Below are positions 1 through 32,884 of a DNA stretch of 32,884 nt, one piece after another. The DNA lies in NCBI GenBank assembly GCA_021604765.1, contig BQJP01000008.1, positions 64,918-97,801 of the forward strand. The letters are read 5' to 3'. Position 1 is the first letter of the stretch; each line of letters begins with the position of its first letter. Source of the DNA: Thermodesulfobacteriota bacterium. Its GTDB lineage: Bacteria; Desulfobacterota_D; UBA1144; Nemesobacterales; UBA2774. The translations under genes and the position numbers were made by a program. Under the pieces are notes generated by a model. It worked only from the letters and a program-made list of their open reading frames with translations, searched no databases and was not told the DNA's origin.

Positions 1-1
1 G

Positions 2-1531
2 CTAAGAGTGGGTCCTGACCTTGCTGTGGGACCGAATATGGGAAGGGCTTCAAAAAAACGCGAATCTATTTTAGAGCCTATCTATGGAAATAGAAATGTC
101 CTAGCCATAATAATAGACCCAGAGATATTAGAAGACACTGTTAACACTAAATTTAAAGAAGAAATTGATGATGTCTTAAACGGAGAGTTTATGAGCGCCA
201 AAGATTACTTTCGTGTTAATTCAGGAGGTAGGCTTGCTCTAAATAAAGCTGACACTCTAGGTATCTACGCAGCTGACAATGCAGGTGTGGAAACCAACGA
301 TAAAAATTATTATCTGGATTCAGAGAACTTCGACTGTGAGGGCGACGCAGTATATAAAGGAGGTTCCTTTGCTCTACATGCAGAAGCGCTTATGCAGGCA
401 GAGGGCGCTTTTGATTTTGAAGCATACGATAAAAACAATGACGGACAGTTGGTGCCTAGTGAACTAGCAATAGTTGTTGTGATTCCAAGGAATTCTATTG
501 GCGGATCATCAATTCTTACAAGTTTCAATCCATACTGTGACGATAATGGAGTTTTTGAAGTCGATGGAATCAAAATAACCGAAACAGTCCACCTTAATAC
601 AATTTACATAGAGGGCGGGCTTGGCCTTGAAGAAAAAATTGACAATATGATGGTTGCTGCCCATGAGTTATCTCACCATATACTGGGCCTTGATGATATC
701 TATGGAAAATACAAAGGAGTTCATGACGGCGTCAACTTTAACCCGCTTGGGCCTTTTGAGAACGATTGTCCTGAAGAGCTCGCGCCAGGAGAAGAGTGTC
801 AGAAGCGTTATGTAAACACAGCTCCTCATAAAATTTCCATGATGACCTATAAAACAGGTCAGGATGAGACAACTACACATTTAATGGGATTTCATAAGCT
901 TCACCTCGGCTGGGTAACGCCCAAGATTCTGGAAGAAGAGGAACAATACGAGCTCTACGACATTAAATTTGTTGAACATGTCTTCATTCTTCCAAGAAGG
1001 TTTGACACAGGGCTTGAATATGTGCTTCTAGAGTCCAGATACAGAGACTTAAGTCAGTTAGCTGAACTATACGATTACGGGATAGATGATCTAGGAATAG
1101 CTGTATATCATGTGATTGAACCTGATGAGGGTTGCATGTCTGCATTTGGGGCTACAGAAACGGGCTGTAAACCGCTTCAAGCGCCTTTGTGTATACCTGA
1201 CAACATATGGTTTGATAAACATGGAAGTAATTATGCACGCATTGGTGTTAGATTGATACAACCAGATTTAGTGCATCTATTCGACAAGGATTCATTTCCT
1301 TCAGGCGATGATTACACCGGATTTAGTAATACAATGTTCGGAGGCGGGGAAGAGCTTCTTGATAATAGTCCTATATTATGTCCAACAAATATTGGTGATA
1401 AGATGCCCGATGATACCTTTGCTTTTCCATATCTACTGTGGGTGGACGGAAAGCCAAGCGGTTACAGAATTAGGAATATTATTCAAACATATCCTAGCTT
1501 TAAATTTGATCTGGAAAACGATAATTTGTAA
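2..1531 (+). CDS. M6-like secreted metalloprotease, 5'-truncated by window edge
   Basis: The reading frame is open to the left edge, so the N-terminus and probably the signal peptide lie outside the window. Numbering from the GTG at base 8, residues 219-223 are HELSH, followed by LGLDDIYG. This is the zinc-binding HExxH plus downstream Gly/Asp pattern of M6 (immune-inhibitor-A-like) peptidases, with one extra residue between the second His and the Gly. Residues 141-152 form a good 12-residue EF-hand loop (DKNNDGQLVPSE), so calcium binding is likely. Several Cys residues fit an extracytoplasmic location. A strong terminator follows at 1559. The next gene has its own promoter, so this gene is transcribed separately. 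Family assignment is from motifs only; the exact peptidase subfamily is uncertain. Confidence 0.8.
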   Translation, partial: LRVGPDLAVGPNMGRASKKRESILEPIYGNRNVLAIIIDPEILEDTVNTKFKEEIDDVLNGEFMSAKDYFRVNSGGRLALNKADTLGIYAADNAGVETNDKNYYLDSENFDCEGDAVYKGGSFALHAEALMQAEGAFDFEAYDKNNDGQLVPSELAIVVVIPRNSIGGSSILTSFNPYCDDNGVFEVDGIKITETVHLNTIYIEGGLGLEEKIDNMMVAAHELSHHILGLDDIYGKYKGVHDGVNFNPLGPFENDCPEELAPGEECQKRYVNTAPHKISMMTYKTGQDETTTHLMGFHKLHLGWVTPKILEEEEQYELYDIKFVEHVFILPRRFDTGLEYVLLESRYRDLSQLAELYDYGIDDLGIAVYHVIEPDEGCMSAFGATETGCKPLQAPLCIPDNIWFDKHGSNYARIGVRLIQPDLVHLFDKDSFPSGDDYTGFSNTMFGGGEELLDNSPILCPTNIGDKMPDDTFAFPYLLWVDGKPSGYRIRNIIQTYPSFKFDLENDNL

Positions 1532-1558
1532 ATAATTTTATTACCATACCCCATTTTG

Positions 1559-1600
1559 CCCCCGGTTCTGTTAACCCCATTTCAGAGCCGGGGGTTTTTG
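1559..1600 (+). terminator. intrinsic terminator of the metalloprotease gene
   Basis: A 12-bp stem, CCCCCGGTTCTG paired with CAGAGCCGGGGG (one G-T pair), has a 12-nt loop and is followed by TTTTT. It lies about 27 nt after the stop codon. Confidence 0.9.
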
Positions 1601-1627
1601 TTTACGTGAAAAGATTTTGTTATATAT

Positions 1628-1660
1628 CTGAACCTTTTTCCATGCTGGAGTTACTTACTA
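1628..1660 (+). promoter_or_regulatory. regulon promoter copy 1
   Basis: CTGAACC at 1628-1634 is separated by exactly 17 nt from TACTTACTA at 1652-1660. The same layout precedes five more genes. A start site just after the downstream box would give a leader of about 20-25 nt with AGGAGG before the ATG at 1689. Confidence 0.8.
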
Positions 1661-1688
1661 TTCAAAATCAATTTTAGGAGGTATTAAA

Positions 1689-2303
1689 ATGAACGATCTT
1701 TTTACATACGCAAAACAATTAATGGTTTTTGGAGTAATTCTATGTATATGTGTAGCTGGGATAAAACCTTCAATAGCCAAGTATACCGCGAACAGTCATG
1801 CAGAGACTACATCTAAAAATAAGAGCATAGCAGTTAAGTCTGCGAACATTGCGCTGCCGGATTTAAGCACTCATCCCGGAATAGAAGTAGGTGGGTTAAA
1901 AGCTAACTGGGGCGAAACTATTATATTGGATGCGGGTTCAGCAACCGGAACCTTTAAGGATATGTGTGTATTTCCCTATAAAGTAGACATATGGAATCTT
2001 GGAACAGCACACACTGGAGCATTTGAGTACAGATTAAAAGCAGGTCCATGGTCTATACTTGAAGGTCATCCTGGACTCTCGGCTGGTGGATTCACCCAAG
2101 CGCAGGGTCACATCGGATTAAAACCAGGAAAGCAGGAAGTAATAATTGGGCTCGATAACATGAACCAGATTGTAGAATTAAATGAGAATAACAATATTCC
2201 TCAGGCTGTAACCATTAAATTAAAGGGCAACTGCTTTTCCTTACAACCTTATTTTAAAGATAAAAGCGCAAGAAATGCTAAGTCGTTTAGTGAATATAAA
2301 TAG
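1689..2303 (+). CDS. secreted CARDB-like protein, paralogue 1
   Basis: The 204-residue product has a hydrophobic N-terminal segment (about residues 11-30, ending near SIAKYTANS) that looks like a signal peptide. It is followed by LPDLSTHPGIEVGGLKANWG and a beta-rich domain. The phrases VWNLGTAHTGAFEYRL-like and the late IVELNENNNIPQAVTI segment match the CARDB pattern, in which a strand is followed by Exx(E/N)NN and an aliphatic strand. CARDB domains are Ig-like adhesion modules of bacterial surface proteins (family knowledge). The next gene encodes a clear paralogue. AGGAGG about 7 nt upstream supports the ATG. It is a monocistronic cassette with its own promoter and terminator. No enzymatic motif is visible. 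Confidence 0.72.
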   Translation: MNDLFTYAKQLMVFGVILCICVAGIKPSIAKYTANSHAETTSKNKSIAVKSANIALPDLSTHPGIEVGGLKANWGETIILDAGSATGTFKDMCVFPYKVDIWNLGTAHTGAFEYRLKAGPWSILEGHPGLSAGGFTQAQGHIGLKPGKQEVIIGLDNMNQIVELNENNNIPQAVTIKLKGNCFSLQPYFKDKSARNAKSFSEYK

Positions 2304-2336
2304 AATTTTAAGATCTACTCATCTCCTTATCTCTTT

Positions 2337-2381
2337 AAAGCCCTGGTCATACTTATTAATTAGAATGGCCGGGGCTTTTTG
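2337..2381 (+). terminator. intrinsic terminator after CARDB-like gene 1
   Basis: AAAGCCCTGGTCAT pairs imperfectly (G-T pairs) with ATGGCCGGGGCTTT over an AT-rich loop and runs into TTTTT. Confidence 0.85.
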
Positions 2382-2406
2382 TATTCTATAGAAATAAAAA
2401 AAGTAT

Positions 2407-2439
2407 TTGAACCTTTTCTCTGCACCGTGTTACTAACTT
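2407..2439 (+). promoter_or_regulatory. regulon promoter copy 2
   Basis: TTGAACC at 2407-2413, 17-nt spacer, TACTAACTT at 2431-2439. ATG lies 28 nt further on, the same as copy 1. Confidence 0.82.
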
Positions 2440-2467
2440 AACAAATACAGATTAAAGGAGATAAAAA

Positions 2468-2980
2468 ATGAAAAATTTAACCCTAAAATCAATTCAAATA
2501 ATGGCACTATTAATAATCTCAAACCTATGTATAACAGCAGGGGCAGCATCTAATGAACTGCCTGATCTAGCAGGATATCCAGGAATTGAAATTGCTGGGA
2601 CAAGAGCTCAGTGGGGCGGGAAGGTTAAAATAAATGCAGAAGATGCAGATTATAACCAGAACGGTAGGTGTGTATTCCGCTATGATCTCGGTCTTATAAA
2701 TCAGGGTAACACTCCGACAGGAGAATTTGGGTACAGAATCAATTCAGGTGGGTTATCAAAAACACAAACACATCCCGGAGTGCAAGCAAATGAAGCCATA
2801 AGCACTGTTGGTCAAATTGAACTTAAACCTGGGAAACAAAAACTAGTAATAAAACTCGACAACGAAGAGCAAATAACAGAGTCTGATGAAACAAATAATA
2901 TGCCGTTTGCGCTTCTAGTTGATGTAAAGGGTAAATGCAATTCTGATAATAAAGCTAAATCTATGATTGCAACTAAATAA
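2468..2980 (+). CDS. secreted CARDB-like protein, paralogue 2
   Basis: The 170-residue product is a clear paralogue of the preceding gene. It has a signal peptide ending near ITAGAASNE, then LPDLAGYPGIEIAGTRAQWGG, a Cys-containing strand (GRCVFRYDLGLINQGNTPTGEF) and the CARDB-like EQITESDETNNMP segment. A conserved Cys near the C-terminus (GKCNSD here, GNCFSL in the paralogue) could pair with the earlier Cys in a disulfide. AAAGGAG lies 8 nt before the ATG. It is flanked by its own promoter and a perfectly palindromic terminator. Probably a periplasmic, secreted or surface adhesion/binding module; function unknown. Confidence 0.72.
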   Translation: MKNLTLKSIQIMALLIISNLCITAGAASNELPDLAGYPGIEIAGTRAQWGGKVKINAEDADYNQNGRCVFRYDLGLINQGNTPTGEFGYRINSGGLSKTQTHPGVQANEAISTVGQIELKPGKQKLVIKLDNEEQITESDETNNMPFALLVDVKGKCNSDNKAKSMIATK

Positions 2981-3016
2981 AAACTAGCCTATTGCCTATC
3001 CTTAATGCCATACCCC

Positions 3017-3052
3017 CCCAGATCCTGTTTTAAAACAGGATCTGGGTTTTTT
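3017..3052 (+). terminator. perfect-palindrome intrinsic terminator
   Basis: A 15-bp arm, CCCAGATCCTGTTTT, and its exact complement form an uninterrupted palindrome at 3017-3046, followed by TTTTTT. Confidence 0.9.
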
Positions 3053-3085
3053 GTAACGGTCTAAATATTTTAATCAAAAATTTCT

Positions 3086-3118
3086 TTGAACTATTTAGAC
3101 ACTCGAAGCTACTAACTA
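3086..3118 (+). promoter_or_regulatory. regulon promoter copy 3
   Basis: TTGAACT at 3086-3092, 17-nt spacer, TACTAACTA at 3110-3118, upstream of the ATG at 3150. Confidence 0.82.
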
Positions 3119-3149
3119 TTTAAAATCAACAAAAGGAGGTAAGCAAAAA

Positions 3150-3980
3150 ATGCTTATTCATCTTAGTTCAAAGAAATTATTTTCAGTATTAGTTTTAGCG
3201 GTTTTTATGTTTGTTGGATTAGGAGTAAATACAACTTTCGCAAAATGCCCATACGACATATTGGCATTGTGTAAAGTTGGAAATAAGTGGGTTAATTGCT
3301 GTGACCACTACGGCTATACAATAAACGGTGAAGAAACATCAGATTCTTCTAATAAGAAATTAAAGAATAAGAGTTTCAAATCAAATAAGGTAAAACCAAA
3401 ACCTAACAAAGTTTTTGTTGCCAAGCCTGTAAAAGGTCAATCCGATTTTGATTTTACACAAGAGACATCACCAAACGGTGGGGCATCCATTTATCAGATG
3501 AACGGACTTAAGGGTGTTGTACCTATGAAGCTCACATCAAAAATGGTAAATGGTAACGAAGTAAGCGTTATGAAGATTGCTAGCCAAAAAGTAAATGAGA
3601 AAATGAAGTGGAATGCTAAGTTAGATTGCACTGGCGGAACCACAATAAAACATTTCTCTATATCTACAGCGAATGGTCCTACATCGGTTCTAAATCCAGC
3701 TAATTATAGCGTTGTTAGCATGACAAAGCAGGTAAATGTTAAACCATGGAGCTTAAATCATGTAGAGGAGCAGTGTCGAGACGCATTAACAAAAGCTAAT
3801 GGTGATTATAAAGAAGAAGCAACTATAGCTCTTCAGCCAAATGTTACGGAGCTAGTAAGGTTCAATGCAAGCTGTGCATACCCAGGAACAAGTAACGTAA
3901 AGCAGTACAGCGGAAAGGTAAAACCAAAAACAACTGTAAAATGCGTTTTAACAAATCCGCCATATGTACCTGAAACATAA
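3150..3980 (+). CDS. secreted Cys/Lys-rich protein of unknown function
   Basis: This 276-residue protein matches no family I recognise. It has a signal peptide (hydrophobic residues about 9-27, then TTFAKCPYD). A compact Cys-rich segment follows (C-P-Y-D-I-L-A-L-C, then W-V-N-C-C-D-H), and then a Lys/Asn/Ser-rich low-complexity linker with repeated K-P-K and N-K. The C-terminal half looks beta-rich and carries scattered Cys residues (LDCTGG, EEQCRD, ASCAY, VKCVL), probably disulfide-bonded. AAAGGAGG 10 nt upstream supports the ATG. It has its own promoter and terminator like its neighbours and is presumably co-regulated with them as an exported surface or periplasmic protein. Confidence 0.7.
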   Translation: MLIHLSSKKLFSVLVLAVFMFVGLGVNTTFAKCPYDILALCKVGNKWVNCCDHYGYTINGEETSDSSNKKLKNKSFKSNKVKPKPNKVFVAKPVKGQSDFDFTQETSPNGGASIYQMNGLKGVVPMKLTSKMVNGNEVSVMKIASQKVNEKMKWNAKLDCTGGTTIKHFSISTANGPTSVLNPANYSVVSMTKQVNVKPWSLNHVEEQCRDALTKANGDYKEEATIALQPNVTELVRFNASCAYPGTSNVKQYSGKVKPKTTVKCVLTNPPYVPET

Positions 3981-4011
3981 TAATTATGCCTTCTTTATCA
4001 ACCTCCTAAAG

Positions 4012-4047
4012 AACCCTGGCAGGATTCGCCTCTTGCCGGGGCTTTTT
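4012..4047 (+). terminator. intrinsic terminator
   Basis: CCCTGGCA pairs with TGCCGGGG (one G-T pair) across a 12-nt loop and is followed by CTTTTT. Confidence 0.85.
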
Positions 4048-4050
4048 ATT

Positions 4051-4083
4051 TTGAACCATTTAGCCCCTCCTAGCTACTAACTA
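4051..4083 (+). promoter_or_regulatory. regulon promoter copy 4
   Basis: TTGAACC at 4051-4057, 17-nt spacer, TACTAACTA at 4075-4083. It begins only a few bases after the preceding terminator, so the cassettes are packed tightly. Confidence 0.83.
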
Positions 4084-4112
4084 TTTAAATTCAGCAAAAG
4101 GAGGAATAAACC

Positions 4113-5429
4113 ATGAAAGGGTTATTCAGCTTAATAAGGCAAATAAGTGGCTTTAGTTTTAATATGAGTATCATGATTTTGACGATTGCACTTTTTGTTT
4201 CATACAGCATCGTTAGTGCTAATGCCGTGATTTTTAATGTAGACAGTACGCTTGATGCAATAGACACGAACCCTGGAGACGGTATATGCGATAACGGTAT
4301 AGGACTCTGTACGCTACGTGCTGCAATTATGGAAAGTAATGTTCTTGAGGGACCTGATGAGATCATGCTTGACGCAACTACTTATACACTTACTATTGCT
4401 GGCGGTGATGATTTCGCTGCTAACGGTGATTTGGATATTAGGGACGATCTCATTATACAAGGCCAGGGAGCTATGGATACGGCCATTGATGGTAACGAGC
4501 TGTCACGTGTATTTCATCTCATAGGCGGTACTATGCGAAATCAAATAGTTGTTGAGATTTTTGATCTTAAAATTATTGATGCCGATGTTGGCAACCAAGG
4601 TGGAGGTATCAGAAATTCTAGTGGCAATCTGCTTATAGAGAGAGTGCTATTAGAAAGTAATACAGCTCCTAGAGGCGGTGGACTATATAACGGCCCACTC
4701 GCCAATACAACTATTAGGAGTTGTGCTATTTATGATAATTTTGCTACAGACGACCCAAATGAGTGGGGTGGAGGTATCTACAACCTGGGAGAAATGCTAA
4801 TTATTAACTCAACAATTAGTAATAACGCAGCCGGAGACTTAGGTGCAGGGATCTTTAATGAAGGTCAATTAAACATTACTTTCACTACTATTGCCTCAAA
4901 TATCACCGGTTCTGAGCAAACGGCTGGCATACATCAGACTCTTGGTAGTAGTGCTACTATTAGCTCTTCGATTATAGCAGACAATATTGGAGGAGATTGT
5001 GGTGGAATCCTGGTCACATCTCAGGGATTTAATATATCAACAAGTGGTTGTAATTTAAACCAACCAACAGATATGCCAAACACTGATCCTATTATGGATT
5101 TTCTACAGGACGGTGGTGGAGATACATTTACTCACCCACTGCTAAATGGTAGTCCAGCGATAGATATGGCTGGTTCAGATTTTAATTGCTTTATTCATGG
5201 ATTTGACCAAAGAGGCTCTATTAGACCTCGCGACGGAGACTTGGATAAAGATCTTGAATGTGATGCGGGTGCTTACGAATTTAACCCAGAAGTGGATTCA
5301 GGTGAAAGTACTGGTGAAGGCTGCTCATTAGTAGCAAAAAACAGTGTCACCACACTACCTCTCTACATGCTAATACCAGCATTGATGGTGTTGGCATTAG
5401 GTTTTAGAAAAAAACAATCTATTAGCTAA
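4113..5429 (+). CDS. CSLREA / choice-of-anchor-Q beta-helix surface protein, paralogue 1
   Basis: The 438-residue exported protein has an N-terminal hydrophobic signal (about residues 18-38). A CSLREA-type motif follows (GDGICDNGIGLCTLRAAI, about residues 52-69). The middle is a right-handed parallel beta-helix with Asn/Gly-rich turns (GGGIRNSSG, GGGLYNG, GGGIYNLGE, GAGIFNEG). Near the end is a choice-of-anchor-Q signature (GSPAIDMAG, DQRGSIRP, CDAGAYE). The C-terminus has a GCS motif, then a hydrophobic helix and basic residues (FRKKQ). This tripartite tail resembles the JDVT/MYXO-CTERM class of sorting signals, so processing and surface anchoring are likely by family knowledge. GGAGG precedes the ATG. 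The next gene is a close paralogue. Confidence 0.85.
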   Translation: MKGLFSLIRQISGFSFNMSIMILTIALFVSYSIVSANAVIFNVDSTLDAIDTNPGDGICDNGIGLCTLRAAIMESNVLEGPDEIMLDATTYTLTIAGGDDFAANGDLDIRDDLIIQGQGAMDTAIDGNELSRVFHLIGGTMRNQIVVEIFDLKIIDADVGNQGGGIRNSSGNLLIERVLLESNTAPRGGGLYNGPLANTTIRSCAIYDNFATDDPNEWGGGIYNLGEMLIINSTISNNAAGDLGAGIFNEGQLNITFTTIASNITGSEQTAGIHQTLGSSATISSSIIADNIGGDCGGILVTSQGFNISTSGCNLNQPTDMPNTDPIMDFLQDGGGDTFTHPLLNGSPAIDMAGSDFNCFIHGFDQRGSIRPRDGDLDKDLECDAGAYEFNPEVDSGESTGEGCSLVAKNSVTTLPLYMLIPALMVLALGFRKKQSIS

Positions 5430-5439
5430 ACAAAACTAT

Positions 5440-5471
5440 AAGGGCTGCAGTATTATGCGGCCCTTATTTTC
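5440..5471 (+). terminator. intrinsic terminator
   Basis: AAGGGCTGCA pairs with TGCGGCCCTT over a 6-nt loop, followed by ATTTT. Confidence 0.8.
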
Positions 5472-5522
5472 CCCTTTTAGTTGTAATCAACTGATCTTAA
5501 ACAAAATATTCTTAAATAAGTT

Positions 5523-5555
5523 TTGAACTATTTTTGTCTTATTAGTTACTAACTA
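5523..5555 (+). promoter_or_regulatory. regulon promoter copy 5
   Basis: TTGAACT at 5523-5529, 17-nt spacer, TACTAACTA at 5547-5555, then an AGGAGG-containing leader and ATG at 5585. Confidence 0.83.
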
Positions 5556-5584
5556 TACAAAGTCCATCAAAGGAGGAATTAACC

Positions 5585-6898
5585 ATGACAAGGTTATTCA
5601 ATTTATTGAAAGATTTAGAAGTACCCAGTTTGACAACGGGCATTATGATCTTCGCATTAACACTATTAGTCGTAGCTGGCTCTATAGGTGCCAATGCTGC
5701 AACATTTGAAGTAAACAGCACAGTAGACGCTGTCGATGATAACCCCGGAGACGGTATTTGTGATGACGGTTCCGGCAACTGTACTCTCAGAGCTGCAGTT
5801 ATGGAGACTAATGATCTTGCTGGATCAGATGAGATAGTACTTAAGAGTAAAACGTATGTACTTACTATTCCTGGTCCCGATGCTATCGCAGAAAAGGGTG
5901 ATCTGGATATAAGAGATGATCTTCTTATTCAAGGTCAAGGAACATTGGAAACAGTAATAGATGGAAATCTAATAACTCGTGTTTTTCATCTGCTTGACGG
6001 TGATGATATGAATCAAATTGATGTCGAGGTCTATGATTTGACAATAAGAAATTCAGATGCAGGCAATGCAGGTGGTGGGATAAGAAATGTAGCTGAAAAG
6101 CTTTTTCTATATAGGGTTGCGCTTGAGAATAATACCTCTCCAAGAGGTGCAGGTCTCTATAATGGACCAGATGGTGACACGACAATTAGAGACTCGGTTA
6201 TTTTTAATAATACAGCTACAGGTGATCCTGATATGGAAAGAGGTGGTGGAATTTATAATAAAGGTGAATTATTTTTAGGTAATTCAACCGTTAGTAATAA
6301 CTCTGCAGGAGATCTTGGTGGCGGAATATTTAATGAAGGTTCTATTCATGCCGCATTTTCAACTATTGCTGATAACACGACCGAAAGTGGTTTGCCTGGT
6401 GGCGTTCATACGATATTTGGGGGTGATTTATCTTTATTCGCTAACATTATCGCTGATAACAACGATGGTAATTGCGGTGGAATTCTACCTACATCGCAAG
6501 GGTTCAATATCTCTTCCAGCAACTGTAATTTAAATGATCCTACTGACATGCCTAACACTGACCCAATGATTGGTCCGCTTCAAAATAACGGTGGGAATAC
6601 ATGGACACATGCACTCTTGAGCAGTAGTCCCGCAATAGACATGGCCGGCAATGAATTTGCATGCTTTGAAGTAGGTGCAGACCAGAGAGGAATTATCAGA
6701 CCTCAAGATGGAGATCAGATCGGAGAGGCTTTCTGTGATGCGGGAGCATTTGAATTTAAAGCAAATCTAGATAGCGGAGAAGGCGGAGGTTGTTCAATAG
6801 CTAAACCTGGTAGCTCTGCTCCACTACCGCTTTATCTTCTTATACCTGTTTTCTTGTTAGTAATTAGGCTTTTCAGAAAACAGAAAATTAATGCTTAA
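5585..6898 (+). CDS. CSLREA / choice-of-anchor-Q beta-helix surface protein, paralogue 2
   Basis: The 437-residue product is co-linear with the preceding protein over its whole length: signal anchor, GDGICDDGSGNCTLRAAV motif, beta-helix repeats (GGGIRNVAE, GAGLYNGP, GGGIYNKGE, GGGIFNEGS), SSPAIDMAG, DQRGIIRP and CDAGAFEF. The tail is GGGCSIAKPGSSAPLPLY, then a hydrophobic helix ending in RLFRKQK. The pair arose by tandem duplication including the promoter. GCS plus helix plus basic tail again suggests a Cys-dependent C-terminal sorting signal. A sortase-like rhomboid or CPBP protease that would process it is not in this window. The N-terminal leader of both proteins is longer than a classical signal peptide. 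Confidence 0.85.
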   Translation: MTRLFNLLKDLEVPSLTTGIMIFALTLLVVAGSIGANAATFEVNSTVDAVDDNPGDGICDDGSGNCTLRAAVMETNDLAGSDEIVLKSKTYVLTIPGPDAIAEKGDLDIRDDLLIQGQGTLETVIDGNLITRVFHLLDGDDMNQIDVEVYDLTIRNSDAGNAGGGIRNVAEKLFLYRVALENNTSPRGAGLYNGPDGDTTIRDSVIFNNTATGDPDMERGGGIYNKGELFLGNSTVSNNSAGDLGGGIFNEGSIHAAFSTIADNTTESGLPGGVHTIFGGDLSLFANIIADNNDGNCGGILPTSQGFNISSSNCNLNDPTDMPNTDPMIGPLQNNGGNTWTHALLSSSPAIDMAGNEFACFEVGADQRGIIRPQDGDQIGEAFCDAGAFEFKANLDSGEGGGCSIAKPGSSAPLPLYLLIPVFLLVIRLFRKQKINA

Positions 6899-6909
6899 CA
6901 ACTAATAAG

Positions 6910-6946
6910 CCAGGGCTGTGTGTTTTATATACAGCCCTGGTTCTTT
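6910..6946 (+). terminator. intrinsic terminator
   Basis: CCAGGGCTGT and ACAGCCCTGG form a perfect 10-bp stem, followed by TTCTTT. Confidence 0.85.
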
Positions 6947-6971
6947 CGAAAAATTGTTCATACATAATACA

Positions 6972-7004
6972 TTGAACCATTTTCATCCCCAGCGATACTC
7001 ACTA
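6972..7004 (+). promoter_or_regulatory. regulon promoter copy 6
   Basis: TTGAACC at 6972-6978, 17-nt spacer, TACTCACTA at 6996-7004. Unlike copies 1-5, the position 27-31 nt downstream is occupied by a 10-codon mini-ORF (ATG at 7032) rather than the gene start. Confidence 0.78.
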
Positions 7005-7087
7005 AATAAATCAAGGGAAGATTATGTAAAAATGAAATTAGAGATAAGAAGCATAAAAAAATAAATATAAAATTGTTGTATACGATC

Positions 7088-8449
7088 ATGAAATATTCTA
7101 GAATAGTTAAACAGATTTATGAGGAGGATGGCACACTGTTCTCAAAGCGCCTGTTAATGGTCCTATTAGTACTTCTGTTTAATCCTGCAGCATACGCACA
7201 AGTCCAACTTACTGATACTGAAGCAGGCAAAGAGTTTAAAGCAGGTGATTATGAAAAAGCCCTTAAAGAGTTTTTCGTACTGTTGGATGAGTACCCTGAA
7301 GATTCGGTGATAATCCTTCGTTATATAGGACTATCTTACCATCGTCTAGAAAAATACAGTGATGCTATAAAGTCATATGAAGAAGCTCTGGAAATAGATC
7401 CTCAAAACGCTCCCGTTATTTTTTATCTAGCCTCAACATACTTTAAAACCAGTGAAACTAATAAAGCAAAAGAACTATTTCAAAATGTCATAAGCATTGC
7501 CCCCGAATCCCTCTACTCAGGCTGGGCAGAGAGGTATATTCAGGCAGTTGAGCAACAAGAAACGGTATATGAGAGACCAGGGGGACCAAGGCTATATCAA
7601 GTCTTTCTCCAGGTAGCACCTCAACTTGATTTTAATGTTCCAGAAGCTCCCAGCAATAGTGTTTCATTTAGTGATGATGAGTCATTTAGATTCACAGAGT
7701 ATGCTTCATTGGGATTGAGAACAAAACAGCTCGGAAATTGGTTTTTCGGTACAGATCTCTCTACTTATCAAAGCCAGAATACAAAACAAGAACTAAGGGA
7801 GTTCAATCTCTCTACTTTTGATATTTCTCCTTATATAAACTACACCACGACAGTATTAGGAAAACCTTTCTCCCCAATACTGAGATATAATTTCAACTAT
7901 GCCCTATTAGATTATGATAGCTATAGCAACTCACACTCAATATCGGCAACTCTAAATACAGCCTTTACTGAAAATACCCTGACCGTCCCATTCTATAGAC
8001 TTAGGTTTGATAAATTTGACGATGAGGGTTTTGATCCCTCTATATCCTCTCGTGACGCGACCAACAATGCCGTTGGGTTACTTCAATATTTCTTCTTTAT
8101 GCAAAGAGCGGTAAATACATGGATTGGATACGAATTTCAAAATAACAATGCGGATGGACTTAATTTCAATTACAATGGACATAGAATTACAGCAGGAGTG
8201 TCTGTTCCAGTTTATTGGGGTATAAGAGGAGATTTGAGCGGAGAATATGGACGGGATGATTATCCGGATTTCCAAGGACCTAGGGACAGAGAAACTAATA
8301 GAGGGAGCTTTTTTGGAAGGATTACGCGAAACATTAAGGGCCCTATTTACGGTGCTTTTTCATATAGCTATACAAATGAAAACTCTAATTATAGTGTTCT
8401 TGAATTCGACAGACATATAATAACTTGGTCTATTTTTCTTAGTTATTAA
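7088..8449 (+). CDS. TPR domain plus outer-membrane beta-barrel protein
   Basis: After a signal peptide (KRLLMVLLVLLFNPAAYAQ) come about three TPR units (AGDYEKALKEFFVLLDEYPED, YIGLSYHRLEKYSDAIKSYEEALEI-type and ASTYFKTSETNKAKELF). The remaining 270 or so residues are alternating aromatic/polar strands ending in WSIFLSY, as in an outer-membrane barrel. TPR-barrel fusions often act in export of surface polymers or in assembly (family knowledge; role here unknown). Start choice is difficult. ATG 7088 and TTG 7073 give a 25-residue hydrophilic N-extension and lack a Shine-Dalgarno. GAGGAGG at 7121 precedes an in-frame CTG at 7136, which would give an ideal signal peptide beginning FSKRLL. It is followed after 9 nt by a proline-rich protein gene, so the two are co-transcribed. 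Confidence 0.75.
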   Translation: MKYSRIVKQIYEEDGTLFSKRLLMVLLVLLFNPAAYAQVQLTDTEAGKEFKAGDYEKALKEFFVLLDEYPEDSVIILRYIGLSYHRLEKYSDAIKSYEEALEIDPQNAPVIFYLASTYFKTSETNKAKELFQNVISIAPESLYSGWAERYIQAVEQQETVYERPGGPRLYQVFLQVAPQLDFNVPEAPSNSVSFSDDESFRFTEYASLGLRTKQLGNWFFGTDLSTYQSQNTKQELREFNLSTFDISPYINYTTTVLGKPFSPILRYNFNYALLDYDSYSNSHSISATLNTAFTENTLTVPFYRLRFDKFDDEGFDPSISSRDATNNAVGLLQYFFFMQRAVNTWIGYEFQNNNADGLNFNYNGHRITAGVSVPVYWGIRGDLSGEYGRDDYPDFQGPRDRETNRGSFFGRITRNIKGPIYGAFSYSYTNENSNYSVLEFDRHIITWSIFLSY

Positions 8450-8458
8450 GGGAATATT

Positions 8459-8992
8459 ATGCTTATTAATCGCAGAAAAATAAAAAACTTTCTTGGTATG
8501 TTGCTCATACTACTGATAATGCTTGTCCCATCAGGATTTCTATTTATTCATGAAATTTTTGCTGAATCAAGCATAGAAACCAATGAAGAGATAGACCTAA
8601 GACTAGGAGCAATAGAGGCTCTTGATTCAGTACAACAAATACCCGACTTAATCTTTATTATGGAAACTTTATTAAGAGCTCCGATAACCCAACTTAAAGA
8701 CGGGGATCCGCCTTATAACCAGGAGCCACCTGATGCACAGGATGACTTCAGAAGATCAGTGACACCACCGATTCCAACTTTAGCGCCACCTACAATGCAG
8801 CCGCCCATTCCCCCAGCACCAACTTTAGCACCTCCGCCGCCGCTACCTACTATGCGCCCACCCATGCCACCGCTACCAACACTTGCACCTCCTCCACCTC
8901 CACGACCTACTAGAGATCCAAATCCACCGAATCCACCTAATCCAGATCCACCTATTATTATTGTTCCACCAAACACTCCGCCTAATAATTAG
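8459..8992 (+). CDS. proline-rich envelope protein of unknown function
   Basis: The 177-residue product has an N-terminal hydrophobic segment (about residues 11-35) that is a signal peptide or anchor. An acidic region of about 65 residues follows, then a C-terminal half that is nearly all Pro with Thr, Ala, Leu and Asn. PTLAPP occurs three times in a roughly 20-residue unit, and the end is PNPPNPPNPDPP-like. Such segments form extended rods, as in TonB-like or wall-spanning linkers; no TonB box or TonB C-terminal domain is visible. It sits 9 nt after the TPR-barrel gene in the same operon, so it may span the periplasm next to that barrel (inference). Confidence 0.65.
   Translation: MLINRRKIKNFLGMLLILLIMLVPSGFLFIHEIFAESSIETNEEIDLRLGAIEALDSVQQIPDLIFIMETLLRAPITQLKDGDPPYNQEPPDAQDDFRRSVTPPIPTLAPPTMQPPIPPAPTLAPPPPLPTMRPPMPPLPTLAPPPPPRPTRDPNPPNPPNPDPPIIIVPPNTPPNN
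8764..8976 (+). repeat. proline-codon tandem repeat region
   Basis: This CCN-rich low-complexity DNA encodes three imperfect copies of a roughly 20-residue unit built around PTLAPP and PTM(Q/R)PP. The opposite strand carries a glycine-rich open frame that is only a shadow of it. Confidence 0.7.
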
Positions 8993-9519
8993 TGATTCAT
9001 TCTAATCTTATGGATTTATAGACTTAGTCCGAGGATTGACAATCTACGCATGCGTATTATTTGTATATTTCTCAATATTTATTGAATGCTATAACATTAT
9101 GAGCTCAAATGTAATATAATTGAAGTTGGGTCGGGTCGATCCTAGGAAAATATCAAACTTCCTGCCGGGAGAAAGGTTGGAATAAAGAACTATTTATCTA
9201 TCCCTATTAGATCTTAAGATAAGACAACAGGTTGCATTAATGTCCATTCTCATAAAAAATATGCATTTGATAATCCTTTGTTAAAGCAAGAATGTCTCTT
9301 AGGGATCCCTAATTGCTCCGATGAAACTACATATGAATTTCACCCGTTTTGGTCTAGGGAGAAAGAGAAAATTATTAATTTTTTATCGGGTAATATGATT
9401 GATAAAATTGCAAAGGCAAGAAAAAAATCTGGAAGGCCGTGAAGAGTGGAAATTTATATAGAGTTATCATCTAAAAGAAGTTTCCCCTGAACAAAAGCAA
9501 TAGTTAGAGGAGTAGTACA
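8993..9519 (+). other. 527-nt gene-poor stretch with possible gene remnant
   Basis: No complete gene is visible. It holds a 12-bp perfect palindrome, TACGCATGCGTA (9045-9056), just after a TTGACA (9036-9041). A GAAGTT/AACTTC inverted pair starts near 9122. A start-less open frame runs at 9218-9442. AGAGGAG near the end is the ribosome-binding site of the porin gene at 9520. Confidence 0.5.
9218..9442 (+). pseudogene. orphan open frame without start codon, possible gene remnant
   Basis: The frame between stops encodes 74 residues with credible composition, for example KQECLLGIPNCSDETTYEF and FHPFWSREKEKIINFLSGN, ending in a basic ARKKSGRP tail. It has no ATG, GTG or TTG near its beginning and no ribosome-binding site. 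It could be the 3' remnant of a decayed gene. I do not recognise the family, and chance is possible. Confidence 0.3.
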
Positions 9520-11007
9520 ATGTATCAAATCACAGTAAACATATTTAAGATAACTTATAGATCTTTATCTCTACTTTTTATCCTTCACTTTCTGATAGTA
9601 GGTTTTGGGACAGAAAAAGCTTTTTCGCAGGAGACAACCAGTTTTTCGCAAACTGTTAAAGACCACACAACCCTTGGAGTTAACATAAGGCTCAGGGATG
9701 AATACTGGAACACTTTTGAGAAAAGAGGAACGGACACGGACGCTTCGTATAACTTTTTCCTCATAAGGGCGAGAGCCTTTGCAGACTTCACCTGGGAGAA
9801 GTTCAGACTTCATATTTTAGTACAAGGGGTAAAAGCCTTTGATTTCCCCAGGAACGGAGCTTTCGGACCGGGACCACTTTATTATAATGCCAGTGATCAA
9901 AAAACAGCTCCGGGTAATTTTCAATTCGTAGAAGCTTTTCTGCAGTACAATGATCCAATCGGATTTTACTTTAAAGGGGGAAGAATACCGATAAAAGATG
10001 GAGCGGAAGTTCTTTATAAAAACAAACCGAAACTTAATTGGATAATAAATAAAAGACTTTCCGAAAGACTAATTGGCACATGGGACTGGACAAACATAGG
10101 AAGGAGGTTTGATGGAGTTAGTACGGGTTACCACAACCCCACGTTTGATTTCAATGTGTTTGGATCCTGGGTAACATTCGGAGGCTTTGATTTTGACGAC
10201 GGTTACTGGAAAGACCTCGATAACGTAGTCGTTGTAGGTGGATCAGTTACCCTAAAAGAGGGCGTTCTTCTAAAAAACACTCAGCTAAAGCTATTTAATT
10301 ATTTCTACTTTGACGACAGAGACGTAGCTCAGAGTTTTGCAGGAGACAGCTTGGAAATCAATAATATAGGTGTTAGTGCAGTAGGCGCTTATCCGGCAGG
10401 CCCAGGAGAGATAGACTTGATGCTGTGGCTTTCGTTTCAGTTCGGAAACTTTGGCGACAGAAACCAAAAAGCAGCCGCATTCATCACAGAGGCAGGATAC
10501 CAGTTTACCGCAATGCCGTGGAAACCATGGTTTAGGGCAGGAATAGCATATGCTTCGGGAGACGGTGATCCAGATGATTCTGATAACGGCACCTTCTTCA
10601 ATATGGTTCCTACAAATCACAAGTTTTACGGTTCTGCGGATACAACTGCTTTTAGTAACATAGTAGATACTTACTTTCAGTTTTTATTATCCCCACACAA
10701 GAGGGTCAATTTTGCAGTTGATGGACATCTGTTTTGGTTGGCCTCAGATGACGAAGTCTGGATTGGCGGATCAGGACCTTTTAACGACGCGCTTTTCGGC
10801 TATGCATTTAGAAATCCAGTAGAAGGAAATGATATAGAGAAAGACTTGGGTGGGGAGATCGATTTAAGTGTTAATATAGTAGCTCTGGAGTTTCTGTCTT
10901 TCCAAATCGGTTATTCTCACTTCTTTGGAGGCGACGGTGTGGGTGTGGTTTTTGATAAAAAAGACGATCTCGATTGGTTCTATGCTCAATCTGTAATCAA
11001 TTTCTAG
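9520..11007 (+). CDS. alginate-export-type outer-membrane porin
   Basis: The 495-residue protein has a signal peptide (hydrophobic residues about 18-33, then EKAFSQETT). A long beta-barrel follows, of the kind grouped as alginate_exp (AlgE-like): GVNIRLRDEYWNTF, FFLIRARAFADFTWEKFRLHI, EAFLQYNDPIGFYFKGGRIPI, WDWTNIGRRFDGV, and a C-terminal strand ending in FYAQSVINF with the usual terminal Phe. Many members transport sugars or other small anions rather than alginate (family knowledge), and no alginate biosynthesis genes are in this window. Start ATG follows AGAGGAG by 7 nt. It lacks the six-copy promoter of the upstream island and stands alone between two gene-poor stretches. Confidence 0.78.
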   Translation: MYQITVNIFKITYRSLSLLFILHFLIVGFGTEKAFSQETTSFSQTVKDHTTLGVNIRLRDEYWNTFEKRGTDTDASYNFFLIRARAFADFTWEKFRLHILVQGVKAFDFPRNGAFGPGPLYYNASDQKTAPGNFQFVEAFLQYNDPIGFYFKGGRIPIKDGAEVLYKNKPKLNWIINKRLSERLIGTWDWTNIGRRFDGVSTGYHNPTFDFNVFGSWVTFGGFDFDDGYWKDLDNVVVVGGSVTLKEGVLLKNTQLKLFNYFYFDDRDVAQSFAGDSLEINNIGVSAVGAYPAGPGEIDLMLWLSFQFGNFGDRNQKAAAFITEAGYQFTAMPWKPWFRAGIAYASGDGDPDDSDNGTFFNMVPTNHKFYGSADTTAFSNIVDTYFQFLLSPHKRVNFAVDGHLFWLASDDEVWIGGSGPFNDALFGYAFRNPVEGNDIEKDLGGEIDLSVNIVALEFLSFQIGYSHFFGGDGVGVVFDKKDDLDWFYAQSVINF

Positions 11008-11305
11008 AGTAAAGATATTAAAGGAATTGTTCTGACTGCCTATTTAAAATAACTCTGAGCCTCTTTATTTTATAGTTTGCCTACATATATATTGGAAAGG
11101 CAGCTTTATTAGAAAAAGTAAAACGGGGAAACTAAAAACATTAGTAAGAAAAAAAATCTAAAATCTCCAGGGCTTAGGTATATCTCAAATTGCCAGATAC
11201 CCATTTCTGCATTCAAGATCATAGCATCCCTTACTATTTTAGCTTTATCTTTGATAAGCACTTCTGTGTCTATAATTCAAGTCCGTAATCTGTATCTATA
11301 TAATT

Positions 11306-11336
11306 GAGAGAGCAATCTACTCTCTATCTTTTTTTG
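11306..11336 (+). terminator. orphan intrinsic terminator
   Basis: AGAGAG (11307-11312) and CTCTCT (11320-11325) form a short stem with a 7-nt loop, followed by ATCTTTTTTT. It lies about 300 nt beyond the porin stop codon, so it ends either a long 3' UTR or an unannotated small RNA. Confidence 0.5.
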
Positions 11337-11487
11337 ATAATGCCTCATATGTATCCAAACTTTTTTATGATTTATCGTTCGCAGATAGCTAAAAAGTAAC
11401 TCCAACAATCTCACTACAATCATATCAAATCTATATTCATGCAAAATAGCTGACTGTCTAAGCAGCTTATGTATTTAAAGCTGAGCT

Positions 11488-11531
11488 CTCATAAGGTCTG
11501 TGCGGTGGTTCAAATCCACCCATCGCCACCA
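11488..11531 (+). pseudogene. 3' half of a tRNA-Met gene (remnant or attachment-site footprint)
   Basis: CTCATAA (11488-11494) matches a CAU anticodon loop. GGTGG-TTCAAAT-CCACC (11504-11520) is a perfect T arm, and CATCGCC-ACCA (11521-11531) is the 3' acceptor strand with encoded CCA of a typical elongator tRNA-Met. The matching 5' acceptor GGCGATG, the D arm and a paired anticodon stem are absent upstream. The gene is therefore truncated rather than functional. Confidence 0.75.
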
Positions 11532-11712
11532 TTTAACCTTCCAGAAACTGCTTTTTATATACTGTAAAAACTGCAGATTTATTTAGGATTGCGCCGCTCT
11601 ATAATTAGAAAATTATGAGTGGATAGGACTACATAAAAAGATGCATAAAATAAAGGACCAAAACTTCATTATTATGTTCCAGCAATATTGCAAAAGAACT
11701 TCAGTAATAGCC

Positions 11713-12741
11713 TTAAAACCTCACCCCTAATCCTATCTGAGGACCGGTCTGCCACATTTTATAAACAAATCTATTATCGCCACTCCCGTCAGCATAATCT
11801 ATGTAAAGCACTCTGTAACCAATATAGGGAGTGACACCCCACCACGGGAGCTGATATCCAACATTTGCAACAAAATTCCAATCTATATCTGATGAGAATC
11901 CAAGTCCGAAACCTCCAATGTCAGATTTAATACTCAAGAGCACGTTCTCGGTAAAATCAAATATAAACCGGGTTCCTACAATGAAATCAAACCATGCTTC
12001 GTCAATTTTAATTCTCTGCTTATTAGTACCTAGAGGAGTTTCAATAGTTAGGTTGATTGTGTTATCTACACTTAATATTCGGCCACCACCATAAACATCT
12101 ATTGAAACTGAAGGCCATGACTTAAAATTGTTTGATTTTGTACTACTGCCCAGAGCTAATTCCGCTACTCTATACCCCATAGCTAGATCCATTAAAAACA
12201 TCTTTACCTCGAGTTTGGATTTAAGAGAGCTGATTACTCTAGTCTGGCTATTATTACTAGATAGTTTCATAAAAATAGGATCTAGAAAGAAAATCCACTT
12301 TTTCCACCAAAACTCAAAATGTGCCTGTACACCTACATCAAGGTTATCCCAGATATCACCGAAACTCATATCCACATCTGCTACTGCTCTGCCTTCTCCA
12401 GTCTCACCGTTCATTCCAACAAACCAAAGATAAATAGCTACAAATGACTGCCAATCTTTAGTGCCGTAATAACCGGTTTTATAATCTGGATCAGGATTTA
12501 GACTATTAGAATCAGTATAAATTTCTTCTTCAACAACTTGAGCATACAAAGTATCGATGGTGCTATTAATATCCTCATTATTTTGGCTTAAGTGTTGAAA
12601 GTTTTCGCTGAAGTAACCGTTTTTTGTAATGCTGCTGTCACCAAACGCGGTGATTGGATATGAGAGAACCAAAGAAAAGAACAAGACGGTTATACTTATA
12701 ATACTCAATCTGACATTCCAGTGGCTTTTATAATAGGTCAT
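11713..12741 (-). CDS. outer-membrane beta-barrel protein of unknown role
   Basis: The 342-residue product has a signal peptide (hydrophobic residues about 13-31, then TAFGDSS). A roughly 45-residue acidic linker follows, and then a beta-barrel. The barrel opens with WQSFVAIYLWFVGMNGE, VDMSFGDIWDNLDVGVQAHF and WIFFLDPIFMKLSSN. This pattern recurs in a widespread family of uncharacterised proteobacterial outer-membrane proteins (x-LYxW...G, D-SF-DI-DNLD, D-IYM-L). The last residues, QIGLGVRF, end in Phe as barrel proteins do. AAGGAGATATCGAG precedes the ATG. It is transcribed away from the pqqD-like operon and separated from it by about 390 nt. Confidence 0.75.
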   Translation of the reverse strand: MTYYKSHWNVRLSIISITVLFFSLVLSYPITAFGDSSITKNGYFSENFQHLSQNNEDINSTIDTLYAQVVEEEIYTDSNSLNPDPDYKTGYYGTKDWQSFVAIYLWFVGMNGETGEGRAVADVDMSFGDIWDNLDVGVQAHFEFWWKKWIFFLDPIFMKLSSNNSQTRVISSLKSKLEVKMFLMDLAMGYRVAELALGSSTKSNNFKSWPSVSIDVYGGGRILSVDNTINLTIETPLGTNKQRIKIDEAWFDFIVGTRFIFDFTENVLLSIKSDIGGFGLGFSSDIDWNFVANVGYQLPWWGVTPYIGYRVLYIDYADGSGDNRFVYKMWQTGPQIGLGVRF

Positions 12742-13130
12742 CTCGATATCTCCTTTTCTTGGTTATAAAATATTAAAGATTTATTCTATACAACTATTTC
12801 TTAGGAAACAAAAGCTGCAGCTGCACTCTAAGCGACCATTTCGGGCCTAAATCTAGCTTCTCAACATTGTAAAACAGTTAAGTTTGAAGGTTAAGTCGTT
12901 GTGGTCCTATCCTAAAGACTCTTCCGCCAGATCCTATGCGGGCTCGGTTCTATCTCCTTAACTATCGGAGGTGAGCAACTAATTTGCATCCTCAATGATT
13001 AGAGGTGATTATAGTGGGGTTGTTAGACTTGTCATATAGTCATATATCAAAATAATATTATGCAGGTTGATATTGTAATCGAGCCTATCCATGCGGTATA
13101 TTTAGGCAATAAAATCGGAGCTCTGTAATT
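12742..13130. other. 389-nt divergent intergenic region
   Basis: It separates the minus-strand barrel gene from the plus-strand PqqD/HprK locus. Two small inverted pairs, CTCC/GGAG near 12956-12971 and CCTC/GAGG near 12990-13006, could form hairpins but have no U-tract. A sigma70-like promoter for the rightward locus lies at 13029-13058. Nothing else is recognised. Confidence 0.5.
13029..13058 (+). promoter_or_regulatory. sigma70-like promoter of the PqqD/HprK locus
   Basis: TTGTCA (13029-13034), an 18-nt spacer and TAATAT (13053-13058). The start codon is about 65 nt further downstream. Confidence 0.55.
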
Positions 13131-13388
13131 ATGAATAAACAACCCAAAATAGCTAACGGTATAGATATTAATGAGGTAGAGGACGGTTATGTCATCTACC
13201 AGAAAGAGACAGACAAAGTTCACTACCTAAACAAAACGGCCGTGTTGGTACTAGAATCCTGCACAGGAGGGAACACGATCGCCAACATAGGAACAATCGT
13301 CAAAAATGCATACGAACTTCCAGAAGTGCCCGAAAAGGAAGTTGCAGACTGTCTCGACACACTTTTTCAGGAAGGTCTGATTAAATAA
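13131..13388 (+). CDS. PqqD-like peptide-binding chaperone (HPr-rel-A type)
   Basis: This 85-residue protein has the length and pattern of PqqD-family RiPP recognition domains: an N-terminal strand pair (GIDINEVEDGYVIYQKETDKVHYLN), then TAVLVLESCTGGNTIANI and a helical C-terminal half ending VADCLDTLFQEGLIK. PqqD-like domains bind the leader of a peptide substrate and present it to a modifying enzyme (family knowledge). Here it is followed by an HprK-like kinase and, further on, a nucleotidyltransferase-family protein, as in loci catalogued as HPr-rel-A. It is not pyrroloquinoline-quinone biosynthesis: no pqqA, pqqC or pqqE is present. CGGAG lies 10 nt before the ATG. The kinase frame is open from the stop codon of this gene. 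Confidence 0.85.
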   Translation: MNKQPKIANGIDINEVEDGYVIYQKETDKVHYLNKTAVLVLESCTGGNTIANIGTIVKNAYELPEVPEKEVADCLDTLFQEGLIK

Positions 13389-13450
13389 TTTACGAATGCA
13401 AGTATACTCTGCTAGACACCGCATTCACGATATATACTGAAAGTGAAGAA

Positions 13451-14221
13451 GTGGCGCGTCGTCTTGCCTTTATCGTACACAAAGCCGAACATAACATCTC
13501 CCCTATCAAAAGAGTTTCATTCGAATTGAATGCTAGAAATAATGTATACGAGATACTAAAAGACGGAATGATATGTTTCACTTCTGAGGATCTACCAAAT
13601 TCCATATTCCATCTCCAGTGGCATATGCATCATGAAGCGTTGAAAGATGTTACTGAATCAATACGAATTCATTCTGGGTGTGGGGAACTACACGGGAAAA
13701 GATTTCTCATCGTTGGTGACAAGGGAGCAGGGAAGACTACGTTAATGGTGCGTTTACTGTTCGAAGGGTTTCGGGCAATCACTGATGAGCTGGTTCTGCT
13801 CAGGGACACAAAGGTACTACCGTTTCCAAGACGTTTTCACATTAAACAGGATAGCGTTAGATTGCTTCCTGAGTTAAAGGAATTGTTTGGCTCACTGCCT
13901 TTCAACCAAGCCAATAACGATCAGGGAATGTATTCATTCACCCCACAGGATGCTGGATTTGACTGGAAGATAGATGAAGGCAAATTACGAGCTGTTTTTT
14001 ACCTGGAGCCCAACCACGGAGGAGAAACACGCGTGGTGGAGTGTCCAAAGTATCTGATGGCCCAGAAGATTATGCCTATGACTTTTCTCTCTGAATCTGA
14101 GGATCATATGAAAATTGGAGAGGTTTGTAGGATAATTGATACTGTGGACTGCTATGTTGTCCATATAGGAGATCTTGATGGTGCGGTCTCCAAGTTGAAA
14201 GAAACAATGTCAGCTATCTAA
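13451..14221 (+). CDS. HprK-related P-loop kinase
   Basis: From the first standard start (GTG 13451), residues 89-96 are a Walker A loop, GDKGAGKT, and ITDE at 110-113 occupies the position of the second acidic motif of HPr-kinase-like ATPases. The N-terminal region before the P-loop is the divergent extension seen in HprK-related proteins. It is not a true HPr kinase: no PTS genes are near and the C-terminal HPrK signature is not evident. In related peptide clusters such kinases phosphorylate the precursor (for example the Ser kinase of paeninodin-type lasso loci). The frame is open back to the pqqD stop and encodes convincing protein (YECKYTLLDTAFTIYTESEE). The true start may therefore be a non-standard ATT at 13388 overlapping that stop, after AGGAAGG. 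Confidence 0.82.
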   Translation: MARRLAFIVHKAEHNISPIKRVSFELNARNNVYEILKDGMICFTSEDLPNSIFHLQWHMHHEALKDVTESIRIHSGCGELHGKRFLIVGDKGAGKTTLMVRLLFEGFRAITDELVLLRDTKVLPFPRRFHIKQDSVRLLPELKELFGSLPFNQANNDQGMYSFTPQDAGFDWKIDEGKLRAVFYLEPNHGGETRVVECPKYLMAQKIMPMTFLSESEDHMKIGEVCRIIDTVDCYVVHIGDLDGAVSKLKETMSAI

Positions 14222-14331
14222 TGTGCAATAATCGTTTGCATTACAACATGAAGTAGAAAAAATCCCATGTTTGTAGAGCATTTATGTTTTATGTAAGTTT
14301 TTTGCTATTATTACAACTTTGTAGGTGAAAA

Positions 14332-15438
14332 TTGAGCGATATAATATTTTCTGCTTCTATGATAGTCCGTAACGAGGAAAAATTCCTCGCGGGTTGTCTT
14401 CAGTCCATAAAAGATGTTGTCGACGAAGTAGTAATAGTCGACACAGGCTCTGATGATAGGACAAAAGAAATAGCACTGGAATATGGTGCTAAGGTTTTTG
14501 ATTTCCCATGGAACGGCGACTTTGCATCTGCACGAAACGAGGCGCTGAATAACTGCCGGGGCGAATGGATCCTCTATATAGACGCAGATGAGAAACTCAG
14601 ACCTATCGATAAATCATATGTTAGTGAGATTCTCTCAGACAACGGGAAGGTTGCATACACAGTAATGTTTCATCCCATTTTAGGTTATACAGCTTACAGG
14701 GAGTATCGTATTTTCCGCAATGATCCCCGAATTCGCTTTGAAGGAGTAATTCACGAATCTATTTTTAGAGCGATCCATGAAGTAGCACGAGAGGACAGAC
14801 TTGAAATTGAGGAATGTGATCTTACGATTGATCACCTGGGTTACGAAGGAGACCTTTTACATAAACATAAAAGAAACGTTTCTCTGCTAAGAGATCAGAT
14901 AGAGAATGACCCTGGTAGGGTATACCTAAGATGGCAACTCGGAGTCGCACTTAAGGGACTGGGAGACCCTGCTGGAGCTGAGCAAGCCTGGAGGGACGCA
15001 ATCTATTTAGTGCGCAAAAAGAAAACGCTTAGTCCTGATTACAGCTTGCCTTACTACGACATAATCAAGCTACTAAATGAGAGTGAAAGAAACTACTCTG
15101 AGCTGCTAGAAGAATCTTTGAAACTATTCCCTGAGAACTACCTTATAAAATGGACTTATGCCATGACGCTTATGCATGATCATCAATTTGAGGACGCACT
15201 TCCGCTTTTTGAATATCTCTCTTCGATCGACCCCCGCAGTGTTGATGGGGAGTTTCTTGCCTACAATGCCCGTATTTTCGATGAGCTTTCCTACGAGCCT
15301 CTCGCTACTTGTTATTTTAAGCTCGGCAGATTACAAGAGAGCGAGAAATATTATGCGCTTGCGTTACAGCACAACCCCAAAAACCAGGAATACATGGCAA
15401 AGCACAAACTTGTATCAGCTTTATTAAATAAACTGTGA
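14332..15438 (+). CDS. GT2 glycosyltransferase with C-terminal TPR-like region
   Basis: The 368-residue protein begins with a family-2 fold: SASMIVRNEEKFLAGCLQSI, then DEVVIVDTGSDDRTKEIA, and the metal-binding DAD at residues 84-86 (LYIDADEKL). The second half is helical with TPR-like periodicity (QLGVALKGLGDPAGAEQAWRD, YEPLATCYFKLGRLQESEKYY-type). This combination is common in bacterial polysaccharide or peptide/protein glycosylation loci. The start is a TTG preceded by AGGTG, and no in-frame ATG gives the conserved SASMIVRNEE start. A 110-nt gap separates it from the kinase. The next GT starts 3 nt after this stop, so they are translationally linked. Donor and acceptor are unknown. Confidence 0.85.
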   Translation: MSDIIFSASMIVRNEEKFLAGCLQSIKDVVDEVVIVDTGSDDRTKEIALEYGAKVFDFPWNGDFASARNEALNNCRGEWILYIDADEKLRPIDKSYVSEILSDNGKVAYTVMFHPILGYTAYREYRIFRNDPRIRFEGVIHESIFRAIHEVAREDRLEIEECDLTIDHLGYEGDLLHKHKRNVSLLRDQIENDPGRVYLRWQLGVALKGLGDPAGAEQAWRDAIYLVRKKKTLSPDYSLPYYDIIKLLNESERNYSELLEESLKLFPENYLIKWTYAMTLMHDHQFEDALPLFEYLSSIDPRSVDGEFLAYNARIFDELSYEPLATCYFKLGRLQESEKYYALALQHNPKNQEYMAKHKLVSALLNKL

Positions 15439-15441
15439 TCT

Positions 15442-16173
15442 ATGAAAGTTGAACCACTTATATCATGTTTATGTGTTACACGAGACAGAACACATTTGCT
15501 CCATAGGGCAATTAGATCCTTTAGGGATCAAACATACACTCATAAGGAACTTGTGATTGTTTACGAAAACGACGACTCTTCAAGTAACGAATTCCTAAGA
15601 GGGGTTACTGATAACAATATATATAAAATAGAGGCTCCAGCTTCACCGCGTCATACGCTTGGGGAGCTCAGGAATCTGGCGGTAAGCAAGTCCAAGGGAG
15701 AATATTTCTGCCAATGGGACGACGATGATTTCTCTCACAATGAAAGGCTTTCATTTCAGATGAGAGTTCTGCAAGAGTCCGGCCTGCCTGCCTGTGTGAT
15801 GGTACACTGGCTCGTGTTTGATGAGTTTAGTGGTAAAGCTTACGTATCGAACATGAGGCCCTGGGAGGGGAGTATCATGTGCCGTAAATCTCTGGTTGGA
15901 GATGACATTAAATATGAAAACCAAAGCAAAGGAGAGGATACGCCCTTAATAAACAAGTTGTTCTCTAAAAACCTCATATTCCCCATAGTCATGCCTAAAT
16001 TGTATGTATATGTCTACCACGGTAATAATGTATGGACCGAAGAGCACTGGGACAAGATATTTAAGGCAAGCAAAAAGCTTTCAGATGATTCTAGCAGGGT
16101 GATAAAGGAAATTCTGGATGGAAAATATACAGGAGACGAGGCTTCCAGCTTACTCGATCAGCTTGTAGAGTAG
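15442..16173 (+). CDS. GT2 glycosyltransferase, short
   Basis: The 243-residue GT-A fold enzyme starts PLISCLCVTRDRTHLLHRAI, has VYENDDSSSN as the nucleotide-binding segment, and a metal/donor site WDDDD at residues 92-96. SPRHTLGELRNLAV fits the region between the two. There is no membrane segment, so it acts in the cytoplasm. It begins 3 nt after the preceding GT gene and is followed after 20 nt by a third GT, forming a three-gene unit. Substrate is unknown; context suggests modification of a peptide or a short surface glycan. Confidence 0.82.
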   Translation: MKVEPLISCLCVTRDRTHLLHRAIRSFRDQTYTHKELVIVYENDDSSSNEFLRGVTDNNIYKIEAPASPRHTLGELRNLAVSKSKGEYFCQWDDDDFSHNERLSFQMRVLQESGLPACVMVHWLVFDEFSGKAYVSNMRPWEGSIMCRKSLVGDDIKYENQSKGEDTPLINKLFSKNLIFPIVMPKLYVYVYHGNNVWTEEHWDKIFKASKKLSDDSSRVIKEILDGKYTGDEASSLLDQLVE

Positions 16174-16193
16174 GATTATAGTATTTAAGAACT

Positions 16194-17942
16194 ATGGCAA
16201 TACCCAAAATATTACATCAGACCTATAAGACTCATGAAATACCTGCTCAGCTTGAAGAATATCGCCGTAAACTTATAGAGCTTCATCCCAACTGGGAGTA
16301 CAGATTTTACGGAGATGAAGAGTGCCGAGATATTGTGGAACAGCATTTCCCTTCTTTTCTCCCTGTTTATGATAGTTATTCCGCTCCAGCACAGAAAGCC
16401 GACATCTTCCGTATAATAGTGGTCTATGCACTAGGCGGTTTTTATCTCGACATCGACATCGAATGTATAAAGAGTCTTGATCCGCTTTGTGAATTCCGGT
16501 GCGTATTTGCCGAAGAGCTGACAATTACACAAGAGCAGGCGACAGAATTAGGTCACAGGGATCTTCTAAGAGTTGCAAACTATATGTTCGGCAGCGAACC
16601 CGGACACCCTTTCCTGCTTCATATACTAAAGAGAATAGCACAGGAGTCCGAGCGTGATATCACCTCAGAGAATGATGTGCTGGAATCTACAGGTCCTGGC
16701 CTCGTTACTACAGTGTATCATGACTCACTTGAGGACTTCACAGACTTAGTACTCCTTAGAAATATCGACTTCATATGTCCGATTACAGCTGTGGTTGGGT
16801 GCCGCTTCGGAAATTACGCAGAGCATCATCATGTGGGAACTTGGAGATGGGAAAACTCTTTAACTCAACCATTGGTCGACCCTGTTCAGAGAAAGATGGT
16901 CACAGAATCACAGAGAAACAAAATTTACAGTGAGATTGATTCTGAAATCAAGAAGATACCATTAGAGGAGACAATATATCAACTCAAGACATATAACGAC
17001 AAGCCTGACGACGGATTAAGTTATGTTTATGATCTCACGTCCAGAATTGGAGTTTCATTGAAAGACACAAAACATTTAAAAGGTCAAAAGGTTTTAATAA
17101 GCGGTATGCCTCATTTGTACACTGATAAAATATCACCGAGCAACCTGAATGTTGTTTCTACAACTTTTGAGAGTGACGGGCTTCTCCCTTTCTGGGTTGA
17201 AACGATCAACAAACACTACCAATATTGCGTTGTGCCACACCCGCATGTTAAAAAGATGTTCAAACATTCAGGCGTCAATGTTCCCATAGAAGTAATAAAT
17301 TTGGGCTTCACTAGGTACAACAGACTCTACAAACAAGCGCTCCCGGAAGGCTTGTTCCGAGTCGGCTTCCTAGGTGTGCCAACAGCAAGAAAAAACCTGT
17401 TTAAGCTTTTTCAGGCTTGTGTAAATCTCTCTTCGGAGATACCAGGATTGAGACTGGTTGTGCATGTAGCGAGGCCGTTCAGTGATATGTTAAAGCCTGA
17501 GCTCACACTCGTGAAATTGTCCCCTTTTGTGGAGTGGACGGAAGGCCCAATTTCTGAGGACGAAGTTGCACAATGGTACAGCAAACTTTCATGCTATGTA
17601 TTTCCGTCAAGCACTGAGGGCTGGTCTTTTACTCCCAGAGAGAGTCTTTATATGGGGATTCCAACTGTATTGACAGACATTCCCGTTCATAAAGAACTTG
17701 TTGAATCTGGCTATTGCAAGGTAATACCCTTAAACGGCAAAGAAAAAGCCTCTTTCGATGGAATTATCTCGGGTACGTGGGATAGGGTTAGTGTAGAGGA
17801 TATAGAAAATGCGATACGCGATCTTTACCAGAATTACGGGAATTATTACAGTAAGGCGCTTCAGGGAAGCCAATGGATTGAAAATAAATGGACAAACGAA
17901 AGCTCCCAGCAAAATCTGCTTAACTTTCTCTTGAAGATATAG
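16194..17942 (+). CDS. fused GT32-like plus GT4-like glycosyltransferase
   Basis: The 582-residue product joins two catalytic folds. Residues 1-250 resemble GT32/Gly_transf_sug enzymes: IPKILHQTYKTHEIP, HPNWEYRFYGDEECR, KADIFRIIVVYALGGFYLDIDIE with the DxD at 86-88. Residues about 290-582 resemble a GT-B family-4 enzyme: VVPHPHVKKMFKHSG, RVGFLGVPTARKNLFKLF, and FPSSTEGWSFTPRESLYMGIPTVLTDIPVHKELV, where the E-G-W-x-x-x-x-R-E segment corresponds to the usual E-x7-E donor-binding motif. Both active sites look intact, so one protein could add two sugars in succession. Neither part has a membrane helix. It is the last gene of the three-GT unit; the stop is followed by a short AGGA/TCCT inverted pair without a U-tract. 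Confidence 0.85.
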   Translation: MAIPKILHQTYKTHEIPAQLEEYRRKLIELHPNWEYRFYGDEECRDIVEQHFPSFLPVYDSYSAPAQKADIFRIIVVYALGGFYLDIDIECIKSLDPLCEFRCVFAEELTITQEQATELGHRDLLRVANYMFGSEPGHPFLLHILKRIAQESERDITSENDVLESTGPGLVTTVYHDSLEDFTDLVLLRNIDFICPITAVVGCRFGNYAEHHHVGTWRWENSLTQPLVDPVQRKMVTESQRNKIYSEIDSEIKKIPLEETIYQLKTYNDKPDDGLSYVYDLTSRIGVSLKDTKHLKGQKVLISGMPHLYTDKISPSNLNVVSTTFESDGLLPFWVETINKHYQYCVVPHPHVKKMFKHSGVNVPIEVINLGFTRYNRLYKQALPEGLFRVGFLGVPTARKNLFKLFQACVNLSSEIPGLRLVVHVARPFSDMLKPELTLVKLSPFVEWTEGPISEDEVAQWYSKLSCYVFPSSTEGWSFTPRESLYMGIPTVLTDIPVHKELVESGYCKVIPLNGKEKASFDGIISGTWDRVSVEDIENAIRDLYQNYGNYYSKALQGSQWIENKWTNESSQQNLLNFLLKI

Positions 17943-18045
17943 GAGTTACATCCTAGAACAATTATTGACAAATATCTTGTTTTTATTGAAGCTATGTGTT
18001 AATTTAGATTCGTCAATATATACTTACACATAAGCGGAGGGAAAC

Positions 18046-18219
18046 ATGAGCGATAAGAAAATTCCAGAGAACGTTAACTCAGATAGACGTGAGTTCTTGG
18101 AGAAGGTTACCAAGGGCGCGTTTGTTATTCCTACTGTAATATCAGTGATGATGCTCAATCAGAAGCTTAATATTACAACAGCCAACGCACAGAGCGGTAA
18201 TATGACAATTATAAATTAA
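18046..18219 (+). CDS. 57-residue peptide with Tat-like leader, candidate modified-peptide precursor
   Basis: The small ORF follows AGCGGAGG by 5 nt. The product is MSDKKIPENVNSDRREFLEK, then a hydrophobic VTKGAFVIPTVISVMML, then NQKLNITTANAQSGNMTIIN. SDRREFLEK matches the twin-arginine consensus (S/T-R-R-x-F-L-K), and ANAQ gives an AxA signal-peptidase site. Cleavage after ANA would release about nine residues, QSGNMTIIN, with an N-terminal Gln able to form pyroglutamate. The gene is flanked by three glycosyltransferases and a nucleotidyltransferase-like gene, with a PqqD-like chaperone and HprK-like kinase upstream. I infer it is the substrate of that set. Alternatives are a membrane-anchored small subunit or simply a short Tat-type protein. 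A gap of about 100 nt upstream suggests its own promoter. Confidence 0.72.
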   Translation: MSDKKIPENVNSDRREFLEKVTKGAFVIPTVISVMMLNQKLNITTANAQSGNMTIIN

Positions 18220-18530
18220 AATTATTTGAGACGACTTAAATAATTGTTGTTACGGGTCATATTTAGTGTCTTGTTATATGAAAATGAAATTCATATGAAT
18301 AGGCCTGGTTTATATATGCATTCCCGAAGACAAGTTAGCCAATTGTCCAATTAAAATCTTAGTCCGACCTTCTGCCTCTTTTGTTGGACCAAAGTTCATC
18401 TGCCTATCATAACTTCACATTTCTGATGCCCTCATAATGATTAAGAGGGGCTTGTATATTTAAAATTTTCAAGAGTATATTTTCTTGTGAGCAAGAATAC
18501 TTATAACCATTGAACATTTAAGATATTCTG
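18220..18530 (+). other. 311-nt gene-poor stretch
   Basis: An AT-rich hairpin (AATTATTT/AAATAATT, 18220-18245) follows the peptide stop directly. A GCCCTC/GAGGGGC hairpin (18428-18451) with a weak T-rich tail could be the terminator of the peptide transcript. A TATGAA/TTCATA inverted pair sits at 18277-18295. No coding frame is convincing. Confidence 0.5.
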
Positions 18531-19823
18531 GTGATAGTAGACCATAAAAGCGGGACACGGAAATTGGAAGAGGAAAAAAAAACAAAACTCACATTCGAAG
18601 ATTCCAAAAGCGAGTATAAGCCAGAGTACGAACAAGAATTACTGCTCAGCGCATGCCTACTGAAAGGCGAAGCCGCCATTGATGCTTATAATCAATGGAA
18701 AACCTCCGTAGATTTAGATAATGTCGATCCAGGTTCATACCGTCTCTTTCCTCTACTTTATTTCAACTTAAATTCGCAGGGTATAGAAGACCCGATGATG
18801 AATATTTTTAAGTGGGTTTACACGAAAACCGCTGAGAACAACCAAATACTAGTCAAGAATCTCGCTCAGCTTCTTAAAGAGTTTAACAAGTCCTCTTTAG
18901 AAACCATTTTGCTTAAAGGCACTGCGTTGATAACAACTTGTTATAAGGATTATGGACTGCGACCAATGATGGATGCTGACCTGCTTGTCCCTACCGAGAA
19001 AGCAGGTGAGGCAATTCAACTTTTATCCAGACTCGGATGGAACTCCTCCATAACACCACTCAAAGGCTTTCAGGAGATGGCTCTCTTGTCACGGCTTGGA
19101 TGGACTCCCGGGAATAGGAAGCTCGAAGACTTTACGGACGAGTATTTTTGTGTGAGGCACGGTCAGGACTTTACGAACCCCGAGAAATTCACTGTAGACC
19201 TCCACTGGCATGTGCTGCAAGGATATAACGCCTCTGATGCCGATGTGGATTTTTGGCAGGGCGCTCGAAGTATAAGCGTTGAAGGTGTTAATACACTTGT
19301 GTTAGATCCCGCCGATTTGCTACTTCACGTATGTTCCCACGGTGCTAAATGGGACACTATTTCCCCAATACGCTGGGTTGCAGATGCAACCTGGATAATA
19401 GACAGTACAAATGGAGAAATTGATTGGAATAGATTTATAGAGGTATCTAATCGTCACGGTAATGTGCTGCATGCAAAGGAGGCTCTACGCTACCTGAATC
19501 GGTATTTGGAGTGTAAAGTGCCCAAATCCGTATTCGAGGTTCTAGATGCAGCTCATATAACGAAAGCTCAATATTTGGGCTACCATATAAGAATGCGTCC
19601 ACCCGGGATACTCGATGGTTTTTATGAACTCAGCTTTCTCTACAGCAATTATTCAAGAACAAACCAAGATAAAAATTTTTTTCGCAGAATTGCTGGATAT
19701 CCTCGGTTCCTTCAGAATGTATTGGGAATGGAAAAGCTGCGACACCTGGTACTGTATAGCGTATTCGAGTTTGTACGCAGAGGCCTTGAGCTTCCGGGTT
19801 CAATAATTAGACGTTTGAGGTAA
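18531..19823 (+). CDS. nucleotidyltransferase family protein (NTP_transf_5 type)
   Basis: The 430-residue protein has the signature of the family called uncharacterised nucleotidyltransferase: LLKGTALITTCYKDYGLRPMMDADLLVP with the KG at 129-130 and the acidic pair D148/D150, then VDLHWHVL and DLLLHVCSHGAKW. Family members recur beside PqqD-like and HprK-like genes in lasso-peptide (paeninodin type) and exopolysaccharide loci, where they are thought to elaborate phosphorylated peptide or glycan. This supports a functional link with the genes from 13131 onward. LLSRLGW appears twice (164-170 and 185-191), indicating a small internal duplication in the region after the acidic motif. The start is a GTG without a clear ribosome-binding site; TTG at 18562 is an alternative. 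Confidence 0.8.
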   Translation: MIVDHKSGTRKLEEEKKTKLTFEDSKSEYKPEYEQELLLSACLLKGEAAIDAYNQWKTSVDLDNVDPGSYRLFPLLYFNLNSQGIEDPMMNIFKWVYTKTAENNQILVKNLAQLLKEFNKSSLETILLKGTALITTCYKDYGLRPMMDADLLVPTEKAGEAIQLLSRLGWNSSITPLKGFQEMALLSRLGWTPGNRKLEDFTDEYFCVRHGQDFTNPEKFTVDLHWHVLQGYNASDADVDFWQGARSISVEGVNTLVLDPADLLLHVCSHGAKWDTISPIRWVADATWIIDSTNGEIDWNRFIEVSNRHGNVLHAKEALRYLNRYLECKVPKSVFEVLDAAHITKAQYLGYHIRMRPPGILDGFYELSFLYSNYSRTNQDKNFFRRIAGYPRFLQNVLGMEKLRHLVLYSVFEFVRRGLELPGSIIRRLR

Positions 19824-19987
19824 AAGCTTATAAAGGGGCGAAACAACTTGGGCTGTCATCTTCTGATTAGAAATGTTTTTAATGTGTGTTTCTAAATAAT
19901 CTTCTATTTTTCTCCAGATAAACCCAGGCAAGTATTCTATTTCATACCGAACCTTCTATGAGTTCAATTGTCTTATCATGCCAGTTA

Positions 19988-21370
19988 TTATTTGTTTATC
20001 TTTTCTAAGATTTTTCTTGCCCTTTCTGTTCCTTTCTCTTCAAAAAATTGGCAAACCCCTTCTTTATAAACCCCTATTTTTGCATCTTTTATAGCTTCGG
20101 GCAAAGACTTGCTGAAATGTTCAAAAGCCCATGTGTCTGGTCTTGAAATATTGAGCCTTATATAATCTGTTGCTCCTATGCTCCCGAGACCGTCTCCTGG
20201 GTAGACTGCCACGTGATGTTTAAATAGAGCAACGGTAAGCTCCTGCGCACTCACCCCAGTGCCTGAAACATCTACAACCATAGAAAACCCGTACTGAGGT
20301 TCTACCGGAATTACAACACCTGGAGTTTTATCAATAATTTCCTTAACAAGTTTATAGTTTCTGCGGACAATCGCCTCTGACTTTTTTACATACTCATCAT
20401 CTTGTATAGCCGCAAGAGCACCGTGCTGTGAGATAATATTTGTGTTAAGCCTGGTTAAACCCACTTTAGACATAAGACATGCCCTCATCAAATCAGGATG
20501 TCCGGCTAAAAATCCAAGGCGGACACCCGCCATTCCGTATCCATGAGACACGCTGAATGTTGAAATCACATTATTAACATCAGCCTCTTTCCAAAGAGAA
20601 GTAATAGGATAATGATTAGCATTTGGGTCTATGCGTTGCGTATTATGAGTAAAATCATCAATGATTAAGATGTTGTGCTTTTTAGCTATCTCAGCCAGCG
20701 CTATTAATTCGGCTTTCGTCTGCACTGTTCCAAAAGGGTTAAGGGGGTTGCATACCAGAAGTACCTTTGTGAGGGGTGTAATTGCTTGCTCTACTTCGTT
20801 AGGATTTAAGCGGTAGTTGTTATGTTCCGTGATCGGAATTCTTACAGGAACTCCCCCTGCCATAAGGATTGCTGATTCAAAGTGGAAGTATCCTGGATCT
20901 GTAATTATTACTTCCTCTCCCGGATTGAGGAAAGTTTGAAGCGAATACGAAATACCGGCTTGTGCTCCCTCGGTGCCAATAACCTCAAACTGATCGCTTC
21001 TTTCTCTTTTAAACTTTATTTGAGCACAAGCTTCCCTAACCGGATTGATAAGGTCAGGGGAATAGGGGTTCATGTTTTCAGAAGTAGTTTGCTCCTTCAT
21101 TGCTATTACTGCGCTCTCAGGGGGTCCTGCGTAGCAGGTCATCCATCCAAGGTCTGCCCATTCGCTCGGGTCCAGATCAACCCTGCCGTCCTTATAAATA
21201 TCCTCGAGTTTCATGCCCAATATCTTAATGGCATCACGGTAGCTCATATAGTTCCACATTGCGTGAGGGCTTCCCATTACTGACTTAATCCTGTCTGACA
21301 GAAGAGGAGCTGACACCGATTTCTCTCCTAATTGTTTTTCCCAGGATAGGACAAATCTTTGTTTTTTCAT
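19988..21370 (-). CDS. class I/II aminotransferase-fold protein lacking the catalytic lysine
   Basis: The 460-residue protein has the fold-type I aminotransferase layout: GTEGAQAGIS (cofactor phosphate loop), EEVIITDPGYFHF, CNPLNPFG (207-214), IIDD (D238, PLP N1 contact), TFSVSHGYGMAGVRLG and RLNISRP (R405, substrate carboxylate). In typical members the motif is S-x-S-K; here residue 276 is His (CAT at 20543-20545), two base changes from a Lys codon. The usual DExY Tyr is also replaced (T241). Fold-type I enzymes with His at this position, such as ColD, catalyse dehydration/deoxygenation rather than transamination. Its GAGGT ribosome-binding site overlaps the stop of the upstream methyltransferase gene, so the two are translationally coupled. 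Confidence 0.82.
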   Translation of the reverse strand: MKKQRFVLSWEKQLGEKSVSAPLLSDRIKSVMGSPHAMWNYMSYRDAIKILGMKLEDIYKDGRVDLDPSEWADLGWMTCYAGPPESAVIAMKEQTTSENMNPYSPDLINPVREACAQIKFKRERSDQFEVIGTEGAQAGISYSLQTFLNPGEEVIITDPGYFHFESAILMAGGVPVRIPITEHNNYRLNPNEVEQAITPLTKVLLVCNPLNPFGTVQTKAELIALAEIAKKHNILIIDDFTHNTQRIDPNANHYPITSLWKEADVNNVISTFSVSHGYGMAGVRLGFLAGHPDLMRACLMSKVGLTRLNTNIISQHGALAAIQDDEYVKKSEAIVRRNYKLVKEIIDKTPGVVIPVEPQYGFSMVVDVSGTGVSAQELTVALFKHHVAVYPGDGLGSIGATDYIRLNISRPDTWAFEHFSKSLPEAIKDAKIGVYKEGVCQFFEEKGTERARKILEKINK

Positions 21371-21379
21371 AAGTTAAAA

Positions 21380-22246
21380 TTACCTCGCCTGATTTTTCAT
21401 CATAACTACCGCATATACTCCACAATCATCCATTACGGTATGTGGCTCAACAAAACCCGCTTCCTCGGCCCACTTTATTACAAGCTCTGCGGGGCGAAGA
21501 TGCCATACGCATGGCTCCCCGTCACGGTTTACCAGGGACCTTGCTATTAGTTCAATTTGGGGGTTATAAGTTTGGACGTTAAACAGTATCGCATCTGGTT
21601 TGAGTATCTCTCTTAGATCAACAAAATGTTTTCGAATTTTCTCGTCATCATGAATAATTCCATAAAGTCCAACCTCGATTACAATATCCGGCTTAGGATC
21701 TATTTTTTTAAGGCTCTCCGTATCAATTGCGTTCCCAAGCTCGTATTTGATTTCATTCGGCAGTTTCAGATTCTCTGCGATTGCTTTACTATCTTTAAGA
21801 GCCGATTCATCAATGTCACGAAGCAGGATCTTTGCTTGATTACCGGTTTCCATCAGCGCGTCGTAAAGGTAGTCAGCTTTTCCTGATGCGAGATCAGCAA
21901 TCAATGTGGGTGAGCCGTTTCTTTTACTGATATAATTCTTAATCATATTTTTTTGGATTTCTTTGATAGACCTAAAAGCCCTGCATGTAATTTGATTCAA
22001 GAAAGCTTTGTCCAGAGCCTTACCAATATAGAATGTTCCCTGAGGTACATCTTCGTATATGTAGTTCATGATCATCCCTGAGTCAAACCCATGTGTGTAG
22101 CCGATATTAATTCCTTGAGAAAGCGTACCTACTGTTCTCAGAAGTAGTGATGCTGCCTCGTAATACCATCTCTTTGGAGAGTATAGAGGTAGTGGTATTA
22201 ATAACTCTTCAAATGTAGGCATTTTTGCTGTCACAGTAGCCACCAT
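21380..22246 (-). CDS. class I SAM-dependent methyltransferase (Methyltransf_20-like)
   Basis: The 288-residue protein has an N-terminal helical region (FDSGMIMNYIYEDVPQG, IGKALDKAFLNQITCRAFRSI). A Rossmann methyltransferase domain follows: LIADLASGKADYLYDAL is motif I, KILLRDIDESAL is the acidic strand that holds the ribose, NAIDTESL follows, and DIVIEVGLYGIIHDDE is motif IV. The layout recalls the PF12147 putative-methyltransferase family (recognised from pattern only). The 9-nt gap and overlapping ribosome-binding site tie it to the His-substituted aminotransferase homologue, so the two probably act on the same small molecule. AGAGGAATTGAATT precedes the ATG. Substrate is unknown. Confidence 0.75.
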   Translation of the reverse strand: MVATVTAKMPTFEELLIPLPLYSPKRWYYEAASLLLRTVGTLSQGINIGYTHGFDSGMIMNYIYEDVPQGTFYIGKALDKAFLNQITCRAFRSIKEIQKNMIKNYISKRNGSPTLIADLASGKADYLYDALMETGNQAKILLRDIDESALKDSKAIAENLKLPNEIKYELGNAIDTESLKKIDPKPDIVIEVGLYGIIHDDEKIRKHFVDLREILKPDAILFNVQTYNPQIELIARSLVNRDGEPCVWHLRPAELVIKWAEEAGFVEPHTVMDDCGVYAVVMMKNQAR

Positions 22247-22278
22247 AATTCAATTCCTCTTATCATATTTTATCTCTT

Positions 22279-22671
22279 CTACTTCTTAGTAGACCAAAAA
22301 TATAATGCCCCGATATAAAGACACGTTAATCCAATTAAAATGATGCCTCCCCAAAGCGAGATAGGAAGCAGATATGACATATTGCTTCCGTCTGTTGTTA
22401 TAAGATATACCCACTCATCAAGAGCCAGACTTAAACCAATACCGAATATAGCTGTTGCTATATTTAGAATCCGCCCCAGATTGGAAAATAAAATTAGAGG
22501 TATGCTAGCAATAGTGATTAATATAAGCCCAGTATATAAGTGATGAATGTTATAACCAAAAAGGTTAAAATCCGCGTTAGGGTAAAAATAAAGCCATACT
22601 CGAATTATAATAAAAGTAAGTACTAGAGATGCTATTAGTATTTTAACCCGCGTCTTATTTATTGAAATCAT
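22279..22671 (-). CDS. small four-helix membrane protein
   Basis: The 130-residue protein has four predicted transmembrane helices (about residues 9-29, 45-63, 66-84 and 103-124). His-His-x-x-Tyr (NIHHLYTG) lies in the loop or helix start after helix 1, and LDEWVYLI lies between helices 3 and 4. I do not recognise the family. It ends 32 nt before the methyltransferase gene and is probably in the same operon. No strong ribosome-binding site is seen before the ATG. Confidence 0.65.
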   Translation of the reverse strand: MISINKTRVKILIASLVLTFIIIRVWLYFYPNADFNLFGYNIHHLYTGLILITIASIPLILFSNLGRILNIATAIFGIGLSLALDEWVYLITTDGSNMSYLLPISLWGGIILIGLTCLYIGALYFWSTKK

Positions 22672-22730
22672 AGCAATACAATACTAAAACATACTATTGT
22701 TTCAAATTTGCCGCAATTTAAAATAGGTTG

Positions 22731-23054
22731 TTATTTTGATTGCACAATTTTAACTTTCCACTCGCCTGACACGTTAATATCTAGAATGTAATCACCACCC
22801 TTTTCCTGTTTAGAAACGCCTTTTCCAGGCCCTATTTGCTCCACAGCATATCCAAGCGGAACACTGTCGGCGGAATTCATGAGGATTTGCAGATATTGAC
22901 CCTTGGTTTCCCACTGGATCTCCCAATTATCTGGAACTGTTATAGGACCTACACTAACTGTCTCAGATCCACTAAGTTCCTTTATAACTTCTTCAGCTCC
23001 TGCTGGTACTAGCAAGAACATAAACAGAACTAATGATGCGATAAAAACTTTCAT
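22731..23054 (-). CDS. small secreted or periplasmic protein
   Basis: The start is placed at ATG 23054, where AGAAGGGGGG gives a strong ribosome-binding site. An upstream in-frame ATG at 23120 would add 22 residues without signal character. The 107-residue product has a clean signal peptide (MKVFIASLVLFMFLLVPAGAEE), then a beta-rich domain of about 85 residues with IQWETKGQYLQILMNSAD and YILDINVSGEWKVKIVQ. There are no Cys residues in the mature part. The family is not recognised. A 59-nt gap separates it from the membrane protein gene downstream. Confidence 0.65.
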   Translation of the reverse strand: MKVFIASLVLFMFLLVPAGAEEVIKELSGSETVSVGPITVPDNWEIQWETKGQYLQILMNSADSVPLGYAVEQIGPGKGVSKQEKGGDYILDINVSGEWKVKIVQSK

Positions 23055-23173
23055 AATCCCCCCTTCTAGATATAAGTATATTATGGGCACAAGTAATGTA
23101 ATTTTCTCATGCATGGCCACATTCCGAAATTATCATAATCGGACAAGCAGGTTATATACTAAGGTTGTAATTA

Positions 23174-24505
23174 CTAAACAATTCCATACGCTAGCATAAC
23201 GTCGGCAACTTTTACAAATCCGGCAATATTGGCGCCCCTAAAATAATCTATGGTTCCATTTTGCTTTCCGTACTCAATACACTGCTCATGAATCCTTCTC
23301 ATTATTACATGGAGTTTCTCATCAATCTCTTCATGAGTCCATGTAAGACCAAGAGCATTTTGGGACATTTCAAACCCTGATACAGCAACCCCTCCTGCGT
23401 TTGCAGCTTTGCTTGGAGCATGGAGTATGTCTGCATTTTCAAATACTTTAATCCCCTCAAGCGTTGTCGGCATATTGGCGCCTTCGCAAACAACCTTACA
23501 GCCGTTTTTTACTAAAAGGCTGGCATCGCTTTCATCAATTTCATTTTGAGTAGCGCATGGGAATGCGATATCACAAGGTACTTTCCATGGTTTTATGCCA
23601 TCGTGGAATTCACAATCAAATTCAGCAGCATACTCAGATATACGCCCCCTCCTAACTTCCTTCAGATCCTTGATAAAGGAAAGCTTTTCAGTGTCGAGAC
23701 CGTCGGGATCATATATAAAGCCAGAAGAGTCAGAAAGTGTTACGACCTTTGCACCTTCATCGATAAGCTTTTCAACAGTGTAAATAGACACATTTCCTGA
23801 TCCTGAAACTAAACAGGTCTTTCCTTCTAGTGTCTGGTCTTGAACATTTAGCATCTCAGAGGCGAAATAAACACATCCGTACCCAGTAGCTTCAGTCCTT
23901 AATGGACTTCCGCCATAATCAAGTCCTTTTCCTGTCAGGGTCCCTGTGAATTCTGTATGGAGTTTCCTGTACTGTCCATACATATAGCCAATCTCTCTTG
24001 CGCCAACACCGATATCGCCTGCAGGGACATCAATATCTTCACCTATGTGTTTGGACAGCTCTGTCATAAACGCTTGACAAAACCTCATAACTTCACGATC
24101 TGATTTCCCTTTGGGGTCAAAATTAGAGCCGCCTTTTGCTCCCCCCATAGCAAGAGTCGTAAGACTATTCTTAAATATTTGCTCGAAACCAAGAAATTTT
24201 AATATGCCTAAATTAACACTTGGATGAAACCTGAGCCCGCCTTTGTAAGGCCCTATGGCATTATTAAATTGGACCCTGTAACCCTTATTGACCCTAGGGT
24301 GGCCTTCATCATCTTCCCAAACCACCCGGAAAACAATTGTCCGGTCAGGTTCAACTATTCTTTCAAGAATAGAGGCTTTTTCATATTGAGGATTTTTATT
24401 AATAAAAGGTATTAAATTTATAGCAATCTCGTTTACAGCCTGATGAAATTCCGGCTGTCCAGGGTTCTTGCTAATTACGTCTTCCATAAAAGTTTCTAGT
24501 TCCAT
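23174..24505 (-). CDS. gdhA: NADP-type glutamate dehydrogenase
   Basis: The 443-residue length matches hexameric bacterial glutamate dehydrogenase, which converts 2-oxoglutarate plus ammonia to glutamate. Conserved segments are intact: YRVQFNNAIGPYKGGLRFHPSVN, MGGAKGGSNFDPKGKSDREVMRFCQAFM (the catalytic Lys region), VPAGDIGVGAREIGYMYGQY, the dinucleotide-binding CLVSGSGNVSIYTVEKL, and EGANMPTT near the end. The Ser after the acidic position in LSDSSG suits NADPH use. It is a single gene on the minus strand, with gaps of about 120 nt on both sides, and is probably monocistronic. Nothing is unusual. Confidence 0.95.
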   Translation of the reverse strand: MELETFMEDVISKNPGQPEFHQAVNEIAINLIPFINKNPQYEKASILERIVEPDRTIVFRVVWEDDEGHPRVNKGYRVQFNNAIGPYKGGLRFHPSVNLGILKFLGFEQIFKNSLTTLAMGGAKGGSNFDPKGKSDREVMRFCQAFMTELSKHIGEDIDVPAGDIGVGAREIGYMYGQYRKLHTEFTGTLTGKGLDYGGSPLRTEATGYGCVYFASEMLNVQDQTLEGKTCLVSGSGNVSIYTVEKLIDEGAKVVTLSDSSGFIYDPDGLDTEKLSFIKDLKEVRRGRISEYAAEFDCEFHDGIKPWKVPCDIAFPCATQNEIDESDASLLVKNGCKVVCEGANMPTTLEGIKVFENADILHAPSKAANAGGVAVSGFEMSQNALGLTWTHEEIDEKLHVIMRRIHEQCIEYGKQNGTIDYFRGANIAGFVKVADVMLAYGIV

Positions 24506-24627
24506 AATTTTCCCTTTTTTAAGCTCCGGTTTTTAGTAGCATTAGAGCACATTTGTGCATTTTAGATGAAAGAAAGAAATAAACGCTTCTAAATTTATCA
24601 ACAAGAATAAAGTTGGAGCAAATAGAA

Positions 24628-25035
24628 CTAATCCTTGTCGTCTTCTTTCTCAAATTCCAGTGCGCAGGAATTTATACAGTAGCGAAGCCCGGAGGGGTTT
24701 GGACCGTCTGGAAATACATGACCTAAATGCGCGTCACAGCTGCTGCAAAGAACTTCTGTTCTCATCATACCCAGACTTGTGTCGGCTTCTGTAGTAACAT
24801 GTTCTTGACTGGCAGGCTCATAGAAACTCGGCCAGCCTGAGCCGGAATCAAACTTTGTATCGGATTTAAATAATTCCTTTCCACAACCCACACACTTGTA
24901 TATGCCTTGTTCTTTATGATCATTGTACTTTCCGGTAAATGGTCTCTCAGTTCCTTTTTGTCTAGTTACATAGTGCTGCTCTTCGGTCAGCATTTCACGC
25001 CACTCTTCATCAGTTTTTTTAATCTTCTCTGCCAT
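24628..25035 (-). CDS. msrB: peptide-methionine (R)-S-oxide reductase
   Basis: The 135-residue MsrB repairs methionine-R-sulfoxide in proteins. Visible are the zinc ligands CVGCG and [16 protein letters not shown], the substrate motif [10 protein letters not shown], and the catalytic Cys in [11 protein letters not shown]. An extra Cys lies three residues after the catalytic one (INSCAL, where family members usually have Ala). There is no signal peptide, so it is cytoplasmic. GATAGGAGATAGATAGA precedes the ATG. It stands alone between the DHA2 transporter gene and gdhA. Confidence 0.94.
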
Positions 25036-25142
25036 TCTATCTATCTCCTATCAAGAGTTATGAATATTTCAGAATTAAGAAATAGTGTATCAGAAATACG
25101 TGAAGAAACATAAAAAAGTTTTATTTTATTAAGTTTTTCGAG

Positions 25143-26711
25143 CTAATGAGGCTTTAATCTCTCAATAGTCACCCATGCTACAAATGTTCCGATGAGCACC
25201 AAACCAGCCGATATCATCATCATCAATCTAAAGCTCGCAAGAAATGAATTCTCGATTGCATTCTTGAGGTCAGTTTTTGTTTCAGTTGAAATTTCTTCAG
25301 GAATATCGATTAGCAAAATCTTGATACGCTGGTCATCAATTGACTGCCTTGTTTCTTCTTGAAGGTCCAGAGAACTTAACTCGTAGTCAAGACTTCTATT
25401 AAAAGTAGATAGAGCAAATACACCCATAATAGCAATTGCCAAAAGCCCAGCTATTCGGCCAACAGTGTTATTGATTCCAGAAGCAACTCCTGATTCTCTA
25501 AGCTCCACAGATTCCATAACAGCGGTTGTTAGTGGTGAAATAATAATTGCCATTCCAATACCTAAAACTGTAATAGCGGGGAAAAAGGTAGTCCAATAGC
25601 TGCCTCCAATACCCGGCAAAGTGAAGAGATAAAAACCTAGTGCAGCCATTATTGTTCCAACTAATAATGGGGGCTTAGCCCCATAGTTAGCCACTAATCC
25701 ACCAGCCCAAGGGGAAACCAAAAAGAGAGCAACCACAAGTGGAGCAAATGCAAGCCCTACACCTGCAGCACTATAGCCTTGAAGCTGAATGAGATTAAAT
25801 GGAATGAAGAATATGGCCCCACTCCACGCGCCCCAAAAAAGTAGAGTAATTAAGTTTCCACCGCTAAATGTCTTTGATTTAAATAGATTGAGAGGCATCA
25901 TAGGTGAAGAGGATCTGCTCTCATGAAATACGAAGCTTAATAAGAAAATTCCACCAGCTACTAGTGGAATAATTACTTTAGGATGGCCAAATCCTACATT
26001 TGCAGAATCAATCAATCCAAAAACAATGCATCCAAATCCGAGTACAGCAAATAATGACCCCCAGACATCAAGCTTCTCTTCTCCATTACCTTTCCGACTT
26101 TCAGGAATCTTCCAATATAGTGTGGCTAAGACTATTATAGCAAGAGGAACGTTAATAAAAAACACAAAACGCCAAGAAAGATTTTGAGCAAGCCACCCAC
26201 CCAATATTGGGCCCAAAGCTGTAGTTATTGCGGTAAATGCCGACCAGGTCCCAATGGCTCTACCTCGCCTCTCATCACTAAAAGATATGTTTACAATTGC
26301 TAAACTACCCGGCACAAGAAGCGCTCCCCCAGCTCCCTGAAAGGCTCTGGCCACAATTAGCTGACTAGTGTTTGGTGACAGACCACACCATATAGAAGCT
26401 CCTGTAAACAGAACAATACCTAGGGCAAATATCCTCTTTCTTCCAAACTTATCCCCTAACGCCCCTCCCAACAGCATGAGGGAAGACATAAAAAGAGCAT
26501 AAGCTTCCATTATCCATTGGACTTGAGGAATAGTGGCGTTGAGCTCCGATTGAAGTACCGGGATAACTACGTTCATTGCCGTGCTGTCTATGAAGGCCAT
26601 TCCTGAGCCCAAAATAGTAGCTAGCAAAACCCAACGTCCAACACTATTACTTACAGGGAAAATTCCTGAAGAGTTATCAACAGTATCCTGCGGTAAAGCC
26701 TTATTCGTCAT
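25143..26711 (-). CDS. DHA2-family MFS multidrug exporter
   Basis: The 522-residue protein has about 14 hydrophobic helices, as in the EmrB/QacA (DHA2) family of proton-drug antiporters. Motif A, GGALGDKFGRKRIF, follows helix 2. RAFQGAGGALLVPGSLAI and the antiporter motif C, LGPILGGWLAQ, are intact, as is the acidic FIDSTAMNVVIPVL of helix 1. A polar loop near residues 440-485 precedes the last helix. It follows the MarR-NmrA-SDR genes on the same strand after 185 nt. Such exporters are often controlled by an adjacent MarR repressor (family knowledge). Drug substrate is unknown. Confidence 0.92.
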   Translation of the reverse strand: MTNKALPQDTVDNSSGIFPVSNSVGRWVLLATILGSGMAFIDSTAMNVVIPVLQSELNATIPQVQWIMEAYALFMSSLMLLGGALGDKFGRKRIFALGIVLFTGASIWCGLSPNTSQLIVARAFQGAGGALLVPGSLAIVNISFSDERRGRAIGTWSAFTAITTALGPILGGWLAQNLSWRFVFFINVPLAIIVLATLYWKIPESRKGNGEEKLDVWGSLFAVLGFGCIVFGLIDSANVGFGHPKVIIPLVAGGIFLLSFVFHESRSSSPMMPLNLFKSKTFSGGNLITLLFWGAWSGAIFFIPFNLIQLQGYSAAGVGLAFAPLVVALFLVSPWAGGLVANYGAKPPLLVGTIMAALGFYLFTLPGIGGSYWTTFFPAITVLGIGMAIIISPLTTAVMESVELRESGVASGINNTVGRIAGLLAIAIMGVFALSTFNRSLDYELSSLDLQEETRQSIDDQRIKILLIDIPEEISTETKTDLKNAIENSFLASFRLMMMISAGLVLIGTFVAWVTIERLKPH

Positions 26712-26896
26712 CTATCTCCCTATCAACTTTCACTAATCTTATCTATGTATATGGAATGTCAACTCCGCAGTGGACATACAGATAGCTTTATCCTACCCGA
26801 ATGAGCAAAAATTATCTCATTTTATTTCCAACACATATTCTGTCATTAGATCGTTAGATAGCAGATAGCACTATTAAGACTCATTTTAATAAAATA

Positions 26897-27751
26897 CTAA
26901 TATGATATTTCGTGGTAGACCTTCCCCCTATAAGTACCTAGTAGTCTGGCAAATATTTTATTAGCAAGCAGCCGAACTATCATATCTCCAATATGGGGTG
27001 AGATTGCATCTGCCAGCATCAAAACTTTTGGCTGAAAAGGCAGAACTATTCGTGCTTGATTGTAATAAACACCATTCACAACCGCTTTAGCAACTGAATC
27101 AACTGTTATTGGAGTCATACTCCTAAATGGGGGTGGCATATCTTCAGGTCTAACGTGATCTAGAAGCGGAGTTCGTGTTAATGCCGGATGTATTATTGAT
27201 ACTTTGATTCCGCTACTTCTAAGTTCCTGTCTTAATGAATCAGTAAATGCAGAAATTGCATGCATTGCAGAAGAATATCCCCCAAAATGAGGAAAAGCTT
27301 TTCGGCCTACAACTGAAGACATATTCATTATATTCCCTTCTCCCTGTTCTTTCATGATAGGAAGGATCTCTTTTGTCACCATAATAGTTCCAAAATAATC
27401 GACTTCCATCATCTCTCTTGTATTTTCAAGGAAATTGCTATCCTCAACCCGACCAACAAATGAACTTCCGGCATTATTAAACAGGACATCAATTCTGCCA
27501 AATTCTTCTAAAACAGTTTTTACCATTTGCCTGACCTGATGAGCATCCGAAACATCTGTAGGAATAACAAGTGTGTTGGGATTAAAATTCCTGATCTCAT
27601 CCGCCACTCTTGCTAACTTGTCAGCCGAGCGGGAAACTAATACTGTTTTTGCTCCTTCCCGGGCAAACTCAAGCGCAGTAGCCTGACCAATACCACTTGA
27701 TGCTCCCGTTACCACAACAACCTTATCTTTAAATCTAACTTTCTCACTCAT
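26897..27751 (-). CDS. short-chain dehydrogenase with substituted YxxxK lysine
   Basis: The 284-residue SDR has VVVTGASSGIGQATA (cofactor loop), NNAG and MNMSS with the catalytic Ser. The active-site segment reads GGYSSAMHAISAF: Tyr is present but the residue four positions on, normally Lys, is Met (ATG on the minus strand, bases 27263-27265). The C-terminal extension, residues about 240-284, is amphipathic (LMLADAISPHIGDMIVRLLANKIF). AAGGAGG lies 9 nt before the ATG. It lies between an NmrA-like gene (52-nt gap) and the DHA2 transporter. If the Met is real, dehydrogenase activity would be weak or changed. Confidence 0.88.
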   Translation of the reverse strand: MSEKVRFKDKVVVVTGASSGIGQATALEFAREGAKTVLVSRSADKLARVADEIRNFNPNTLVIPTDVSDAHQVRQMVKTVLEEFGRIDVLFNNAGSSFVGRVEDSNFLENTREMMEVDYFGTIMVTKEILPIMKEQGEGNIMNMSSVVGRKAFPHFGGYSSAMHAISAFTDSLRQELRSSGIKVSIIHPALTRTPLLDHVRPEDMPPPFRSMTPITVDSVAKAVVNGVYYNQARIVLPFQPKVLMLADAISPHIGDMIVRLLANKIFARLLGTYRGKVYHEISY

Positions 27752-27803
27752 TTCTTAATGCCTCCTTAATTTAGTAAAATTTTTGTATTTATTTTTCTCA
27801 AAA

Positions 27804-28928
27804 TTACACTGCAACTTGATGTTCCTTAGTGCTTCTTACTACATGAGTCGGCTTAAGGAGCGCAGCCCGCTTCTCATTGGCCGTCACCATCCACTCTTCG
27901 CTATCGTGAGCAAGAACAGGTTCCGGCAATAAGGGGTATCCGCGCTCGGACTCCCAGCCATTAAGATCTGGTGCTCGGGTCAACATTGTCCTAAGCATTA
28001 GCCAGGCTGCCTCAAACTTGTTTCCGGTCTTAAATCTAGGAAACACCAGCTCCGGGCGCTCTATATAACGACGCGCGGTGATCTCAAAGTCTTCCGGCGG
28101 TCGTCCGGTTACCAGTTCCACATGATCTGTGGGTGCACCGACAGCATAAGTCCCACCTCTGATCTCCTCTGCGTAGTGTCGGATCTGGGCGATCTCAAAG
28201 TTCGAGAACTCTAGAGCCTTAGCAGCTTTGATGAACATCAAGGTCGGAACATCCCGATAAACAACCTTGCGATCTAAAACATGACCGAACACATCTGCCA
28301 CATCGTGCCCGGAAATAAGCTTAGGGCCCGTCGGGCGGTAGTTTTTGCCGATATGTACTGCTGGCTGCTCTAGAACTGAGGCGGCGACAGAAGCAATGTC
28401 CTCGTTTGAGGGCGGTGCGTTCAGCCCTTCACCGAACGGGAGCATCAGCCTGCCGAAGTGCGCAACCGCTGGCAGACCGAAAAAGTATGTGAACGCAAAC
28501 ATTCCGGGGTTTATATATACGACACCGACCGTCGGCATCCACTGATAGATATTGTTTGTGATCCAGTGCTCACGCTGATGTATCGACGGGTGAGTTGGAT
28601 GAGGGTTCCATGCGGTCAAAAGTGCCACCACCTCTAGCTTCGCTTCCTCTGCGGCCAGAGCGAAAAGCATTGAGCCATGCAACACGTTCTGTGCGAATGG
28701 CGGACAGTAATAAGCGCGCTTAACATCGACGAGCGCCTCGCGGAGATCGCGCATATCGTACAGATCCCCGACGAATATCTCAGCACCAGCTTTCTTAAGG
28801 CGCTCAGAGCGAGAATCGTGACGGCGTACAAGCGCCCTTACAGGAAAACCTTTCTCCAAGAGTTGAGTCACGACCAAAGACCCTGTATGTCCTGCAGCTG
28901 ACGTGACGAGTATTTTTGGTTTATTCAT
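27804..28928 (-). CDS. NmrA-like NAD(P)-binding protein, GC-richer than neighbours
   Basis: The 374-residue atypical SDR begins KILVTSAAGHTGSLVVTQLLEKGFPVRALVR, the glycine-rich nucleotide loop of NmrA-type proteins, with VGDLYDMRDLREAL following. No YxxxK dyad is evident. NmrA-like proteins act as NAD(P)-sensing regulators or reductases (family knowledge). By hand count, 28021-28080 has 32 of 60 G/C and 28681-28740 has 33 of 60, against 23 of 60 at 27241-27300 in the adjacent SDR. This suggests recent acquisition. It lies directly after the MarR gene, with a GTGCATATACAC site (28945-28956) in the 46-nt gap and AGGAGGAATTAA before the ATG. Confidence 0.8.
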   Translation of the reverse strand: MNKPKILVTSAAGHTGSLVVTQLLEKGFPVRALVRRHDSRSERLKKAGAEIFVGDLYDMRDLREALVDVKRAYYCPPFAQNVLHGSMLFALAAEEAKLEVVALLTAWNPHPTHPSIHQREHWITNNIYQWMPTVGVVYINPGMFAFTYFFGLPAVAHFGRLMLPFGEGLNAPPSNEDIASVAASVLEQPAVHIGKNYRPTGPKLISGHDVADVFGHVLDRKVVYRDVPTLMFIKAAKALEFSNFEIAQIRHYAEEIRGGTYAVGAPTDHVELVTGRPPEDFEITARRYIERPELVFPRFKTGNKFEAAWLMLRTMLTRAPDLNGWESERGYPLLPEPVLAHDSEEWMVTANEKRAALLKPTHVVRSTKEHQVAV

Positions 28929-28944
28929 TTAATTCCTCCTATGC

Positions 28945-28956
28945 GTGCATATACAC
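28945..28956. promoter_or_regulatory. candidate MarR operator, copy 1
   Basis: GTGCATATACAC is a near-perfect palindrome in the gap between the MarR and NmrA-like genes. It shares the half-site TATACAC with the site over the marR -10 box. Confidence 0.45.
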
Positions 28957-28974
28957 ATTGTTCTTTAAATTTTT

Positions 28975-29445
28975 TTAGCTCTCTTTCAAATTTGTAACCA
29001 GACCTGTCAAATTAGACATCATAGAATCCCAGTTCTCAAGACCTAGCGCTGTTTTTATTTTTTCCTGTGTTTCTTTCCATAATGGCAGAGCATCGGATAA
29101 AACTTCTTTACCACTGGTCGTAATATTGATAAATTTTGCCCTTCTGTCACTCCCGGGCTTCATCTCTACAAACCCCCTCTTCTCTAAAGGTCCAAGATTC
29201 CGAGCAAGCGTAGTCCTATCAACATCCATCAAATCAGCCAGTTTTGTTAAAGAAATTGGTCCGTAAACAAAAATATGGCCTAAAACTGTATATTGAGTCC
29301 CCTCTAACCCAACAGATTTAAAAGCATCATCGAAAAGATTTTGAACAACCCTTGTGGCTCTCTTCAGGTTGAAAGCTGTACACTCTATGCCCTCAGCAAT
29401 TTCGTGCCTACTTAATTCGTTCGCTTTAACATTTTCTTTAATCAT
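28975..29445 (-). CDS. MarR-family transcriptional regulator
   Basis: The 156-residue winged-helix regulator shows YTVLGHIFVYGPISLTKLADLMDVDRTTLARNLGPLEKRGFVEM (helix-turn-helix) and KPGSDRRAKFINITTSGKEVL (wing with the DxR motif), as in MarR/SlyA proteins. The start is set at ATG 29445, because an upstream in-frame GTG at 29463 would fall within or before the promoter -10 element. Transcription predicted from the near-consensus promoter would begin one or two bases before this ATG, so the mRNA should be leaderless. There is no Shine-Dalgarno. It probably represses itself and the NmrA-like, SDR and transporter genes downstream. Confidence 0.88.
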   Translation of the reverse strand: MIKENVKANELSRHEIAEGIECTAFNLKRATRVVQNLFDDAFKSVGLEGTQYTVLGHIFVYGPISLTKLADLMDVDRTTLARNLGPLEKRGFVEMKPGSDRRAKFINITTSGKEVLSDALPLWKETQEKIKTALGLENWDSMMSNLTGLVTNLKES

Positions 29446-29451
29446 AATTAG

Positions 29452-29463
29452 GAGTATATACAC
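29452..29463. promoter_or_regulatory. candidate MarR operator, copy 2
   Basis: GAGTATATACAC overlaps the marR -10 box and matches the site at 28945-28956 in its TATACAC half. Occupancy would block the promoter. Confidence 0.45.
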
Positions 29464-29481
29464 TTATTAAAGCTTTGTCAA
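29453..29481 (-). promoter_or_regulatory. marR promoter, near-consensus sigma70
   Basis: On the minus strand, TTGACA (29481-29476), exactly 17 nt, then TATACT (29458-29453). The expected start site is at about 29446, immediately before the ATG. Confidence 0.75.
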
Positions 29482-29522
29482 GCATTTTTTTTCAAGATTA
29501 GCAAAATGGTATTCAATCCAGT

Positions 29523-29550
29523 TTGCCTAATTGCCTTTATTTCCTATAAT
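29523..29550 (+). promoter_or_regulatory. coaBC promoter, sigma70-like
   Basis: TTGCCT (29523-29528), a 16-nt spacer and TATAAT (29545-29550), giving a short leader before the ATG at 29573. Confidence 0.6.
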
Positions 29551-29572
29551 ATTATGAAGAGAGTATAAATAA

Positions 29573-30772
29573 ATGAGCAATATAAAAGAGAAAAATATTA
29601 TCCTTGGAGTCACGGGAGGAATAGCCGCATATAAATCCTGTGAGCTTGTAAGGGGACTAATCAAAAAAGATGCTTCCGTACAAGTAGTGATGACCAAAAA
29701 TGCTACTGAATTTATAACTCCTCTTACCCTGCAAACCCTTTCAGGCAATAAAGTGGCTATAAATACTTTTGATCTTGAATGGGAATCTGAGATCGGCCAC
29801 ATTACTCTTGCAGACAATGCCGACCTAATAGTAGTTGCTCCTGCTACCGCAAGTTTTATAGGAAAGGTAGCTTCGGGTATAGCGGATAGTCTTCTCTCTA
29901 CAATAATTCTTGCAACTAGGGCGCCCATAATACTGTGTCCTGCTATGAACGTGAACATGTACGAAAACCCAGCGGTTCAAGAAAACATAAAGAAGCTACA
30001 ACAACGAGGATTAACAGTTATGGAACCTGGAGAAGGGGATCTCGCTTGTGGCTGGGAAGGAAAAGGTCGCCTGCCGGAGATAGATATAATATTATCAGAG
30101 ATTGAGAAAACGTTAACCCCAGAAGATATGAGTAACGAAAAAGTACTCATCACAGCTGGGGCAACAAGAGAGTTTATCGATTCGGTGAGATTTATATCTA
30201 ATCCATCCAGCGGTAAAATGGGATACTCCCTTGCCAAGGAAGCTTCAAACCGGGGCGCGGATGTTGTACTAATTTCGGGAAAGACTAATCTATGCCCTAT
30301 ACCTGGCGTTAAAACAATAAACGTAGAAAGCTCTAAAGATATGTATGATGAAGTCATGTCACATCTAGATTGGTCAACTATTGTAATCAAAGCTGCCGCA
30401 GTGGGTGACTATACACCAACCGAACCTCAAGACGGAAAGATTAAAAAAGACGACAAAGATAAAACCTTAGAACTTAAACGTACTAAAGACATACTTCATG
30501 AAATAGGAAAGAAAAAGAATGGAAGAATTGTAATAGGTTTTGCAGCTGAGACAGATAATTTAATCAAAAACGCTAAAGACAAATTAAAGAAGAAAAATGC
30601 AGATATGATTGTAGCAAACGATGTCTCTAAACCTGGAGCCGGATTTGAAGAGGACACTAATATAGCCCACCTGGTTTACAACAAGAATAGCGAAGAATTA
30701 CCACTTATGCCAAAATCCCACCTAGCAAGAATAATATTTGATAAGATTTCAGAAATTAAAAAAGATCAGTAG
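29573..30772 (+). CDS. coaBC: bifunctional phosphopantothenoylcysteine decarboxylase/synthetase
   Basis: This 399-residue enzyme carries out two steps of coenzyme A synthesis: CTP-dependent joining of phosphopantothenate and cysteine (CoaB, C-terminal) and FMN-dependent decarboxylation (CoaC, N-terminal). The CoaC part shows GVTGGIAAYKSCELVRGL, the catalytic His in IGHITLADNAD, and PAMNVNMYENPAVQ (the PxMNxxMW-like motif, here with Tyr). The CoaB part starts near LITAGATREFIDSVRFISNPSSGKMGY and contains IKAAAVGDYTP and KIKKD. Length and domain order are normal. It is divergent from marR, with only about 110 nt between them. Confidence 0.95.
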   Translation: MSNIKEKNIILGVTGGIAAYKSCELVRGLIKKDASVQVVMTKNATEFITPLTLQTLSGNKVAINTFDLEWESEIGHITLADNADLIVVAPATASFIGKVASGIADSLLSTIILATRAPIILCPAMNVNMYENPAVQENIKKLQQRGLTVMEPGEGDLACGWEGKGRLPEIDIILSEIEKTLTPEDMSNEKVLITAGATREFIDSVRFISNPSSGKMGYSLAKEASNRGADVVLISGKTNLCPIPGVKTINVESSKDMYDEVMSHLDWSTIVIKAAAVGDYTPTEPQDGKIKKDDKDKTLELKRTKDILHEIGKKKNGRIVIGFAAETDNLIKNAKDKLKKKNADMIVANDVSKPGAGFEEDTNIAHLVYNKNSEELPLMPKSHLARIIFDKISEIKKDQ

Positions 30773-30906
30773 GTGCTCTGAGCAACTGTATTTATTACTC
30801 TAGCTGTAATAATTTATGATTTTTGTGCAAGCAATTTCACAAACCTTGCTCTGAACTACTCCAAGATCTACACAAAAATTGAAGAACCTACTATTAGAAT
30901 GAAGAT

Positions 30907-31200
30907 TTAGCCTAAAACTGAATCTTTACAGGCTTTGGCAACCCTGAATTTTACTACTTTTTTGGCTGCAATTTTAATTGTCTCGCCTGTAGCAGGGTTT
31001 CTTCCCATTCTGGCTTTACGTCTGTCTAATACCAGTTTGCCAATTCCTGGGATTGTGAACTGCTTGTTCTTCTTTGCCTCTTTATAGGCAACTGCAGCTA
31101 TTTCATCAAGGATTTCTGTAGCTGCTTTTTTTGTAATACCTGCCTTCTCCGCTATATGGGTAGAAAGCTGAGATTTGGTCATGGGTCTACGAGGTGCCAT
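30907..31200 (-). CDS. HU/IHF-family DNA-binding protein
   Basis: The 97-residue nucleoid protein has the HU fold: MTKSQLSTHIAEKAGITKKAATEILDEI (dimerisation helices), FTIPGIGKLVLDRRKARMGRNPATGETIKIAAKKVVKF (DNA-binding beta arms with the conserved RxGRNPxTG), and a short C-terminal helix. An extra basic MAPRRP leader precedes the usual start. AAAGGAG lies 7 nt before the ATG. It is a single gene with a good promoter, convergent with coaBC. It could act as general HU or as a specialised homologue. Confidence 0.93.
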   Translation of the reverse strand: MAPRRPMTKSQLSTHIAEKAGITKKAATEILDEIAAVAYKEAKKNKQFTIPGIGKLVLDRRKARMGRNPATGETIKIAAKKVVKFRVAKACKDSVLG

Positions 31201-31233
31201 CTTTTACTCCTTTAAATACTGGGTTTTGTCTCA

Positions 31234-31262
31234 ATCTTACTAAAAATATCTAAAAAAATCAA
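31234..31262 (-). promoter_or_regulatory. HU gene promoter, sigma70-like
   Basis: On the minus strand, TTGATT (31262-31257), exactly 17 nt, then TAAGAT (31239-31234), about 35 nt before the HU ATG. Confidence 0.6.
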
Positions 31263-31430
31263 CTGGTTCTGAGAAAAAAGTAAAAACAACTTTAAGGTCA
31301 TTGCTCAACTGTCTCTGGGCATTGAATGTTTTTGTGTCAGAGAACCAAATTGTTGAGAAAAGTGAATAAACATGGACAATTATGAGATAGGGCAACAATT
31401 GAAGCTATTCAGCCAACTAGGAATAAGTCA

Positions 31431-31496
31431 ATGAAATTACTTATATTTAAAAAATATCTTGTGCTAAACTTATTTGGTATTAGTTTATATGTATAG
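31431..31496 (+). CDS. possible 21-residue leader peptide ahead of the RND operon
   Basis: ATG at 31431 opens 21 codons and a stop. The peptide is hydrophobic with two Lys (MKLLIFKKYLVLNLFG...), preceded by AGGAATAAG. It may be a leader peptide or mere chance in AT-rich DNA. Confidence 0.2.
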   Translation: MKLLIFKKYLVLNLFGISLYV

Positions 31497-31507
31497 GTAA
31501 AAGAAAT

Positions 31508-32629
31508 ATGAAACGCTCAAAGACAAGAAAACAATGGATTTGGTTTTTCGGTATATTAGCAGCTTTTATAGTACTCTTAATAGGTCTATATGTGCGCATG
31601 ATCTCAGTACGGACCTCCGCATATGAAACAGTTACTGAAGAGAGAATTTCTCCTGTTAGAGTTCAAGATACTGTATCAACCGAAGTCTGGAGAACAACAA
31701 GCTTTTTAGCCAGGGTTGAGGGTGGTCAGACTATAGACGTTATTGCATATGTAGGTGGCTGGGTTATCGAGAAGAAAGTTATACTAGGTCAAGAAGTAAA
31801 AAAAGGTGATCCTTTAATAGTGCTTGAAGACCCTAGAAGAGAACTGAGATTAAAAGAATCTGAAGCCCGATTAAAATCAGCCCGCGCTAATTTAAATGAA
31901 TTAAGACGAAAACTTGATCAATCACAGGCCTTGTTTGAAAAAGGCATAGTCGCTCGTGACACAGTAGATTCTCTTGCCAACCAGGTAGCTTCTGAATCAG
32001 CAAGTGTAGATTCTCTGGAAGCTTCTTATGGTCTCATGAAATGGGACGTTGACAACTTAACTGTAACTTCTCCTATTGAAGGTAAAGTAGAAGAAGTGCT
32101 GCCGGATGTTGGCCAGGAAGTAACTGAAGGGCAATTACTCGTAGAACTTGTGAGCACAGAACAAAAAAGGGTTGTAGCTGGAGTAGAACCAAGATGGGCT
32201 AGGGTAATCCGGCCTGGAATGAAGGTTGCACTTAGCACAAATTATAATAATCATATGGAGAAAACAGAAGGGGAAATATTGGGTGTTAGTTCCAATATTG
32301 ATACAATTTCCGGGACATACAGAGTAGAAGCCAAAATTATTGACAATCCGTATAATTGGCTTCCCGGAGAAATTGTAAATATGGAAATACCGATTGAACT
32401 ACTCTCAGATGTTGTTGTTGTACCTAGAACTGCTGTATTGTCTGATAGCAACGAGCTCTTTATTTTTGTTTATCAAGATGGAAAAGCAGTTAAAGTTCCA
32501 GTTGACGTAGATTGGATTAATGATAGAGAAGGGACAATTTCTACAGACCTCATTCCCGCTGATAGTAGAATTATTGTGGAAGGCCATGTTGGACTTTCCG
32601 GTGGTCAGATAGTCAAATTAATGCAGTAA
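31508..32629 (+). CDS. RND efflux periplasmic adaptor (membrane fusion protein)
   Basis: The 373-residue HlyD/AcrA-type adaptor links an inner-membrane RND pump to an outer-membrane channel. It has an N-terminal membrane anchor (about residues 10-30), a split lipoyl domain (IDVIAYVGGWVIEKKVILGQEVKKGDPLIVLE and LTVTSPIEGKVEEVLPDVGQEVTEGQLLVELV), and a helical hairpin between them (KESEARLKSARANLNELRRKLDQSQALFEKGIVARDTVDSL). A beta-barrel (RVVAGVEPRWARVIRPGMKVAL) and a membrane-proximal domain follow. The permease gene begins 10 nt after its stop, so both are in one operon. No lipobox Cys is seen, so anchoring is by the helix. Substrate is unknown. Confidence 0.92.
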   Translation: MKRSKTRKQWIWFFGILAAFIVLLIGLYVRMISVRTSAYETVTEERISPVRVQDTVSTEVWRTTSFLARVEGGQTIDVIAYVGGWVIEKKVILGQEVKKGDPLIVLEDPRRELRLKESEARLKSARANLNELRRKLDQSQALFEKGIVARDTVDSLANQVASESASVDSLEASYGLMKWDVDNLTVTSPIEGKVEEVLPDVGQEVTEGQLLVELVSTEQKRVVAGVEPRWARVIRPGMKVALSTNYNNHMEKTEGEILGVSSNIDTISGTYRVEAKIIDNPYNWLPGEIVNMEIPIELLSDVVVVPRTAVLSDSNELFIFVYQDGKAVKVPVDVDWINDREGTISTDLIPADSRIIVEGHVGLSGGQIVKLMQ

Positions 32630-32639
32630 CACATTTCTA

Positions 32640-32884
32640 ATGCATATAGCTGAATTCTCAGTTAAAAATCCAGTTCTAGTCAATTTATTGATGCTAGCTA
32701 TTTTAATAGTTGGTATTATGTCTGCGTCAAGATTGCCTCTTGAACTATTTCCTTCAATCAAACTCGAGCTAGTTTCAGTAACAACAGTTTTCCCTGGTGC
32801 TTCAGCGGAAGATGTAGAGAAGCTGGTTAGCATCCCAATTGAAGATGAGATTAATGATATAAGTGGTATTAAAGTAATTAGATC
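32640..32884 (+). CDS. RND efflux permease, N-terminal part cut by window edge
   Basis: The frame opens with ATG at 32640 and runs past the right edge. The 81 visible residues start MHIAEFSVKNPVLVNLLMLA and contain the first transmembrane helix, then LPLELFPSIKLELVSVTTVFPGASAEDVEKLVSIPIEDEINDISGI. This is the conserved start of the AcrB/HAE family porter (FPxI, VTTxYPGASAxxVExxVTxPIE). It is the partner of the adaptor just upstream. Confidence 0.92.
   Translation, partial: MHIAEFSVKNPVLVNLLMLAILIVGIMSASRLPLELFPSIKLELVSVTTVFPGASAEDVEKLVSIPIEDEINDISGIKVIR

Follow-up and report, generated by a model that had tools for sequence, protein, structure and literature searches.

Seven genes lie on the forward strand of the window, the whole 32,884-nucleotide stretch of Candidatus Dadabacteria DNA analysed here, where the original prediction had placed them: those for a PqqD-like protein, an HprK-like kinase, two GT2 glycosyltransferases, a GT32–GT4 glycosyltransferase, a 57-residue peptide and an NTP_transf_5 protein. 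ORF positions and family matches bear this inventory out. Specifically, the PqqD-like protein (13131..13388, +; 85 aa), the predicted leader-binding RRE, matches the Pfam PqqD model above its cut-off (1.6e-8) and is 71–79% identical among relatives, the kinase being less conserved (48–61%). The kinase (about 13388..14221, +) has TIGR04352 as its best-scoring model (1e-15) and the PqqD-like protein weakly matches TIGR04353, as in HPr-rel-A loci, but the scores (57.6 bits against a cut-off of 200 and 21.3 bits against 35) fall far under these curated equivalog thresholds. The Walker A motif GDKGxGK[TS], D132 and N208-H209 of the kinase are invariant across five species, and its AlphaFold model (pLDDT 64), used for the fold family only, matches the PEPCK/HprK superfamily. 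The inventory stands with two amendments: the kinase frame probably opens upstream of the listed GTG, at a conserved ATA/ATT start codon that overlaps the PqqD stop codon, and the small ORF belongs to a multi-copy family.

The first GT2 enzyme carries TPR repeats (14332..15438, +) and is related to the peptide and protein glycosyltransferases GmaR (9e-30) and SunS (5e-15; 66.6 bits, below the SunS model's cut-off of 350). It is followed by the second GT2 enzyme (15442..16173, +), whose orthologues (56–71% identical) occupy the same position in relatives, as do those of the two-domain enzyme (16194..17942, +), in which a GT32-type (DXD) domain is joined to a GT4-type one. The NTP_transf_5 nucleotidyltransferase-fold protein (18531..19823, +; Pfam 3e-37) has orthologues that form the last gene of the cluster in relatives. 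The kinase profile, NTP_transf_5 and GT32–GT4 were each compared with the PDB, with uninformative results. Across the Dadabacteria relatives, the order PqqD-HprK-(leader-Hint)-GT2TPR-GT2-GT32GT4-peptides-NTP_transf_5 is kept, with duplicated GT2-TPR genes among the peptide genes of their arrays, and the cluster is self-contained, its flanking genes differing in each species.

The 57-residue peptide (18046..18219, +), preceded by a GGAGG ribosome site, consists of a leader of about 50 residues and a short tail. Copies of this leader, 25 in all from six species of one family, are found 24 times outside the window, in five other genomes. Between the window leader and the other copies, 0.59–0.94 of synonymous sites differ, as against 0.04–0.11 of nonsynonymous sites; synonymous changes are saturated, nonsynonymous ones few. 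The precursor family is multi-copy and under purifying selection, and the number of conserved copies, together with the substitution pattern, rules out a chance ORF or annotation artefact. No NCBIfam precursor peptide model matched. Four elements of the leader are invariant: an RR-x-F motif of Tat-like character (R14 R15 E16 F17; 18085..18096, +), conserved in the Dadabacteria copies and in 11 alphaproteobacterial ones; F26-x-x-P29-x-V31 (18121..18138, +), which resembles the [Y/W]xxPx[V/L] RRE-binding motif (PMC13381572); the signal-peptidase-like AxA triplet A46-N47-A48 (18181..18189, +); and Ser50 (18193..18195, +), the predicted phosphorylation or glycosylation site, present in all 25 Dadabacteria and 11 alphaproteobacterial copies. 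Each leader closes with ANAxS and gives way to a short tail, the variable part of the family, which comprises 5–18 residues in stop-terminated copies and is predicted to be released in the window as QSGNMTIIN (18190..18216, +).

Five leader copies run on into a Hint (hedgehog/intein-like) domain that starts exactly where the tail ends; most relatives possess such an additional copy, and the window has none. The tail ends of fused and free copies nearly coincide (ESNMTVP before the Hint cysteine and QSNMTVP before a stop codon; VSNDG before the cysteine and NSNDG before a stop). As in Hint and bacterial intein-like proteins, the fusions carry Cys1, the block-B His and a YDLL...A-G block F/G, with Cys1 and the block-B His conserved among them; unlike those proteins, they are joined to a RiPP-like leader and have no His-Asn at the C-terminus, which leads one to expect cleavage and not splicing. 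Matches to Hint_2 (4.7e-5 to 7.5e-4) fall below the cut-off, and a profile search gave 4e-9 to the intein CatC model. The fold assignment is sequence-based, since the AlphaFold model of a leader-Hint protein reached a pLDDT of only 42 and was set aside.

The small RR-leader ORF, which the original prediction had expected to find in homologous loci, indeed occurs in each of the five Dadabacteria genomes with the kinase, while in the sixth leader-bearing genome the contig ends before the kinase. Among the 53 Dadabacteria genomes beyond the five with a kinase, only one has a strong leader match. Searches with NTP_transf_5 and the kinase led to alphaproteobacterial relatives, including rhizobia, in which the leader pattern fits small ORFs adjoining the PqqD-HprK and NTP_transf_5 genes. 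A leader-type ORF occurs at eight of ten alphaproteobacterial loci fetched by kinase, the other two having broken kinases, and the leaders of the two groups match in profile–profile comparison (E 7e-7). Leader, kinase and NTP_transf_5 thus co-occur in two phyla. The alphaproteobacterial core showed no dedicated glycosyltransferases, and glycosylation may therefore have been added locally. Searches of viral contigs with the leader and of plasmids with the Dadabacteria kinase (tblastn) gave no match; on plasmids, the leader of Dadabacteria gave no more than weak matches attributable to chance. The small ORFs could conceivably encode ordinary Tat-exported proteins that lie near PqqD, HprK and NTP_transf_5 genes by chance, as their Tat-like features and the kinase-less orphan leader copies of rhizobia might suggest. 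This is very unlikely: all intact kinase loci of this type that were examined in the two phyla come with the leader, a search with the leader profile picks up no generic Tat proteins of the same genome, and mature tails of 5–18 residues would make odd proteins.

The leader fits the Tat consensus (RRxF[L], a hydrophobic region and an AxA site), with D/E rather than S/T preceding the RR, and a TatC gene was found in eight of nine genomes tested but not in the ninth. The curated Tat signal models PF10518 and TIGR01409 do not match the window peptide, and the leader's residue conservation is too strict to be explained by the requirements of Tat export alone. The latter two observations, together with the likeness of F-x-x-P-x-V to an RRE-binding motif, would suit a cytoplasmic phospho- or glycopeptide RiPP, in which RRxFL and the hydrophobic stretch, rather than being a Tat signal, make up a helix or strand that PqqD and the enzymes recognize, and in which the product is exported by an unlinked transporter or not at all. 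We consider this unlikely, given the joint occurrence of RRxF, hydrophobic region and AxA in two phyla the presence of TatC and the lack of a linked exporter.

By analogy, the cluster is best read as related in logic to the LPP and paeninodin pathways of Bacillota. The original prediction had argued from the kinase and nucleotidyltransferase, in agreement with what has been published on paeninodin, pseudomycoidin and LPP: a Ser of the precursor is the target of PadeK, PsmN is required for a hexose on phosphoserine, and LppK phosphorylates Ser3 of a core that begins AQSNWK. In LPP it is the Ser of AQSN that carries the phosphate. With LPP (Popov et al. 2026, PMC13381572), the cluster has in common a discrete PqqD-like RRE, an HprK-like kinase and an NTP transferase, several precursors with a conserved N-terminal leader and variable C-termini, an aromatic-xxPx[V] motif, a Ser in A-Q-S-N where the core starts, a signal-peptidase-type cleavage motif and the lack of a cyclase. 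Conversely, the Dadabacteria cluster has neither an SpI-type leader peptidase nor an MsbA-like exporter, the LPP core is 45 residues long as against tails of 5–18, and LPP belongs to Bacillota rather than to Dadabacteria and alphaproteobacteria. Compared with the LPP motif YxxPxVLxHQxIxFETxxS, F-x-x-P-x-V, Q-x-L and a later T and S are invariant, but the Tyr and His are absent and the spacing differs, so the match is retained as resemblance and not membership. Paeninodin- and pseudomycoidin-type lasso peptides likewise have a PqqD-like B1 protein, an HprK-like kinase and NTP_transf_5 (PsmN); neither the cluster nor its relatives contain their B2 peptidase or C macrolactam synthetase, and a lasso-type core is lacking. 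The catalytic domain of GT2-TPR is common to SunS of the glycocins and to the flagellin glycosyltransferase GmaR, whereas the Cys-rich core and peptidase-ABC exporter of glycocins are missing here. Because it has no LPP peptidase or exporter, no lasso B2/C and no radical SAM genes, the cluster is not filed in those families; the absence of defining genes also rules out reading it as a lasso, radical SAM, glycocin or exosortase system. The lasso B2/C, radical SAM and dedicated ABC exporter genes had been reported missing at the outset, rightly so. What is new in comparison is the Tat-like RRxFL leader, the dedicated glycosyltransferases in the core cluster, the Hint-fused precursors of Dadabacteria relatives and the cross-phylum distribution.

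We regard a linear RiPP-like pathway as the probable function of the cluster. The PqqD-like protein would bind the leader at its hydrophobic part and present the precursor, the HprK-like kinase would phosphorylate the invariant Ser directly after AxA, and the NTP_transf_5 protein and three glycosyltransferases would add sugars at or beyond the phosphoserine. The decorated precursor would then leave via Tat through its RRxFL motif, and signal peptidase would cut behind ANA, freeing a very short phospho- and glyco-modified peptide. In relatives, some precursors end in a Hint domain that would cut itself off at Cys1, setting a tail of the same type free or conjugating it. The genes, the precursor family, the Hint fusions and the co-occurrence in two phyla are observed, whereas leader binding by PqqD, modified residue, chemistry, sugars, export route, Hint activity, product and biological role are inferred.

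Under a different scheme, no peptide is released: it serves as a membrane-held primer or surface-polysaccharide accessory, onto whose phosphoserine the three glycosyltransferases build a glycan chain. That the cluster holds three such enzymes, that some alphaproteobacterial copies adjoin polysaccharide export genes, that LPP clusters of Bacillota sit within capsule loci and that the leader's hydrophobic stretch could remain in the membrane all speak for this scheme. We nevertheless judge it rather improbable, because the Dadabacteria cluster and its immediate flanks contain no polymerase, flippase, export or exosortase gene, the leader closes with an invariant cleavage-type motif and a mere primer would not be expected to have variable tails. 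Pairing with an exosortase polysaccharide locus devoid of peptide, which would have spoken against the original prediction, was not seen.

The RiPP-like pathway may, more speculatively, represent an undescribed RiPP class shared by Dadabacteria and alphaproteobacteria, whose RRE-bound leader is at the same time a Tat-type signal peptide. Phosphorylation and glycosylation would take place in the cytoplasm, and Tat would export the peptide because it already bears these decorations; in Dadabacteria, a self-cleaving Hint domain on some precursors would set the C-terminus of the peptide, either through hydrolysis or through conjugation to another molecule. This fuller proposal is tentative. Literature searches on HPr-rel-A, on Dadabacteria RiPPs and on Hint domains joined to RiPP precursors found nothing on this system, nor any leader that may be both RRE ligand and Tat signal, nor any RiPP-like precursor ending in a self-cleaving Hint domain. 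If true, the dual-role leader and Hint-ended precursors would connect the maturation of RiPPs with export by Tat and with C-terminal processing of the hedgehog type. Sets of PqqD, HprK and NTP_transf_5 are scattered across many bacteria, with no known substrate beyond a few Bacillota pathways; a recognizable precursor with a predicted modified Ser makes their function directly testable. The host of the window is a little-known bacterium of soil and sediment. The precursor-plus-enzyme set, so far undescribed, also occurs in rhizobia and other alphaproteobacteria, and such tests are feasible even in the tractable Sinorhizobium.

The 57-residue peptide encoded at 18046-18219 of the window belongs to a family of which 25 leader copies were gathered in Dadabacteria, with the consensus MSxKKFLDxVNPERREFLEKVTKGAFIIPTVISVMMLNQKLNLTTANAQSN. 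Invariant in the leader alignments are R14, R15, F17, T22, G24, A25, F26, P29, V31, S33, M35, M36, L37, Q39, L41, T45, A46, N47, A48 and S50. Since the window leader differs from other copies at 59-94% of synonymous sites and 4-11% of nonsynonymous sites, the leader protein sequence is, judging from these substitution patterns, under strong purifying selection. Beyond ANA, the copies carry xS followed by a tail that is short and varies among them (QSGNMTIIN for the window copy; QSNDT, QSNMTVP, QSNDGGVGGG, QSQDLTSPP, NSNDG, VSNDGMVPPPPE, QSNQTVPTGIPGPTGAPG and others elsewhere), and one genome carries eight leader copies in one cluster plus a ninth elsewhere. All relatives of the window, which sits in a 3.4-Mb draft genome, are Candidatus Dadabacteria in the genome collection. 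Among 58 Dadabacteria genomes, the kinase occurs in five and strongly scoring leaders in six that include all five kinase genomes; the small leader ORF expected by the original prediction wherever these families cluster was thus found in every kinase genome. Simple counting with genomes taken as independent puts the chance of this overlap at ~1e-6, a figure that overstates the case because all genomes concerned belong to one family. A seventh genome (G032) carries an NTP_transf_5 orthologue at the edge of a contig.

The ORFs initially read between 13131 and 19823 were recovered in place, all on the forward strand. Pfam models recognize the PqqD protein (1.6e-8), two GT2 domains, of which the first is accompanied by TPR repeats, one ORF that joins a GT32-type DXD domain to a downstream GT4 domain, and the NTP_transf_5 protein (3e-37). 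The kinase scores weakly in Pfam (Hpr_kinase_C, 0.0024) and matches TIGR04352 (HprK_rel_A) at 1e-15, under the model cut-off; its predicted structure (pLDDT 64) matches PEP carboxykinases and has a weaker match to HPr kinase, a member of the same fold superfamily. The solved structures nearest to the GT2-TPR protein are GmaR (9e-30) and SunS (5e-15), both of them glycosyltransferases with protein or peptide substrates. Gene order in relatives runs PqqD, kinase, in some cases a leader-Hint gene, GT2-TPR, GT2, GT32-GT4, a series of peptide genes and finally NTP_transf_5, often with a second GT2-TPR gene among the peptide genes. This conserved inner order, together with flanking genes that vary by species, defines the Dadabacteria cluster as a self-contained cassette. 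Constant pairing with an exosortase polysaccharide locus, the case raised against a peptide system at the outset, did not materialize, and the cassette architecture speaks against an exosortase or polysaccharide locus. At L007:16260-18615, L051:6571-7804 and L057:10076-11468, several of the peptides that surround the second GT2-TPR copy carry KxSKxFxDD at the N-terminus instead of DKKFLD, hinting that each GT2-TPR may own a peptide subset.

Similarity searches with NTP_transf_5 led to plasmids of Crinalium, Rhizobium, Paenibacillus and Novosphingobium. In the Novosphingobium locus, a small ORF (...NDRRSFLAACGKYSLLVPPAMTMLLSTSLSSPAIAKSGGG...) lies immediately upstream of a PqqD-HprK fusion and NTP_transf_5, and rhizobial homologues were found from it. 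In 11 of these alphaproteobacterial peptides, RR, F, G, PP, T, LL and S-x-A-x-A-x-S are invariant. The Dadabacteria leaders and all 11 of these peptides fit the pattern RRxF-x11-P-x3-[ST]-x-[LMIV]2-x3..14-AxAxS, and no other sequence among 0.9 million six-frame residues does; this is a specificity check rather than an independent test, as the pattern was derived from both sets. When 1,922 frames are ranked by the Dadabacteria leader profile, the alphaproteobacterial peptides come first or close to it. Profile-profile comparison of the two sets gave 92% and 7e-7 over 44 columns, and there was no match to generic Tat proteins from the own genome. Kinase and NTP_transf_5 lie close by at six of the 11 peptide loci. 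In the reverse search by kinase similarity, eight of ten loci carry a peptide beside kinase and NTP_transf_5 (three with a relaxed motif); at the other two (L100 and L109, Ensifer adhaerens plasmids), no peptide lies beside the kinase match, which is itself either broken into two pieces or shortened to 98 residues, an apparent joint decay. Neither peptide family was matched above cut-off by any Pfam or NCBIfam model, and the alphaproteobacterial counterparts appear undescribed in the literature searchable here. Orphan Gly-rich RR...AxAxS copies with no kinase nearby occur on rhizobial plasmids (L081, L082, L084, L088 and L090), the last adjoining an exopolysaccharide locus. On a Crinalium plasmid (L066:5896-6360), the C-terminal extension of a PqqD protein ends ...LLLLDPIHEVDVEAGWPNAKTA; this protein adjoins NTP_transf_5 and kinase, and a PqqD-fused precursor is possible at this locus.

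Published systems offer parallels for how such a cassette could operate. Paeninodin, a lasso peptide, has its precursor phosphorylated at the C-terminal Ser by an HprK-like kinase, and in pseudomycoidin hexoses on that phosphoserine require the NTP_transf_5-type PsmN (PMC9266682). The linear polyphosphorylated peptides (LPPs) of Bacillota have a core set of RRE, HprK-like kinase, NTP transferase, SpI peptidase and exporter; their precursors combine a conserved N-terminus bearing YxxPxV with variable C-termini, and the kinase target is Ser3 of a core starting AQSNWK (PMC13381572). At corresponding positions, the Dadabacteria leader has a similar F-x-x-P-x-V, though with Phe for Tyr and other spacing, and A-Q-S-N. 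By analogy, PqqD would bind the hydrophobic segment of the leader, the kinase would modify Ser50, the invariant serine after AxA, and NTP_transf_5 and the glycosyltransferases would elaborate the modified residue. RRxFL with AxA in the leader suggests Tat export and signal-peptidase trimming, with Tat presumably tolerating the decorated peptide; TatC is present in eight of nine genomes tested. The cluster would work like an LPP system, but is not filed as one because it lacks two LPP-defining genes and its leader motif deviates. From one Dadabacteria family and plasmid-borne alphaproteobacterial loci, we rate it as an RRE-HprK-NTP transferase peptide system that differs by its Tat-like leader, dedicated glycosyltransferases and Hint-fused precursors. 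Lasso, glycocin, radical SAM and exosortase systems were all rejected as its identity. Loci in other Dadabacteria (L127:4515-9391 and L129:4289-9400) combine a small PqqD-like protein, an HprK-like kinase and a lasso-B2-resembling protein with NTP_transf_5 and an ABC transporter; they show no precursor in either interval and represent another possible peptide system.

Five leader copies in three genomes run from the tail into a ~150-residue hedgehog/intein-like (Hint) domain starting with Cys; a partial one occurs in G042, the sixth leader genome, whose contig begins inside this domain just upstream of the GT2-TPR gene. The domain matches Hint_2 at 4.7e-5 to 7.5e-4, under the Pfam cut-off, and, as a profile, intein CatC at 4e-9, with conserved Cys1, a block-B-type HP and YDLLPxGxTGxYxAxG; the structure prediction (pLDDT 42) is too low to support a fold. 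A leader-Hint profile search of the 58 genomes located such domains only with this leader. The boundary is informative: ESNMTVP precedes Cys in a Hint copy versus QSNMTVP-stop in another species, and VSNDG precedes Cys versus NSNDG-stop. The fusions lack the C-terminal His-Asn found in splicing inteins, and Hint chemistry therefore leads us to expect that the N-terminal part would be cleaved off or transferred. One Hint-fused copy (L053:932-1543) holds a stretch of undetermined residues (N in the assembly), and a lone leader-Hint gene far from the cluster (L056:9105-9839, G031 contig 3) adjoins a protein with an IPTL-CTERM sorting signal.

Because homology of the kinase frame among relatives reaches as far as the PqqD stop codon, the frame probably starts at a conserved ATA/ATT codon preceded by a GGAAGG site, not at the listed GTG. 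ATG, GTG and TTG are absent from its conserved N-terminus (window 13385-13451), where relatives have AAATAATT or AAATAA in common downstream of a GGAAGG-type site, which suggests that the kinase either starts at ATT/ATA or is translationally coupled to PqqD. In G014, an NTP_transf_5 gene related to that of the window lies within a tandem array of ~7 GT2-type genes (L130:2836-10275). Upstream of the cluster, window 9520-11007 encodes an alginate-export-type outer-membrane protein, with an opposite-strand gene in between.
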